In this document: positions 1-64,000 of the stretch, piece after piece
How positions within the stretch are numbered: the stretch's first letter is position 1
Layout of the letters: each line of letters starts with the position of its first letter
DNA from: Cupriavidus necator
GTDB taxonomy: Bacteria; Pseudomonadota; Gammaproteobacteria; Burkholderiales; Burkholderiaceae
Direction: 5' to 3'
Assembly (NCBI RefSeq): GCF_013141915.1
Contig: NZ_SROX01000010.1
Span: 124,001-188,000, forward strand
DNA length: 64,000 nucleotides
Program-made: the position numbers and the translations under genes
Notes under the pieces: model-generated
Told to the model about the DNA's origin: nothing
Database searches by the model: none
The model's input: the letters and a program-made list of their open reading frames with translations, nothing else

Positions 1-587
1 GACTGCCAGTTGGCGCCGCTGATCTTGTCGCGGATCAGCGCGTCGCGCGTGGCCTTGTCGGGAATGCGCAGCAGCGCCTCGGCCAGGCACATCAGCGCCA
101 CGCCCTCCTGCGACGACAGCGAGAATTCCTGGATCAACCCTTGCACCAGTCCTTCCCGGCCGGTGCCGACCTTCTGCTCGCGCAGGCGCGTGGCCAGCGT
201 CTTGGCCATCTTGAGGGCCGCCTCGGCCTGCTGCTGCGGCAGGCGCGCCTGTTCCAGCAGCACCGGCACGCAATCCGTTTCCGGACGACGATAGGCCGAG
301 GTGATGGCGGCGCGCAGCACCGACTGGGGCTGGATGCTCTGTGCGAACTCCAGGAAGGGTTGCGGCGCGCCGTCGCCATGGACCCCCTCGGCGCCGTCGG
401 CGCCCTCCGCCTCGGCACTGCCCGCGCCGGTGTCGTACGGCAGGTGGCCGCGCTCGATCTGCTCTAGGTAGCTGAAGATCGCCTGCTTGATCAGCCAGTG
501 CGGGGTGCGGTCGATGGATTGGGCAACGCGCTTGAGGCGGTCGCGCGAGGCGTCGTCGAGCTTGACGCCGAGAGTGGTAGTGGCCAT
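1..587 (-). CDS. putA: PutA, proline dehydrogenase / P5C dehydrogenase (5' part)
   Basis: Only the N-terminal ~195 residues lie in the window; the gene continues past base 1. PutA oxidises proline to pyrroline-5-carboxylate (FAD domain) and then to glutamate (NAD domain), at the membrane, and in some bacteria also represses its own gene. The N-terminus (MATTTLGVKLDD..., then DRTPHWLIKQAIF) matches the ribbon-helix-helix DNA-binding domain of E. coli PutA, so this should be the trifunctional, self-regulating form. The start of the proline dehydrogenase part follows after an acidic linker near residues 50-70. The ATG at 587 gives the N-terminus expected for RHH-type PutA. A promoter with PutA-like operator motifs lies about 95-170 bases upstream. 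Only the catalytic domains are unseen. Confidence 0.93.
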   Translation of the reverse strand, partial: MATTTLGVKLDDASRDRLKRVAQSIDRTPHWLIKQAIFSYLEQIERGHLPYDTGAGSAEAEGADGAEGVHGDGAPQPFLEFAQSIQPQSVLRAAITSAYRRPETDCVPVLLEQARLPQQQAEAALKMAKTLATRLREQKVGTGREGLVQGLIQEFSLSSQEGVALMCLAEALLRIPDKATRDALIRDKISGANWQ

Positions 588-686
588 TGGGGCAATTCTC
601 CGAAAGACTGGAGCCGCCGCCGGTGCTACCTCGTCCGTGCCGACCGGCAGGGGCGCGCGACCGGCCGCAGCCTGTGAGCTGGCGCG

Positions 687-716
687 ATCTTACTCCCGAA
701 AATCACCAAGGTGCAA
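687..716 (-). promoter_or_regulatory. Candidate putA promoter
   Basis: On the minus strand, TTGCAC (716-711) and TAAGAT (692-687) are separated by 18 bases, a fair sigma-70 promoter about 95 bases upstream of the putA start. The -35 hexamer is embedded in one of three GTTGCA motifs. Confidence 0.5.
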
Positions 717-757
717 CCGGGTGCAACCCTATCGAAAACCCTAATGTGTGGGTTGCA
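712..757. promoter_or_regulatory. Candidate PutA operator, three GTTGCA motifs
   Basis: GTTGCA occurs on the minus strand at 717-712 and 727-722, and on the plus strand at 752-757. The outer pair sits in longer inverted arms (GGTGCAACC and GGTTGCACC). GTTGCA is the published consensus of E. coli PutA operators, and the gene downstream encodes an RHH-type PutA. Three copies in 46 bases directly upstream of putA, one overlapping the -35 box, point to autorepression. Confidence 0.6.
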
Positions 758-780
758 CCTGTATCCCGCACATCGACCCG

Positions 781-3093
781 CTAGATCCGCAGGGGGTCGA
801 TTTCCAACTGCCAGCGCACGCCCTTCACATGCGTGCCTACTTCCGCGAAAGTCGGTACCCACTCGGTGACAAACCTTTGCAGTACCGGGCGCGCGGTGGC
901 TTCGACCAGCATCTGCGCACGCTCCCGATTGAATACGCGCACCATCGACATGGGCACCGGGTCATGCAGTTGCACCTCCTGCGCGAGGGTGCAGTATTCG
1001 GCATGCCGGCGCGCGGCTTCGAGGAACTGCAGCGCCCGTTCCAGCTGCCCGTGCTCGGCCGTCACCAGCACCTGGAAGCAGAACGGGGGCAACCCGGCCT
1101 GGCGCCGCTCGCGCAACTGGCTAGCCGCGAATCCATCATAGTCATGGCGCGTCAGCGCTTGCAATGCCGGGGTATCCGGGTAGCGGGTCTGGATCAGCAC
1201 CTCGCCCGGCAGCCCCGCCCGGCCTGCCCGCCCCGCCACCTGCATCAGCGACGCAAACAGGTGCTCGGCCGCGCGGAAGTCGTGGCTGAACATGGCCGCG
1301 TCCGGATGGACGATGCCGACCAGCGTCACGCGCTGGAAGTCATGCCCCTTCGCCACCATCTGGGTGCCCACCAGGATGTCGACCTCGCCCGCGTGGACCT
1401 CGTCGAACATCGCCTGGGCGCTGCCCTTGCGGCGCGTGGAGTCGGCATCGATACGGGCAATGCGGGCCTGCGGAAAGCGCGCCGCCAGCGCTTCTTCGAT
1501 GCGCTGGGTGCCGCGGCCAAGCGGCGCGATGTCGACATTGCCGCAGTCCGGACAGTGATGCGGCACCGGTGCCTCGAGGCCGCAGTGGTGGCAGCGCAGG
1601 CGCCGCTCGGGCCGGTGCAGCACCAGGTATGCCGAGCAGCGCGGGCAGCCCGACAGCCAGCCGCAGCTGTCGCACGCGATCACCGGCGCGTAGCCGCGGC
1701 GATTCAGGAACAGCAGGCTCTGCTCACCGCGCGCCAGGCGCGCGTCGATGGCCTCCAGCAGCGGCACGGACAAGCCCTCGAACAGGGCACGCTGGCGCTG
1801 GCGTTCATGGTTCAGGTCGACCAGCCGCACCGCCGGCAGCGCTGCATCGGCCTGCGCGCGCTGGTGCAGCACCAGCTTGCGGTAGGTACCCTGCGCGGCC
1901 CGCCACCAGGTTTCCATCGATGGCGTCGCCGAGCCCAGCACCACCGCGATGCCGCGCTGCTTGGCGCGCCACACGGCCAGGTCGCGTGCAGAGTAGCGCA
2001 AGCCTTCCTGCTGCTTGTACGAGGTGTCGTGCTCCTCGTCGACCACGATCAGCGCCAGCGCCGGCAGCGATGCCATCACCGCCATGCGCGTGCCCAGCAC
2101 GATGCGGGCCTCGCCACGATGCGCCGCCAGCCACTGCAGGCTGCGCTCCTGGTCAGCCAGGCCGCTGTGCAGCACCGCGAGCGGCAGCTGCGGGAAGCGC
2201 GCGGCAATGCGCGCCTGCAGCTGCGGGGTCAGGTTGATTTCCGGCACCAGCATCAGCACCTGGGCCAGCGGGTTGTGCTCTAGCACCGCCTGCATCGCAT
2301 GCAGGTAGACCTCGGTCTTGCCGCTGCCGGTCACGCCGTGCAGCAGGAACGGGGCATAGCCTTCGGCCTCGGCAATTGCCTGCACCGCGGCGCGCTGCTC
2401 GTCGTGCAGCGGCGGCGCGGCCGTTGGCAGCTGGGCGGGATCGACCGGCAACAATGTGCGTGCGGTGCGCGTTGCCTCGACCCAGCCGGCGGCCTGCCAT
2501 TCGGCCAGCCGCGATGGCGCCGCCGCACAGAGGACACGGGCCTGCGCGAGCGACAGCGGCGCGCCGGCGGAAGCGCGCTCGGCCAGCGCCTGGGCCAGGG
2601 CGCGCACGCTGCGCGCGCGGGGCGGCACGGCCGCCAGCAAGTTGTCAGCCTGTCCCGGCAGCACGCGGTATTCATCGGTGCGGGCACGCTGCGCCAGGTT
2701 CGGCCAGCTTTCCGCCTCGCGCAAGGCGGGCGGCAATGCCGGCAGCATCACTTCACCGAGCCGGCGCTGGTAGTAGCGTGCGGCAAAGGCTGCCAGCTCG
2801 ATCCAGTCCGGCTGCAGCGGCGCCAGCCAGTCAAGCCGTTGGGCCACCGGACGCAGCTTGTCCACAGGCACTTGCGAGCCTTGCGCGAATTCCACCGCCA
2901 CCCCCACCATGCTGCGGCGTCCGAACGGCACCACCACGAGGTCGCCTGGCGCGACGTCGGCAATGGCGAGGTAGTCAAAGCAGTCGTCGGCGGGCGTGTC
3001 GAGTGCAACCCGGATCACGGGCGGCGCAGACGACGCCGCCGCGCCGGACGATGGCGCCACGGGCTGCGGAGGATGCGTGCCGCTATCGGGCAT
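781..3093 (-). CDS. priA: Primosomal protein N' (PriA helicase)
   Basis: PriA (770 residues) is the 3'-5' DNA helicase that restarts stalled replication forks by loading the primosome. Visible features in order: an N-terminal DNA-binding region, Walker A (GVTGSGKTEVY), a DEEH box (VVDEEHD), helicase motif GSATPSMET, a cysteine-rich zinc-binding block (CDSCGWLSGCPRC, then CHHCG and CPDCG), and a C-terminal helicase lobe with VGTQMVAKGHDF and QVAGRAGRAG. Length is slightly above the E. coli protein. The ATG at 3093 was chosen over an in-frame TTG two codons upstream. It stands alone between hemE and putA, all on the same strand. Confidence 0.95.
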   Translation of the reverse strand: MPDSGTHPPQPVAPSSGAAASSAPPVIRVALDTPADDCFDYLAIADVAPGDLVVVPFGRRSMVGVAVEFAQGSQVPVDKLRPVAQRLDWLAPLQPDWIELAAFAARYYQRRLGEVMLPALPPALREAESWPNLAQRARTDEYRVLPGQADNLLAAVPPRARSVRALAQALAERASAGAPLSLAQARVLCAAAPSRLAEWQAAGWVEATRTARTLLPVDPAQLPTAAPPLHDEQRAAVQAIAEAEGYAPFLLHGVTGSGKTEVYLHAMQAVLEHNPLAQVLMLVPEINLTPQLQARIAARFPQLPLAVLHSGLADQERSLQWLAAHRGEARIVLGTRMAVMASLPALALIVVDEEHDTSYKQQEGLRYSARDLAVWRAKQRGIAVVLGSATPSMETWWRAAQGTYRKLVLHQRAQADAALPAVRLVDLNHERQRQRALFEGLSVPLLEAIDARLARGEQSLLFLNRRGYAPVIACDSCGWLSGCPRCSAYLVLHRPERRLRCHHCGLEAPVPHHCPDCGNVDIAPLGRGTQRIEEALAARFPQARIARIDADSTRRKGSAQAMFDEVHAGEVDILVGTQMVAKGHDFQRVTLVGIVHPDAAMFSHDFRAAEHLFASLMQVAGRAGRAGLPGEVLIQTRYPDTPALQALTRHDYDGFAASQLRERRQAGLPPFCFQVLVTAEHGQLERALQFLEAARRHAEYCTLAQEVQLHDPVPMSMVRVFNRERAQMLVEATARPVLQRFVTEWVPTFAEVGTHVKGVRWQLEIDPLRI

Positions 3094-3616
3094 GCCCAAC
3101 TTGCGATTGCATCGCCGTGGAGCAGGCGCTGGTCCACAGACGTCCTGTCCGGCAACGGGGGAAAGTTAGTGTGCAGCGCAACACCAACTTAAAGTAAAAC
3201 TTCAAATGTGGCCCTAAGTCGATGATAGATGACTGGTTTTCCACTAATTCCAGCACCCCTGTGGATAACTTTGTTGAAAAGTCGCTTGGCCTGGCCGGGA
3301 AGGCCCGAAAAACAAGGGATCCACTGGCATCGACCCCCTCTTTGCAAAACTTCCAAAGCCTTAAAAATCAAGGGCTTGCAAACATCCCCCAGATAGGTTA
3401 GGGAATAACCCTGTCATGCAGTGCGGCAAACCTATCGGTGTGCATAAGTCAAGTGCCGCCCGTCAATTGCGCGCACCATTTTGGCGAGTCGTGGCGAAAA
3501 AGTTAACTTGACAGGGTACGGCCGCGCGGCTCGCGCAGCACTGGGTACGGGCGCGGTCACAACGTTGCAGCGCGAGGCACGGCCGCACTGGCGTGGTCGC
3601 CGGCATACCGCGGCCG
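3094..3616. other. Gene-free interval between hemE and priA, locally AT-rich
   Basis: About 520 bases without a credible gene. Bases 3180-3420 are clearly more AT-rich than their surroundings. A perfect DnaA-box sequence (TGTGGATAA, the complement of TTATCCACA) lies at 3260-3268. Some short runs are imperfectly repeated, such as TTTGCAA near 3345 and GCTTGCAAA near 3373. The small open frames here have no recognisable product. The interval should include the priA promoter. Confidence 0.5.
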
Positions 3617-4708
3617 TCACTTCCCTGCCGCGCGCAGTTGGCGGCTGTGCTGGTGCACTTCGTCGACCAGCACGGAAACGGCCTCGGGCGGCGTGTACTG
3701 CGAAATCCCGTGGCCGAGGTTGAACACGTGCCCGTCGCTGCCGCCGGCGGCGTCATAGCTGTCCAGTACGCCACGCACCTGCTCGCGGATGGCGGCCTCG
3801 GGCGCAAACAGGACGGTCGGATCGATATTGCCCTGCAGCGCCACGCGGCCGCCGGTACGCCGGCGCGCCTCGGCCAGGTTGACGGTCCAGTCCAGCCCGA
3901 TGGCATCGGCGCCGGTGTCGGCCAGCGCTTCCAGCCACAGGCCACCGCCCTTGGTGAAGACGATCGCCGGCACTTGCTGCCCGGCGTGCTCGCGTTTCAG
4001 GCCGGCCAGCACGCGGCGCATATACGCCAGCGAGAACGCCTGGTACATGCCGTCGGCCAGCGCGCCACCCCAGGTGTCGAAAATCATCACCGCCTGCGCG
4101 CCCGCCTCGATCTGCGCGTTCAGGTACGCAGTGACCGCCTGCGCATTGATGTCGAGGATGCGGTGCATCAGGTCGGGGCGGCCGTACATCATCGCCTTGA
4201 CGGTGCGGAAGTCGTCCGAGCCGCCGCCCTCGACCATGTAGCAGGCCAGGGTCCAGGGGCTGCCCGAGAAGCCGATCAGCGGCACGCGCTGGCGGCCGTT
4301 CTGCACCAGCGCGAGGCGGATCTCGCGCACCGCGTCGAACACGTATTGCAACGACGCCATGTCGGGCACGGCCAGCTTCTGCACGTCGGCCTCGGTGCGC
4401 AGCGGATGCGCGAAGCGCGGGCCTTCGCCCTGCGCGAACGACAGGCCCAGGCCCATCGCATCCGGCACCGTGAGGATGTCAGAGAACAGGATCGCCGCGT
4501 CCAGCGGATAGCGGTCCAGCGGCTGCAGTGTCACTTCGGTGGCGTAGGCCGGGTTCTTGGCCAGCCCGAGGAAGCTGCCGGCGCGCGCGCGCGTGGCGTT
4601 GTACTCGGGCAGGTAGCGGCCTGCCTGGCGCATCAGCCACAGCGGCGTGTATTCGGTCGGCTGGCGGCGCAGCGCGCGCAGGAAGGTATCGTTCTGCAGT
4701 GCGGTCAT
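3617..4708 (-). CDS. hemE: Uroporphyrinogen decarboxylase
   Basis: HemE (363 residues) decarboxylates the four acetate side chains of uroporphyrinogen III to give coproporphyrinogen III, a cytosolic step of heme synthesis. Family landmarks are clear: the N-terminal [15 protein letters not shown] motif with the catalytic arginine region, the FSDIL motif with the conserved Asp, GFSGSPWT, and HVFNLGHGI near the C-terminus. I start at 4708 (MTALQND) instead of the ATG two codons upstream, because a GAGG ribosome site abuts the first ATG but lies 6 bases from the second. It is probably transcribed alone, with the esterase gene 52 bases upstream on the same strand. Confidence 0.96.
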
Positions 4709-4760
4709 GGTCATCCTCGTAAGACCGCCATTCTAAGGGATGGCAACGCGCGGATGCCGC

Positions 4761-5711
4761 TCAGACGTCGTCGATCATCCCGGCGAACGCCGACGCGGCG
4801 CGGCGCATCCATTCCCGCGCCCGCTCGGCCTCGGGCTGCAGCCGCGCGAAGCCGTGGGTCATGCCGCCAGCCTCGATGGTGATGACCGGGGCGTCGTGGC
4901 GCACCAGGAAGTCGGCGTAGGCGAGGCCGTCGTCGCGCAGCACATCGTGGGCGGCCACCATCAGCACGGTGGCCGGCGGACGCACCGGCGCTGCGGCCAT
5001 CAGGTGCACGCGCGGATCGGTGTGGGCAGCGCCCAGCGCCAGCGCCTCGGCGCCGATGTACTGGGTCCAGAACCACGCCATCTCGTCACGCGTGAGGCCA
5101 GGGCCGTCGGCGAAGGCGCGATAGCTTTCGGTGCTGAGCACCGGCGCCGCCACCGGATAGATCAGCAGTTGGGCATCGACCCGCACCGCATCGCCGGCAT
5201 TGAGTCGCTGCGCGGCCTGCGCGGCGAGGTGGCCCCCGGCGCTGTCGCCGGCCACCGCCAGGAAATCCGGCGCCAGTCCCAGCGCCTGGCGCTGTCCGGC
5301 CAGCCAGAGCACGGCTTCGGCGGCATCATCGCAAGGCGCCGGGAAGACATGTTCAGGTGCCAGGCGGTAATCGACGCTCGCCACGGCGCAGCCGGTATCG
5401 GCCGCAAGCAAGGCCGCGACGGTATGGTGCGTCCGGGTCGAGCCGACCACCCAGCCGCCGCCGTGGAAATACACCACCAGCCGCGGCGTGGCCACGCCGG
5501 GCGGGCGGAACAGCCGCGCCTCGAGCGTGCGGCCGGCCAGCGCCACAGCGAGCTGCTGCACGACCACGCCGTCCGGATCAGGCCGCAGCGAGGCGGCGGC
5601 GATCTCGGCGAAACGGGCCCGCTGCGCCGGGACATCGGCCGGCACCGGCTCCGCGGCATAGCGTTCCGCCAGGCGGCGGTAATAGGCAAGCAGTTGGGGA
5701 TCGATGGCCAT
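4761..5711 (-). CDS. HSL-family alpha/beta hydrolase (esterase)
   Basis: A 316-residue hydrolase of the hormone-sensitive-lipase group, expected to cleave short-chain esters; the natural substrate is unknown. The oxyanion motif HGGGW is at residues 83-87, the nucleophile motif GDSAGG places Ser157, and the acid and base are probably Asp256 (HDVLRDDG) and His286 (GMTHGF). No signal peptide is visible, so it should be cytosolic. The start at 5711 (MAIDPQ) is preferred over an in-frame alternative at 5780, which would overlap the neighbouring gene. The CoA-binding gene ends 55 bases upstream on the same strand, so the two may be co-transcribed. Confidence 0.88.
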   Translation of the reverse strand: MAIDPQLLAYYRRLAERYAAEPVPADVPAQRARFAEIAAASLRPDPDGVVVQQLAVALAGRTLEARLFRPPGVATPRLVVYFHGGGWVVGSTRTHHTVAALLAADTGCAVASVDYRLAPEHVFPAPCDDAAEAVLWLAGQRQALGLAPDFLAVAGDSAGGHLAAQAAQRLNAGDAVRVDAQLLIYPVAAPVLSTESYRAFADGPGLTRDEMAWFWTQYIGAEALALGAAHTDPRVHLMAAAPVRPPATVLMVAAHDVLRDDGLAYADFLVRHDAPVITIEAGGMTHGFARLQPEAERAREWMRRAASAFAGMIDDV

Positions 5712-5766
5712 GGTCAGCGGCAGTTTGGGGAAATCGGGAGGGCAGAGGAAACGAAAACGCCGGGGA

Positions 5767-6207
5767 TCAGCCGCCGCCAAGCTGGCGCGTCAGTTCGACT
5801 TTGCTGCAACAGTCCTGCACCGCCAGCAGCCCCGCACGGGTGGCGTGGCGCACCGCCTGGTCGTTGACGATGCCAAGCTGGAGCCAGACCCCGCGCGCGC
5901 CAATGGCAATGGCCTCATCGACCACAGCCGGGGTTTCCTCGGCGCGGCGGAAGATATCGACCCATTCGATCGGGGCACCGGCCGCCGCGGCAGCATCGGC
6001 GGCCTGGCGCAGCGTAGCGTGGCAGGTTTCGCCAAGGATGCGTTCGCCGGCATGGCGTGGATTGACCGGCACAATGCGGAAGCCGTGGCCTTGCAGGAAT
6101 TCGGCCACTTCATGGCTGGGCCGCTCAGGACGGTCGGACAGGCCGACCACGGCGACGGTCTTCATGGCCAGCATGGCTGGTATGGCTTTCTGCATCTCAG
6201 GCGCCAT
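5767..6207 (-). CDS. CoA-binding domain protein (YccU-like)
   Basis: A 146-residue single-domain protein with a Rossmann-type CoA-binding fold as in the N-terminal domain of succinyl-CoA synthetase alpha. Visible are TVAVVGLSDRPERPSHEVAEF near the start and, later, the segment GARGVWLQLGIVND and a Cys-Cys pair in VQDCCSKVE, both usual in this family. Function in vivo is not established; these proteins bind CoA or acyl-CoA. The ATG at 6207 is chosen because the upstream extension (31 residues) lacks family similarity. Confidence 0.85.
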   Translation of the reverse strand: MAPEMQKAIPAMLAMKTVAVVGLSDRPERPSHEVAEFLQGHGFRIVPVNPRHAGERILGETCHATLRQAADAAAAAGAPIEWVDIFRRAEETPAVVDEAIAIGARGVWLQLGIVNDQAVRHATRAGLLAVQDCCSKVELTRQLGGG

Positions 6208-6518
6208 GACATCTCGGGGGTGTGGAGTTGTGAGGAAAGGTGACGGCGGGGCGCAACGACATAACCACAGAGGCCGGCGCCTAGTGAATCGTAACCGCAA
6301 TTGTCACGCAAGATTTGGTGCGGAAACGAACACGGAATCCACCGATAAAAAGATAATCCCGCAACACCTCGGCACGCATGATGTGATGCCAACGGGCGAG
6401 AATATGCCGATCCCGCCGGATTTTATGCGCTCCGGCTTTCAACTTCTTTCAAAACGATACATTTTGTTACTGCCATGCCAGGGAGTTTCCCCCACAATGC
6501 ATTGACACACCCGCAGTT

Positions 6519-6810
6519 CGGGGCGTGGCGCCCCGATGAAAATGGCAGTTCAGACTAAAGGGGCGTGCTGAAGAAAGCCTTTTTGTAGTGTTTTCCGGCA
6601 GTAACCCGATTTTCCGATCCAGCATAAAGCAGCTGGACCGGAGCACCAGGAAGAGCCTTGCAGCGCGTGGCCTTTGCGGCCTGTAGGCGGATCCGTGGAG
6701 ATCCGTTGCGCCTTGCTTGTCGACCTGGACCGAACCCGTTCCTTCGAATTGACCCCTCGAAGGGATTTTCCCGTCCGCGCGGAGCCTCCCCGGCCCGCGC
6801 GCTTTTTTTT
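6519..6810 (+). ncRNA. Candidate structured non-coding RNA (5' end unknown)
   Basis: Consecutive stem-loops: 6519-6535 (CGGGGCG / CGCCCCG); 6613-6642 (TCCG-a-TCCAGC pairing with GCTGGA-c-CGGA); 6669-6681 (GGCC / GGCC); 6688-6705 (CGGATC / GATCCG) inside AGGCG / CGCCT arms at 6685-6713; 6741-6763 (CCTTCGA / TCGAAGG); and a GC-rich stem at 6777-6800 followed by eight T residues. The T tract fixes the direction as plus, and no protein-coding gene on that strand lies upstream to explain a terminator here. I could not match it to 6S RNA, 4.5S RNA, tmRNA or RNase P by their conserved sequences. The start given is the first hairpin, not a mapped 5' end. Confidence 0.4.
6777..6810 (+). terminator. 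Plus-strand intrinsic terminator
   Basis: Stem GCGCGG-a-GCC (6777-6786) pairs with GGC-CCGCGC (6792-6800), with one bulged A, followed by eight T residues (6803-6810). Confidence 0.7.
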
Positions 6811-6844
6811 GTCCAGGCGCGTCAAAAGCATATCCCCCGCCCAC

Positions 6845-6874
6845 AAAAAAGGCAGCCACGAGGCTGCCTTTTTT
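6845..6874. terminator. Terminator of the atp operon (bidirectional)
   Basis: A perfect inverted repeat: six A, GGCAGCC, loop ACGA, GGCTGCC, six T. It works in either direction and lies 47 bases beyond the atpC stop codon, so it should end the atp transcript. Confidence 0.85.
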
Positions 6875-6920
6875 AAATGTCGCATCGAAAAAACAACAAT
6901 GCGACAGCCCTGCCTGATAC

Positions 6921-7337
6921 TTACTTTTTCCGACGCAGACGGGCAATGGCTGCCAGCTGTGCGGCTGCCACGGCCAGTTCACTCTGGGCACGGGCCAGGT
7001 CGAGGTCGCTGCTCTGGTTCTGCATCAGCTCCTCGGCGGCGCGCTTGGCTTCCTGGGCCTTGGCTTCGTCCAGGTCGCCACCGCGGATTGCGGTGTCGGC
7101 CAGCACGGTGACGTGCTTGGGCTGCACTTCGAGAATACCGCCGGCAACGAACACGAACTCTTCGCTGCCGTCTTCCTTCTCGATGCGCACCGCACCCGGC
7201 TGGATGCGCGTGATCAGCGGCGTGTGTCCGGGCAGAATGCCCAGCTCACCCGACTCGCCCGGCAGCGCCACGAACTTCGCCTGGCCGGAGAAGATCGACG
7301 CTTCCGCGCTGACGACGTCTACAAGAATGGTTGCCAT
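6921..7337 (-). CDS. atpC: ATP synthase F1 subunit epsilon
   Basis: Epsilon (138 residues) belongs to the central stalk with gamma, couples rotor to the c-ring and inhibits ATP hydrolysis. The N-terminal beta-sandwich is evident ([16 protein letters not shown], then [19 protein letters not shown]), followed by a two-helix C-terminal domain rich in Ala, Glu and Arg and ending RLRRKK. The start at 7337 (MATILVDV) is chosen over an upstream in-frame ATG at 7355. It is the last gene of the operon, 96 bases after atpD, and the gap contains two small hairpins. Confidence 0.96.
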
Positions 7338-7374
7338 ATCTGATCCTTTCTCCAATCGCTTCGCTCACACGGCA

Positions 7375-7419
7375 GACCCGGACCGAACCGGGTCCGCCTT
7401 CGCTCCCGCTCGCGCGGGA
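7375..7419 (-). other. Two hairpins between atpD and atpC
   Basis: GACCCGG (7375-7381) pairs with CCGGGTC (7388-7394), and TCCCGC (7404-7409) pairs with GCGGGA (7414-7419). There is no T tract, so these are more likely RNA-stability or processing structures than terminators. Confidence 0.4.
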
Positions 7420-7433
7420 ACGGCAAGCAAGGC

Positions 7434-8870
<1,437 letters not shown>

Positions 8871-9746
8871 TTAGACCGCAGCTGCACCGCTGACGATTTC
8901 CGACAGTTCCTTGGTAATCGCGGCCTGACGGGTCTTGTTGTAGACCAGTTGCAGTTCGCCGATCACGTTCTTGGCGTTGTCGGACGCAGCCTTCATGGCC
9001 ACCATGCGCGCCGATTGCTCGGACGCCATGTTTTCGGCCACGGCCTGGTACACCAGCGCCTCGACGTAGCGGACCAGCAGCTCTTCCACCACGGTCTGGG
9101 CGTCAGGCTCGTAGATGTAGTCCCACGAGTAGGCGCGCTTCTCTTCTTCGGTCTGCGACAGCTTGTCGGCGGCGAGCGGCAGCAGCTGCTCAACCATCGG
9201 TTCCTGCTTCATCGTGTTGATGAACTTGGTGTACGCCACGTACACCGCGTCGACCTCACCATTGGTGAAGGCGTCGAGCTGGACCTTGATCGCGCCGATC
9301 AGCTTTTCCAGATGCGGGGTGTCACCGAGGTGCACCACGTGCGAAACCACCTTGGCGCCGATACGGCCCAGGAACTGCATGCCCTTGGTACCGATGGCGG
9401 TGGCTTGCACTTCCACGCCACGGCCTTGCAGGGCCTTCAGCTCATTGGTCACCGAGCGCAACACGTTCGTGTTGAGGCCGCCGCACAGCCCCTTGTCGGT
9501 CGTGACCACGATCATGCCCACGCGCTTGACGTCGCGCTCCTGCATGAACGGGTGCTTGAACTCGGGGTTGGCCGTAGCCAGGTGCGCCGCAATGTTGCGC
9601 ACCTTCTCGGCGTAAGGACGGGCGCTGCGCATCCGCTCCTGCGCCTTGCGCATCTTGGATGCGGCGACCATCTCCATCGCCTTGGTGATCTTGCGCGTGT
9701 TCTGCACGCTCTTGATCTTGGTTCGAATTTCTTTCGTTCCGGCCAT
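8871..9746 (-). CDS. atpG: ATP synthase F1 subunit gamma
   Basis: Gamma (291 residues) forms the rotating central shaft inside the alpha3beta3 ring. The N-terminal helix ([24 protein letters not shown]) and the C-terminal helix ([22 protein letters not shown]) are the most conserved parts and are intact. [10 protein letters not shown] in the middle is a family signature. It lies between atpA (74-base gap) and atpD. Confidence 0.98.
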
Positions 9747-9820
9747 ATCTTCCTCTCCATCCGAACCATCGCCGCGCCGGCGTGAGCCAGGCGCGGCGAC
9801 GATGTCGTGGAATTACGCGG

Positions 9821-11362
<1,542 letters not shown>

Positions 11363-11400
11363 CACAATGCTCCTAATTCTTCAATCCGTCGGACGGCCGC

Positions 11401-11946
11401 TCAAGCGGCGGTCAGCGCGGTTTGCATGGCTGCCAGGCGCGCACGCACGGAGGTGTCGAGCACTTCGTCGCCAACCTTGACGCTCACGCCGCCGATCAGG
11501 GACGGGTCCACCGCCACCTGCGCGTACAGCTTGCGGCCGAACTTGCGTTCGAGTGCGGCGACCAGGTCGTTCAGTTGGCCATCTTCCAGCGGGAAAGCGC
11601 TGGTGATTTCCACGTCGGACGACCCTTCGCGGGCGTTCTTGAGCGCATGGAACTGTTCGGCGATGTCGGGCATCACCGTCAGGCGGCCGTTATCCACCAG
11701 CAGCTGCACGAAGCGGCGCGCCTCGTCGTTGACCGGGGACTTCAGCACCGACAGGAACAGTTCAGCCAGCTTTGCGCCGGGAACGTTCGGATCGTCGGCG
11801 ACCGCCTTCATGTCGGGATTGGCGGCAACCTGCCCCATTTCCGACACCAGCTCGGACCATGCACCCAGGTTGCCTGCGCTCGATTCACTGGCGACGCGGA
11901 ACAGCGCCTCAGCGTAGGGACGGGCAATGGTTGCGGTTTCAGCCAT
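11401..11946 (-). CDS. atpH: ATP synthase F1 subunit delta
   Basis: Delta (181 residues) sits on top of F1 and binds the b-subunit dimer as part of the peripheral stalk. The start [16 protein letters not shown] and the C-terminal [21 protein letters not shown] are the hallmark segments. It begins 2 bases after the atpF stop codon, so translation is probably coupled. Confidence 0.96.
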
Positions 11947-11948
11947 GA

Positions 11949-12419
11949 TTAGAGCTCAGCCTTGAGTTGATTGAGCAGGTCGTTGTGGACCTGCGCGTTC
12001 ACTTCACGCTTGAGGATCTGCTCGGCACCCTTGACGGCCAGCACGGCAACCTGGTCGCGCAGTTCTTCGCGCGCGCGGGTAACCTGCTGTTCGGCTTCGG
12101 CCTTGGCCTGGGCAATGATGCGTGCGGCTTCTGCCTGGGCGTTCTGCTTGATCTCGTCGGCCGTCAGCTGAGCGCGCTTTTCGGCGTCAGCGACACGTTG
12201 AGCGCCTTCGGTGCGGGCTTCGGCCATGGCCTGGTCCACACGCTTGTTGGCGAGTTCGAGCTCGGCCTTGCCCTTCTCGGCAGCGGCGAGGCCATCGGCG
12301 ATCTTCGTTGCGCGTTCGTCGAGCGCCTTCACCAGCGGCGGCCAAATGAATTTGGCAACAACCCACCACAGGATGAAGAACACGACCATCTGCGCAAAAA
12401 ACGTTGCGTTCAGATTCAT
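11949..12419 (-). CDS. atpF: ATP synthase Fo subunit b
   Basis: Subunit b (156 residues) is the membrane-anchored peripheral stalk. One N-terminal transmembrane helix (residues about 5-25, [20 protein letters not shown]) is followed by a long, highly charged Ala/Glu/Gln/Lys-rich coiled coil to the C-terminus. Length matches the E. coli protein. The gene lies 99 bases downstream of atpE. Confidence 0.96.
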
Positions 12420-12518
12420 GGTGTGTTCCTTTCGGTAATCAAACTACAGATAAATGCGCAAGGGCGGCCAGGCTAAGTGGCCCGCGCCGCCCGTCAGCAT
12501 CATGCAGACCGAAAAGAA

Positions 12519-12800
<282 letters not shown>

Positions 12801-12814
12801 TTAGAGAGACTTAG

Positions 12815-12842
12815 AACCAAAAAACCAAAAAACCAAAAAACC
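12815..12842 (-). repeat. U-rich tandem repeat in the atpE leader
   Basis: On the plus strand the 8-base unit AACCAAAA occurs three times plus a partial AACC; in the atp mRNA this reads as repeated GGUUUUUU. It lies 30-57 bases upstream of the atpE start, in the 72-base gap after atpB. U-rich stretches ahead of E. coli atpE enhance its translation, so a similar role is likely. Confidence 0.65.
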
Positions 12843-12857
12843 TGAAATCTGCAGTGA

Positions 12858-13724
12858 TCAGTGGTGATCGTGAGCCTGGCCGATGTACACCAGCGTCAGC
12901 ATCATGAAAATGAAGGCCTGGAGCAGCACGATCAGGATGTGGAAGATCGCCCATACGGTACCGGCCACCACATGCCCGACAAAACCCAGCGCGGACAGGT
13001 CGGGGCTGAAGGTCCAGATGGAGCCGAGCAGCGCGATCAGCAGGAACACCAGTTCGCCGGCATACATGTTGCCGAACAACCGCATGCCCAGCGACACGGC
13101 CTTGGCCAGGAATTCAATGATGTTCAGGACCAGGTTGAACGGGGCCAGATACCACTTCGCGCCGAACGGTGCGGAGAACAGCTCATGCATGAAGCCGCCC
13201 GCGCCCTTGATCTTGAAGCTGTAGTAGATCATCAGCACCAGCACCGAGCACGACATGCCCAGCGTGCCGTTCAGGTCGGCCGTGGCCACTGCGCGGTGGT
13301 GCGGCAGATGGATGTGGAAGATGCCCAGCAGGTTGTTCAGGCCGGTGACCCAGTCCACGGGGATCAGGTCGATCGCGTTCATCATGGTGATCCAGCAGAA
13401 CACCATCAGCGCCAGCGGGGCGATCCACGAGCGGTCGCCGTGGATGATGCCCTTGGCCTGGTCGTCGACCATCTCGACGATCATCTCGACGAAAGCCTGG
13501 AAGCGGCCCGGCACGCCGGGGGTGACGCGGCGCGCGGCAACGTACAGGAACAGCACGGCGATGGCGCCGCACAGCACGGACCAGAACACCGTGTCGTAGT
13601 TGAGCACGGAGAAATCGACCACCGACGCTTGCGTGCCGCCGACCGAATTCAAGTTCTGCAAGTGTTCGGCGATATAGCCGGAGGGTGTCAGCGCGTGTTC
13701 GGCGCTTTGGGTAGCATCAGACAT
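12858..13724 (-). CDS. atpB: ATP synthase Fo subunit a
   Basis: Subunit a (288 residues) contains the proton half-channels. Several transmembrane helices are evident, and the helix with the essential arginine is recognisable in [21 protein letters not shown]. The C-terminus is hydrophobic and ends GQAHDHH. The ATG at 13724 ([12 protein letters not shown]) was chosen; an upstream in-frame extension of 42 residues has no family similarity. The gap to atpI is 243 bases, long for this operon, and no separate gene is visible in it. Confidence 0.97.
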
Positions 13725-13967
13725 GTCGATACGAACGGTATATTGCGAAATCTTCGGGCCGCGCGCCGCCACAGTCTGGCAAGCGCCCGGTACGCGTCTT
13801 GCATTGCCTTCGGCGGATTCGCCGGTCACCGCAATGCAAGCAGGGTTCAACCTTGACCGTGTCCGGAGTCAGCGCCATGAAACCCGCTGCATCCGCCACG
13901 GAAAACTCTTGATATTCCGTTTCGGTGCCACCACCTTTAGAGGAAGCACCATTTTCGGGCAGCCGAC

Positions 13968-14474
13968 CTAGCGCAATGCCAGGGCCACCACCCAGTATGT
14001 CTTTAGCGCCAGCAGGAACGTGACCAGCATCGGCACCCAGCGCAGATCCCGGTACAGCACCACCACCAGCACCAGCAGCGCCACCGTGGCAAAGACCTTG
14101 ATCGCTTCGCCCAGCACCAGCCCGCCCACCGAAGCCCGGTCGCGCGCCAGCCACAGGCGGAAGGCGAAAAACCCGCTCGGCACGAAGCACACCATGCCGC
14201 CGAACAACGCCGACCATCCATATGGCCCGGCCTCTTTCGCAAACAGCGCCCAGCACAGTGCCGACAGCAGGGAAACCATCACCTGCGCCAGGACAACTTT
14301 GCCCGGGGTCATGCGCGAAGGACGCAGCGCGCGCTCGCCAAACAGCGTCACCGCTTCGGCATGCGACAGCGGATCGACAGCTTCTTCCTCACGGTCCGCG
14401 CCTTCTTTCCAATCGTCCCAGTCATCTTCCTGACGGGACCCGGCGCCTCGTTGCTGACGGTCTCGAACCACCAC
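13968..14474 (-). CDS. atpI: ATP synthase subunit I (AtpI)
   Basis: A 168-residue protein with a charged N-terminal half (about 55 residues with many Asp/Glu/Arg) and four hydrophobic segments after it (VVLAQVMVSLLSALCWALF, SALFGGMVCFVPSGFFAF, VLGEAIKVFATVALLVLVVVLY, MLVTFLLALKTYWVVALAL). AtpI assists assembly of the c-ring in some bacteria. It is the first gene of the operon. The start is uncertain: tandem GTG codons at 14474 and 14471 follow a weak purine-rich site. Confidence 0.85.
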   Translation of the reverse strand: MVVRDRQQRGAGSRQEDDWDDWKEGADREEEAVDPLSHAEAVTLFGERALRPSRMTPGKVVLAQVMVSLLSALCWALFAKEAGPYGWSALFGGMVCFVPSGFFAFRLWLARDRASVGGLVLGEAIKVFATVALLVLVVVLYRDLRWVPMLVTFLLALKTYWVVALALR

Positions 14475-14791
14475 CTGCCTGCCTTATCCGGACCGGAACT
14501 TTTCGGCCCGACCAGAATTCAAACCGCACGATTTTAAGGGGAACTACTGATTCGCGTCAATCTGCTTACATTTACCTTGCAGTGCATTGCGCACAACGGT
14601 TGCCATCACGATTGCATGATGGGCGCGCGAAAATTGCGCGGCAATGATGTTTGACGTAATTGGATTGCGCGGCGAACCCTGCGCATGATGGGGGATTACC
14701 GGCTGCTCACAACGGATACCGCCTATCCACGTCGCCAATGCTGCGTGCGCGCAACAGTCGCCGCAGCAATGGCCGTTAATCGCGCAGTAAA
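14475..14791. other. Intergenic region between parB and atpI
   Basis: About 320 bases without a gene. It contains the atp promoter (14531-14560) and a small inverted repeat, GCGCG-aaaa-TTGCGC, near 14627-14642. Nothing else was identified. Confidence 0.5.
14531..14560 (-). promoter_or_regulatory. atp operon promoter
   Basis: On the minus strand TTGACG (14560-14555) and TAAAAT (14536-14531) are 18 bases apart; each hexamer matches the sigma-70 consensus at five of six positions. Expected transcription start is near 14524, about 50 bases before atpI. Confidence 0.65.
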
Positions 14792-15694
14792 TCAGGCGGC
14801 CTGCTGGCCTTCGCGCGATTCGCGCAGCCGCGTCAGCACTCCTTCGAGCGCATCGTTGTTGCTGAAGTGAATCGTAAGCTGGCCCTTGCCGCGCGCACCC
14901 AGCTTGATCTGCACCGCCAGCCCCAGCGCGTCCGACAACTCCTCTTCCAGCCGCGCCACATCGCGCACATTGTTGCCGCCCTTCTGCTTGAGCGACTTCA
15001 GGTCGAACGGCTTGAGCGTCGACGCCACCAGCTTCTCGGTCTCGCGCACCGAAAGCCGCTTGTTGACGATCTGGTTGGCCAGCGTGATCTGGTTGGCGCC
15101 GTCGACGGCCAGCAGTGCGCGCGCGTGGCCCATGTCGAGGTCACCGGCCATCAGCATGGTTTGCACCGGTGCGGCCAGGTTCAGCAGCCGCAGCAGGTTG
15201 GACACCGCGCTGCGCGAGCGCCCCACCGACTCGGCCGCCTGCTCGTGCGTGAAGCTGAACTCGCGGATCAGCCGCATGATGCCCTGCGCTTCTTCCAGCG
15301 GATTCAGGTCTTCGCGCTGGATGTTCTCGATCAGCGCCATCGCCGCCGCGGCCTCGTCGGCGACGTCCTTGACCAGCACCGGCACCTTGTCCAGCCCGGC
15401 CAGCCGGGAAGCGCGGAAGCGCCGCTCGCCGGCAATGATCTCGTAGCGGTCGGGCTCGGCCACGCGGCGCACCAGGATCGGCTGCATCAGGCCCTGGGCC
15501 CGGATGCTGGCGGCCAGCTCCTGCAGCGCGCCCTCGTCCATGCGGGTGCGCGGCTGGTACTTGCCAGGCTGCAGCTGGTTCAGGTTCAGCACGGTGGGCG
15601 CCCCCTCCTGCCTGACCGATTCGACGATTTCGGCAGGCCCGCCCAACAGCGCTTCCAGGCCACGGCCCAGGCCCTTCTTCTTTGCAGTGCTCAT
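14792..15694 (-). CDS. parB: Chromosome partitioning protein ParB
   Basis: ParB (300 residues) is a CTPase clamp that loads at parS and spreads along DNA to guide origin segregation with ParA. The N-terminal nuclease-like CTP-binding domain shows ILVRRVAEPDRYEIIAGERRFRAS, with the GERR(F)RA motif; a helix-turn-helix follows (FTHEQAAESVGRSRSAVSNLLRLL); the C-terminal dimerisation segment ends the protein. Four candidate parS sites lie 2-5 kb away within the window. It is the last gene of the mnmG-rsmG-parA-parB set, 16 bases after parA. Confidence 0.97.
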   Translation of the reverse strand: MSTAKKKGLGRGLEALLGGPAEIVESVRQEGAPTVLNLNQLQPGKYQPRTRMDEGALQELAASIRAQGLMQPILVRRVAEPDRYEIIAGERRFRASRLAGLDKVPVLVKDVADEAAAAMALIENIQREDLNPLEEAQGIMRLIREFSFTHEQAAESVGRSRSAVSNLLRLLNLAAPVQTMLMAGDLDMGHARALLAVDGANQITLANQIVNKRLSVRETEKLVASTLKPFDLKSLKQKGGNNVRDVARLEEELSDALGLAVQIKLGARGKGQLTIHFSNNDALEGVLTRLRESREGQQAA

Positions 15695-15710
15695 GCTCTT
15701 GCCCTCTCCT

Positions 15711-16484
15711 TCAGCCCAGCTGCCGGACCCGCGCGATCATCTCGGCGCCGAAGTCCAGGTACGCCTTGGCGCCCTTCGATGACGGATCAAATGCCACGCC
15801 CGGCATGCCATAGGACGGCGCCTCGGCCAGCCGCACATTGCGCGGGATCAGGGTCTTGAAGACCTTTTCACCGAAGTGCGATTCCAGTTGCGCCGAGACT
15901 TGCTGCTGCAGCGTCACGCGCGGATCGAACATCACGCGCAGCAGCCCGATCACCTGCAGGTCGCGGTTCAGGTTGGCGTGCACCTGCTTGATGGTGTTGA
16001 CCAAGTCCGACAGCCCTTCCAGCGCAAAGTACTCGCATTGCATCGGCACGATCACGCCGTGCGCCGCGCACAACCCGTTCAGCGTCAGCAGCGATAGCGA
16101 CGGCGGGCAATCGATCAGCACGAAGTCATAGTCGCCTTCGACCTCCGCGATGGCCTGGCGCAGCCGGCGCTCGCGCTGGTCCAGTTCGACCAGTTCCACT
16201 TCGGCACCGGCCAGTTCGCGGTTGGCCGGCAGCACGTCGTACTTTCCGGTTTCGGAGCGCTGGCGCGCCTGGGGGATACCGGCCAGGCCAACCAGCACCT
16301 GGTACACGCTGGTTTCCAGCGCCTGCTTGTCGATGCCGGAACCCATCGAGGCATTGCCCTGCGGGTCCAGGTCGACCAGCAGCACGCGCTGGCCCTGCGC
16401 GGCCAGGCCGGCGGCAAGGTTCACCGTGGTGGTGGTCTTGCCTACCCCGCCCTTCTGGTTTGCGATCACGAATACCTTGGCCAT
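15711..16484 (-). CDS. parA: Chromosome partitioning ATPase ParA (Soj)
   Basis: ParA (257 residues) is a deviant-Walker ATPase that binds DNA non-specifically and drives ParB-parS movement. The Walker A motif KGGVGKTT starts at residue 11 with both signature lysines (Lys11, Lys16), and the second motif DPQGNAS and DCPPSLSLLT are present. The length is that of a chromosomal (short) ParA. The ATG at 16484 (MAKVFVIANQ) gives the usual N-terminus; an upstream ATG at 16508 would add eight unconserved residues. Confidence 0.97.
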   Translation of the reverse strand: MAKVFVIANQKGGVGKTTTTVNLAAGLAAQGQRVLLVDLDPQGNASMGSGIDKQALETSVYQVLVGLAGIPQARQRSETGKYDVLPANRELAGAEVELVELDQRERRLRQAIAEVEGDYDFVLIDCPPSLSLLTLNGLCAAHGVIVPMQCEYFALEGLSDLVNTIKQVHANLNRDLQVIGLLRVMFDPRVTLQQQVSAQLESHFGEKVFKTLIPRNVRLAEAPSYGMPGVAFDPSSKGAKAYLDFGAEMIARVRQLG

Positions 16485-16569
16485 AAGCTCCTGCGGCTCC
16501 TGCTTCAAATCATCCGGCCAGCACGCGGCTGGCAGTTCGCGGCGCGCTTGCGCGGCGCCGCGGCGTAGG

Positions 16570-17271
16570 TCATGCGGGGGCGCCCGCGCGGCGCGACAGC
16601 ACCACCAGGTGCCGCTCTGCCTTCAGGCCGGGCACGGTCAGCCGAGGCACGGCGTCGACCTGCCATTGCGCCATCAGCCCGGCGGCTTCCATGCGGTCCA
16701 GCTCGGCCTGCGGATACACGCCCTTCATCGCGATCAGCTTGCCGCGCGGCGCCAGCAAGTGGCCCGCCAGGTTCACGAAATCGGTCAGTTCGGCAAACGC
16801 GCGCGAGGTGATGACGGCAAAGCCGCTGGCATCGTCCAGCTTTTCCACCGGCCCCCAATGCGCCGCGGCGTTGGACAACCCGAGTTGCGCGCGGCACTGC
16901 GTCAGGAAGGCCGTCTTCTTCTGCACAATGTCGACCATCAGCACCGACACATCGGGACAGGCGATGGCCAGCGGCAGGCCTGGCATACCGCCGCCGGAGC
17001 CTACGTCGAGGACCCTGCCCCGCGCCGGCACCTCAACTTCGGCAGCACGGGCGGCTTCCGCTAACGCCGGCACCGCAGCAAGCGAATCCAACATGTGATG
17101 CGTGAGCATCTCGTCTGGATGCCGGATCGCAGTCAAGTTGTAGACGCCATTCCATTTGCGCAGCAGGGCGAGGTATGCGAACAGCGTGTCGACCTGCGCC
17201 GGTGCCAACACCAGCCCGATCTCGGCCAGACCCGATTCAAGGCGACGACGCTGCGTGGCGTCGTCGGTCAT
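16570..17271 (-). CDS. rsmG: 16S rRNA (guanine527-N7)-methyltransferase
   Basis: RsmG/GidB (233 residues) methylates G527 of 16S rRNA with SAM; loss gives low-level streptomycin resistance. SAM-binding motif VLDVGSGGGMPGLPLAI, the motif VLMVDIVQKKTAFL and the C-terminal MKGVYP segment are typical. The start at 17271 (MTDDATQ) is chosen; it lies 21 bases after the mnmG stop, so the two are co-transcribed. Confidence 0.96.
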   Translation of the reverse strand: MTDDATQRRRLESGLAEIGLVLAPAQVDTLFAYLALLRKWNGVYNLTAIRHPDEMLTHHMLDSLAAVPALAEAARAAEVEVPARGRVLDVGSGGGMPGLPLAIACPDVSVLMVDIVQKKTAFLTQCRAQLGLSNAAAHWGPVEKLDDASGFAVITSRAFAELTDFVNLAGHLLAPRGKLIAMKGVYPQAELDRMEAAGLMAQWQVDAVPRLTVPGLKAERHLVVLSRRAGAPA

Positions 17272-17292
17272 GGTATGTCGCGGACCGGGCAC

Positions 17293-19251
17293 TCAGGCAG
17301 CCTCTTCAGCGTTGCCGGACGACGCCCCGGAGTCTGTACGGCCACGGCCCAGCCCCTTCTTCTTGAGGTGTACCAATAGCAGCGAGACCGCGGCCGGTGT
17401 CACGCCCGAGATGCGAGAAGCCTGGCCAAGCGTTTCCGGACGATGCTGGTTCAGCTTTTGGCTGACTTCGAAACCGAGCCCGCGCACTTCGGTGTAATCC
17501 AGCCCTTCCGGCAGTCGCGTCGATTCGTTGGCTTCCAGCTTGTCGACTTCGGCTGCCTGACGGGCGATATAGCCGTGGTACTTGATACCAATCTCGATCT
17601 GCTCGCGGATCTGTTCCGCCAGCATCGAATCTGCATCCAGTGGTGCCGCGGGGGCATGGCGACCGCCCTGCAGAGCCATCAGCGCTTCGTAGCGGACTTC
17701 CGGCCGACGCAGCAGGTCGGCCAGGCTGTACTCGCGTTCGATTGGCTTGCCCAGCAGCGGCACCGCCTCTTCAGCTGACAGCATGGCCGGATTCACCCAT
17801 GTGCTTTTCAGACGCTCTGTTTCACGTGAAACAGCGTCGCGCTTCCGGTTGAAAGCATCCCAACGCGCATCATCGACCACGCCAAGTTCGCGGCCAACCT
17901 CGGTCAGCCGCATGTCGGCGTTATCTTCCCGCAAGCTAAGGCGGAATTCGGCACGGCTGGTGAACATGCGGTACGGCTCGGTCACGCCCCGCGTGATCAG
18001 GTCGTCGACCAGCACACCCAGGTACGCCTGATCACGGCGCGGCGTCCAGGGGTCGCGCTCACGCACAAAGCAACCGGCGTTGATGCCCGCCAGCAGACCT
18101 TGCGCCCCAGCCTCTTCATAGCCGGTGGTGCCGTTGATCTGGCCGGCAAAGAACAGGCCACGGATCGCCTTGCTTTCCAGCGATGCCTTGAGGCCCCGCG
18201 GATCAAAGTAGTCGTATTCGATCGCATACCCGGGCCGCAAGATGTGGGCGTTCTCCAAGCCTCGGATCGAATGCACCAGCTCCAGTTGCACATCGAATGG
18301 CAGGCTGGTCGAGATCCCATTGGGATAGAACTCGTTGGTCGTCAGGCCTTCCGGCTCCAGGAAGATCTGGTGGCTTTCCTTGCTGGCAAAGCGGTGGATT
18401 TTGTCCTCGATGCTGGGACAGTAACGCGGCCCTACCCCTTCGATCACGCCGGTGTACATGGGCGAGCGGTCCAGCCCGCCGCGGATGATGTCGTGGGTAC
18501 GGCTGTTGGTATGGGTGATCCAGCACGGCAGTTGCTGCGGATGCTGTTCAGGCCGGCCCAGGAAAGAGAAGACGGGCACCGGATCGAGGTCGCCAGGCTG
18601 CTCTTCCATCACCGAGAAATCGATGGTACGGCCGTCGATACGCGGCGGCGTGCCCGTCTTCAGGCGGCCTTGCGGCAGCTGCAGGTCCTTCAGGCGTGCT
18701 GACAGCGATACCGCGGCGGGGTCGCCGGCGCGGCCGCCGGTGTAGTTGTCCAGGCCGACGTGGATCTTTCCGTCCAGGAAGGTACCAGCAGTCAGCACGA
18801 CGGCACGCGCGCGGAAGGCGATACCCACCTGAGTCATGGCGCCGACGACGCGGTCGCCCTCCACCATCAGGTCGTCCACGGCTTGCTGGAACAACATCAG
18901 GTTCGGCTGGTTTTCCAGCCGGGTACGGATCGCCTTGCGGTACAACACTCGGTCCGCCTGGGCGCGCGTGGCACGCACGGCTGGGCCCTTGCTGGAATTC
19001 AGGATGCGGAACTGGATGCCGGCCTCGTCCGTGGCCGCGGCCATGGCGCCGCCCATGGCATCCACCTCCTTGACCAGATGTCCCTTGCCGATGCCGCCGA
19101 TCGACGGGTTACAGCTCATCTGCCCAAGCGTCTCGATGTTATGGGTCAGCAGCAGCGTCTGGCAGCCCATGCGGGCCGCGGCAAGGGCGGCTTCAGTGCC
19201 GGCATGGCCACCGCCGACGACGATGACATCGAATTCTTTCGGGTAAAGCAT
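17293..19251 (-). CDS. mnmG: tRNA uridine-5-carboxymethylaminomethyl enzyme MnmG (GidA)
   Basis: MnmG (652 residues), with MnmE, installs carboxymethylaminomethyl on wobble uridine 34 of several tRNAs, using FAD and a folate. The dinucleotide-binding motif [19 protein letters not shown] is at residues about 11-29. The signature [16 protein letters not shown] with the conserved cysteine, [11 protein letters not shown] and GYEEAGAQG are present. A perfect parS site lies inside this coding sequence (17818-17833), and a TATAAT hexamer lies 46 bases upstream of the start. It heads the rsmG-parA-parB set. Confidence 0.97.
17818..17833. promoter_or_regulatory. parS site inside mnmG
   Basis: The 16-base palindrome TGTTTCACGTGAAACA, the consensus ParB-binding site, lies within the mnmG coding region. 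Confidence 0.9.
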
Positions 19252-19297
19252 GGGACACCTCCTCCGGGAGGCTGGCGGGAAAATACGGGAATGCGAA

Positions 19298-19303
19298 ATT
19301 ATA
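19298..19303 (-). promoter_or_regulatory. Candidate -10 box for mnmG
   Basis: Perfect TATAAT on the minus strand 46 bases upstream of the mnmG start, within GCTATAATTTCG. No good -35 hexamer is visible at the right distance. Confidence 0.4.
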
Positions 19304-19338
19304 GCGGCATTCGACCGGCCGCCTTCCGACCGACACTA

Positions 19339-19354
19339 TGTTTCACGTGAAACA
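19339..19354. promoter_or_regulatory. parS site upstream of mnmG
   Basis: Perfect TGTTTCACGTGAAACA, about 90 bases upstream of the mnmG start. Confidence 0.9.
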
Positions 19355-19396
19355 TGGCTTCCACGGTACTCGAGTAGTCGCCTGGAAACGACGTCA

Positions 19397-19412
19397 TGTT
19401 TCACGTGAAACA
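19397..19412. promoter_or_regulatory. parS site
   Basis: Perfect TGTTTCACGTGAAACA, 42 bases from the preceding site. Its right end abuts the A tract of the terminator at 19412-19437. Confidence 0.9.
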
Positions 19413-19437
19413 AAAAGGCCGGGCGCAGGGCCCGGCC
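19412..19437 (-). terminator. Terminator between parS sites
   Basis: On the minus strand GGCCGGGC (19437-19430), loop CCTGC, GCCCGGCC (19424-19417), then five T residues. It lies 26 bases beyond the stop of the amidohydrolase gene and should end that transcript before mnmG. Confidence 0.8.
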
Positions 19438-19440
19438 ATA

Positions 19441-19456
19441 GGTTCCACGTGAAACA
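19441..19456. promoter_or_regulatory. Degenerate parS site
   Basis: GGTTCCACGTGAAACA differs from the parS consensus at the first and fifth bases and keeps the CACGTG core. It immediately follows the terminator and ends 7 bases before the end of the amidohydrolase gene. Confidence 0.6.
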
Positions 19457-19462
19457 AGCGCC

Positions 19463-20335
19463 TCAGAGCTGCGACCTGATATAAGCCCCTAGCCGCTCAG
19501 TCAACTTGCCCAGATCACGCTGCAATGACGCAAAGCCTGCATTGCGCTCGCGGCTCGTTTCGTCCATATACAACGGTCGCCGGATCTCGATCTGCAGGCT
19601 ATTGCGCCGCTCAGCCGGCCGCCCAATCTGAGCAATCAACTGCACGCCTTTATACGGGTCGTTACGCGCAACGGTGTAACCCATGCCCCGCAGTTCACAC
19701 TCGACCAGGTCGACCAGCCCCGGCTCACAGGTAGTGCCATCGCGATCACCCAGCACAAAGTCGGCCAGCGGGTGCGTGCTGGCGATCTTCAGGCGCTCAT
19801 AGGCGTTGTTGGGCATGGAGTGCAGGTTCAGGTGCCAGACCGCGCCAAAGCGGGCGTAAGCCCCCTCTACGGCGTCGGCCAGCGCCGCATGGTACGGCCG
19901 ATAGTAGCGGTCGATACGGGCCTGTACTTCCGCGACCGACAGCCGGCGGTCGTAGATTGGCGTGGACGCATCGATCCGGCTCCAGATCAGACCGTAGCCT
20001 AGCTGCGTCTTTGGCCCCGGGGCCAGCGCGGTCGGCCAGGCACCGTCTAGCTGGGCCGGGTCGATGTCGTCAGCCATCCGGTTCGGGTCGATATAGACAC
20101 GCGGGAAGGTCGCCGCCAGCAGCGTGCCACCCGCCGCGGGCACGGCCTGCCACAGCGCATCGACGTGCGTATCCTCACCGCCGCGTAGCCGCGCGGCGGG
20201 AACCGCGGCGCCAAAATCCGCCGGGTAGGCGGTACCGCTGTGCGGCGAATCGCACACCAGCGGCAGGGCCTCCCCTTCCGGCAAGCGCACGATCACCGGC
20301 GGCAGCGCCGCGGCCTGGTTGGTTGTTTCCGCCAT
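19463..20335 (-). CDS. N-formylglutamate amidohydrolase family protein
   Basis: A 290-residue member of the N-formylglutamate deformylase/amidohydrolase family (HutG-like), which in histidine degradation hydrolyses N-formylglutamate. Visible are DSPHSG near residue 29, the GGEDTHVDALW segment, the PRVYIDPNR motif, the WHLNLHSMPN metal-site region, and the C-terminal IEIRRPLYMDE. There is no hut gene next to it. Instead it starts 3 bases after a Bug-type binding protein gene, so it probably handles a formyl- or acyl-amino acid taken up by that system. The exact substrate cannot be read from the sequence. Confidence 0.82.
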   Translation of the reverse strand: MAETTNQAAALPPVIVRLPEGEALPLVCDSPHSGTAYPADFGAAVPAARLRGGEDTHVDALWQAVPAAGGTLLAATFPRVYIDPNRMADDIDPAQLDGAWPTALAPGPKTQLGYGLIWSRIDASTPIYDRRLSVAEVQARIDRYYRPYHAALADAVEGAYARFGAVWHLNLHSMPNNAYERLKIASTHPLADFVLGDRDGTTCEPGLVDLVECELRGMGYTVARNDPYKGVQLIAQIGRPAERRNSLQIEIRRPLYMDETSRERNAGFASLQRDLGKLTERLGAYIRSQL

Positions 20336-20338
20336 GCC

Positions 20339-21334
20339 TCAGTCCAGCTTGATTTCGGCAGCCTTGGCCACGCGAGCGTAACGGGCCATGGCCTGCTGGA
20401 TCTGGGCCTTGAACTGTTCCGGCGTGGTCGGCACCAGGGTGCCGCCGGACTCTTCCACCTTGCGCTTGAACTCAGGGTTCTGCATGGCCTTGTGAATAGC
20501 CTGGTTCAGCCTGCCGACAATGGCGGGCGGCGTATTGGCGGGCGCCACAATACCGAACCAGCCGCCCTCGCCCATGTCCTTGAAGCCCAGTTCGGCGTAG
20601 GTCGGCACGTTGGGCAGCTGCGCGGAACGGGCCGCGCCCAGCACCGCCAGCGCGCGCAGCCGGCCAGCCTTCACGTGCGGAAGCGTCGAGGACAGGTTAT
20701 CGGTAATTGCGTTTACCTGGCCTGCCACGGCGTCGTTCAGCGCCAGCCCGGCGCCCTTGTAGGGCACATGCAACAGGTCGATCTTGGCCAGCATCATGAA
20801 GTTCTCGATGTTGACATGGCCCAGCGAGCCGGCACCCGGCGAGGCGAAGCTGTACTTGCGGGGGTTGGCCTTGGCAAGCGCGATGAACTCTTGCATGGTC
20901 TTGGCCGGCACGCTTGGATGCACCGCGAACACGCTGGGGATCGCCACCACGTTGGTGACCGGGGCAAAGTCCTTGATCGGGTCGTACTTAAGCTTGGGGT
21001 ACACGGCCGGATTGGAGCCATGGGTGCTGACCGTGGCCATGCCGATGGTGTAACCATCCGGCGCGGCATTGGCGACCTGCTCCATGCCCAGGGAACCGCC
21101 GGCGCCGCCCTTGTTTTCCACGACGATCGACTGGCCCAGCTCGCGGCCAGCAAACTCGGCCACCAGGCGAGCCGACAAGTCGGTAGAACCGCCCGCGGCA
21201 AATGGCACAATCAGCCGGATCGGCCGGGTCGGGTAGCTGGCCTGCGCCAGCGCGCTGCCGGCAAAGACCAGCGTGGCGGTCGCGGCGGTGCCAGTTAGCA
21301 GCAGCTGGCGGCGGGACATCCGGGCTCGAATCAT
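20339..21334 (-). CDS. Bug-family (TctC-like) periplasmic solute-binding protein
   Basis: A 331-residue extracytoplasmic binding protein of the tripartite tricarboxylate transporter family, greatly expanded in Bordetella and Cupriavidus. A twin-arginine-like leader (MSRRQLLLTGTAATATLVFAGSALA) precedes YPTRPIRLIVPFAAGGSTDLSAR, the hallmark ligand-loop motif; VENKGGAGGSLG and DGYTIGM follow. No TctA or TctB membrane gene is nearby, as is common for Bug proteins. The start at 21334 gives the full leader; the longer frame upstream overlaps the divergent regulator's control region. It is coupled to the amidohydrolase gene downstream. Confidence 0.9.
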   Translation of the reverse strand: MIRARMSRRQLLLTGTAATATLVFAGSALAQASYPTRPIRLIVPFAAGGSTDLSARLVAEFAGRELGQSIVVENKGGAGGSLGMEQVANAAPDGYTIGMATVSTHGSNPAVYPKLKYDPIKDFAPVTNVVAIPSVFAVHPSVPAKTMQEFIALAKANPRKYSFASPGAGSLGHVNIENFMMLAKIDLLHVPYKGAGLALNDAVAGQVNAITDNLSSTLPHVKAGRLRALAVLGAARSAQLPNVPTYAELGFKDMGEGGWFGIVAPANTPPAIVGRLNQAIHKAMQNPEFKRKVEESGGTLVPTTPEQFKAQIQQAMARYARVAKAAEIKLD

Positions 21335-21492
21335 GGAGCTTCTCCTGTTGGTGTTGTGCATGAATCGGGCGAGTGTCAGCCGTTTACCGGTTGTGCGCAA
21401 ACGACTATATTGCACTTTTGCATTACCAAAGATCATCCTTGCGCCGGGCTTGCGGGAGATGACCGTCCTTCCGCCCCTCCCCTGCGTCCTCC

Positions 21493-22428
21493 ATGCGGCT
21501 GCATTCCCCTTCAATGTCCGAGTTGCACGCCTTTGCCACCGCGGCGCGGCTGGGCAGCTTTACCCGCGCGGCGGAAGAACTGTGCGTGACGCAGGGTGCG
21601 ATCAGCCGCGCCATCGCCCGGCTGGAAGCGCATTTCGGCCAGCCGCTGCTGCAGCGCAACGCCCACCGGCTGGGGCTGACCGACGTGGGCCGGGAATTGC
21701 TCGATGCCGTGGCCGAACCGCTCGCCGCCATCGAACACGCCAGCGCCACCTTGCGCGCCGGAGACCGCCGGCACCATCTGACCCTGTCCGTGGTGCCCAC
21801 GCTCGCCAGCGTCTGGCTAGTGCCGCGGCTGCCGGATTTCCACCGCCGCCATCCGGAAATCCGGCTCGACTTCGTCCCCTACCAGCGCGACGAAGACTTG
21901 TCCGGTCCCTCTCCTGATGCCGCCATCCTGGCTGGCGAAGCCGGCAAGTGGCCTGGCCTGCAAGTGGACTACGTGGTCGGCCGCGAAATGGTGCCGGTCT
22001 GCCACCCCGACCGCGCCCGCGCCCGGCGCGAGGCCGGCCGCTGGCAGTCTCCCGCGGAGCTGCTGGACGAGCCCCTGCTCTACCACACCACCGCCCCGGC
22101 GAACTGGCAAAACTGGCTGCAGGCGGCCGGCGTACCCAACGCTGCGCCCCGCTTATCCACAGCGTTCGATCAGGTCTCGATCCTGATCCAGGCCGTGCGC
22201 GCGGACATGGGCGTGGCGGTGCTGCAGCGCTGCCTGGTGCGCGAGGAAATTGCGGCCGGACGCGTGGCGGCACCGTTTGACCTGCCGATTACGCTGCAAC
22301 GCGGCTATTTTTTGTGTGCGCCGAAGGAACGGCGCGAGCATGGCGCGCTGAATTGCTTCCGCGCGTGGCTGCTGGAAACGGCGGCTGAGGATACGGCCAG
22401 AGAAAACGCGACCTTATTCAGTGGATGA
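21493..22428 (+). CDS. LysR-family regulator (GcvA-like)
   Basis: A 311-residue LysR regulator. The N-terminal winged helix-turn-helix is clear (ELHAFATAARLGSFTRAAEELCVTQGAISRAIARLE), followed by an effector-binding domain. It is divergent from the Bug/amidohydrolase pair with 158 bases between them, so it probably controls that pair. The intergenic DNA contains ATTGCACTTTTGCAT (21409-21423), a small inverted repeat beside a TATAGT-like -10 box on the minus strand. The stop codon lies in the first copy of a 15-base direct repeat (22422-22436). Confidence 0.9.
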   Translation: MRLHSPSMSELHAFATAARLGSFTRAAEELCVTQGAISRAIARLEAHFGQPLLQRNAHRLGLTDVGRELLDAVAEPLAAIEHASATLRAGDRRHHLTLSVVPTLASVWLVPRLPDFHRRHPEIRLDFVPYQRDEDLSGPSPDAAILAGEAGKWPGLQVDYVVGREMVPVCHPDRARARREAGRWQSPAELLDEPLLYHTTAPANWQNWLQAAGVPNAAPRLSTAFDQVSILIQAVRADMGVAVLQRCLVREEIAAGRVAAPFDLPITLQRGYFLCAPKERREHGALNCFRAWLLETAAEDTARENATLFSG

Positions 22429-22513
22429 AATTCGCCGATTAAGTCATGCGCGAAAAAATTCGTCGCGCGAATTACCTTGGTTCTTGTCATCCACTAGATG
22501 GATGAAATTCGCC
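22422..22513. repeat. 15-base direct repeat with short inverted repeats
   Basis: TGGATGAAATTCGCC occurs at 22422-22436, spanning the LysR stop codon, and again at 22499-22513, 77 bases apart. TCATCCA (22487-22493) pairs with TGGATGA of the second copy across a 5-base loop. AATTCG/CGAATT inverted arms lie near 22458-22472. The interval is AT-richer than its flanks. Confidence 0.6.
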
Positions 22514-22640
22514 AATGACTGCATAGTTACATTTGTCAGCTGAATAAATAGCTCGCTGGGAGTGTCTCCACGTACCCTCACAGGTCAAAGGCCCCAAAAA
22601 TCAGGTTATCCCCAAAGTTATTCACACCACCAATAACAAA

Positions 22641-22660
22641 GGGCCCGTCTGCACGGACCC
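22641..22660 (-). terminator. Terminator of the first liv locus
   Basis: On the minus strand a stem of GGG-t-CCGT with ACGG-g-CCC (one mismatch, loop GCAG) is followed by TTTGTTATT. It lies 27 bases after the livF stop codon. Confidence 0.6.
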
Positions 22661-22687
22661 TCATTCTTCCAGCGAAAGAGAGGCTAT

Positions 22688-23431
22688 CTACGCCGCCTTT
22701 TTTGCCAATCCAAGATAGGTTTCGATCACCTTCGGGTTCGCCGCCAACTCACCGGCCGGTCCCTCCATGGCCATGTCGCCGGTCTCGATCACATAGCCGT
22801 AATCCGCTACCTGCAGCGCCGCGCGGGCGTTCTGCTCGATCAGCAGCGTGGCCACGCCAGTCTGGCGCAGATTGCTGATGATGTGAAAGATCTCCTTGAC
22901 GATCAGCGGAGCCAGGCCAAGGCTGGGCTCGTCCAGCATCAGCAACCGCGGCTTGGCCATCAGCGCGCGGCCCACCGCCAGCATCTGGCGCTCGCCGCCG
23001 GAGAGCGTGCCGGCGTCCTGGCGGGCGCGCTCGCGCAGTCGCGGGAACAGGTCGTAGACCACGTCCATCTGGTCCAGGTAGTTCTTCTCACCGGCGCGCT
23101 TGCGGCGGAAGGCGCCGAGCTGCAGGTTGTCCTCGACCGTCATCGACGCGAACAGCTCTCGCTTTTCCGGCACCAGGCACATGCCGCGCGCGACGCGCCC
23201 CTCCACCGGGATGCCGGCCATGTCGTGGCCCAGATAGCTGACCGCGCCGCTGGACGACCCGGTTACCGGCAGCGCACCCATGATCGCATTGAGCATGGTC
23301 GACTTGCCGGCGCCGTTCGGGCCAATTACGGTGACGATGCGGCCGGCCTCCACCTTCAGGTTGGCGCCGTGCACCGCTTCCACTTTGCCGTAGCGCACGT
23401 GGAGGTCCTTCACTTCCAGAATCGGGCTCAT
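22688..23431 (-). CDS. livF: Branched-chain amino acid type ABC transporter ATPase LivF
   Basis: A 247-residue ABC ATPase that powers uptake with LivG. Walker A is GPNGAGKS, the signature is LSGGERQML, and Walker B is LLMLDEPSLGLAP, followed by LLIEQNA with the switch glutamate context normal for LivF. It lies 9 bases after the fused livM-livG gene and is the last gene before a terminator. The family also transports amides, urea and aromatic compounds, so the ligand is not certain. Confidence 0.93.
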   Translation of the reverse strand: MSPILEVKDLHVRYGKVEAVHGANLKVEAGRIVTVIGPNGAGKSTMLNAIMGALPVTGSSSGAVSYLGHDMAGIPVEGRVARGMCLVPEKRELFASMTVEDNLQLGAFRRKRAGEKNYLDQMDVVYDLFPRLRERARQDAGTLSGGERQMLAVGRALMAKPRLLMLDEPSLGLAPLIVKEIFHIISNLRQTGVATLLIEQNARAALQVADYGYVIETGDMAMEGPAGELAANPKVIETYLGLAKKAA

Positions 23432-23440
23432 GTCAGGTCC

Positions 23441-25282
23441 TTACTCCACGCCGCCGAGGTAGGCTTCCAGCACCGCCGGGTTCTTCTGCACTTCCTCGGG
23501 CACGCCCTCGGCGATGCGCGACCCGAACTCCATCACCACCAGCCGGTCAGTGAGGTTCATCACGAAGTCCATGTCGTGCTCGACCAGCAGCACGCTCATG
23601 CCTTCGCCACGCAGCTTGCGCAACAGCTCGGCCAGCGCCTGCTTTTCCTTGTAGCGCAGCCCCGCGGCAGGCTCGTCGAGCAGCAGCAGGGCCGGGTCGC
23701 AGCACAGCGCGCGCGCAATCTCCAGGATGCGCTGCTGGCCCAGTGCCAGGCTGCCGGCTTCCATGTACATGCAGTCGGCCAGGCCGACGCGCTCCAGCTG
23801 CCGCTTCGCTTCAAACAGCAGCTTCTCTTCCTCGACCTTGTTCATGCGCAGGATCGCGGCGCAGACGCCGCCCTGCGCGCGGAAGTCGCCGCGCAGGTGC
23901 GCGCCGATGGCCACGTTCTCCAGCACCGTCATGGTCGGCAGCAGGTGCACGTGCTGGAAGGTGCGGCCGATGCCACGCTTGACGATCTCGCGCGACGGCA
24001 GGCCCGAGATCACTTCACCGCGGTAGCGCACCTCGCCGCCCGAGACCGGCAGCACGCCGGTCACCAGGTTGAACGTGGTGGACTTGCCCGCGCCATTGGG
24101 GCCGATCAGGCCGATGATTTCTCCGGCCCGCACCTGGAAGCTGACATCGTTTACCGCGACCAGCCCGCCGAACTGCTTGCGCGCGGCGCGCACGTCCAGG
24201 ATCAGCTCGCCCGCCTCGGGCTTCTGGCGCACCGCCAGCGCCGCGGCCTGGCCCGGCGCCAGCACCGGCGGCCCCGACGGCACCAGGCGGCGCAGGAACG
24301 GCCAGATGCCATCGCGCGCATACTGCAGCAGCAGCACCAGCAGCACGCCGAAGACGATGATCTCGAAGTTGCCGTTGGCGCCGAGCAGCCTGGGCAGCAC
24401 GCCCTGCAGCACGTCCTTCAGGATGGTCAGGATGCCCGCGCCCAAGACTGCGCCCCACACGTGCCCGACTCCGCCGACCACCGCCATGAACAGATACTCG
24501 ATGCCGTAGTTCAGGCCGAACGGCGTCGGGTTAACCGCGCGCTGCAGGTGCGCGTACAGGAAGCCCGACACGCATGCCAGGATCGCCGCGACCACGAAGA
24601 TCACCACCTTCATCCACGCGGTGTTCACGCCCATGGCCTCGGCCATCACGCCGCCGCCCTTGAGCGCGCGGATGGCACGCCCCGGGCGCGAGTTCAGCAG
24701 GTTCTGCATCGCCAGCACCGCCAGCAGCACCACCGCCCAGATCAGGTAGAACATCGCACGCCCGGACTGCAGTTCGATGCCGAAGAACGACAGCACCGGG
24801 ATGCCGTTGAGCCCGTCATACTTGCCCAGGAACTCCAGGTTGCCGAACAGGAAGAACAGCGACAGGCCCCAGGCGATGGTCGCCAGCGGCAGGTAGTGTC
24901 CCGACATGCGCATCGTGATCAGCCCGATCACATAGGCCGAGGCCATCGTGATCACCAGTCCCACCAGCAGCCCGAACCACGGCGACAGCCCGAACTGCGT
25001 GGTCAGGTACGCGGTGCTGTACGCGCCCAGCCCCACGAACGCCGCCTGCCCGAACGAGGTCATGCCGCCCACGCCGGTCAGCAGCACCAGCCCGATCGCG
25101 ACGATGCTGTAGAGCCCGATGTAGTTGCCCAGCGTGATCCAGAACTCCGGCGTCGGCAGCACCGGCAGCAGCGCCAGCACCACCATGAAGGCCACCACCA
25201 GCAGCCGGTTGCGGTTCAGCCGTGCGCGGCTGCCGGCCTCGGCGCCGGCCACGCGCGCCTGCTTGTCGGTCAGCATGGTCAT
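23441..25282 (-). CDS. Fused LivM permease - LivG ATPase
   Basis: A 613-residue fusion. Residues 1 to about 335 are a LivM-type permease with about eight to ten transmembrane helices and the family motif LTGVGGMTSFGQAAFVGLGAYS. After a short Pro/Ala/Gln-rich linker, residues from about 360 on are a LivG-type ATPase: Walker A GPNGAGKST with Lys400, signature LALGQQRILEIAR, Walker B LLLLDEPAAGL. LivM and LivG are usually separate proteins. The frame is open throughout and both halves are complete, so this is a true fusion and not a sequencing artefact. It begins 3 bases after livH (GGAGG ribosome site). Confidence 0.92.
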   Translation of the reverse strand: MTMLTDKQARVAGAEAGSRARLNRNRLLVVAFMVVLALLPVLPTPEFWITLGNYIGLYSIVAIGLVLLTGVGGMTSFGQAAFVGLGAYSTAYLTTQFGLSPWFGLLVGLVITMASAYVIGLITMRMSGHYLPLATIAWGLSLFFLFGNLEFLGKYDGLNGIPVLSFFGIELQSGRAMFYLIWAVVLLAVLAMQNLLNSRPGRAIRALKGGGVMAEAMGVNTAWMKVVIFVVAAILACVSGFLYAHLQRAVNPTPFGLNYGIEYLFMAVVGGVGHVWGAVLGAGILTILKDVLQGVLPRLLGANGNFEIIVFGVLLVLLLQYARDGIWPFLRRLVPSGPPVLAPGQAAALAVRQKPEAGELILDVRAARKQFGGLVAVNDVSFQVRAGEIIGLIGPNGAGKSTTFNLVTGVLPVSGGEVRYRGEVISGLPSREIVKRGIGRTFQHVHLLPTMTVLENVAIGAHLRGDFRAQGGVCAAILRMNKVEEEKLLFEAKRQLERVGLADCMYMEAGSLALGQQRILEIARALCCDPALLLLDEPAAGLRYKEKQALAELLRKLRGEGMSVLLVEHDMDFVMNLTDRLVVMEFGSRIAEGVPEEVQKNPAVLEAYLGGVE

Positions 25283-25285
25283 GGC

Positions 25286-26338
25286 TTATTCCTCCTCCTC
25301 GACATGCTTGCTCGTCAGCGAGCGCCACAGCAGTACCGGGATGATCAGTGTGAAGACGATGACCTCCTTGAACGCGCTGGCCCAGAAGGACGAATACGAT
25401 TCCAGCAGGCCCACCAGCAGCGCACCGAGCGCCGCCACCGGGTAGCTCACCAGGCCGCCAACGATGGCGCCAACAAAGCCCTTCAGGCCCACCAGGAAAC
25501 CCGACTCGTAGTACACCGTGGTCAGCGGCGCGATCAGGATGCCGCACAGCGCTCCCATCGCCGCCGCCAGCGTGAACGACAGGCGCCCCGCCTGCGTGGT
25601 GCCGATGCCGACCAGGCGCGCGCCCAGCCGGTTCACCGCGGTCGCACGCAGCGCCTTGCCCTGCAGCGTGCGCTCGAAGTAAAAGTACAGCGCACCGATC
25701 AGCAGGGCCGACACCGCCACCACCCACAGACTCTGTCCCGAGATGCTGAGCGCGCCGACCTCGAAGCGCGCATCCGAAAACGCATTGGTGCGCGAGCCCT
25801 CGGCGCCGAACATCACCAGCCCCAGCCCCACCAGTGCAAAGTGCACGCCCACCGAGACGATCAGCAGCACCAGCGTGCTGGCTTCGGCCAGCGGCTGGTA
25901 GGCCAGCCGGTACAGCATCGGCCCCAGCGGAATGATGATCAGCAGCGTCAGTGCGACTTGCGCCAGCATCGGCAGCGGCTGCGCGCCGTATTGCTGTGTC
26001 ACCCAGTGCACCGCGAGCGGAAACACCAGGTACTTGCCGGCCAGCACCGCCAGCCGCTGGCCCAGCGTGCGCCGCAGTTCCGCGCTGCGCAGCACCGTCA
26101 CCGTCTCATAGAGAAAAGTCAGCACGCCCATCGCCAGCAGCAGCCAGCTGGTCTGCGGTGCATGGCCGGCCTGCATCGCCGCCAGCGTCAACGCGCCATA
26201 GGCAACAAACTCCCCTTGCGGGATAAAGATGACGCGGGTCACCGAGAACACCAGTACCAGCGCCAGTGCCAGCAACGCGTAGATCGCGCCCGAGGTGATG
26301 CCGTCCTGCGCCAGGATGGCGGCGATAGATAGGTCCAT
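25286..26338 (-). CDS. livH: Branched-chain amino acid type ABC transporter permease LivH
   Basis: A 350-residue permease with multiple hydrophobic helices; the N-terminus AQDGITSGAIYALLALALVLVFSVTRVIFIPQGEFVAYGAL is the LivH signature, and LSFTLAAAMGALCGILIAP is the cytoplasmic coupling loop region. It is longer than E. coli LivH (308) because of an insertion near residues 80-120. It starts 258 bases downstream of livK1, after a strong terminator-like hairpin, and is translationally close to the livM-livG fusion. Confidence 0.92.
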   Translation of the reverse strand: MDLSIAAILAQDGITSGAIYALLALALVLVFSVTRVIFIPQGEFVAYGALTLAAMQAGHAPQTSWLLLAMGVLTFLYETVTVLRSAELRRTLGQRLAVLAGKYLVFPLAVHWVTQQYGAQPLPMLAQVALTLLIIIPLGPMLYRLAYQPLAEASTLVLLIVSVGVHFALVGLGLVMFGAEGSRTNAFSDARFEVGALSISGQSLWVVAVSALLIGALYFYFERTLQGKALRATAVNRLGARLVGIGTTQAGRLSFTLAAAMGALCGILIAPLTTVYYESGFLVGLKGFVGAIVGGLVSYPVAALGALLVGLLESYSSFWASAFKEVIVFTLIIPVLLWRSLTSKHVEEEE

Positions 26339-26513
26339 TGTCTCCCCGTATCGTTGGAAAGCCTGCCTGCATCGAACGGGGTCGGCGGGGGCGCCGACGG
26401 CCGACAGGGTGGTGCGCTTCGGATTACGAAATAGTAAACGGGTTGCGCATTGCGGAAATACAGAGCAACCCTAGGTTGGCGCGGGCGGCGCTCCGCCCGC
26501 GTGGCAGAAAAAA

Positions 26514-26537
26514 GGGCGCATGGTCAGCCATGCGCCC
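26514..26537 (-). terminator. Hairpin between livK1 and livH1
   Basis: GGGCGCATGG (26514-26523), loop TCAG, CCATGCGCCC (26528-26537), a perfect 10-bp stem; on the minus strand it is followed by CTTTTTTCTG. It lies 60 bases after the livK1 stop and could terminate most transcripts, leaving livK1 in excess over the permease genes. Confidence 0.75.
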
Positions 26538-26596
26538 TGCTTCACTGCGAGTCCGGCATGCCTCGCCGGCCGGCTCCAGACGCGTGGTTCAGCCGC

Positions 26597-27745
26597 TTAT
26601 TTCAGCAGCTTCCACTTGCCGTCGACGATCTGCACCATCACGCGCGCGCGCTGGTCGAAGCCCAGGTGGTCGGTGGCGCTCATGTTCATGATGCCATGCG
26701 ATACCGGCAGGTTCCTGGTCTGCTCCATCGCATCGCGCAGTGCCTTGCGGAATTCCTTGGTGCCCGGCTGGCCCTTCTTCAGCGCCTCGGGAATGGCATG
26801 CTGCAGGATCAGGCCCGCATCCCAGGCATGACCGCCAAAGGTCGACACCTGCCCGCCAAAGGCCTTCTCATAGGCGGTCTTGTAGGTCAGCGCCGGCTTT
26901 TTCACCGGATTGCTGTCGGGCAGCTGCTCGGCCACCAGCAGCGGGCCGGCGGGCAGGAACGTGCCTTCGCAATCCTTGCCGCATACGCGCAGGAAGTCGG
27001 CATTGGCCACGCCGTGGGTCTGGTAGATCTTGCCCTTGTAGCCGCGCTCCTTGAGCGTCTTGGCCGGCAGCGCCGCGGGCGTGCCCGACCCGGCGATCAG
27101 CACGGCGTCGGCGTTCGCGCCCATCATCTTCAGCACCTGTCCGGTGACCGAGGTATCGGTACGGGCAAAGCGCTCGTTGGCGACGACCTTGATCTTGCGC
27201 AGTTCGGCCACCTTGGCGAATTCCTGCGCCCAGCTATCGCCGTAGGCATCTGCAAAGCCGATGAACGCCACCGTCTTCACGTTGTTGTTGCCCATGTGCT
27301 CGGCAATGGCGGTGGCCATGTGCGAGTCGTTCTGCGGGGTCTTGAAGACCCATGCGCGCTTGGCGTCCATGGGCTCGATGATGCGGGCCGAGGCCGCCAT
27401 GGTGATCATCGGGGTCTCGTTCTCGGCCACCACGTCAACCATCGCCAGCGAGTTCGGCGTAACGGTCGAACCCACCATCACGTCGACCTTGTCCTCGCTG
27501 ATCAGCTTGCGCGTGTTCTTGACCGCCGTGGTCGTGTCCGAGGCATCGTCCAGGACGACGTACTCGATCTTCTTGCCCGCGATCTCCTTGGGCATCAGCG
27601 TGAAGGTGTTCTTTTCCGGAATGCCCAGCGATGCCGCCGGACCCGTGGCCGACACCGTTACCCCGACCTTGACCTGCGCCTGGGCGACTCCGGCAACCAG
27701 GCTGGCCGCAGCGATTGCCAGCAGGCTGGCGCGCTTGAAATCCAT
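26597..27745 (-). CDS. livK: Branched-chain amino acid type ABC transporter binding protein LivK
   Basis: A 382-residue periplasmic binding protein of the leucine/isoleucine/valine (type I fold) family. A signal peptide (MDFKRASLLAIAAASLVAGVAQA) precedes QVKVGVTVSATGPAASLG. The two-lobe pattern includes VDVMVGSTVTPNSLAMVDV and FADAYGDSWAQEF. Two cysteines (VCGKDCEG) could form the usual disulphide. It heads the first liv locus and is separated from livH by a hairpin, and its leader carries a very stable stem-loop. Confidence 0.93.
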   Translation of the reverse strand: MDFKRASLLAIAAASLVAGVAQAQVKVGVTVSATGPAASLGIPEKNTFTLMPKEIAGKKIEYVVLDDASDTTTAVKNTRKLISEDKVDVMVGSTVTPNSLAMVDVVAENETPMITMAASARIIEPMDAKRAWVFKTPQNDSHMATAIAEHMGNNNVKTVAFIGFADAYGDSWAQEFAKVAELRKIKVVANERFARTDTSVTGQVLKMMGANADAVLIAGSGTPAALPAKTLKERGYKGKIYQTHGVANADFLRVCGKDCEGTFLPAGPLLVAEQLPDSNPVKKPALTYKTAYEKAFGGQVSTFGGHAWDAGLILQHAIPEALKKGQPGTKEFRKALRDAMEQTRNLPVSHGIMNMSATDHLGFDQRARVMVQIVDGKWKLLK

Positions 27746-27775
27746 CTTGTCTCCTTCGGTTCCTGAAACGGAAAA

Positions 27776-27814
27776 GGCATCCGTCCGGCGTCCGCCGGCG
27801 GATGCCCATTTTTT
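27776..27814. other. Very stable stem-loop in the livK1 leader
   Basis: GGCATCCG-t-CCGGCG (27776-27790), loop TC, CGCCGG-CGGATGCC (27793-27806), a 14-bp stem with one bulged base, then CATTTTTT on the plus strand. On the minus strand it is followed by TTTTCCGTTT, 30 bases before the livK1 start codon. No plus-strand gene ends here, so it acts either as a leader terminator/attenuator or as a 5' stabilising hairpin for livK1. Confidence 0.55.
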
Positions 27815-27934
27815 GGACCCCTCGGGTCAACGCAGGCACATCGCCGGCACCTGCGCTACAACCAGGAACAGCACCAGGCCGTTCCCCAATTTCCCGTCCA
27901 CGCCACTCCCCCGGAAAGGCGCTTCGGCCATTCA

Positions 27935-27950
27935 CCGACCGCTCGGTCGG
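27935..27950. promoter_or_regulatory. Candidate operator upstream of livK1
   Basis: CCGACCG-CT-CGGTCGG, a perfect 7-bp inverted repeat with a 2-base centre, 190 bases upstream of livK1. The form resembles sites of TetR-family regulators, but no regulator gene is adjacent. Confidence 0.4.
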
Positions 27951-28032
27951 GAATGCGGATCGAGTCTATCACAGCACCCTGGCGCGAACAGCGAGGACTA
28001 ACCCGCATCGCCCGCCCAGCCTGGCTTCGCCG

Positions 28033-28794
28033 TCAGCGCACGAAAGCGTCCCAGGCGGTCTTCACGATCAGCGCGCTGACCACCACGATAAACACCTTGC
28101 GCACAAAGGCGCTGCCGTGTCGCAGCGCCAGCTTGCTGCCCACCTGGCTGCCGGCGACGTTGGCCACGGCCATCACCAGGCCCAGCTGCCACCAGATATG
28201 GCCCTTGCTGGCGAGCAGCAACAGTGCCGCGAGGTTGGTTGCCAGGTTGACCAGCTTGGTCGACGCGGCCGCATGCAGGAAGTCATAGCCGAACACCCGC
28301 ACGAACACGATCATCAGAAAACTGCCGGTGCCCGGGCCGAACACGCCGTCATAAAAGCCGAGCACGGCGCCCGCCAGCAGCGCCGCCCCGCGTTCGCGCC
28401 AGCCTGCCAGCGTGGGCGCGTGCTCGGTGCCGAGGTCTTTCTTGGCGACGGTATACACCAGCAGCACCACCAGCACGAAGGGCAGCGCCTTGCGCAGCGG
28501 CTCGGCCGGGATCATGGTCAGCGCCCAGGCGCCGGCCATCGAGAACACAAAAGCCGCCACCACCGCCGGCGCTGTCGCGCCCCAGTAGATGCGCACGCTG
28601 CGGCCGTAGCGCAGCGCCGCGCTGGCGGTGCCCGCGATCGAACCGACCTTGTTGGTGCCCAGCAGCGTGGCCGGCGCAAGGTTGGGATAGGCCGAGAACA
28701 GCGCCGGGATCTGGACCAGCCCGCCGCCACCGGCGACCGCGTCGATCAGGCCGGCAAGAAAGGCGGCAGCCGCCAGGAATGCGAATTCCGTCAT
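28033..28794 (-). CDS. TSUP (TauE/SafE, YfcA-like) membrane transporter
   Basis: A 253-residue polytopic membrane protein of the sulfite exporter TauE/SafE family, whose members move small organosulfur or carboxylate anions. The conserved N-terminal motif AGLIDAVAGGGGLVQIPAL and the central repeat GFYDGVFGPGTGSFLMI are both present, consistent with the internal duplication typical of the family; about seven to eight helices are predicted by eye. The start at 28794 (MTEFAFLAAAAF) was chosen. The gene lies 85 bases downstream of the GNAT-like gene on the same strand. Substrate unknown. Confidence 0.88.
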   Translation of the reverse strand: MTEFAFLAAAAFLAGLIDAVAGGGGLVQIPALFSAYPNLAPATLLGTNKVGSIAGTASAALRYGRSVRIYWGATAPAVVAAFVFSMAGAWALTMIPAEPLRKALPFVLVVLLVYTVAKKDLGTEHAPTLAGWRERGAALLAGAVLGFYDGVFGPGTGSFLMIVFVRVFGYDFLHAAASTKLVNLATNLAALLLLASKGHIWWQLGLVMAVANVAGSQVGSKLALRHGSAFVRKVFIVVVSALIVKTAWDAFVR

Positions 28795-28879
28795 TGCAGG
28801 AAAGCGAAAATGGGAAAAGGGGGGAAAAATCAGGAAGGACCGGGACTGCGTTTCCGGCATACCGCCGGCCAGGGGGGAA

Positions 28880-29413
28880 TCAACCCAGTACCTTGGCCGC
28901 CGGCACCAGGCTGCGGTGCCACATGCCGTTGCCATGGAGGCGGAAGCCGGGCGGCGCGCCGCCGTGGCCTGCCACCAGCCCCGGCGCCAGCAGCGCGTGG
29001 CGGATGCCGTGCGCGCGGCCCCAGTCGGCCAGCGTGGCGCAGCAGGCTTCCAGACAAACGTGGCGGGTGGCCGCTTCCAGCCCCGGCAGCACCCACCACT
29101 CAATGGCGCAGGCGGCAAGGCCCGCAAGTTCGAGGCTGGGCAGCAAGGCCACCGGCAAGCAGGCAAGCAGACGATCCTGGTCCGGCGCGCAGGCCAGCAG
29201 GCAGATACCGCGCCCCGACTGGGCCAGCAGGTCGCCCAGCATCAGCTGCCGGGCGCGCGCGGCGGGTACGGGCAAGGGCTGGAGCTGGTCCAGCCAGTCC
29301 GCTACCGGGGCAGCGTCGGCACCCTGTCCCAGGCGTACCCGGACCTGCGGCGCGGCGGCGCTGCTCGGGTGCGCAACGGTCGGGGACGGATCGGGGGGAA
29401 CGGTGGCGGACAT
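28880..29413 (-). CDS. GNAT-fold-like protein of unknown function
   Basis: A 177-residue protein I do not recognise with certainty. After a Pro/Ala-rich N-terminus the pattern (helix ARARQLMLGDLLAQ, strands ICLLACAP and LLACLPVAL, then AIEWWVLPG, helix CLEACCATLADWGRAHGI, strand RHALLAP, and a final FRLHGNGMWHRSL) follows the order of elements in GNAT N-acetyltransferases. The acetyl-CoA loop (Q/RxxGxG/A) is not evident, so activity is doubtful. Six cysteines are clustered in the central third. The ATG at 29413 is preferred over an upstream in-frame start. Confidence 0.55.
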   Translation of the reverse strand: MSATVPPDPSPTVAHPSSAAAPQVRVRLGQGADAAPVADWLDQLQPLPVPAARARQLMLGDLLAQSGRGICLLACAPDQDRLLACLPVALLPSLELAGLAACAIEWWVLPGLEAATRHVCLEACCATLADWGRAHGIRHALLAPGLVAGHGGAPPGFRLHGNGMWHRSLVPAAKVLG

Positions 29414-29732
29414 GGGCGGGCAGCAAAGAGCGCCCGCATTGTCGCATGCGCAAGGCCGCGAGGTGATGCCGATGCAGCATAAGCGCCCCAAGTTGGGGCG
29501 AAGTCATCACAACGAAAGTGCGAAGCCCAAATGAAAAAAGCGTTGCCGAGGATCACCCGGCAACGCCCTTTATTTTATAACGCTGCTACCCGACACCGGG
29601 TGCGCGCCTGTCGTCTCCTCGCTTCCGCCTCCATTTAACCTGCGAAAACCGTATATGGAATGTAACGAAGCGGTGCATCGAGGACAAGCTAGAAAAAACC
29701 CTAGCCCCAGATTCGGGCATGTCGACCAGCGG
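29414..29732. other. Intergenic region with liv terminator
   Basis: About 320 bases between the second liv locus and the GNAT-like gene. It holds one terminator (29540-29566) and otherwise no gene or repeat that I can identify. Confidence 0.5.
29540..29566. terminator. Terminator of the second liv locus
   Basis: GCGTTGCCG (29540-29548) pairs with CGGCAACGC (29558-29566). Six A residues precede it (T tract on the minus strand) and a T-rich run follows, so it can act in both directions. It is about 165 bases past livM2. Confidence 0.75.
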
Positions 29733-30788
29733 TCACTCCCGCCGCCCGCTGTGGCCCCCGAAGCGCGCCAGCAGCTCGCCCATGATGCCCCGGCGGAAGG
29801 TCAGCACGCAGATCACGAAGATCACGCCGGTCACCATCGTCACCGACTCGCCCAGCGTGCCGAACCACGATAGACCGGTCACCGATGCCAGGAAGTTGCC
29901 GATGTCGCCCAGCTTGTTCTCGAGCGCCACGATTACGAACGCGCCGACGATCGGGCCCGACAACGTACCGAGGCCGCCGACCAGCGTCATCAGGATCACC
30001 GATCCCGACATCGACCAGTGCACGTCGGTCAGCGTCTCGAAGCCCAGCACCAGCGCCTTGATCGAGCCGGCCAACCCCGACAGCGCCGCCGACAGCACGA
30101 ACGCGGTCAGCTTGAAGCGGTCGACGTCATAGCCCAGCGACACCGCGCGCGGCTCATTCTCCTTGATCGCCTTCAGGATCTGCCCGAACGGCGAATGCAC
30201 CGTGCGCACGATCAGCGCGAAGGCCACCACGATGATCACCAGCGCCACGTAGTACAGCGTCAGGTCATCCGACAACGACAGCACGCCGAACAGCTTGCCG
30301 CGCGGAATGCCCTGCAGCCCGTCCTCGCCGCCGGTGAACGGCGCCTGCAGGCAGATGAAGAACAGCATCTGCGCCAGCGCCAGCGTGATCATCGAGAAGT
30401 AGATGCCCTGGCGCCGGATCGCCAGCGAACCCACCACGTAGCCGATCAGCGCGCCCGTGGCGGTGCCCAGGATCAGGCCGACCTCGGGCGTCACGCCCCA
30501 CACCTTCATCGCATGGCCGGCCGCGTAACCGGCGCCGCCGAAGAACGCCGCATGGCCGAACGACAGCAGCCCGGTGTAGCCGATCAGCAGGTTGAAGGCG
30601 CACGCAAACAGCGCGAAGCACAGCACCTTGAGCACGAACACCGGGTACGCCCCGGCCAGCGGTGCGGCCAGCAGTGCCAGCAGCAGCAATCCGTACAACA
30701 GTTTCTTCTGCACGCCTTGTCCCTTTCCTGCCTTGCCCGAGTTGGCCGCCACGCTCGATGGCGTCGATGATGTCGAGGGTGCGCTCAT
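29733..30788 (-). CDS. livM: Branched-chain amino acid type ABC transporter permease LivM
   Basis: A 351-residue permease with a Ser/Pro-rich N-terminal tail, then about eight to ten helices. The LivM motif NLLIGYTGLLSFGHAAFFGGAGY and the coupling loop (ENEPRAVSLGYDVDRFKLTAFVLSAALSGLAGSI) are clear. A GTG precedes the chosen ATG. The ATG shares one base with the livH2 stop codon (TGATG), so translation is coupled. The ATPases of this locus are encoded further upstream, a less usual order. Confidence 0.94.
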   Translation of the reverse strand: MSAPSTSSTPSSVAANSGKAGKGQGVQKKLLYGLLLLALLAAPLAGAYPVFVLKVLCFALFACAFNLLIGYTGLLSFGHAAFFGGAGYAAGHAMKVWGVTPEVGLILGTATGALIGYVVGSLAIRRQGIYFSMITLALAQMLFFICLQAPFTGGEDGLQGIPRGKLFGVLSLSDDLTLYYVALVIIVVAFALIVRTVHSPFGQILKAIKENEPRAVSLGYDVDRFKLTAFVLSAALSGLAGSIKALVLGFETLTDVHWSMSGSVILMTLVGGLGTLSGPIVGAFVIVALENKLGDIGNFLASVTGLSWFGTLGESVTMVTGVIFVICVLTFRRGIMGELLARFGGHSGRRE

Positions 30789-31672
30789 CACTTCTCCTTG
30801 CCGAACAGCCCGGCGGGGCGCAGCAGCAGCACGATCACCATGATGAAGAACACCACGGTCGCCGAGGCTTCCGGATAGAACACCTTGGTCAGGCCCTCGA
30901 CCACGCCCAGCCCGAGGCCGGTCAGGATCGAGCCCATGATCGAGCCCATGCCGCCGATCACCACCACCGCAAACACGACGATGATCAGGTTCTGCCCCAT
31001 CAGCGGCGAGATCTGGATCACCGGCGCGGCCAGCACGCCGGCAAACGCGGCCAGCGCCACGCCGAAGCCGTAGGTCAGCGTCACCATCAGCGGCACGTTG
31101 ACGCCGAAGGCCTCGACCATCTTGGGGTTCTCAGTGCCGGCGCGCAGGTACGCCCCCAGCTTTGTCTTCTCGATCACGTACCAGGTGGCAAAGCACACCG
31201 CCAGCGAAGCCACCACGACCCAGGCGCGGTAATTGGGCAGGATCATGAAGCCCAGGTCAGTGGCGCCCTGCAGCGCGTCCGGGGTCTGGTAGGGCAGGCC
31301 CGAGACGCCGTAGATCGAGCGGAAGATGCCTTCAATCACCAGCGTGATGCCCAGCGTCAGCAGCAGGCCGTAGATATGGTCGAGCTTGTAGATCCAGCGC
31401 AGCATGGTCTTCTCGATCACCACGCCCAGCGCGGCGACCACCAGCGGCGACAGCAGCAGCATGACCCAGTAATTGAGCCCGGCGTATTCCATGCCCATCC
31501 AGGCCAGCACCGCGCCCAGCATGAAGAGCGCGCCGTGCGCAAAGTTGATGACGTTGAGCAGGCCGAAGATCACCGCCAGGCCCAGGCTCAGCATCGCGTA
31601 AAAGGCGCCGTTGACCAGCCCCAGCAAGAGCTGGGAAAGCATGGCAGGCAGGGGGATTCCGAAGATGTCCAT
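30788..31672 (-). CDS. livH: Branched-chain amino acid type ABC transporter permease LivH
   Basis: A 294-residue permease. The N-terminal LLLGLVNGAFYAMLSLGLAVIFGLLNVINFAHGALFMLGA is the family hallmark; PEASATVVFFIMVIVLLLRPAGLFGK is the usual C-terminus. The ATG at 31672 was chosen because the upstream extension of the frame runs through an intergenic repeat element. It is 249 bases downstream of livK2, the gap being filled by two inverted copies of that element. Confidence 0.95.
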   Translation of the reverse strand: MDIFGIPLPAMLSQLLLGLVNGAFYAMLSLGLAVIFGLLNVINFAHGALFMLGAVLAWMGMEYAGLNYWVMLLLSPLVVAALGVVIEKTMLRWIYKLDHIYGLLLTLGITLVIEGIFRSIYGVSGLPYQTPDALQGATDLGFMILPNYRAWVVVASLAVCFATWYVIEKTKLGAYLRAGTENPKMVEAFGVNVPLMVTLTYGFGVALAAFAGVLAAPVIQISPLMGQNLIIVVFAVVVIGGMGSIMGSILTGLGLGVVEGLTKVFYPEASATVVFFIMVIVLLLRPAGLFGKEK

Positions 31673-31698
31673 CGCGGTGGTTACTTGTTGCTGTGGTG

Positions 31699-31742
31699 AG
31701 CTCCCCTCTCCCGCCGTGCGGGAGAGGGGTTGGGGGTGAGGG
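31699..31742 (+). repeat. Palindromic intergenic repeat, copy 1
   Basis: Contains CCCCTCTCCCGC (31703-31714), loop CGT, GCGGGAGAGGGG (31718-31729), then TTGGGGGTGAGGG. It is an inverted copy of the element at 31838-31881. Repeats of this kind (CCCTCTCCCGC...GCGGGAGAGGG) are scattered between genes in many proteobacteria. Confidence 0.8.
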
Positions 31743-31837
31743 TGGGCGCTGGCCAGACATGAGACTCCTGGCCTGACCGCGGTCCGGACTTTGCGCTGGC
31801 ACGGCGCGTTCGTGCCGCCACACCATTGCGAACGCCT

Positions 31838-31881
31838 GCCCTCACCCCCGGCCCCTCTCCCGCTCGCGGGAGAGGGGAGCA
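31838..31881 (-). repeat. Palindromic intergenic repeat, copy 2
   Basis: CCCTCACCCCCGG precedes CCCCTCTCCCGC (31852-31863), loop TC, GCGGGAGAGGGG (31866-31877). With copy 1 it can fold into a long stem over about 95 bases of spacer, between livK2 and livH2. Confidence 0.8.
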
Positions 31882-31886
31882 AACCG

Positions 31887-31923
31887 GCCGGCTTGCTAAC
31901 CGCCCAAGCCGGCTTTTCTTTTT
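31887..31923 (+). terminator. Hairpin directly after livK2
   Basis: GCCGGCTT (31887-31894) pairs with AAGCCGGC (31906-31913), followed by TTTTCTTTTT on the plus strand. For the minus-strand livK2 transcript there is no T tract, so there it is more likely a 3'-end stabilising hairpin. Confidence 0.5.
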
Positions 31924-33130
31924 ACTTCTTCAACATCGCGCACTTCGACTCGGCCACCGTGGTGAAGGCCTGCTCGCCCGGGATGGTCGCAACCACCTTC
32001 AGGTAGTCCCACGGCTTCTTTGACTCTGCCGCCGTCTTCACCTGCATCAGGTACATGTCGTGGATGCCACGGCCGTCCTGGCGGATATAGCCCTTGGTGT
32101 AGAAGTCGTTGATCTTCATCTTCTTCAACTCCGCCATGACCTTGTCCGGATCGTCGGTCTTGGCGGCTTCCACCGCCTTCAGGTACGTGCTGGCCGCCGA
32201 GTAGTCCGCTGCCTGCAGGCTGCTTGGCATCTTCTTCATCTTGCCGAAGAAGCGGTTGGCGAACTTGCGGGTGTCGTCGTTCATGTCCCAGTACCAGCTG
32301 TCGGTCATCAGCAGGCCTTCGGTGTTCTTCAGCCCGAGGCTGTGCACATCGTTGATGAACATCAGCAGGCCGGCGATCTTCATCGTCTTGGTGATGCCAA
32401 ATTCCTTGGCCGCCTTGATCGAGTTGATGGTGTCGCCGCCGGCGTTGGCCAGGCCCAGGATCTGTGCCTTGGACGCCTGCGCCTGCAGCAGGAACGACGA
32501 GAAGTCCGAGGCCGACAGCGGATGGCGCACCTGCCCCGCCACCGTGCCGCCGTTGGCCTTGACCACCGCCGCGGTATCGCTTTCCAGCGAGTGGCCGAAG
32601 GCGTAGTCGGCGGTCAGGAAGAACCACGACTTGCCGCCCTGCTTGACCACCGCGCTGCCGGTGCCTTTGGCCAGCGCCACCGTGTCATAGGCGTAGTGCA
32701 CCGTGTACGGCGAGCACTCTTCGTTGGTCAGGCGCGCGGTGCCGGCGCCGATGTTGATGTAGACGCGTTTCTTCTCCGAAGCCACCTTGTTCATCGCCAG
32801 CGCGGTGCCCGAGTTGGTGCCGCCCAGCAGCATGTCCAGGCCCTGCTGGTCCATCCATTCGCGCGCCTTCGAGGCGGCGATGTCGGCCTTGTTCTGGTGG
32901 TCGGCCGAGACGATCTCGATGGGCTTGCCCAGCACCTTGCCGCCGCGGTCCTCGATCGCCATCTTGATGGCTTCCAGGCCGCCAGGGCCGTCGATGTCGG
33001 CATACAGGCCCGACATGTCGGTGATGTAGCCGATCTTGACGGTGTCGCCCGACACCTGTGCGGCAGCGCCGAACGACACTGCACCCATGGCAATGGCCGC
33101 CATCGCGGCCGCGAGCCGAGTCTTTTTCAT
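31922..33130 (-). CDS. ABC transporter substrate-binding protein (LivK-like)
   Basis: A 402-residue periplasmic binding protein. The signal peptide is MKKTRLAAAMAAIAMGAVSFGAAA; mature QVSGDTVKIGYITDMSGLYADIDGPGGLEAIKMA follows, typical of the amide/urea/branched-chain amino acid subfamily. MLLGGTNSGTALAMNKVA and KGYIRQDGRGIHDMYL are also visible. It is only distantly like the binding protein of the first liv locus, so the two systems should take different ligands. It lies between livF2 and livH2. Confidence 0.9.
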   Translation of the reverse strand: MKKTRLAAAMAAIAMGAVSFGAAAQVSGDTVKIGYITDMSGLYADIDGPGGLEAIKMAIEDRGGKVLGKPIEIVSADHQNKADIAASKAREWMDQQGLDMLLGGTNSGTALAMNKVASEKKRVYINIGAGTARLTNEECSPYTVHYAYDTVALAKGTGSAVVKQGGKSWFFLTADYAFGHSLESDTAAVVKANGGTVAGQVRHPLSASDFSSFLLQAQASKAQILGLANAGGDTINSIKAAKEFGITKTMKIAGLLMFINDVHSLGLKNTEGLLMTDSWYWDMNDDTRKFANRFFGKMKKMPSSLQAADYSAASTYLKAVEAAKTDDPDKVMAELKKMKINDFYTKGYIRQDGRGIHDMYLMQVKTAAESKKPWDYLKVVATIPGEQAFTTVAESKCAMLKK

Positions 33131-33209
33131 TTCCGTGTCTCCTGATTTGCGGCGGCATGCGCGCCACCCGTTCCTGCCAACAAGCAACCATCGATCCGCA
33201 TTGCGCGGA

Positions 33210-33935
33210 TCAGACCCCGAGCAATTCATGCAGCACCGGCATCTTGGCCTGCAGCTCGCTGGCCGCGAAGCGTTCGACGATGGTGCCGTGCTCCATCACA
33301 TAGAAGCGGTCTGCCAGCGGCGCGGCGAAGCGGAAGTTCTGCTCCACCATCACTACCGTGTAGCCCTTCTGCTTGAGCATCCGGATCATGCGCGCCAGCG
33401 CCTGCACGATCACCGGTGCCAGCCCTTCCGAGATCTCGTCGAGCAACAGCAGGTTGGCGCCGGTGCGCAGGATGCGCCCGACCGCCAGCATCTGCTGCTC
33501 GCCGCCCGACAGGCGCGTGCCCTGGCTCTGGCGGCGCTCCTTCAGGTTGGGGAACATCTCGTAGATGTCGGCCTCGCTCATGCCCTGGCTGGCGTCGGCG
33601 CCCTTGAGCACCGGCGGCAGCAGCAGGTTCTCTTCGCATGAGAGGCTGGAAAAGATGGCGCGCTCTTCCGGGCAATAGCCGATGCCGTAGTGCGCGATCT
33701 TGTGCGTCGGCAGGCCGATGGTCTCGTGGCCGTCGACCCGGATCGAGCCCTTGCGCGTGCCGGTCAGCCCCATGATCGCGCGCAGCGTGGTGGTGCGTCC
33801 GGCGCCGTTGCGGCCCAGCAGCGTGACCACCTCGCCGCGGTTCACGGTCAGGTCCACGCCGTGCAGGATGTGCGATTCGCCGTACCAGGCGTGCAGGCCC
33901 TTGATGTCCAGGGCGGGAGTATCCGCTGTGCTCAT
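33210..33935 (-). CDS. livF: ABC transporter ATPase LivF (Walker A Lys replaced by Arg)
   Basis: A 241-residue ATPase. Walker A reads GRNGAGRTT, so the invariant lysine position is Arg47 (codon CGC); signature LSGGEQQMLAVGRIL and Walker B LLLLDEISEGLAP are intact, with Ile-Ser in place of the usual Pro-Ser/Thr after DE. In ABC dimers such a change can be tolerated if the partner (LivG2, normal Walker A) hydrolyses ATP. It is 13 bases downstream of livG2 and 79 bases upstream of livK2. Confidence 0.92.
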   Translation of the reverse strand: MSTADTPALDIKGLHAWYGESHILHGVDLTVNRGEVVTLLGRNGAGRTTTLRAIMGLTGTRKGSIRVDGHETIGLPTHKIAHYGIGYCPEERAIFSSLSCEENLLLPPVLKGADASQGMSEADIYEMFPNLKERRQSQGTRLSGGEQQMLAVGRILRTGANLLLLDEISEGLAPVIVQALARMIRMLKQKGYTVVMVEQNFRFAAPLADRFYVMEHGTIVERFAASELQAKMPVLHELLGV

Positions 33936-33948
33936 GTCTCGTCCCCGC

Positions 33949-34725
33949 TCAGTGCGCGCCCTGCAGTTCCGCGTCGGCGGTGCCCATGTAGGCCTCCATC
34001 ACGCGCGGGTCCTTCGATACTTCCGCATACGGGCCTTCGGCCAGGATGGCGCCGCGCTGCAGCACCGTGATCTTGTCGGCGATCGACGAGACCACGCTCA
34101 TGTTGTGCTCCACCATCAGGATGGTGCGGCCCGCCGAGACCTGCTTGATCAGCTGCGTAACGCGGTCCACGTCCTCGTGGCCCATGCCCTGCGTGGGCTC
34201 GTCGAGCAGCATCAGCTCGGGCTCCATCGCCAGCGTGGTGGCGATCTCCAGCGCGCGCTTGCGCCCGTACGGCAGGTTCACCGTGAGCGTGTGCGCGAAC
34301 TCGGTCAGGCCCACCTGGTCAAGCAGCGCCATGGCGCGGTCGTTGAGCACGTCCAGCGAGCGCTCGCTGCGCCAGAACTGGTACGCGGTGCCCAGTTGCC
34401 GCTGCAGCCCGATGCGCACGTTCTCCATCACTGTCAGGTGCGGAAACACCGCCGAGATCTGGAACGAGCGGATCACGCCGCGCCGCGCGATCTGCGCCGG
34501 CTTTTCGCGAGTGATGTCGATGCCGTTGAAAAGAATGGTGCCGGTGGTCGGCTCCAGGAACTTGGTGAGGAGGTTGAAGCAGGTCGTCTTGCCGGCGCCG
34601 TTGGGGCCGATCAACGCATGGATCGACCCGCGGCGCACCCGCAGGTTGACGTCGCTCACCGCCGTGAACCCCTTGAACTCCTTGGTGAGGTTCCGCGTCT
34701 CCAGGATGGTTTCCTGCTGGTTCAT
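33949..34725 (-). CDS. livG: Branched-chain amino acid type ABC transporter ATPase LivG
   Basis: A 258-residue ATPase with Walker A GPNGAGKTT, a signature region LPYGRKRALEIATTLA and Walker B LMLLDEPTQGM, then VEHNMSVV with the switch histidine. The LivG-specific insertion between Walker A and the signature is present. The ATG at 34725 (MNQQETILETRNLTKEF) is used; the upstream extension is implausible. First gene of the second liv locus: livG, livF, livK, livH, livM. Confidence 0.94.
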   Translation of the reverse strand: MNQQETILETRNLTKEFKGFTAVSDVNLRVRRGSIHALIGPNGAGKTTCFNLLTKFLEPTTGTILFNGIDITREKPAQIARRGVIRSFQISAVFPHLTVMENVRIGLQRQLGTAYQFWRSERSLDVLNDRAMALLDQVGLTEFAHTLTVNLPYGRKRALEIATTLAMEPELMLLDEPTQGMGHEDVDRVTQLIKQVSAGRTILMVEHNMSVVSSIADKITVLQRGAILAEGPYAEVSKDPRVMEAYMGTADAELQGAH

Positions 34726-35077
34726 GTCTCCTGCCCGCCCTCTTGCTGAACTGCCGGGGTGATGCCCGGCACTGACAATGGTCCGAACCGGCCTTGTAGG
34801 CCCTTTGCTGCCGCTTGTTCCGTCAGGGCTGCCGTGGTGGCGGCCATGCCTGCGGATTTTTATCGGTGCGGGGCGGCTCCCGCGAGGGCTGCGACGGCGA
34901 CATGGGATGTGCGGCCGAAGCACCCTGTGAGGCGTCTATTGTGTGCGCCTGTTGCATCGCAAAACATCGGGGTTTGCACTATGAAACATGAACCAAGTGT
35001 CAGTTTTTTTGCGGCCGCACAAGCGGCGCAACCGGCGCATGGCATCCACCCCGTTGGCGGCCATGCGCCGTGCCGTT
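34726..35077. other. Intergenic region upstream of the second liv locus
   Basis: About 350 bases between livG2 and the GMC dehydrogenase gene, which ends at 35078. It should contain the liv promoter; I see no hexamer pair good enough to assign. A small inverted repeat GCCGGG/CCCGGC lies near 34752-34770. Confidence 0.4.
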
Positions 35078-36769
35078 TCAAGCGCTTGCAACAACCGTCG
35101 CCGGCGCGGGCGAGGCGTGCGGCGGCGCCTCCACCGGACCTGCCCCTTGCGCGGCCGAGTCGCGATGCCTGCGGTCCTCGCGGATCATGTCGCTGGCGCG
35201 CTCCGCGATCATGATGGTCGGAGAATTGGTGTTGCCCGACGTGATCCGTGGCATCACCGACGCATCGACCACCCGCAGGCCGTCGAGGCCCAGCACGCGC
35301 AGCCGATGGTCGACCACCGCCATCGCATCGTCGGCGCGGCCCATCTTGCAGGTGCCGACCGGATGGAAGATGGTGGTGCCGATATTGCCTGCGGCTTCGG
35401 CCAGTTGCTCGTCGGTCTGGAAGGCCGGTCCCGGCAGCCATTCCTCAGGGCGGTACGGCGCCAGCGCCGGCGACGCCACGATGCGGCGCGTAAGCCGGAT
35501 CGAATCGGCGGCAACCTTGCGGTCCTCGTCCGTCGACAGGTAGTTGGGCGCAATCACCGGCGCCTGGCGGAAGTCCGCGCTGCCGGCATGCACGCTGCCG
35601 CGCGAAGTCGGGCGCAGGTTGCAGGCGCTGGCGGTAAAGGCATTGAAGGCATGGAGCGGATCGCCAAACTTGTCCAGCGACAACGGCTGCACGTGGTACT
35701 CGACGTTGGGCCGCGCCTGCGACGGGTCCGAGCGCGCAAACGCGCCCAACTGCGATGGCGCCATGCTCATCGGGCCGCTCTGGTTGAACGCATATTGCAC
35801 GCCGATGCAGAACTTGCCCCACAGGCTGGCGGCGCGCGTGTTCAGCGTGCGCACGCCGTTGACCTTGACCACGCTGCGCAGCTGCAGGTGGTCCTGCAGG
35901 TTCTCGCCCACGCCGGGCAGCGCGTGGCGCACCGGAATGCCCAGCGCCTGGAGCCGCTCGGCCTGGCCGATCCCCGACAGCTCCAGCAACTGCGGCGTGT
36001 TGACCGCGCCGGCGGCGAGGATCACCTCGTGCGTGGCCGCCGCCGTATGCGGGCGAGTGCCGCCGATATAGTTGACGCCGGTGCAGCGGCGCCCGTCGAA
36101 AGTCAGCCCGCTCACCTGCGCGCCGGTGACGATGGTCAGGTTGGGCCGCTCCGAGGCTCGCCGCAGGAACGCCTTGGCGGTGTTCCAGCGGATGCCGCGG
36201 CGCTGGTTCACCTCGAAATAGCCCACGCCGAAATTGTCGCCGCGGTTGAAGTCGTCGGTGCGCGGGATCCCGGCCTCTTCGGCGGCATCGGCAAAGCGCT
36301 CCAGGATGTCCCAGCGCAGCCGCTGTCCCTCCACGCGCCATTCGCCGCCGGCGCCGTGGAATTCGCTTGGGCCGCGGTGATGATCCTCGCTGCGCTTGAA
36401 CAGCGGCAGCACGTTGTCCCAGCGCCAGCCATCGTCGCCGGTCAGCCGCGCCCACTCGTCATAGTCCTCGCGCTGGCCGCGCATATAGATCATGCCGTTG
36501 ATCGACGAACAGCCGCCCAGCACGCGCCCGCGCGGATAGCCCAGCGAGCGCCCGTTCAGCCCCGCTTCGGCTTCGGTGCGATAGAGCCAGTCGGTGCGCG
36601 GGTTGCCGATGCAGTAGAGGTAGCCCACCGGAATATGGATCCAGTGGTAATCGTCCTTGCCGCCCGCTTCCAGCAGCAGCACGTTGATGTCCGGATCCTG
36701 CGTCAGCCGGTTCGCCAGGACACAGCCGGCCGAGCCGGCCCCCACGATGATGTAGTCGAATGTCTCCAT
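35078..36769 (-). CDS. hpdH: GMC-family dehydrogenase, probable 3-hydroxypropionate dehydrogenase
   Basis: A 563-residue flavoprotein of the glucose-methanol-choline oxidoreductase family. The FAD motif DYIIVGAGSAGCVLANRL starts at residue 4; signature segments YPRGRVLGGCSSINGMIYMRG and GAVNTPQLLELSGIG follow; the C-terminal HPVGTCKMG and SGNTNSPTIMIAERA supply the active-site His/Asn region. It starts 26 bases after a CoA-acylating semialdehyde dehydrogenase gene with a divergent LysR gene. That arrangement matches the hpdR-mmsA-hpdH loci for 3-hydroxypropionate oxidation known from pseudomonads and C. necator, where the product malonate semialdehyde is passed to MmsA. Choline dehydrogenase is the main alternative, but no betaine aldehyde dehydrogenase accompanies it. 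Confidence 0.75.
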   Translation of the reverse strand: METFDYIIVGAGSAGCVLANRLTQDPDINVLLLEAGGKDDYHWIHIPVGYLYCIGNPRTDWLYRTEAEAGLNGRSLGYPRGRVLGGCSSINGMIYMRGQREDYDEWARLTGDDGWRWDNVLPLFKRSEDHHRGPSEFHGAGGEWRVEGQRLRWDILERFADAAEEAGIPRTDDFNRGDNFGVGYFEVNQRRGIRWNTAKAFLRRASERPNLTIVTGAQVSGLTFDGRRCTGVNYIGGTRPHTAAATHEVILAAGAVNTPQLLELSGIGQAERLQALGIPVRHALPGVGENLQDHLQLRSVVKVNGVRTLNTRAASLWGKFCIGVQYAFNQSGPMSMAPSQLGAFARSDPSQARPNVEYHVQPLSLDKFGDPLHAFNAFTASACNLRPTSRGSVHAGSADFRQAPVIAPNYLSTDEDRKVAADSIRLTRRIVASPALAPYRPEEWLPGPAFQTDEQLAEAAGNIGTTIFHPVGTCKMGRADDAMAVVDHRLRVLGLDGLRVVDASVMPRITSGNTNSPTIMIAERASDMIREDRRHRDSAAQGAGPVEAPPHASPAPATVVASA

Positions 36770-36795
36770 GGCGCTCGTTGTCGTGATCGTCGGTT

Positions 36796-38322
36796 TTACT
36801 TCGCCACCGGCATGGTGAACTCGGCGCCCTTGGCGATCGAGTCCGGCCAGCGCTGCATCACGCTCTTGTAGCGCGTGTAGAAGCGCACGCCCTCTTCGCC
36901 ATAGGCATGGTGGTCGCCGAACAGCGAGCGCTTCCAGCCGCCGAACGAATGCCACGCCATCGGCACCGGGATCGGCACGTTGATGCCGACCATGCCCACC
37001 TGGATCTGCCGCGCGAACGCGCGCGCGATGCCACCGTCGCTGGTGTAGCACGACACGCCGTTGCCGTACTCGTGCGCATTGATCAGCGCCACCGCCTCGG
37101 CAAAGTCATGCACGCGCACCACCGACAGCACCGGGCCAAAGATCTCTTCCTTGTAGATGGTCATGTCGGGCTTCACATGGTCGAACAGCGTGCCGCCGAC
37201 ATAGAAGCCGTTCTCATGGCCATCGACCTTGTGCCCGCGCCCATCGGTCACCAGCGTCGCGCCTTCCGCCACGCCTTTGGCGATATAGCCTTCGACCTTG
37301 GCCTTGTGCGCGCCGGTCACCAGCGGGCCCATCTCGGCATCGGCCTCCATGCCGTTGCGGATCTTCAAGGAACGCGCCCGCTCGGCCAGGCGCGGCACCA
37401 GCTGGTCGGCGACCTCGCCAACGGCAACGGCCACCGAGATCGCCATGCAGCGCTCGCCGGCGGAACCGTAGGCGGCGCCGATCAGCGCATCGACCGCCTG
37501 GTCCAGGTCCGCATCGGGCATCACCACCAGGTGGTTCTTGGCACCGCCCAGTGCCTGCACGCGCTTGCCGTGCTTCGTGCTTTCCGTATAGATGTACTCG
37601 GCGATCGGGGTCGAGCCGACGAACGACAACGCCTGCACGTCCGGATGCGCCAGCAGCGCGTCGACCGCTTCCTTGTCGCCCTGCACCACGTTGAACACGC
37701 CGTCCGGCAAGCCGGCCTGGCGCAGCAAATCGGCGATCAACAGGCTCGGCGACGGGTCGCGCTCGGACGGCTTGAGCACGAAGGTATTGCCGCACGCCAG
37801 CGCCACCGGGAACATCCACATCGGCACCATCACCGGGAAGTTGAACGGCGTGATGCCGGCCACCACGCCCAGCGGCTGGCGCAGGTTCCAGTTGTCAATG
37901 CCGCCGCCGATGTTGTCGGTGAAATCGGTCTTGAGCAGGTTGGGAATGCCGCAGGCAAACTCCACCACCTCGATGCCGCGCGTGACTTCGCCCCTGGCAT
38001 CGGAGAACACCTTGCCATGCTCGCGCGTGATCAGCGCGGCGAGGTCGTCGTGGTGCTGGTCCAGCAGTTCCTTGAACTTGAACAGGATGCGCGCGCGGCG
38101 CAGCGGCGGGGTGTCGGCCCACGCCGGGAAAGCCGCCTTGGCGGCGGCGACGGCCTCGGCCACGTCTTGCATGGTGCCGAGCGCCACACGCGCGGACACT
38201 TCGCCGGTGGCGGGGTTGTAGATCTCGGCCAGGCGCTGCGATGCGCCGCGTGTCTGCCTGCCTGCGATGCTATGGCCGATGATGGCCTGCACTACGCTGG
38301 CCTCTGCAAGGATGTCTTCCAC
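36796..38322 (-). CDS. mmsA: CoA-acylating (methyl)malonate-semialdehyde dehydrogenase
   Basis: A 508-residue aldehyde dehydrogenase converting malonate semialdehyde to acetyl-CoA, or methylmalonate semialdehyde to propionyl-CoA, with CO2 release. Family marks are [38 protein letters not shown] and the catalytic Cys292 in [11 protein letters not shown]. The start is a GTG at 38322 with a good AGGAG site 5 bases upstream; the frame stays open a further 51 codons, but that part has no similarity. It is co-transcribed with the GMC dehydrogenase and divergent from a LysR gene with an inverted-repeat operator between. Confidence 0.9.
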
Positions 38323-38518
38323 TTCCGCTCCTGAATGCTGGTGCCCAGGGCGCTTCGGCCCCGGATTTGCTGCGTCGATCTTTGCGTCTGGTGAAGACGC
38401 TGCCACGGCGCGCCGAGCCCCGGCCCCGGCACGTATGCCGTGCGGCACAAGACTTCGGGCCATGGTTGAGCGCAAGCTTGGTGCAGTTGCGCGGCCCCGT
38501 CCAATGATTTATCGTCAA

Positions 38519-38548
38519 TCGCAATATAAGCCGCGCAAAATATTGCGA
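38519..38548. promoter_or_regulatory. Candidate operator of the divergent LysR regulator
   Basis: TCGCAATAT (38519-38527) and ATATTGCGA (38540-38548) are perfect 9-bp inverted arms around a 12-base spacer, AT-rich in a GC-rich context, between mmsA and the LysR gene. The dyad and the T-N(11-12)-A form fit a LysR-type site. Confidence 0.7.
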
Positions 38549-38575
38549 CGCACCACACCCACTGCGCCCCGCCCC

Positions 38576-39463
38576 TTGGACCTCCATCACCTGCGCGCCT
38601 TTGTCGCCGTTGCGCGCGAAGGCAATCTGACTCGTGCCGCACAGCGCCTGCACCTGACCCAGCCTGCGGTCAGCCTGCAGCTGAAGGCGCTGCAGTCGGC
38701 GTGGCGCATCAAGCTGTTCGAGCGCACCGCGGCGGGCCTGACCCTGACCGCCGATGGCGCCGCGCTGTTGCCGCTGGCCGAGCGCATCCTCGATGGCGTG
38801 GGCGACCTGCAGCACACCGTCAGCGCCATGCATCACACCGTGCGCGGTCGGCTGGCGATCGGCACCATCCTCGATCCGGAATTCACGCGGCTGGGCCCGA
38901 TGCTGCGCACGCTGGTCGAGCGGCACCCGCAGATCGGCACCGAACTGCGCCACGGCATGTCGGGCTGGGTGCTGCAACAGATACGCAGCGGCGCGCTCGA
39001 CGTCGGCTTCTACCTCGGGCAGCCGGCCGAAGCCGGTTTCCACGCGCTGACGCTGACGCCGTTCTCGTATTACGTGGTGGCGCCCAAAGGCTGGAAGGAG
39101 CGTACCGCGCTGCGCTCATGGGCGCAGCTGGCCACGCTGCCGTGGATCTGGACCCCGCCCGAATCGGCGCACAACCGGCTGTTGTCCGCGCACTTCGCCC
39201 AGGCGGGCGTGGATCCGGCCACCGTGCCCAAGGTGGCGCATGTCGACCAGGAAGCCTCGATGCTGGACCTGGTGCGTTCCGGCGTCGGGCTGTCTCTGGT
39301 ACGCGACGCGATCGCGCTGCGCGAATCGCATGCGCACGGGCTGGTGATCGTCGAAGGCGTCTCGGTGCAGACTGAGCTGACCCTGGTCTGCCTGGCCGCG
39401 CGCCGCGACGATCCGGTGGTCGCGGCGGTGTTCGGCGTGGCCGAGTCCGTGTTCCGGACCTAG
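38576..39463 (+). CDS. hpdR: LysR-family regulator, probable HpdR
   Basis: A 295-residue LysR regulator if begun at the TTG at 38576 (MDLHHLRAFVAVAREGNLTRAAQRLHLTQPAVSLQLKAL, a standard N-terminus). An ATG at 38504 would add 24 basic residues but would place the perfect inverted-repeat operator inside the coding region, so the TTG is preferred; neither has a clear ribosome site. It is divergent from mmsA-hpdH, and in related organisms the equivalent regulator activates the dehydrogenases in response to 3-hydroxypropionate. Its stop codon overlaps that of the convergent hydrolase gene within a shared CTAG. Confidence 0.8.
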   Translation: MDLHHLRAFVAVAREGNLTRAAQRLHLTQPAVSLQLKALQSAWRIKLFERTAAGLTLTADGAALLPLAERILDGVGDLQHTVSAMHHTVRGRLAIGTILDPEFTRLGPMLRTLVERHPQIGTELRHGMSGWVLQQIRSGALDVGFYLGQPAEAGFHALTLTPFSYYVVAPKGWKERTALRSWAQLATLPWIWTPPESAHNRLLSAHFAQAGVDPATVPKVAHVDQEASMLDLVRSGVGLSLVRDAIALRESHAHGLVIVEGVSVQTELTLVCLAARRDDPVVAAVFGVAESVFRT

Positions 39464-40392
39464 TGCTGCGGGCTGGCCAGCCGGCGCTGCAGCCAGTTGG
39501 TCAGCGCCGCAAACACTTCGCCGCGCAGCGGCTGCGCTTCATTGAAGATCTCGTGGTAGCCATGGTCGAACCAGACCTGTTCGCGCAGGTCGGGCGGCGC
39601 ATTGTCGAAGAAGGCGCGGCTGCCGGCCGGGTCCACCACGCGGTCGGCGCCGCCGACCAGCATCAGCATGGGCGCCTCCAGCAGCGCGGCGTCGGCCTGG
39701 GCCTGCGCCATGCCGCGGATAAACCCTTCCAGCACGCCGGCGGTGATGGTGGTCTGCACCAGCGGATCGGCGCGATAGGCGGCGACTACCGCCGGATCGT
39801 GCGACAAGTGCCGGGCATCGATCGGATTGGGCACGCGCAGCCGCGGCGCCAGCATCAACAGCACGCGGTGCAGCGCCAGCGCTGGCCGCGATAGCCGCAG
39901 CGCCAGCGCCGGCGAGGACAAGACCAGGGCGCGCACCGGCCGCACCCGCGCGGTGGCAAAGCGCGCCGCGATCAGGCCGCCCATGCTGTGGCCGAGCAGG
40001 ATCGGCAGTTCGTGCCAGCCCGGCACCGCGGCATCGTAGATCTCGGCGAGGTCGTTCAGGTAGGTGTCCGGATGGTCCGCGACCATGCGCGCGCCGCCGC
40101 TGGCGCCGTGGCCGCGCAGGTCGAAGGCCCGCACCCGCAGCCCCAGGCCGCACAGCACCTCGGCGACATGCTGGTAGCGGCCGGCGTGTTCGGCCAGCCC
40201 GTGCACCAGCAGCACCGAGCCGAGCGGTTCAGCAAAGCTCGCCCGGTCGGGTTGCCAGGTACGGAGCAGCAGTTCGGTGCCGTCGCGCATGCGCTGGCGG
40301 CTCTGCACCGGTGCAAGGCTGCCAGCCGGGGTGGCGGCAAGCGCGCTGGCAACGCCGGCCATGGCCGGATCTTCCGTCATCGGCTGTTCCAT
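39460..40392 (-). CDS. Monoacylglycerol-lipase-like alpha/beta hydrolase
   Basis: A 310-residue serine hydrolase of the Hydrolase_4 (monoglyceride lipase/lysophospholipase) group. The nucleophile motif GHSMGG gives Ser136; LLVHGLAEHAGRY supplies the oxyanion HG and DLRGHGASGG the usual following segment; the acid is probably the Asp in GGADRVVDP and the base the second His in DHGYHEIFNE. No signal peptide. The ATG at 40392 lies 10 bases after a GGAG site. It converges on the LysR gene, overlapping by 4 bases. Confidence 0.87.
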   Translation of the reverse strand: MEQPMTEDPAMAGVASALAATPAGSLAPVQSRQRMRDGTELLLRTWQPDRASFAEPLGSVLLVHGLAEHAGRYQHVAEVLCGLGLRVRAFDLRGHGASGGARMVADHPDTYLNDLAEIYDAAVPGWHELPILLGHSMGGLIAARFATARVRPVRALVLSSPALALRLSRPALALHRVLLMLAPRLRVPNPIDARHLSHDPAVVAAYRADPLVQTTITAGVLEGFIRGMAQAQADAALLEAPMLMLVGGADRVVDPAGSRAFFDNAPPDLREQVWFDHGYHEIFNEAQPLRGEVFAALTNWLQRRLASPQH

Positions 40393-40506
40393 CTGCACAG
40401 GTCTCCTGCCGGCACGGGCGCGCACCGGCTGTCATTATTTTTGTGGATACCGCTTTGCCGGCCCGCGCCGGCCACGCCGAGAGTTTGCCCGAACTCAGCC
40501 GTGAGC

Positions 40507-40926
40507 TCAGCCGTGACAGGCCGGCCGTTCCGGTGCGTCCGGCTGCGCCATGTCGGCCAGGATCGGGCAGTCCGGCCGGTCGTCGCCATTGCAGTGCTGC
40601 GCCAGTTCGCGCAGCGTGTCGCGCATCGCCGCCAGTTCGGCGATGCGCAGCTCCAGGTCGGCCACATGCCGCAAGGTCAGCGCCTTGACGTCGGCGCTGG
40701 CACGGCCGCGGTCGTGCCACAGCGACAGCAGGTTGCGGATCTCGTCGAGCGAGAATCCCAGATTACGGGCACGCCGCACGAAGCGCAAGGTATGCACCGC
40801 GCGTTCGTCATAGCGGCGGTAGCCGCCTTCGGTGCGCGGCGGCGCCGCCACCAGCCCGATCGATTCATAGTGGCGGATCATCTTGGCCGAGACGCCCGAG
40901 GCCTGTGCCGCTTCGCCGATATTCAT
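40507..40926 (-). CDS. cueR: MerR-family copper-responsive regulator CueR
   Basis: A 139-residue regulator. The MerR winged helix is [25 protein letters not shown]; then a long dimerisation helix and the metal loop with Cys112 and Cys120 (HCNGDDRPDC), the spacing and numbering of the Cu(I) ligands of E. coli CueR. It senses Cu(I) (or Ag/Au) and activates the copA promoter by untwisting its 19-base spacer. Its ATG shares a base with the copA stop codon (TGATG), so it is translated from the same mRNA and should be autoregulated. Confidence 0.93.
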   Translation of the reverse strand: MNIGEAAQASGVSAKMIRHYESIGLVAAPPRTEGGYRRYDERAVHTLRFVRRARNLGFSLDEIRNLLSLWHDRGRASADVKALTLRHVADLELRIAELAAMRDTLRELAQHCNGDDRPDCPILADMAQPDAPERPACHG

Positions 40927-43433
40927 CACTTGCCTCCTTGCGTCGCGGCGGACGCACCCGGCGCGGTGCCGGCCTGCGCACGCCAGCGGCGCAGCAGCAA
41001 CGCATTGCTGACCACGCTGACGCTGGAGAACGCCATCGCCGCGCCCGCCACCACCGGGTTGAGCAAGCCGGCCGCGGCCAGAGGAATCCCCACCACGTTA
41101 TAGATAAAGGCCCAGAACAGGTTCTGGCGGATCTTGCGCACGGTGCGGTGCGAGACCGCCAGCGCATCGGCCACCAGCGCCGGGTCGCCGCGCATCAGCG
41201 TAATGCCGGCGGCGTGCATGGCGACGTCGGTGCCGGTCGACATGGCAATGCCCACGTCGGCCGCGGCCAGTGCCGGCGCATCGTTGATGCCGTCGCCCAC
41301 CATCGCCACCACTGCGCCATTGCGGCCCAGCGCCCGCACGCGCGCGGCCTTGTCCTCGGGCAGGACTTCGGCCTGCACGTCATCCAGCCCCAGCGCCTGC
41401 GCCACGCGCGCCGCGGCGCCGGCGTTGTCGCCGGTCAGCATCACGGTGCGCACGCCCGCGGCGCGCAGCCTGGCGATCGCCGCAGGCGCGCCCGGCTTGA
41501 TGGCATCGCCGAAGGCGACCAGCCCGGCCACGCGCGGCGGTGTGGCCTGCACCAGCCACGACACGGTGCGGCCCTCGGCGCGCAACTGGTCGGCCACCGC
41601 GGCCAGCATGCCCGCCGGCGCGCCCAGCGACTCGCGCAGGCGCTCGCTGCCCAGTTGCAGGGCCTCGCCATCGACCACGCCGGCAATGCCGCGGCCCGGC
41701 AGCGCCTGCACCCCGCTGGCCTGCGGCACGGCGATGCCACGCGCCTGCGCCGCGGCCAGCACGGCGCGCGCCAGCGGATGCTCGCTGCCGGCCTGCAGCG
41801 CGGCCAGTTGCGCCAGCAACGCGCTGCCGTCGACGTCGGCGGGATCGGCCGCATGCAATGCCACCACTTCGGGCTTGCCGACCGTCAGCGTGCCGGTCTT
41901 GTCGAACGCCACCACGCTGACGCGGTGCGCGACTTCCAGCGCCTCGGCGTCCTTGATCAGGATGCCGGCGCGCGCCCCGGCGCCGGTGCCGGCCATGATC
42001 GCGGTGGGCGTTGCCAGCCCCAGCGCGCAGGGGCAGGCGATCACCAGCACCGCCACGGCGTTGAGCAGCGCCGCTTCCCAGTCGCCGGCAAACAAGCCCC
42101 AGCCCAGCACGGTCACCAGCGCAATGCCCAGCACCACCGGCACGAACACCGCGCTGACGCGGTCGACCAGGCGCTGGATCGGCGCCTTGGCCGCCTGTGC
42201 GTGCTCGACCATGCGAATGATGCGCGCCAGCACCGTCTCGGCGCCCACCGCCACGGTGCGCGCCACCAGCAGGCCTTCGAAATTGATGGCGCCGCCGGTG
42301 ATGCGGTCGCCGGGCTGCTTGGGCACCGGCAGGCTTTCGCCGGTCAGCATCGATTCATCGGCATGGCTGGTGCCTTCGACCACCTCGGCATCCACCGGGA
42401 TGCGCTCGCCGGGGCGCACCACCACCTCGTCGCCGATGCGCACGTCCGCCAGCGGCACGCTCTGCTCGACCCCGCCGCGCCGCACGCGCGCGGTGTCGGG
42501 GCGCAATGCCGCGAGCGCGCGGATGGCCTCGGCGGTCTGGCGCTTGGCGCGCGTCTCCAGCCATTTGCCCAGCCGCACCAGCGTGATCACCACCGCCGCG
42601 CTCTCGAAGTACAGGTGCGGCATGGCATCGGCCGGCGTGCGCCACATCAGCCACAGCGACAGCCCGTAAGCGGCCGTGGTGCCGAGTGCCACCAGCAGGT
42701 CCATATTGCCCGCGCCGGCGCGCACCGCCTTCCAGCCCGCCTTGTAGAAGCGCCAGCCGAACACGAACTGCACCGGCGTGGCCAGCAGCCACTGCACCCA
42801 CGCCGGCAGCATCCAGTGCACCCCGAACCATTCCAGCACCATCGGCGCGACCAGGGGCAGCGACAGCGCCGCCGAGATCGCCACCGGCCACGGGCCGTCC
42901 CAGAACGCCGGGCGCGTGGCCTGCCCGGGCTGGGCTGGCTGCACCGCATCCGCCACCGGCGTCGCGCCATAGCCGGCGCGCGCGACCGCACTCACCAGCG
43001 CTGCGGTATCCGCGGCGCCGCGCAGCAGCGTTACGCTGGCGCGCTCGGTCGCCAGGTTGACGGTGGCCTCGACCACTCCGGGCACGGCGCGCAGCGCCTT
43101 TTCCACCCGGGCCACGCACGAGGCGCAAGTCATGTCGGCGATATGCAGTTCGAGGGTGTCCCGGGGCACGGCGTAGCCGGCCTCGGCCACGGCGCGCGCG
43201 GCCGCAGGCAGCACCGCGGCGGAGGCCGCGCGCAGCGTGGCGGCCTCGGTGGCCAGGTTGACGGCCACATCGCGCACGCCCGGCACCTTGGCCAGGGCCT
43301 TCTCGACGCGTCCCACGCAGGAGGCGCAGGTCATGCCTTCGACCGGCAGGCGCCATTCAGGCATGGCGTCGGCGGGCGGGCGGTGGTCCGTGCGGACCGG
43401 TTGGGAAGCGAGCACAGCGCTGGAATCTGGCAT
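40926..43433 (-). CDS. copA: Copper-exporting P-type ATPase CopA
   Basis: An 835-residue P1B-type ATPase that pumps Cu(I) from cytoplasm to periplasm. Two N-terminal heavy-metal domains carry MTCASC (Cys36/39 and Cys103/106). Membrane helices follow; the transmembrane ligand motif is CPC (Cys467, Cys469), the phosphorylated Asp511 lies in DKTGTLT, and SEHP, TGDN and [10 protein letters not shown] are present. It is driven by a MerR-type promoter upstream, coupled to cueR downstream, and divergent from the chaperone gene copZ. Confidence 0.96.
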
Positions 43434-43465
43434 GGTTCTGAGTCATCCACAGTGTCGATGTCAGC

Positions 43466-43496
43466 ATCATGGACCTTACCATCATTGGAAGGTCAA
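43466..43496 (-). promoter_or_regulatory. copA promoter with CueR operator
   Basis: On the minus strand TTGACC (43496-43491) and CATGAT (43471-43466) are separated by 19 bases, the long spacer typical of MerR-family promoters. The inverted arms GACCTT-a-CC (43472-43480) and GG-a-AGGTC (43487-43494) fill the spacer and match the CueR operator pattern (ACCTTnCC...GGnAAGGT). Confidence 0.85.
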
Positions 43497-43628
43497 GGCC
43501 CCCTTCAGATGATGCCTGCGACACGTCGATACTAGAATTTCCGCTTGCGCTTCCCATGGTGGCAAGGTTCAAACTATCTCTGTCGCGGCTCGATACCGCG
43601 TTTCCATCCCGTTCAGGAGCGTTCCAAC

Positions 43629-43829
43629 ATGATCCAGTTCCAGGTTGAAGGCATGACTTGCAACCACTGCGTCGGCGCCATCACGCGTGCCGTGCAGGCG
43701 GTCGACCCCGCCGCGCGCGTTAGCGCCGATGTGCCGGCCCAAGCCGTGCGCGTCGACAGCGGCGCTGACGCGCAGGCGTTGCGCCAGGCCATCGAGGCGG
43801 CCGGGTACCCGGTCAAGTCGGCGGCGTAA
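43629..43829 (+). CDS. copZ: Copper chaperone CopZ (HMA domain protein)
   Basis: A 66-residue single heavy-metal-associated domain with MTCNHC (Cys11, Cys14) that binds Cu(I) and delivers it to CopA or CueR. Start at 43629 with AGGAG 9 bases upstream. It is divergent from copA, 195 bases away, and is followed by a strong terminator. Whether it shares the CueR site is not clear, because the operator sits at the copA end of the gap. Confidence 0.93.
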   Translation: MIQFQVEGMTCNHCVGAITRAVQAVDPAARVSADVPAQAVRVDSGADAQALRQAIEAAGYPVKSAA

Positions 43830-43843
43830 GCCGTCGTCACCAA

Positions 43844-43875
43844 GCAAAAAGGGCGCCCCGGGGCGCCCTTTTTGC
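43844..43875. terminator. Bidirectional terminator between copZ and ompW
   Basis: A perfect 32-base palindrome: GCAAAAAGGGCGCCCC followed by its complement, ending in CTTTTTGC. Serves copZ (plus) and the OmpW gene (minus). Confidence 0.9.
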
Positions 43876-43891
43876 ATTGCGCGTGCCGCGC

Positions 43892-44614
43892 TCAGAAGCG
43901 GTAGCCCACGTTTAGGAACGTCACCACCGGATCGATCTTGATCTTGGTGTGCGACTGGATCGTCACCGGGCCCGCCTGCGTGGTGAACGACGCGCGCGTC
44001 GACAGCGGCACGTACGACACCGACAGCCCGACGAACCAGTTGTCGTTGATGGCGTAGTTGGCGCCGATATTGAACACGGGATTCCACGACGGCTTGGCGC
44101 TGGCGGTCATGCGCGCGCCGGGCGCGAACTCGCGATTGACGAAGTTCTGGTTGGTAATGGTCTCGTCGGTAAACCAGGTGTAATTCACGCCGATGCCGAC
44201 ATAGGGGCGGAACCTGGTCTTGGCGTCGAAGAAGTGGTACTTGACCAGCAGCGCCGGGCTCCACTGCTTGACCGAGCCGAGCTTGCCATACTGGGCGTAA
44301 TTGCCGGTGCCCTTGACATCATGCTTCGGCGGAATGCCCGCGATGATCTCGCCCGAGATGTTGTCGGTAAAGTAATGGCTAAAGGCCAGGCCCAGCGTGT
44401 CGGCGGACTCGATTTTCGCGCCGGTGTTTGGGCGGGTGATGCCGACGGGGCGGCCGCCGATGCTGTCCACGGTGAGCGGATCGGCGGAGCTGTTCGGCAT
44501 CACGCGGAACCAGCCCATGCTGACGATATTGCTGCCCGCGGACTGCGCGTGTGCGGCTCCGGTCAGCGCCAGGACGGCGCTCGCGGCCAGCATCTTCTTA
44601 TAGGTCGATTTCAT
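43892..44614 (-). CDS. ompW: OmpW-family outer membrane protein
   Basis: A 240-residue eight-stranded outer membrane barrel. The signal peptide is MKSTYKKMLAASAVLALTGAAHA. Alternating hydrophobic strands such as FRPYVGIGVNYTWF and DNWFVGLSVSYVPL, and the C-terminal VTFLNVGYRF ending in Phe, are hallmarks. OmpW proteins form a hydrophobic channel for small molecules. The start at 44614 gives the complete signal peptide. It stands alone and ends in a terminator shared with copZ. Confidence 0.92.
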   Translation of the reverse strand: MKSTYKKMLAASAVLALTGAAHAQSAGSNIVSMGWFRVMPNSSADPLTVDSIGGRPVGITRPNTGAKIESADTLGLAFSHYFTDNISGEIIAGIPPKHDVKGTGNYAQYGKLGSVKQWSPALLVKYHFFDAKTRFRPYVGIGVNYTWFTDETITNQNFVNREFAPGARMTASAKPSWNPVFNIGANYAINDNWFVGLSVSYVPLSTRASFTTQAGPVTIQSHTKIKIDPVVTFLNVGYRF

Positions 44615-44882
44615 AATCCTCTTACTCCTCTTTCGGTAACTGCTGCGTGCATTATCCGGCCAGCCTGCGCGCGGTTGTTTCATCAATGACACGGATTCGT
44701 AGAGGACGCCCCCTAAAGGGAGGGTTAACCATGAAAAAAAGCGGCGGCCGCGGCCCGCCGAGGCGACCGTCCGCAGCGTCGACGCAACGGTTTATAGCGC
44801 AGGGCGGAAAAAACCCTCACGTGCAAGCGGTTTTAGCGGCCTGGCGCGCAATAGCGGCCGCGCGCCGGCGCCCGACACGGCG

Positions 44883-46871
44883 TCAGGGCGTCACGATGGC
44901 AAAGTTCGGTTCGGACTTGTCCATCAGCCCCGCCCACGCCGCCAGCGCCTGCGGGTCGCCCTCGACGCGCGCGCGGCCCGCCTGGGTCTCCGCCTGCAGC
45001 GTGGTCTGGCCGGCCAGCACGCCCATCAGCACCGCGCGCGGCATGATCAGCGTGGCCTGCGGCGCGGCATGCTGCGCGTCGGCCTTGTAGCGGAACACGC
45101 CGTTTTCCACGGTGAGCGCAAAACGCTTGCCGGTGTCCGGCTGAACCCAGTTCAGCGCCAGCGTCTTGCCGGCGGCACGGTCGCCGTTCAGGCTGATCGC
45201 CAGGTAGTCCAGGAACATGGTGTCGGTCATCGCGCGCAGCACGTCCGGGCTGCCGGCGCGGCGGCCAGTCTTGGGCGGGCCCGCGCGCAGCTCGGCGGCG
45301 CCGCTCAGGTAGGCGTTGCGCCAGGTCGACGATTCCGCCTGGTAGCCGAGCTGCTCCAGCGCATCGGCCTCCAGCTCGCGGGCCGCCTGGTTGGACGGGT
45401 CGGCAAAGACCACGTGCTTGACCACCTCGGCCACCCAGCGGTACTCGCCGCGCGCGTAGGCGGCGCGCGCCTGCTCCAGCACGCGCGCCGCCCCGCCCAT
45501 GAATTCGACATAGCGCTTGCCCGCCTCTTCCGGCGGCAGCGGGTTCAGGTTGGCCGGGTTGGCGTCGTACCAGCCCAGGTAACGCTGGTACACCGCCTTG
45601 GCGTTGTGGCTGACGGTGCCGTAGTAGTCGCGCAGGTGCCACTCGCTGGCCAGCGACGGCGGCAGCTTGAGACGCTCGGCGATCTCGGCCGGCACGTAGC
45701 CCAGGTTGGCCAGCCGCAGCGCCTGGTCGTGGATGTACTTGTAGCCGTCGCGCTGCTTGCCCAGGTAGGTGACGATCTCCTGGCGGCCCCAGGTGGGCCA
45801 GTGGTGCTGGGCGAACAGGACGTCGGTGCGCGCGCCGAAGCGGTCGATGGTCTCGTCGAGCGCCCGCCACCACTGGTTGGCGTCGCGCACCTGGGCGCCG
45901 CGGAGGGTGTAGAGGTTGTGCAGGTTGTGGGTGGCGTCCTCGGCCGCGCACAAGGCCTTCCACTGCGGGAAATACATCAGCATCTCGGCCGGGGCCTCGG
46001 TGCCGGGCGCCATCAGGAACTCGATCTTCACGCCGTCGATGGTGCGCGTGTCGCCGGTCTTGTGGATCAGGTCGGTCGGCGCGATCAGCGTCAGGGTGCC
46101 ATGCGCCACGGCCTTGCCCAGCCCCACATCGACCTGCCCGGTGGCCGAACGCGGCAGGTTGAAGCCATACATGTACTGCGCGCGGCGGCTCATGGCGTTG
46201 CCGGCGAAGACATTCTCGCTGACGGCCTCTTCCATGAAACCCTCCGGCGCCAGCACCTTGACTCGCCCGGCCTTGACGTCGTCTTCGCTGACGACGCCCT
46301 TGACGCCGCCGAAGTGGTCGCCGTGGCTGTGGGTATAGATCACCGCCAACACCGGCTTCCTCGGCCGGTGCTTGAAGTACAGATCCAGGCCGGCGCGCGA
46401 GGTCTCCGTCGCGGTCAGCGGGTCGATCACGATCAGCCCGGTATCGCCCTCGATGATCGTCATGTTGGCGATATCGAAGCCGCGCACCTGGTAGATCCGG
46501 TCCGTCACCTGGAACAGCCCGTGGTGCAGATTGAGCTGGGCCTGGCGCCACAGGCTGGGGTTCACCGTGGGCGGCGCCGTGTCTTGCTTGAGGAAATCGT
46601 AGGGCTCGAGCGCCCACACCACATTGCCCTTGGCGTCGCGGATCTCGGTCTGGTCCAGCGTGCCGATAAAGCCCCGGCGCGCCGCCTCGAAATCGCGCCG
46701 GTCCTGGAACGGCAGTTGTTGCAGCACCGCCGCGTTGGCGCGCGCGGTAGCAGCGGTGGCCGGGTTGCCTGCCGGGGCCGGGCCGGCGGCGGCACTGGCG
46801 GGGCCGGCAAGGGTGAAGGCGGCTGCGGCCAGGGCGGCTGCGGCGGCAGCAAAGGCAGTTGGGTACGGCAT
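44883..46871 (-). CDS. Alkyl sulfatase, SDS-hydrolase type (metallo-beta-lactamase fold)
   Basis: A 662-residue secreted protein like P. aeruginosa SdsA1 and E. coli YjcS, which cleave primary alkyl sulfates to alcohol and sulfate. A signal peptide precedes residue about 28; the zinc-binding motif THSHGDHFGG places His181, His183, Asp185 and His186; the dimerisation helices and a C-terminal SCP2-like domain (TDTMFLDYLAISLNGDRAAGKTLALNWV) follow. Tandem ATGs exist at 46874 and 46871; AGGAG is 6 bases from the second. It is divergent from a TetR gene with a palindromic operator between. Confidence 0.92.
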   Translation of the reverse strand: MPYPTAFAAAAAALAAAAFTLAGPASAAAGPAPAGNPATAATARANAAVLQQLPFQDRRDFEAARRGFIGTLDQTEIRDAKGNVVWALEPYDFLKQDTAPPTVNPSLWRQAQLNLHHGLFQVTDRIYQVRGFDIANMTIIEGDTGLIVIDPLTATETSRAGLDLYFKHRPRKPVLAVIYTHSHGDHFGGVKGVVSEDDVKAGRVKVLAPEGFMEEAVSENVFAGNAMSRRAQYMYGFNLPRSATGQVDVGLGKAVAHGTLTLIAPTDLIHKTGDTRTIDGVKIEFLMAPGTEAPAEMLMYFPQWKALCAAEDATHNLHNLYTLRGAQVRDANQWWRALDETIDRFGARTDVLFAQHHWPTWGRQEIVTYLGKQRDGYKYIHDQALRLANLGYVPAEIAERLKLPPSLASEWHLRDYYGTVSHNAKAVYQRYLGWYDANPANLNPLPPEEAGKRYVEFMGGAARVLEQARAAYARGEYRWVAEVVKHVVFADPSNQAARELEADALEQLGYQAESSTWRNAYLSGAAELRAGPPKTGRRAGSPDVLRAMTDTMFLDYLAISLNGDRAAGKTLALNWVQPDTGKRFALTVENGVFRYKADAQHAAPQATLIMPRAVLMGVLAGQTTLQAETQAGRARVEGDPQALAAWAGLMDKSEPNFAIVTP

Positions 46872-46929
46872 CATGGTCTCCTGGAATGCTGCGCCGGGCG
46901 TAGGTGGTTGCCGCCAAACGCTTATGTCA

Positions 46930-46951
46930 TTGTGCTGAACGTTCAGTACAA
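46930..46951. promoter_or_regulatory. Candidate TetR operator
   Basis: A 22-base palindrome with one mismatched pair, TTGT-g-CTGAAC / GTTCAG-t-ACAA, centred between the alkyl sulfatase gene (58 bases away) and the divergent tetR gene. Good candidate for control of both. Confidence 0.7.
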
Positions 46952-47057
46952 TTCAGGAGTTTGCTGGCAGACCTCGTCTACTGTCAAATAGACTGCCGGC
47001 GCAGATCGGACCCTGCCGCCAGCAACCGTCTTCCTCCACTTCTTGCCGCCCCCGCCA

Positions 47058-47702
47058 ATGCCCTCGACCCGCCCGGCCGCCAGCCTCGCCGCACAGAACC
47101 CTCCCGCGCCGGTCGCCAAGAACCGGCGCGGCCTGGAAACCCGCGAACGCGTGATCACCGTCACACGCGGGCTGATCAGCGCGCACGGCTACGCCGAGGT
47201 CACTCTTGACCAGATTTCCGCCGAGGCCGGCGTGGCCAAGAGCAGCCTGCTATGGCATTTCGGCAGCAAGGAAATGCTGCTGGCCGAGGCCGCCAGCAGC
47301 CTGTTCCGGCAGATTGGCGAGGAACTGGGCGCGGAGCCGCGCCACGGCAGGACCGCGGCACGGCGGCTCGAGAACACGTTCGACCGGGTCGCCGACTATT
47401 TCACCGCCAACCCGGAGGCCAAGGGCGTGGTGCTGGCGCTGCTGTTCTCCGGCAGCGTGCCGGCCAGTGTGCGCGAAGAAATCCGCCGCAGCTGGGACAG
47501 CCACGTGCGGGACCTGGTCGAGGCGCTGTCGGCCCCCGGCCGTCCGCTGCCCGCGCCGATGGCACGCCTGATGATCGCGACCCTCCACGGCTGCTACTGC
47601 CACTGGTATGCCAGCGACCGCAGCGAACCGATCGCCGCCTTCCTGGCGCCGGCGCGCGAACTATTTGGCGACTGGCTGCGCCAGCGCGACCGCGGCGCTT
47701 GA
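47058..47702 (+). CDS. TetR-family transcriptional regulator
   Basis: A 214-residue TetR regulator. The helix-turn-helix is RERVITVTRGLISAHGYAEVTLDQISAEAGVAKSSLLWHFGSKEMLL, and the rest is an all-helical ligand domain. It is divergent from the alkyl sulfatase gene, so alkyl sulfates or their alcohols are likely inducers. The ATG at 47058 is taken over a TTG 15 bases upstream. Its stop codon directly abuts that of the next, convergent gene. Confidence 0.9.
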   Translation: MPSTRPAASLAAQNPPAPVAKNRRGLETRERVITVTRGLISAHGYAEVTLDQISAEAGVAKSSLLWHFGSKEMLLAEAASSLFRQIGEELGAEPRHGRTAARRLENTFDRVADYFTANPEAKGVVLALLFSGSVPASVREEIRRSWDSHVRDLVEALSAPGRPLPAPMARLMIATLHGCYCHWYASDRSEPIAAFLAPARELFGDWLRQRDRGA

Positions 47703-48656
47703 TCAGGCGCGGCTGGCCAGCACGCACGCCGCCAGGTCCCACAGCGCGTAGCCCACGCTCTTGAACACCAGCGGGCTGCCCGCCCGCGCGCGAATGGTGT
47801 CCGCCTGCAGGATCGCGGTCTCGAATGGCTGCACGTTGGCCCAGTCGATGCCGGCCTGCAGCAGGTCGCCGGCCTCGTCCTCGATGCCGAACAGCGTGTC
47901 GGCCAGCAGGCGGCCGTGGCCCGCGGCGGCATGGCACAGCGCCGGCGGCAGCTCGCACATATCGGGCCGGAACGCGCCGACCGCGGCGATGAAGTGATGG
48001 TCGCGCCAGAGGCCGCTGTCCAGGTCCGGCAGCACTGCCGTGCGGCTCGACGTGACCGTGACCACCATCGACACGCGCGGCAACACCGCCGCGACCGACT
48101 CCGCCACCTGCGCTTCCACCCCCAGCGCCCGGGCATGCGCGACCAGCGCGTCGGCCTTGTCGCGCGTGCGCGAATGCAGCCACAGCTTGCGCACGCGCAG
48201 CCCGGCGACGAAGGCCTCCAGGTGCGTCAGCGCCTGCACGCCCGCGCCGACGATCAGCAGTTCGCCATCGGGGCGCGCGGCAAAGCGCTGCGCCGCCAGC
48301 AACGACACCGCCGCGGTGCGCCGCCCGGTCACGGTGGGACCGTCGAGCATGGCGATGCGCGCGCCCGTATGCGCGTCGGCCACCACCACTTCGCCGAGGA
48401 TGCTGGGCAGGCCGCGCTGCGGGTTGCCGGGATGGACGGTGATGTTCTTGGTCATCACCAGCTCGCGGTTGCGCGCCGGCATTACCAGCAGCGTGCCCGC
48501 ACCGCCGTGCGCGTCGCCGACCGGCAGCGCGATACGCGGCGGCGCCATGGCGGTGCCGTCGCGCAGCTCGGCCAGCATGTCGGCGATGGCTTGCGCCAGT
48601 TCGGGATACGGCAGGCGCGCCGCGGTGGTGGCGGCATCGAGGGGGACGAAGGACAT
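47703..48656 (-). CDS. Ornithine cyclodeaminase / mu-crystallin family protein
   Basis: A 317-residue NAD(P)-dependent protein. The Rossmann motif LLIVGAGVQALTHLEAF is near residue 125; MVVTVTSSRTAVL and FIAAVGAFRPDMCEL are typical of the family. Members include ornithine cyclodeaminase, alanine dehydrogenases and the delta-1-pyrroline/piperideine-2-carboxylate reductases; the neighbours do not decide between these. The start at 48656 (MSFVPLD) is preferred over an ATG seven codons upstream. Followed head-to-tail by the aldo/keto reductase gene on the same strand, 59 bases upstream of it. Confidence 0.85.
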   Translation of the reverse strand: MSFVPLDAATTAARLPYPELAQAIADMLAELRDGTAMAPPRIALPVGDAHGGAGTLLVMPARNRELVMTKNITVHPGNPQRGLPSILGEVVVADAHTGARIAMLDGPTVTGRRTAAVSLLAAQRFAARPDGELLIVGAGVQALTHLEAFVAGLRVRKLWLHSRTRDKADALVAHARALGVEAQVAESVAAVLPRVSMVVTVTSSRTAVLPDLDSGLWRDHHFIAAVGAFRPDMCELPPALCHAAAGHGRLLADTLFGIEDEAGDLLQAGIDWANVQPFETAILQADTIRARAGSPLVFKSVGYALWDLAACVLASRA

Positions 48657-48715
48657 GCGCGGGCTCCGGCAGGACATGGCGAAGCGCCATTATTGCGCAT
48701 GGCCGCGCGCGCGTT

Positions 48716-49729
<1,014 letters not shown>

Positions 49730-49829
49730 CAAGGGCTCCGGTTGGCCGGCGGCATGCCGGCGGTGCATGGGATGCGGCAAGTATGGGCACTCGACCCGCC
49801 AGGAAACAGCGTGCTACGCTGCATGCATC

Positions 49830-50753
49830 ATGAAGCCAGACTTCACAATCGATATCGATTCACTGCCCGCGCTCGCCGCCTTCGCCCGCGTGGCCCGGCT
49901 GGGGAGCTTTACCGCCGCCGCCGCCGCGCTCGCCGTCAGTCCTTCGGCGGTGTCGCAGACCATCCGGCAATTGGAAACGCGCCTGGGCGTGCGGCTGCTG
50001 CAGCGGACCACCCGCAGCGTCGGCCTGACCGAGGCCGGCGCCGCCTTGCTGGCGCGCGTGGAGCCGGCGCTGGCCGAGATTGGTGCCGCCACCGACGATA
50101 TCCGCCAGCAGCGCGACCTGCCCGCCGGCACGCTGCGGCTGACCACGCCGACCACCGCCGGCGCGCTGGTGCTGCGCCCGCTGCTGGCCGATTTCATGCG
50201 CGCCTTCCCCGGTCTCACCGTCGACGTGGTCACCAACGACCGCTTCGCCGACCTGGTCGCCGAAGGCTTCGACGCCGGCCTGCGCCTGGGCGAGGCCCTG
50301 CAGCGCGATATGGTCGCCATCCCGGTCACAGGGCCGCTGCGCATGGTGGTGGCGGCCTCGCCCGATTACCTCGCGCGCCACGGCACGCCGCGCCATCCGC
50401 GCGACCTGCACGCGCACCTCTGCCTGCACTACCGCTTCGGGCCCCATGGCAGCGTCTATCGCTGGGAGTTCGTCGAAGATGGCCGCACCTTCACCATGGA
50501 CACGCGCGCCGCGCTGATCGCCAACGACAGGACCCTGCTGCACCAGGCGGCGCTCGACGGAATCGGCCTGATCCACGAATTCCCGGTGCATATCCAGCCG
50601 TCGCTCGACAACGGCCGGCTGGTCACCGTGCTCGACCCCTGGCTGCCGCCGTTCGACGGGCTCTATCTGTATTACCCGAGCCGCGTGCTGATGCCGCCCA
50701 AGCTGCGCGTTTTCGTCGATTTCCTGAAAGCGCGCGCGGGCCTCAGCGCCTAG
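49830..50753 (+). CDS. LysR-family transcriptional regulator
   Basis: A 307-residue LysR regulator of the CrgA/PtxR-like type; the DNA-binding part reads LPALAAFARVARLGSFTAAAAALAVSPSAVSQTIRQLE. It begins at ATG 49830 and is divergent from the aldo/keto reductase gene. Its last 11 bases overlap the end of pbpC on the other strand, so the two transcripts are antisense at their 3' ends. Confidence 0.9.
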   Translation: MKPDFTIDIDSLPALAAFARVARLGSFTAAAAALAVSPSAVSQTIRQLETRLGVRLLQRTTRSVGLTEAGAALLARVEPALAEIGAATDDIRQQRDLPAGTLRLTTPTTAGALVLRPLLADFMRAFPGLTVDVVTNDRFADLVAEGFDAGLRLGEALQRDMVAIPVTGPLRMVVAASPDYLARHGTPRHPRDLHAHLCLHYRFGPHGSVYRWEFVEDGRTFTMDTRAALIANDRTLLHQAALDGIGLIHEFPVHIQPSLDNGRLVTVLDPWLPPFDGLYLYYPSRVLMPPKLRVFVDFLKARAGLSA

Positions 50754-52968
50754 CCGCAGGCACGGGCGCGCGCACCGAAGCGCCGCGCACCTCGATGCCG
50801 ATGCGGTCCACCACCTTGCCGGCGGCATCGAGCAGTTCCACCTGGTGCCGGCCGGGCCAGGGCAGCCATGCCACCTCGCCGCCGCGCCCGAGCGGCTTGC
50901 CGTCTATGCGCCAGCTGACCGCGCGCGCCGGCTGGCCGGCCACGCCTTGCGCGTGGAACCATACCCGCTGCGAGGCCGGCGGCATGTCCGGGTCCAGCGC
51001 AAACACCGTGCCGTCAGCAGGCGTGGCGATTATCGGGGCAGCCGGGCGCGCGGCCGGTGCGCCCACGCTGACGCGCCGGATCGCGGTGCCCGCCAGGAAC
51101 ACTTCATCGCGCGCGGGCTCCAGCCCGTCGTCGAAGCTCAGCGCCACGCGCTCCACGCCGGCGGGCATGGCGGGCGCCTGGCTGGCGCGCGCGCGGTGCA
51201 GGATTTCCATCACGTCGTGCCATACCGGCGCCGCGCCCGACACGCCGGAGACGTCGCGCATGCTGGCGCCGCTGGCATTGCCGACCCACACGCCCACGGT
51301 GTAGTGCTGCGACCAGCCGATGCACCAGTTGTCGCGCATGTCCTTGCTGGTACCGGTCTTCACCGCGCTCCAGAAGCGCGTGGTGAGCGGGCTGTCGAGC
51401 CCGAAGGTACGCGCGCGGGCGTGGCGGTCGGACAGGATGTCGGCGACCACATAGCTTGCCGCGGGCTGCATCACCGTCTTTGCCGGCGTGGCCGGCGCCC
51501 CTTGCCGCAGCCGTGGCGGCGCGTAGCTGCCGCCATTGGCGAGCGCGCGGTAGGCATTGGTCAGCGCCAGCAGCGACACGTCGGCGCTGCCCAGCGCCAG
51601 GCTGTAGCCGTAGTAGTCGCCCGCCTCGGTCAGCGGCAGCCCCAGCGCTACCAGGCGCTTGTGGAAACGGTGCGGGGTCACCATCACCAGCGTGCGCACC
51701 GCCGGCACGTTCAGCGATGCCGCCAGCGACGCGCGCAAGCTGACCCAGCCGGCATAGCGGTGGTCGTAGTTCTGCGGCACGTAAAGGCCGCCGCCCACCG
51801 GCAGGTTCACCGGCCGGTCGTCCAGCAGCGAAGCCGCCGTCAGCCGCTTTTCTTCCAGCGCCTGCGCGTACAGGAAGGGCTTGAGCGTCGAGCCGGCCTG
51901 GCGCAGCGCGGCCGCGTGGTCCACCTGCGCCGCGCCGGACAGCGCGCCAGACGAGCCCACGTAGGCCAGCACGTCGCCGCTGGCGTTGTCGATCACCACC
52001 ACCGCGCCGTCCTCGACATTACGCCCCGCCAGTTCGCGCAGGTGCCGGTCCAGGCTGGTGACGGCAGCACGCTGCAGGCGCGCGTCGAGCGTCGAGGCGA
52101 TACGCGCGGGCATGGCGGCGCCGGCCGCCAGCTGCGCGCGCGCCTCGCCGACCACGCGCCGCGACAGGTGCGGCGCCAGCTGGGCCGGACCCGCTGAGGG
52201 CATGGCCGCCGCCGCGCGCTGCGCCACCGGTCCGGTGCGCAGCAGCGCCAGTTGCGCGAAGCCCTCCAGGCCGTCGCACTCGCGCGGCACGCGCATCTCG
52301 CGCAGGATGCCGCAGGCCCGGCTGGCCACCTGCGCGGCCCGCGCATTGGGCGCGCGCACCAGCGCCACCGCCAGCGCCGACTCGCGCGCATCGAGCCCTT
52401 CGGGGTACTTGCCGAACAGCACCTGCGACATCGCCGACAGGCCCACCAGTTCGCCACGGAACGGCACCAGGTTGAGATAGGCCTCCAGGATCTGGTCCTT
52501 GCTCCAGCCACGTTCCAGCGCCGCGGCGCCGGCGGCCTGCCCCAGCTTCTGCGTGAAGCTGCGCCCCTGCCCCGGAGCGCCGGGGCGGCGCAGGTCGTCG
52601 TCGAGCAGGCCGGCCAATTGCATGGTCAGCGTCGAAGCCCCGCGCGTGCGCGTGTTCCACAGGTTGGCCCACGCCGCCGCGGCAACCCCCTGCCAGTCGA
52701 CGCCGCTATGCGCATGGAAGCGCCGGTCCTCCGACAACACGATGGCCGTGCGCAGCGCGGGCGAGGTGTCGGCCAGCGCCACCCAGTCGCCGCGGCGCGC
52801 GTGGAAGTCGTCGCGCACGCGGCCTACCGGCTCGCCGTGGCGGTCCAGCACCACCACGTCGGCGCTGCGCCAGTCGGCGCGCACCTGCGCGAAGGTGGGC
52901 AGGGCCGCCGCCGGCGCCGACCACGCCAGCGCTGCGGCCAGCGCGACCAGCGACAGGCACTGCCTCAT
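50743..52968 (-). CDS. pbpC: Penicillin-binding protein 1C
   Basis: A 741-residue class A-like PBP that acts in the periplasm on peptidoglycan. A signal/anchor segment (MRQCLSLVALAAALAWSAPAAA) precedes the glycosyltransferase domain with Glu80 in SEDRRFHAHSGVD. The transpeptidase domain has Ser360 in GSTLKP (SxxK), SLN and Lys537 in KTGTS. A C-terminal Ig-like PbpC domain follows. Its ATG overlaps the yhhN-like stop codon by four bases (ATGA). As in E. coli it goes with an alpha-2-macroglobulin gene, thought to protect the cell when the envelope is breached. Confidence 0.94.
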   Translation of the reverse strand: MRQCLSLVALAAALAWSAPAAALPTFAQVRADWRSADVVVLDRHGEPVGRVRDDFHARRGDWVALADTSPALRTAIVLSEDRRFHAHSGVDWQGVAAAAWANLWNTRTRGASTLTMQLAGLLDDDLRRPGAPGQGRSFTQKLGQAAGAAALERGWSKDQILEAYLNLVPFRGELVGLSAMSQVLFGKYPEGLDARESALAVALVRAPNARAAQVASRACGILREMRVPRECDGLEGFAQLALLRTGPVAQRAAAAMPSAGPAQLAPHLSRRVVGEARAQLAAGAAMPARIASTLDARLQRAAVTSLDRHLRELAGRNVEDGAVVVIDNASGDVLAYVGSSGALSGAAQVDHAAALRQAGSTLKPFLYAQALEEKRLTAASLLDDRPVNLPVGGGLYVPQNYDHRYAGWVSLRASLAASLNVPAVRTLVMVTPHRFHKRLVALGLPLTEAGDYYGYSLALGSADVSLLALTNAYRALANGGSYAPPRLRQGAPATPAKTVMQPAASYVVADILSDRHARARTFGLDSPLTTRFWSAVKTGTSKDMRDNWCIGWSQHYTVGVWVGNASGASMRDVSGVSGAAPVWHDVMEILHRARASQAPAMPAGVERVALSFDDGLEPARDEVFLAGTAIRRVSVGAPAARPAAPIIATPADGTVFALDPDMPPASQRVWFHAQGVAGQPARAVSWRIDGKPLGRGGEVAWLPWPGRHQVELLDAAGKVVDRIGIEVRGASVRAPVPAARR

Positions 52969-53669
52969 GGCCGTGCGCGTCCCGAGACCAGCCCAGCCAC
53001 CAGCAGCACCTGGGCGGCGGCGTAGGTCCACCAGATGCCGAGCTGGAACGATTCGAACGGCACCAGGAAGCGCGCAATGCCGATCATCATGTCCGACGCG
53101 GCGAAGCACAGCGCCCCCAGCGCCGCCAGCGGCGTGGGCAGGCGTGCCACCAGCGCGCCGCACACCATGGCGGCGAGCACGCCCACGTATAGCGCAACCG
53201 GCACCGTCAGCGTGCCGAGGTTGGGCCAGAAGCGGCCCAGCATGGTACCCGCCACGCCGAGCATGGCGCCGCAGGCAATCAGCCGGTGCGGGCGGGTATC
53301 GCCCGCCAGCGGCACCAGCAGGCGCAGGTAGGCCAGATGCGCCAGCAGGAAGGCGCCAAGCCCGCCCATGAACGAAAACGACAGCGCCGGCAGCGCCAGC
53401 AGGAAATCGCCCAGCGCCGAGCACAGCAGCGCCGTGACCAGCCAGCGGCGCTCGCCGGGTACGCGGTGGAACCACGCGGCGCGCGCCAGCAGCAGCGCCA
53501 TCGCGGTCTTCCACACCGGCTGCATGGCGATATGCCCGGTCAGCGGCGCGCCCTCGGGCAGGTCCAGCGCCACCTGCACCAGCAGCGCGCCGTAGAGGAG
53601 GCCGGCCATGGTGCCCGCGAGCCACCATTCGCGCACGCGCGCCGGCATCATCATGGCCAGCCAGCTCAT
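52965..53669 (-). CDS. YhhN-family membrane protein (lysoplasmalogenase-like)
   Basis: A 234-residue polytopic protein with about eight hydrophobic helices. Conserved YhhN-family polar positions are visible in LLCSALGDFLLAL and FAASDMMIGIARF, the acidic residues that align with the proposed active site of mammalian TMEM86B lysoplasmalogenase. Its start overlaps the macroglobulin stop codon and its stop overlaps the pbpC start, both as ATGA, so it is locked into the operon. Activity on vinyl-ether lipids in a bacterium of this type is not established. Confidence 0.88.
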   Translation of the reverse strand: MSWLAMMMPARVREWWLAGTMAGLLYGALLVQVALDLPEGAPLTGHIAMQPVWKTAMALLLARAAWFHRVPGERRWLVTALLCSALGDFLLALPALSFSFMGGLGAFLLAHLAYLRLLVPLAGDTRPHRLIACGAMLGVAGTMLGRFWPNLGTLTVPVALYVGVLAAMVCGALVARLPTPLAALGALCFAASDMMIGIARFLVPFESFQLGIWWTYAAAQVLLVAGLVSGRARP

Positions 53670-56600
53670 GGGCGCGCCCCGACCGCCAGGCGCGCGTTGG
53701 GCGCCACGCCGAATACGTCGGGCGCGTACATCGCCTCGACCCGCGTGGGAGGCAGCGCGAAGTCGCCGGCGTTGTTCAGCCTTACCGTGTATTCGACCGA
53801 GACCTTGCCCTTGGGCAGGTAACCGAAGTACTCGCGATAGGCCTGCGGCGTGCGCTCGACATAGGCCGGCCAGGCCGCGCCCTGGCGCCGCTCGCCGCGC
53901 GTGGCGATGGCCGAGTCGCGGCCCAGCCCGCTGCCCAGGATGGTGGCGCCGGCTGGTACGGGGTCGCTCACCACGACCCAGGTCATGTCGGCCTGCGCAT
54001 CGATCTCGAGCTTGACGCGGTACACGTCGCCGCGCGACCACTTGCCCGGCACCGCCTGTTCCTGCGGCGTCACGCTGCGCTGGATGCGGTAGCCCGCCTC
54101 CAGCGGCGCGGTCACCGGCACCGCCGCCATGGCGCGCACCGTGGCCCAGGGCTGGCCCGCGCCGGCGTGCTCCACCTGCAGCGTGCCCCCCTCGGCAGCC
54201 GGCCAGGGCAGCTCGACGCTGCCCTGCGCCACGCCGTCGCCGCGCTGCGCGCGCGCCCAGTCGAAACTGCGCGCGGCATCGGCAGCATTGCTGACGCTCG
54301 CGCGCGTGGTGCCGGCCACCGGCGTCTTTTCGAACGCCTGCGCAAAGCGCGTCACCGCCAGCATGCCCCAGGCGTTGGCGGTGGTGGTGCCCCAGGCGCC
54401 GTGCACCTGGCGTCCCAGCAGCCCCGTGGCCAGTTGCGGCGCGTCGTCCTTCCAGCCCGGCAGCTCCGACGCCAGCGCCAGCAGGCGCGCGGCATTCACG
54501 TCGCCGCCGGCCATCATCCACCACCAGTTGTCAGTGCGCTCGGTGGAGAACGCCAGGCGCGTGCCCTGCACCGTCAGGCGCGAGCGCAGCAATTGCTGCG
54601 CCTCGGCCAGGCGCTGCTCGCGCTGGGGGATATCCTGCACGCGCGTCAGCAGCAGGGTCCAGTCCAGCAACGCCGAGGTAGGCCATTGCGCCGGCAGTAT
54701 CTGGATCGAACCCAGCATGCGCGCCTGCGCGTGGCCGCTGCGCGACAGCGCCTCGAGCGCGGCCAGCTTGCGCACCTCGAGATACTGCGTACCGCCGGCG
54801 GGCGACCAGCTGTCGCGGCGGATGCGGCCTTCGACGAAGTCGGCCAGGCCGCGCTCCATCTGCGCGCGCTGCGCGTCGGGAATACGCAGCGCCTGCCCGG
54901 CGCGCGCCGCCTCGTCGGTCACCGCCAGCAGGTAGGCGGTCAGCACTTCGCTGCCGTAGTCGCTGTCGCTGTTCAGCGGGAAGTACGAGGCCAGGCCGTT
55001 GGCATCGAGGTAGGACGGCAGCTGCGCCATCAGCGCATCCCAAGCGGCGCTGTCGTTCAGGCCGATGGCTTTCGACGCGCGCTGTTCCAGGCAGGTGAAC
55101 GGGTAGTTGCGGAACCACTCGCGCACGCCCGGCATGCCGCCCGCCAGCGACGACTGGTAGCTGACCTGCAGCCCGCCGCGTACCTTGCCCGCCGGGTCGG
55201 CCAGCGCGCCTGGCGGCGCCTTGACCGGCACCGACAGCGACGGCGCCACCTGCGCCAGCGTGGCCTGCTGCACCGTGACCGGCACCGCCGGCACGATCTG
55301 CTGCGACACCTTGATGCGGTCGGAGGCGCCCTGCGTGCCCTGCTCGCTGGCCTGCACTTCCCACATCACCGTGCCGGTGCGCGCATACGCCAGCAGCGCG
55401 GGCGCGGTCACGTCCCAGCCGATCTCGCGCGCTTCGCCCGCGGGGATCTGCACGGTCTGCACCGGCAGGCCGGTCTCGTTGCCAAGCAGCGTGCCGCGCG
55501 CGCTGGCCTGCACCGTCATGGCGCGCCGGGTGGTATTGCGCAGCGTGAACATGGCGCGGTAGCGGTCATCCTCGCGCACCAGCGGCGGCAGCCCGGAAAT
55601 CACTTGCAGGTCCTGCGTGGCGGCGATGGTGGCGCTGCCGGTGCCGAAGCGGCCCAGGCCAAGGTCCGCCACCGCGACGATGCGGAAGCTGGTCAGCGAA
55701 TCGTTGAGCGGCACCTCGACGCTGGCACGGCCCTCGGCGTCGAGCTGCACGCGCGGGTGCCACAGCAGCAGCGTGTCGAACAGCTCGCGCGTGGGGCTCT
55801 TGCCGCCGCCGCCGCCCGCCGGCACCGCCTTGCGCCCGTAGTGGCGGCGCCCGATGATCTCCATCTGCGCGGTCGCGGTTTCCACGCCGTAGCCGCGCCG
55901 TTGCAGCATCGCGTCGAGCAGGTCCCAGCTGGTGTTGGGCATCAGCTCCAGCAGCGCCTGGTCCACCGCGGCGAGCGCGACTTCGCCGTTGGCGGCAGGC
56001 TTGCCGTCGGGCAGCCCGACCTGGATCGCCACGCGCGCCTTGCCGCGCACCGGATAGCTGGTCTTGTCCGGGGTCACCGCGACGTCGAGCCGGTGGCCGG
56101 CATTGCCGACGCGGATCTCGGCCAGCCCCAGCCGGAAGGCCGGCTTGGACAGGTCGACCAGCGCGGTCGGCGCCGCATACTCGCGCCCTTCGCTGCGGAA
56201 CGCGCGCCACCATTCGCCCGGCTGGCGCCAGCCCCACGTGAAGAACGAATACCACGGCACTTCATGCAGGCGCCCGCGCAAGGCCAGCACCGACACGTAG
56301 ACGTTGGGGCCCCACTCCGGCTTCACCTGCACGCGCACGGTCGGATCGCTGCCATGCAGCTCGACCACCTGGGTCTGGTAGATGCCCTCACGCTCCACCG
56401 CCACCAGCGCGGTGGCGTGGCGGAATGGCATGCGCACCTGGAACACCGCGGTGTCGCCCGGCGCATAAGACTTTTTCTCCGGCAGCAGGTCGATGCGGTC
56501 ATGGTTCTCGCCGCCGAACCACAGCTCGCCCTGGCGCGTCACCCACACCGTCGACGCCGCCTGCGCGGTGCGGCCGTCCTTGTCGCGCGCGCTGGCCACC

Positions 56601-59600
56601 AGCTCGATCTGGCCGGCCTGTTCCAGCGCTACTTCGCAGCGCGCGCGGCCCTGCGCATCGGTGCGGGTCTCGCATACGGTGCCGAGATCGCGCGTCTCGG
56701 TACGGTTGTCATAGCGGTAGAAGCCGCCCACCACGCGCTTGCGCGCCGAGGTGGTGATGCGGGCGCGCGCGTTGATCCTGACCGGCGCGTCCGCCACCGG
56801 CTTGCCGTTGACGTCCAGCACCACGCCATGCACCGCCAGCTTCTGCCTGACCGAGACCCAGTCATCGGTACGGATGCCGGCCACCACCGCCGCGGGCCAT
56901 ACCGGCACGGTCTGGCGCAGCGTCTGGATCTCGCCGTTAGGGTCGGCAAAGCCGGCTTCGAGCACCAGGTCGCGCGGCGCGTCGGTCTTGGGCAGCTTGC
57001 GCAGCGTCACGCTGCCATTGCCGTTCTTGTCCAGCGTCAGCGGCAACTTGTCGGCGACCAGCTTCTGGCCGTCGGCGCTGGCATCGCCCTGCTGGTCTTC
57101 GTCCATCTCTTCGTCGCCGCCGCTTTCGCGCTGCGCGCGCGGGGGGTTGAACGAGAATTCTTCATAGCCCGGGAAGCTGACGTATTTGTCGCGCAACAGC
57201 GCGGACATGCGCACCGGCAGCCCGGCGGCGCCGCCGCCGGAAAGATAGTGGATCTCGACGCCAACCGGCAGTTCGGCCGGCGCCACCACGGGCCCGGCCT
57301 TGCCCGCCACTTGCAGCGTGCCGGCGAGCACCGGCAGGCGGAACGCCTCGACGCGGAAGCTGCCGCTGGTGTAGCTGCGCGCGCCGCCGTCGTCTTGCGC
57401 GCCATCGCCCTTGGGGCTTTCCAGCTCGACGGTATAGACCCCCAGCTTGGCCGCCGCGGGCACCTGGAAGGTGCTTTCCGCGCTGCGCCCGCCGGTCGCG
57501 GTCTGGCGCCATTGCAGCGGCAGCTCGTAGCGCTGGCCGCTGCCCTCGTGGCGGATGGTCATGCGCGTGGGCAGCGGACGGCTGGCCGGCGGCAAGGCAA
57601 AGCCCTGCGCGGTCTCGGCGCGGATCAGGTGCTTCATCGACACGGTTTCGCCGGCGCGCAGCAGCGTGCGGTCGAAGATGGTGTGGGCGCGCACGGTGGG
57701 CGTGGCGCTCGTGTCCGTCGGCACATTGAAGCGCCAGCTCTCGATGCCGCGATTCCAGTCCGACATCACGAAGGCCATGTCGGCCTTGCCGCGCGCCTGC
57801 GGGTGCGTGGCGGCGATGCGGGCGGAGACAAAATAGCCCGACAGCCCGTTCTGTTCGCAGGCGCCTTGCGGTGCCGCGGCCAGCCTGGCAAAGCGCGCCA
57901 CGCCGCTGGCATCGGTGCGGCCTTCGCCAAGCAGGCGCCCGCTGCAGTCGCGCACCGCCACCGCGGCATCGCGGACCGGCTTGCCATCGTCCAGCGCGGT
58001 GACCCAGGCCACCCCGCTGCGGCTGCCATCGTCCTCGTTGCCGGTGCTGCGGCCCAGCTTGAAATGCACGCCCAGGTTGGTGACCAGCGCGGCGGTGCGC
58101 ACGTACATCGGCGCGCGCTTGCCCAGCAGCGCCTCGCCCAGCATCGGCGAGGCGATCTCGACCACATGGAAACCTGGCTCCGGTAACGGGATGCCGACCA
58201 CCTCGAACGGCCGCGGCGCATCGCCCGAAGGTTTGGGCACGGCCAGCTTCTGCACGCCCGGGGCGCGCTCGAGCAGCGACACCGAGCGGGTTTCGATCGA
58301 CACCGCATTGCGCGGATTATTGACGCGGTACGGCGCGCGGCCCGCCAGCACGGCGTCGAGTTCGCCGCGCGTATAGCTGGCCTCATGCAACCGGCGCACC
58401 AGGCCGAACCACTGCATCACCGCCGCGTCGTCGTCGACGCGCAGCTTCATCACGGTGCCGGCGCGGGCCTGCACGCCGCGTACGGCGAGATCCGCTTCGA
58501 CATTGCGCAGCGTCACCGGCAGCAGCGGCGGATAGTCGGCGGCGGACTTGCCGCGCGGCAGTTCGCCGAAGCGCTCGACCACGCCGAACGGCGCCGCGGC
58601 AAACTTGGCCAGCGGCGGCATCGAGGCGGTGGCCACCTTGAGCGGGAACAGGTCCGCATTGGCCAGCGCGCGGCCGCTGTCGTCCTGCAGCTTGCGCGGC
58701 ACTTCGATGGTGAACTGCGCCTTCTCGGCGAACGGCGCGGCAAAGGTGAGCGCGCTGACGCTGGCGTCCGGCGCCAGGTCGGGATCGAACTGCGGCGCGC
58801 GCGGACCCGATGGCGTCTTCAGCACCACGCTTTCGGCCAGCTTGCGCGGTACCGGCGCGGAGAACGTCACCGACATCGGCCGCAGCGGCGTGCAGGGAGA
58901 CTGCGCGTGTTCGCGCTCGCAGCTGAAGCTGGCGGTAAACGGCTCGCGCACGGTGTAGTCGAAACGGCGTTCCTCGCGCGTGGCAACGCCCGACGCCGTG
59001 GCTATGCCCGCGCCCAGCACCAGCTGCACCCGTGCCCCGGCCGGCAGCCGCTGCTGGCAGGCGAGCAGATGCACCGCATCGGGCACCGGCTTGGCCAGGC
59101 GGTCCCAGCGGATGGCCTCGAGCACGGCGTCGCGCTCCTTGCCGGCCAGCAGCCGCACCGGGATGCGCTCGCCCAGCCCCTGCGCCTGGCACCAGGCGTG
59201 CTCGCGCACCGACGCCGCGGTGGCGGCGCCGTTGAAGCGCAGCGCGAAGACCTGGTCTTCCTCGATCTCGCCGCCGGAGGGCCGGCTCGAGACCACGGTC
59301 GGGCCGCCGGTCTCGAAGCGGTATTCCGCCTTGCCGGCATAGGCGCTGCCGGCCTCGCTGCGCAGGCCGGCGCGCATGCGCACGGTACAGCGCACCCCAG
59401 GCGGCAGGTCGCTGGCGAAGTCATAGACCCAATTTTTTGCATCGATCCAGCGCGCCTGGCCGCTTGTGCTGGCACCGGTGCAGGAGACCGCGGCGGGCGC
59501 CGCGGCCTGGACATCGCCCATCGGCACCATGGCTTCGTCAAAGCGGATCGCCACCTGCCGCACCTGGCCCACCGTGCCTTCCGGCGAGAAACGGCTCACC

Positions 59601-59740
59601 TGCGCGGCCAGCGCGCCGCCGCCCAGCGTACCCAGCGTGGCCGCCACGGCCACGGCCGCGACCCCGCAAGCACGCCCCAATTGCGATTGCTGCAGCGAAC
59701 TGCCAAGGCCCCGATCGGCTCGGGCGACGATCCCCTTCAT
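53666..59740 (-). CDS. Bacterial alpha-2-macroglobulin (YfhM-like)
   Basis: A 2024-residue periplasmic protease-trapping protein, clearly longer than E. coli YfhM (about 1650). After an N-terminal signal/anchor segment with likely cleavage at GGALAAQ come several macroglobulin-like beta domains, an MG segment with an acidic insert (GGDEEMDEDQQGDAS), and the complement-like thioester domain with CLEQ at residues 1550-1553. The lipobox cysteine that anchors YfhM is not evident. In the E. coli model it traps proteases that enter damaged cells while PbpC repairs the wall. Start at 59740 (MKGIVARADRG). It is the first gene of the coupled operon with yhhN-like and pbpC. Confidence 0.93.
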   Translation of the reverse strand: MKGIVARADRGLGSSLQQSQLGRACGVAAVAVAATLGTLGGGALAAQVSRFSPEGTVGQVRQVAIRFDEAMVPMGDVQAAAPAAVSCTGASTSGQARWIDAKNWVYDFASDLPPGVRCTVRMRAGLRSEAGSAYAGKAEYRFETGGPTVVSSRPSGGEIEEDQVFALRFNGAATAASVREHAWCQAQGLGERIPVRLLAGKERDAVLEAIRWDRLAKPVPDAVHLLACQQRLPAGARVQLVLGAGIATASGVATREERRFDYTVREPFTASFSCEREHAQSPCTPLRPMSVTFSAPVPRKLAESVVLKTPSGPRAPQFDPDLAPDASVSALTFAAPFAEKAQFTIEVPRKLQDDSGRALANADLFPLKVATASMPPLAKFAAAPFGVVERFGELPRGKSAADYPPLLPVTLRNVEADLAVRGVQARAGTVMKLRVDDDAAVMQWFGLVRRLHEASYTRGELDAVLAGRAPYRVNNPRNAVSIETRSVSLLERAPGVQKLAVPKPSGDAPRPFEVVGIPLPEPGFHVVEIASPMLGEALLGKRAPMYVRTAALVTNLGVHFKLGRSTGNEDDGSRSGVAWVTALDDGKPVRDAAVAVRDCSGRLLGEGRTDASGVARFARLAAAPQGACEQNGLSGYFVSARIAATHPQARGKADMAFVMSDWNRGIESWRFNVPTDTSATPTVRAHTIFDRTLLRAGETVSMKHLIRAETAQGFALPPASRPLPTRMTIRHEGSGQRYELPLQWRQTATGGRSAESTFQVPAAAKLGVYTVELESPKGDGAQDDGGARSYTSGSFRVEAFRLPVLAGTLQVAGKAGPVVAPAELPVGVEIHYLSGGGAAGLPVRMSALLRDKYVSFPGYEEFSFNPPRAQRESGGDEEMDEDQQGDASADGQKLVADKLPLTLDKNGNGSVTLRKLPKTDAPRDLVLEAGFADPNGEIQTLRQTVPVWPAAVVAGIRTDDWVSVRQKLAVHGVVLDVNGKPVADAPVRINARARITTSARKRVVGGFYRYDNRTETRDLGTVCETRTDAQGRARCEVALEQAGQIELVASARDKDGRTAQAASTVWVTRQGELWFGGENHDRIDLLPEKKSYAPGDTAVFQVRMPFRHATALVAVEREGIYQTQVVELHGSDPTVRVQVKPEWGPNVYVSVLALRGRLHEVPWYSFFTWGWRQPGEWWRAFRSEGREYAAPTALVDLSKPAFRLGLAEIRVGNAGHRLDVAVTPDKTSYPVRGKARVAIQVGLPDGKPAANGEVALAAVDQALLELMPNTSWDLLDAMLQRRGYGVETATAQMEIIGRRHYGRKAVPAGGGGGKSPTRELFDTLLLWHPRVQLDAEGRASVEVPLNDSLTSFRIVAVADLGLGRFGTGSATIAATQDLQVISGLPPLVREDDRYRAMFTLRNTTRRAMTVQASARGTLLGNETGLPVQTVQIPAGEAREIGWDVTAPALLAYARTGTVMWEVQASEQGTQGASDRIKVSQQIVPAVPVTVQQATLAQVAPSLSVPVKAPPGALADPAGKVRGGLQVSYQSSLAGGMPGVREWFRNYPFTCLEQRASKAIGLNDSAAWDALMAQLPSYLDANGLASYFPLNSDSDYGSEVLTAYLLAVTDEAARAGQALRIPDAQRAQMERGLADFVEGRIRRDSWSPAGGTQYLEVRKLAALEALSRSGHAQARMLGSIQILPAQWPTSALLDWTLLLTRVQDIPQREQRLAEAQQLLRSRLTVQGTRLAFSTERTDNWWWMMAGGDVNAARLLALASELPGWKDDAPQLATGLLGRQVHGAWGTTTANAWGMLAVTRFAQAFEKTPVAGTTRASVSNAADAARSFDWARAQRGDGVAQGSVELPWPAAEGGTLQVEHAGAGQPWATVRAMAAVPVTAPLEAGYRIQRSVTPQEQAVPGKWSRGDVYRVKLEIDAQADMTWVVVSDPVPAGATILGSGLGRDSAIATRGERRQGAAWPAYVERTPQAYREYFGYLPKGKVSVEYTVRLNNAGDFALPPTRVEAMYAPDVFGVAPNARLAVGARP

Positions 59741-59848
59741 CCTGCCATCCTCCGTTTCCGCCACGTTTGCGGCACCCGGCGAGGGTGACACGCACGCCAC
59801 AGGAGCGCAAGACCGGCGCGCACCGGCAGCGCGTGCGGGGGAGACGTT

Positions 59849-60334
59849 TCAGCGCAGGTGCGACAGTGGCAACGGGCCCTCGCACTTGATTGCCGTCAGC
59901 ACGATGTTCGACCGTACGCTCTCCACGCCCGGCACGCGCATCAGCCGTTTCATGGTGAATTCAGCCAGCGTGGGCAGGTCAGGCACGACCACGCGGATCA
60001 GGTAGTCGGCCTCGCCAGCGACGGAATAGCACTCCTGCACCTCTTCCAGCAGCAGGATCTCTTCGCGGAAGCGCTCGATGATGGTGTCGCCGTGATGCGC
60101 CAGCTTGACGCTGATAAACACCACTACGCCCAGCCCCAGCGCCTGCGAGGACAGGCTAACGCGGTATCCGGTGATGACACCGTCGGCCTCCAGCCGCGCC
60201 AACCGGCGTCCGACCTGGCTGGGCGACAGGTGCACGCGCTCGGCCAGCTGCTGGTGCGTGGTGCGGCCGTCGGCCTGCAGCGCGCTGAGCAGGGCGAGGT
60301 CATACGCGTCGAGGGAAATGCTCTGGGCTGCCAT
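59849..60334 (-). CDS. Lrp/AsnC-family regulator
   Basis: A 161-residue Lrp/AsnC regulator: N-terminal helix-turn-helix (LALLSALQADGRTTHQQLAERVHLSPSQVGRRLARLE) and a C-terminal RAM effector domain (VVFISVKLAHHG, ECYSVAGEADYLIRVVVPDL). It is divergent from phhA with 167 bases between them, so it probably regulates phenylalanine hydroxylation, with an aromatic amino acid as effector. The ATG at 60334 is used; another five codons upstream is possible. Confidence 0.9.
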   Translation of the reverse strand: MAAQSISLDAYDLALLSALQADGRTTHQQLAERVHLSPSQVGRRLARLEADGVITGYRVSLSSQALGLGVVVFISVKLAHHGDTIIERFREEILLLEEVQECYSVAGEADYLIRVVVPDLPTLAEFTMKRLMRVPGVESVRSNIVLTAIKCEGPLPLSHLR

Positions 60335-60501
60335 ACATGAATCCCGCATCCAAATGTCCGTTGATGCGCATTATATGCAGGATCCACCGTAATCAAGCGG
60401 ACTATGCGGACAGATTGCAGCTTCACGCGCCTAAACTACGCAGTAAATCCGCATTCATGCTGCCGCCGACGCAGCCAGCACGCATTCAAGGAGACACGCC
60501 A

Positions 60502-61431
60502 ATGTCCATCGCCATGGCCAGCGAAGCCCCCGGCGCCTTCCAGGGCACCCTGACCGACAAGCTCAAGGAACAATTCGACGCCGGCCTGCTGTCCGGCCAG
60601 GCACTGCGCCCGGATTTCACCATCGCCCAGCCGGTGCACCGCTACACCAGCACCGACCACGCCATCTGGCGCAAGCTGTACGAGCGCCAGGCCGAAATGC
60701 TGCAGGGCCGCGTCAGCGATGAATTCCTGCAAGGCTTGGCCACGCTGGGGATGGAAAAGGACCGCGTGCCGGACTTCGACCAGCTCAACGAGACCCTGAT
60801 GCGCGCCACCGGCTGGCAGATCGTGGCCGTGCCCGGCCTGGTGCCTGACGAGGTGTTCTTCGAGCACCTGGCCAACCGCCGCTTCCCGGCCAGCTGGTGG
60901 ATGCGCAAGCCCGAGCAGCTCGACTACCTGCAAGAGCCGGACTGCTTCCACGATGTGTTTGGCCACGTGCCGCTGCTGATCAACCCGGTCTTCGCCGACT
61001 ATATGGAAGCCTATGGCAAGGGCGGCCTGAAAGCGGCAGGGCTGGGCGCGCTGGAGATGCTGTCCCGCCTGTACTGGTACACCGTGGAATTCGGCCTGAT
61101 CCGAACGCCGCAGGGGCTGCGCATCTATGGCGCCGGTATCCTGTCGAGCCAGGGCGAGTCGATCTACAGCCTGGACTCGGCCAGCCCCAACCGGATCGGC
61201 TTTGATGTGCGCCGCATCATGCGCACGCGCTACCGCATCGACACCTTCCAGAAAACCTACTTCGTGATCGACAGCTTCGAGCAATTGTTCGACGCGACCC
61301 GCCCGGATTTCGCGCCGCTGTATGAAGCCCTGCGTGCCCAGCCGACGCTGGGTGCGGGCGACATCGCCGAGGGCGACCACGTGATCAACGCCGGCACCCG
61401 CGAAGGCTGGGCCGACACCGAAGACATCTGA
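60502..61431 (+). CDS. phhA: Phenylalanine 4-monooxygenase
   Basis: A 309-residue non-heme iron enzyme that hydroxylates phenylalanine to tyrosine with tetrahydrobiopterin and O2. The iron ligands are His150 and His155 in FHDVFGHVP and Glu196 in [10 protein letters not shown]; the pterin-binding segment and [11 protein letters not shown] are present. Length matches bacterial monomeric enzymes such as that of Chromobacterium. The ATG at 60502 follows an AAGGAG site. The gene for the pterin-recycling dehydratase lies downstream on the same strand, 166 bases away. Confidence 0.97.
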
Positions 61432-61597
61432 GGCGGCCCGCCCGGCCAAACCCCGGGGCCGCTGCCCCGCTCCCCGCTTTGTGAAACAATGCCGGCATGC
61501 CCGCCGCCCCGGCGCGGGCGGGCCGGCTGTCCGCCCGATGCGCGTTGTCCGCATCGGGCGACCTTCGTTTTCTCCCAAGATCCAGATCGAGCCCATC

Positions 61598-61897
61598 ATG
61601 ACCCCTCTTTCCCCGCAAGCCCGTGCCACGCTGCTCGCCGACCTGCCCGGCTGGACTACCGTCCCGGACCGCGACGCGATCTTCAAGCGCTTTACCTTCC
61701 ACGACTTCAACGCCGCCTTCGGCTTCATGACGCGCGTGGCGATCCAGGCCGAGAAGGCAGACCACCACCCGGAATGGTTCAACGTCTACAACCGGGTCGA
61801 CATCACGCTGTCGACGCACGATGCCAACGGCCTGACCCAGCGCGACATCGACCTGGCGCACTTCATCGAGCGCGCCGCCGATGCGGTGACGAACTGA
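61598..61897 (+). CDS. phhB: 4a-hydroxytetrahydrobiopterin dehydratase (PCD)
   Basis: A 99-residue pterin-4a-carbinolamine dehydratase that regenerates the cofactor of PhhA. The family pattern [40 protein letters not shown] is intact, including the catalytic histidine block (ADHHPEW). Begins at ATG 61598. The long frame upstream of this ATG has no similarity. It is likely expressed with phhA. Confidence 0.96.
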
Positions 61898-62042
61898 CCG
61901 GCAGCCCGGGCGGTAGCTGTAGGCTAACCGTAAGGAAGCCGCGGGCGGCGCCTAGTACAATCTGGCGCAGGCCCGCACCGCCATGTGCGCCGTGCGGCCT
62001 TTCCCTGCAAGCCATGCCCAACGTCCTTCCCGAGCTGCCGCC

Positions 62043-62747
62043 ATGCGTATCCTGCTGATCGAGGACGACCGCCAGATTGCCAGCGGCGTCGAAGCCGGCC
62101 TGTCCCGCGCCGGCCACCAGGTACGCGTCGTCCACGACGGCGTCTATGCCACCGAACACCTGCTGCGCGAGCAGCACGACCTGGTCATCCTCGACCTGGG
62201 CCTGCCCGGCATCGACGGCATGACCCTGCTGGCGCGCTATCGCGCCCGTAACCGCACCACCCCGGTCATCATCCTGACCGCGCGCGACGAGCTGGAAGAC
62301 AAGCTTTCGGGCCTGAATGCCGGCGCCGACGACTACCTGATCAAACCCTTCGCCCTGCCCGAGCTGGAAGCGCGCGTGCGCGTACTGCTGCGCCGCAGCC
62401 AGCATGGCGAGGCCACGCCCGAGCGCGACGTGCGCCTCGGCCGCCTGCGCCTGTCCGGCAACGACCGCCGCATGTTTATCGACGCCCGCCCGCTGGAGCT
62501 GTCGCCGCGCGAGTTCGCGGTACTGGAGCTGCTGCTGCAGCGCCAGGGCCGCGTGGTCAGCAAGGCCCAGCTGCAGGACCACCTGGCCACCTTCGCCCAC
62601 CCGGCCGGCGAGGGCGGCGATACCGTCGGCGACACCGCGATCGAGGTCTACGTGCACCGCGTGCGCAAGAAGCTCGAGGACAGCGACGTCGAGATCGTCA
62701 CCGTGCGCGGCTTCGGCTACCTGCTGCAGATCCGCGCCGGACAATGA
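62043..62747 (+). CDS. OmpR-family response regulator
   Basis: A 234-residue response regulator. The receiver domain has acidic Glu7-Asp8-Asp9, the phosphorylated Asp51 in VILDLGLPG, and the Lys in DDYLIKPF; the C-terminal winged helix includes LSPREFAVLELLLQRQGRVVSKAQL and VRGFGYLL. It resembles TctD/QseB-type regulators, which often control tricarboxylate or similar uptake. The sensor kinase follows 59 bases downstream. Confidence 0.93.
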   Translation: MRILLIEDDRQIASGVEAGLSRAGHQVRVVHDGVYATEHLLREQHDLVILDLGLPGIDGMTLLARYRARNRTTPVIILTARDELEDKLSGLNAGADDYLIKPFALPELEARVRVLLRRSQHGEATPERDVRLGRLRLSGNDRRMFIDARPLELSPREFAVLELLLQRQGRVVSKAQLQDHLATFAHPAGEGGDTVGDTAIEVYVHRVRKKLEDSDVEIVTVRGFGYLLQIRAGQ

Positions 62748-62806
62748 AACCGCTCCGGCCGCCGCGGTTATCCGCCCCGCGGCCCTGTCCTTTGGCCTAG
62801 CCGGCA

Positions 62807-64000
62807 ATGTGGCCTCGCTCCCGCACCTCCTCCCGGGTTTCCTGGCGCACGGCCTCCCGCATCGCGACGCGGAACGTGCCCCCATCTCCCGCTGCGGCTG
62901 ATGCCGCGGGAGTCAACCCTGCGCCCGCGGCGACGCGCCAGGCCTCCCGCCCCGGCTCCAACATCAGCCTGCGCGTGCACCTGCTGCGCGCGCTGGCCAC
63001 GCCGCTGTTCGCGCTGGTGCTGACCAGCGGTTCGCTGTCGTACTGGCTGGCGGCGCACTACACCACGCAGGTGTTCGACCGCGCGCTCTATGGCGTCGCC
63101 AACAACATCGCCCAGCAGATCCGCATCGCCGGACCGCGGCTGGAGCAGGACATCCCGATGATCGCGCAGACGCTGGTCGAGGCCGAGGGCACCGACCGCA
63201 TCTACTGGCGCATCCACGGCCCCGACGGGCTGATCGGCGGCATGGATACCTGGCTGGGCTACGGCACCGGCCAGACCACGCTGCACGACGCGCGGCTGTT
63301 TTATGCGTGGTTCAGCGGCCGCCAGGTGCGCGCGGTGCGGCTGCCGGTGATGCTGCCCAGCGCCGCGGTCGATGAACTCGGCACCAGCGAGGCCGGCAAG
63401 CCCGCGCGCGGGCCGATCGTGGTGGAAGTGGCCGAACTGCTGGACCGGCGCGAGACCGCCGCCAACGAGATCCTGCTGTCGGTGTCGGTGCCGCTGATCC
63501 TGCTGCTGCTGGTCGGCAGCCTGATCCTGTCGCACGTGCTCAAGGAGGAACTGGTGCCACTGCAGATCCTGGCCGACAAGCTCAACCGGCAGACCGCGCG
63601 CTCGCTCGCCGCACTGGATGAAACCCAGGTCCCGGCCGAAGTGGCGCCGCTGATCCGCGGCCTCAACGCGTTGCTGGCGCGGCTGCGCGACGCGCTCGAC
63701 GCGCAGCGCAAGTTCATTGCCGATGCGGCGCACCAGTTGCGCACGCCGCTGACCGCGGTCAAGCTGCATGCCGATCGGGCACAGGCCGCCGATTCACTGG
63801 AAGTGGCCCGCCATGCGCTGCGCGAGGTGCAGACCGCGGCCGACCGCGCGGTGCGCCTGTCCAACCAGCTGCTGTCGCTGGCGCGGGCCGAGCCCGGGCT
63901 GTCGCTGGAACGGCTGGGGCCGGTGGAACACTTCGACCTGGCCGAGCTGGCCTTTGAAACCGGCGCCGAGTGGGTGCCGCAGGCGCTGGCGCGCCGCATC
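62807..64000 (+). CDS. Sensor histidine kinase (5' part)
   Basis: The first 398 codons of a two-component sensor; the ATPase domain lies beyond the window. Transmembrane helices at residues about 62-80 and 222-242 flank a periplasmic sensor of about 140 residues; a HAMP-like linker follows, then the H-box FIADAAHQLRTPLTAVK with His309. It is TctE/QseC-like. The ATG at 62807 is the first in-frame start after a stop codon at 62798. A GTG at 62876 is also possible, as the first 45 residues are Arg/Ser/Ala-rich and unlike a kinase N-terminus. Pairs with the response regulator just upstream. Confidence 0.88.
   Translation, partial: MWPRSRTSSRVSWRTASRIATRNVPPSPAAADAAGVNPAPAATRQASRPGSNISLRVHLLRALATPLFALVLTSGSLSYWLAAHYTTQVFDRALYGVANNIAQQIRIAGPRLEQDIPMIAQTLVEAEGTDRIYWRIHGPDGLIGGMDTWLGYGTGQTTLHDARLFYAWFSGRQVRAVRLPVMLPSAAVDELGTSEAGKPARGPIVVEVAELLDRRETAANEILLSVSVPLILLLLVGSLILSHVLKEELVPLQILADKLNRQTARSLAALDETQVPAEVAPLIRGLNALLARLRDALDAQRKFIADAAHQLRTPLTAVKLHADRAQAADSLEVARHALREVQTAADRAVRLSNQLLSLARAEPGLSLERLGPVEHFDLAELAFETGAEWVPQALARRI

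Follow-up and report, generated by a model that had tools for sequence, protein, structure and literature searches.

The window analysed here is the whole 64,000-nucleotide stretch G000:C1:124001-188000 of a 6.97 Mb Cupriavidus necator genome. Between two minus-strand genes, encoding a CoA-binding-domain protein (PF13380) and AtpC, it contains what has the form of a free-standing plus-strand gene for a small RNA (sRNA), with a promoter of its own recognised by conservation and an intrinsic terminator, as is typical of base-pairing sRNAs (Table 1). The plus-strand terminator reported in the initial annotation is real: sequence and folding place its stem at 6776-6801 and a run of eight T residues at 6803-6810. 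Both flanking genes lie on the minus strand and the terminator therefore serves no plus-strand protein gene, as had been proposed. The annotation delimited its RNA as 6519-6810; an RNA gene does lie there, but the unit is longer, with a promoter from 6436 and transcription probably starting near 6505. When start and end are assigned by the same rule, predicted transcript length ranges from 262 to 390 nt across 58 Cupriavidus copies. The 6519-6810 segment folds at -121.6 kcal/mol compared with -105.8 +/- 5.1 for shuffled sequences (z -3.1), a value equalled by 1 of 200 shuffles. A simple terminator and promoter scanner returned neither the T8 terminator nor the sRNA promoter; the terminator stem is bulged and the promoter lacks a good -35 element.

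Table 1. Sequence features of the sRNA locus in window coordinates
Feature	Position	Strand	Basis
Four head-to-tail 10-bp half-sites of OmpR-family type, CTTTCAACTT CTTTCAAAAC GATACATTTT GTTACTGCCA	6436-6475	+	Conservation
-10 element, CACAAT	6493-6498	+	Spacing from GTTAC in 75 loci
Predicted sRNA transcript, ~305 nt	6505-6810	+	Start from -10 element, end from terminator
Conserved 5' element, GAAGAAAGCC	6570-6579	+	Each of 10 positions at least 90% conserved in genus
Second pairing segment, ACCCGTT, complementary to AACGGGT in first pilA codons	6734-6740	+	Sequences read by eye
Stem-loop 1, single-stranded loop AUUGACCCC at 6748-6756	6738-6766	+	Folds computed for 33 distinct core sequences
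Seed and extended pairing segment, UUGACCCCUCGAAGGGAUUUU, antisense to pilA leader	6749-6769	+	Invariant in 58/58 copies
Intrinsic terminator, loop with CCUCCCC, then T8	6776-6810	+	Sequence and folds
Neighbouring terminator-like repeat, outside the sRNA	6845-6874		Perfect 13-bp inverted repeat, A6/T6 ends

The inverted repeat beyond the sRNA is, from its sequence, probably the terminator of the atp operon. Elsewhere in the window, the Rfam Cupriavidus-1 RNA (RF02949) is matched on the minus strand at 13760-13840 (75.8 bits, 45.5 needed), some 36 bases ahead of the probable start codon of atpB (ATG 13724-13722).

Conservation, promoter and fold

A 411-base query recovers the sRNA gene in 58 of 60 Cupriavidus genomes, the two misses being genomes that are 54% and 78% complete, and in all 54 genus genomes of at least 90% completeness and at most 5% contamination. 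Every one of the 58 copies retains both the upstream block and the 3' block and lies beside atpC. The gene is single copy in its own genome, one genome (G029) carries two, and the plasmid records searched hold no match. A decayed mobile element, which the annotation had named as an outcome that would undo its proposal, is thus not indicated by the single copy and the constant atpC neighbour. Conservation is concentrated at the two ends of the unit. The upstream block, 6436-6509, is strongly conserved in the genus alignment, 6734-6782 and 6784-6801 are identical in 58 of 58 copies, and the middle of the gene drifts except for GAAGAAAGCC and part of one hairpin. The GAAGAAAGCC element is possibly an A-R-N stretch of the Hfq-binding kind, or else a second seed, and the RNA may depend on Hfq. 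A small protein is not favoured as the product: every position of the core is conserved, the copies in Ralstonia differ from it by single-base deletions, and length changes in the middle are not multiples of three.

The conserved promoter (6436-6498) lies just upstream of the sRNA gene. Its half-site block is strongly conserved in the 58 genus copies, with 6456-6461 and 6463-6473 invariant. The half-sites advance in 10-bp steps and end in GTTAC, which is followed by a CACAAT-like -10 element 22 nt later in 71 of 75 loci compared by means of a single expression and 23 nt later in two, the remaining two deviating slightly from that expression. This spacing is fixed across Cupriavidus, Ralstonia and the genome 'Burkholderiaceae bacterium PBA' (hereafter PBA), the half-sites of the latter two taking the form CTTGCA-N4-.TTGCA-N4-G..ACA.TTTGTTAC. 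Tandem 10-bp half-sites held at a fixed distance from the -10 element are the arrangement expected of OmpR-regulated promoters, and the half-sites resemble the OmpR direct-repeat motif GTTACAnnnnGTTACA quoted in PMC7315122.

A search of the own genome for the OmpR-like motif with at most one mismatch gives seven hits including the sRNA promoter, against five for the reversed pattern, and for this reason no regulon is claimed. Apart from the sRNA promoter, one hit is exact and five carry one mismatch. Two of the latter may be recorded: L375 (C47:119036) has several GTTAC/GTAAC repeats before a 363-residue ORF, and L374 (C45:86741) has an OmpR-like repeat about 800 bases before a flagellin-like ORF. 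In one Cupriavidus clade (L179; variants L163, L169 and L181), GAAACAAAATGTTTC or a variant of it stands about 25-50 nt before pilA and is close to the reverse complement of GATACATTTTGTTAC of the sRNA promoter; judged from this resemblance, the regulator of the sRNA promoter might act directly on pilA DNA in L179-type genomes.

Hairpins precede the terminator, as had been reported, but only the last two, 6738-6766 and the terminator itself, are conserved genus-wide, while the earlier ones change or vanish between clades. Stem-loop 1 and the C-rich-loop terminator recur in the folds of 33 distinct cores, with the loop AUUGACCCC showing small differences in a few. In the fold of the full-length transcript the loop of stem-loop 1 has an unpaired probability of 0.9-1.0, and the terminator presents a second C-rich loop (CCUCCCC). 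The description of the RNA as structured proves half right. The compensatory changes that were to support it are absent from the core, where 0 of 19 pairs changed on both sides among 18 sequences, a consequence of the core hardly varying. The middle hairpins show compensatory changes at 3/78, 5/66 and 7/77 pairs in three subsets and at 0/28 over all 58 copies, counts made without a shuffled control. With a near-invariant core and only scattered changes in the middle, covariation was rejected as proof of structure. What selection preserves, together with the promoter and terminator, is the sequence of the loop and of the flank adjoining it, as would be expected of an antisense sRNA.

Complementarity to pilin leaders

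Searched against its own genome, the core finds its best match other than the sRNA gene on a different contig (G000:C22), where the match runs antisense to the beginning of a gene for the type IV pilin PilA (PF00114 above cut-off). On the pilA mRNA, the complement of sRNA segment 6749-6769 falls in the Shine-Dalgarno region, over which the own sRNA and pilA can form 21 contiguous base pairs, with 7 bp more in codons 2-4. The locus thereby carries a conserved, accessible seed complementary to a ribosome-binding site encoded elsewhere, a second hallmark of base-pairing sRNAs. By coordinates, the core match is antisense to a pilin start in 25 of the 40 genus genomes compared, the own genome included. 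A complementary run of at least 19 (G-U allowed) is present in 26 of the 30 Cupriavidus pilins fetched first, the other four having runs of 9 (L157), 10 (L158), 16 (L163) and 9 (L182). L182 is a different pilin gene, and its genome also has a matching pilin, L377; L158, the one deviating MQRV-type pilA leader, comes from the 54%-complete genome G012, where no sRNA was found. Maximum runs in the controls were 13 in 900 shuffled leaders, 12 in 115 leaders of window ORFs, 12 in 29 Ralstonia pilins and 11 in 23 pilin-like genes of other genera, one of which is from the PBA genome. Duplex energies have a median of -47.6 for Cupriavidus pilins, compared with a mean of -22.6 for window leaders and -19.6 for shuffles (best -32.0), although some GC-rich window leaders also reach low values (best -38.7). 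For the own pair, taken as an 86-nt 3' form and 170 nt of pilA, the net cofold energy is -25.0 kcal/mol; 200 shuffles average -3.8 +/- 2.3 and reach -10.4 at best.

This complementarity extends across much of the genus, as counted from the one or two top-ranking pilin loci of each genome. An MQ(Q)RV-type pilA is present in 41 of 60 genomes; at least 19 of 22 positions pair in 40 of these, and the contiguous run is at least 19 in 36. Eleven further genomes have a different pilin whose leader holds the 7-base seed match GGGGTCA. The remaining eight (G005, G016, G020, G032, G034, G041, G043 and G048) yielded no matching pilin in their one or two top-ranking loci, although seven of them do have the sRNA. 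GGGGTCA is present in 37 of the 53 distinct pilin leaders from Cupriavidus, paralogous pilins included, and in the single PBA pilA leader, as opposed to none of 36 Ralstonia leaders, none of 55 other loci (up to two of them from a further PBA locus) and none of 165 window ORF leaders; starts in this set were chosen automatically, so that it includes misplaced leaders as well as pilin-like genes other than those of type IV pilins. Shared ancestry of the pilin leaders could explain part of the enrichment. Among 20 distinct pilA leaders the paired segment has 84.6% pairwise identity, compared with 42.3% in the 18 nt upstream. Departures from perfect pairing, collected from 10 distinct sequences, amount to 31 substitutions, of which 10 are kept by G-U pairing and 21 are broken. 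L158 accounts for 10 of the broken ones; without it 11 are broken and 9 kept, and about half of those 11 fall in the last three positions of the paired segment.

Distribution and comparison with known RNAs

In a set of 299 family genomes, the core is found in 16 Ralstonia genomes (g24) at 91-93% identity and, at 85% identity, in one g4 genome, PBA, and in all of these the promoter is also present. Among the other non-genus family genomes listed, no core match is better than E 0.004; the 19 genomes lacking any match do not appear by name in that list. A pattern with 21 fixed bases, searched exactly, returned 52 stretches among 84,980 species genomes, all of them from Cupriavidus, Ralstonia or Burkholderiaceae. 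In Ralstonia the promoter-core-terminator unit adjoins a DUF6600/FecR gene, and the approximately 1.5 kb inspected to each side of it holds no atpC. At the PBA locus the upstream gene is the one found in Ralstonia, while an atpC some 1.2 kb downstream resembles the Cupriavidus setting, and this mixture of neighbours indicates that the three sets of loci are probably orthologous. An order-wide model search of 399 genomes, a sample that may lack Ralstonia, gave strong matches in three own-genus genomes and weak ones in eight others (23.7-34.6 bits). These weak hits were not accepted as distant relatives, the five inspected matching mainly in the terminator. A stretch from another family (L363 of G531, 1431-1573) was kept as a lead: a similar stem carries the C-rich loop AAAUUCCCCC, a terminator is present, and an OmpR-like GCAACATTCT GTTACAGAAG repeat lies upstream. 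Its loop would match GGGGGAATTT of Ralstonia pilin leaders, and it is a possible distant relative.

The initial annotation regarded the RNA as a new candidate, and this view holds: the locus looks like an RNA gene, and the covariance-model search that had been suggested found no Rfam family in the region at the gathering threshold. At E values up to 10 there are 14 weak matches, none near threshold. Those to STnc50 (RF02059; 26.1 bits against 55) and anti-hemB (RF02837; 19.8 against 49.5) run across terminators. suhB/mmgR (RF00519) reaches 21.3 of the 41 bits needed and is alike in the shape of its terminator hairpin, T8 and a C-rich stretch. The OmpR-controlled enterobacterial sRNAs MicF and OmrA/OmrB place an sRNA between an envelope two-component system and repression of a surface structure; the regulatory logic is alike but the targets differ, sequences having been compared through Rfam only. 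The model of ncS025/NcS25 (RF02869) matches weakly but over its full length at 6735-6809 (16.6 bits against a gathering threshold of 46). Among the own-genus genomes searched only G009 and G037 match this model, elsewhere and below cut-off. NcS25 of Burkholderia, a betaproteobacterial sRNA, is described as pairing with the Shine-Dalgarno region of a porin mRNA (PMC10117139), a kind of pairing with a surface-protein mRNA that is also predicted for the Cupriavidus sRNA. NcS25 differs in sequence, neighbours and target, and was rejected as an orthologue, the five loci read in other genera differing in sequence and setting.

Two further RNAs were compared by description. S17 of Bordetella and other Betaproteobacteria is made as a long primary RNA, in which a short stretch ahead of the terminator is fully conserved, and its short form is generated by processing (PMC11722255). 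The Cupriavidus sRNA is likewise long with a conserved 3' segment before its terminator and by this analogy may possibly be processed from about 305 nt to an approximately 85-nt 3' form, although this is a guess. The conserved 27 nt of S17 are reported from Burkholderia pseudomallei and from another order, and in Bordetella S17 neighbours a glycosyltransferase gene and coq7 (PMC11722255), whereas the searches placed the Cupriavidus core in no genomes other than those of Cupriavidus and Ralstonia and a single related one. It has no convincing match in Burkholderia-type genomes and only weak matches in the 399 order genomes apart from the three of its own genus, and this narrow spread speaks against identity with S17 as described. 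The sX13 RNA of Xanthomonas has stable stem-loops whose C-rich loops pair with G-rich sites near gene starts and represses type IV pilus genes; its 4C/5C loops make short, Hfq-independent contacts with many 4G-motif genes (PMC3771888). Two C-rich loops are predicted in the Cupriavidus sRNA, where sX13 has several CCCC loops; the former differs in having one dominant 21-base pilin match and a conserved promoter of two-component type. The literature search found no paper on this sRNA or on any pilA-pairing sRNA in Cupriavidus or Ralstonia. It may be among the 35 sRNAs proposed for C. metallidurans CH34 (PMC7563307).

A model for pilin control and its alternatives

We consider it likely that the locus encodes a trans-acting sRNA, activated by an OmpR-type regulator, that blocks pilin translation in Cupriavidus. 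An OmpR-family response regulator would bind the four tandem half-sites (6436-6475) and activate a promoter with a weak -35 element, from which RNA polymerase would make an RNA of about 305 nt ending at the T8 terminator. Stem-loop 1 would present AUUGACCCC for pairing with the Shine-Dalgarno sequence GGGGUCAA of pilin mRNAs. On pilA, pairing would open the stem and extend to about 21 bp, with 7 bp more in the codons beyond the AUG. As the predicted duplex covers the ribosome site, pilin translation would stop and fewer type IV pili would be made while the regulator is active; repression, in preference to activation, is suggested by this geometry. Type IV pili power twitching and serve in attachment to surfaces and in DNA uptake, and their production may perhaps be turned down under cell-envelope stress.

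How far the sRNA is devoted to pilins is a separate question. A tentative reading, to which we give slightly less than even weight, is that it is a dedicated pilin sRNA whose invariant loop is recognised by several paralogous pilin mRNAs through their Shine-Dalgarno sites, letting an envelope signal of OmpR type shut off the whole pilin set, and that Ralstonia kept the loop while the pilin site was lost or replaced by another target. In Ralstonia the seed is unchanged, yet the best pilin leaders read CCGGGGGAATTTATG or similar and hold no seed match. Together with the Cupriavidus genomes for which no matching pilin was found, this indicates that the sRNA probably has other targets, at least in these genomes. 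Seed matches before ATG in 23 genomes yielded no clear gene start common between genomes among 30 of 38 matches, and a pattern scan of four Ralstonia genomes yielded none among 30 of 67.

The unchanged seed in Ralstonia and in gilardii-like genomes without a matching pilin found would also suit a C-rich-loop sRNA with a broad and mainly different target set, for which pilA is one Cupriavidus target among many and pilin control is not the conserved function. The second C-rich loop in the terminator fits such a role, and sX13 acts in this manner on its many 4G-motif targets (PMC3771888). We regard this reading as unlikely, however, as the pilA match, at roughly 21 bases, is much longer than a 4C/4G contact and is seen at 40 of 41 loci, and the scan of the four Ralstonia genomes revealed no clear common gene start among the 30 matches. 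It is considerably less probable still that the sRNA activates or stabilises pilA, or that it is itself titrated by a sponge-like pilA leader: long pairing could protect a 5' end, but a duplex over the Shine-Dalgarno region and flanking the AUG has the usual geometry of repression. That the conserved stretch is a mere 3' region of the atp operon or an extended terminator with no function of its own, as its place between atpC and the next gene, near the likely atp terminator and beside atpC in all 58 genus copies, might suggest, is largely contradicted by the atpC-free setting of the Ralstonia unit and by conservation that sits in the plus-strand promoter and loop, and can be given hardly any weight.

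Translational repression of pilin by the sRNA would give Cupriavidus, whose members are used in work on bioplastics and metals, a post-transcriptional pilin switch linked to envelope sensing, and such a claim is readily tested given how long and conserved the pairing is. In Ralstonia, a frozen seed with no pilin site to read would be a clean case of target change by an sRNA.

The Ralstonia sRNA loci (L122-L137) also carry a largely conserved 5' element around TTTGTGTCCAATTGTTGTGCGC, which is not seen in the Cupriavidus alignment and is perhaps a lineage-specific second seed.
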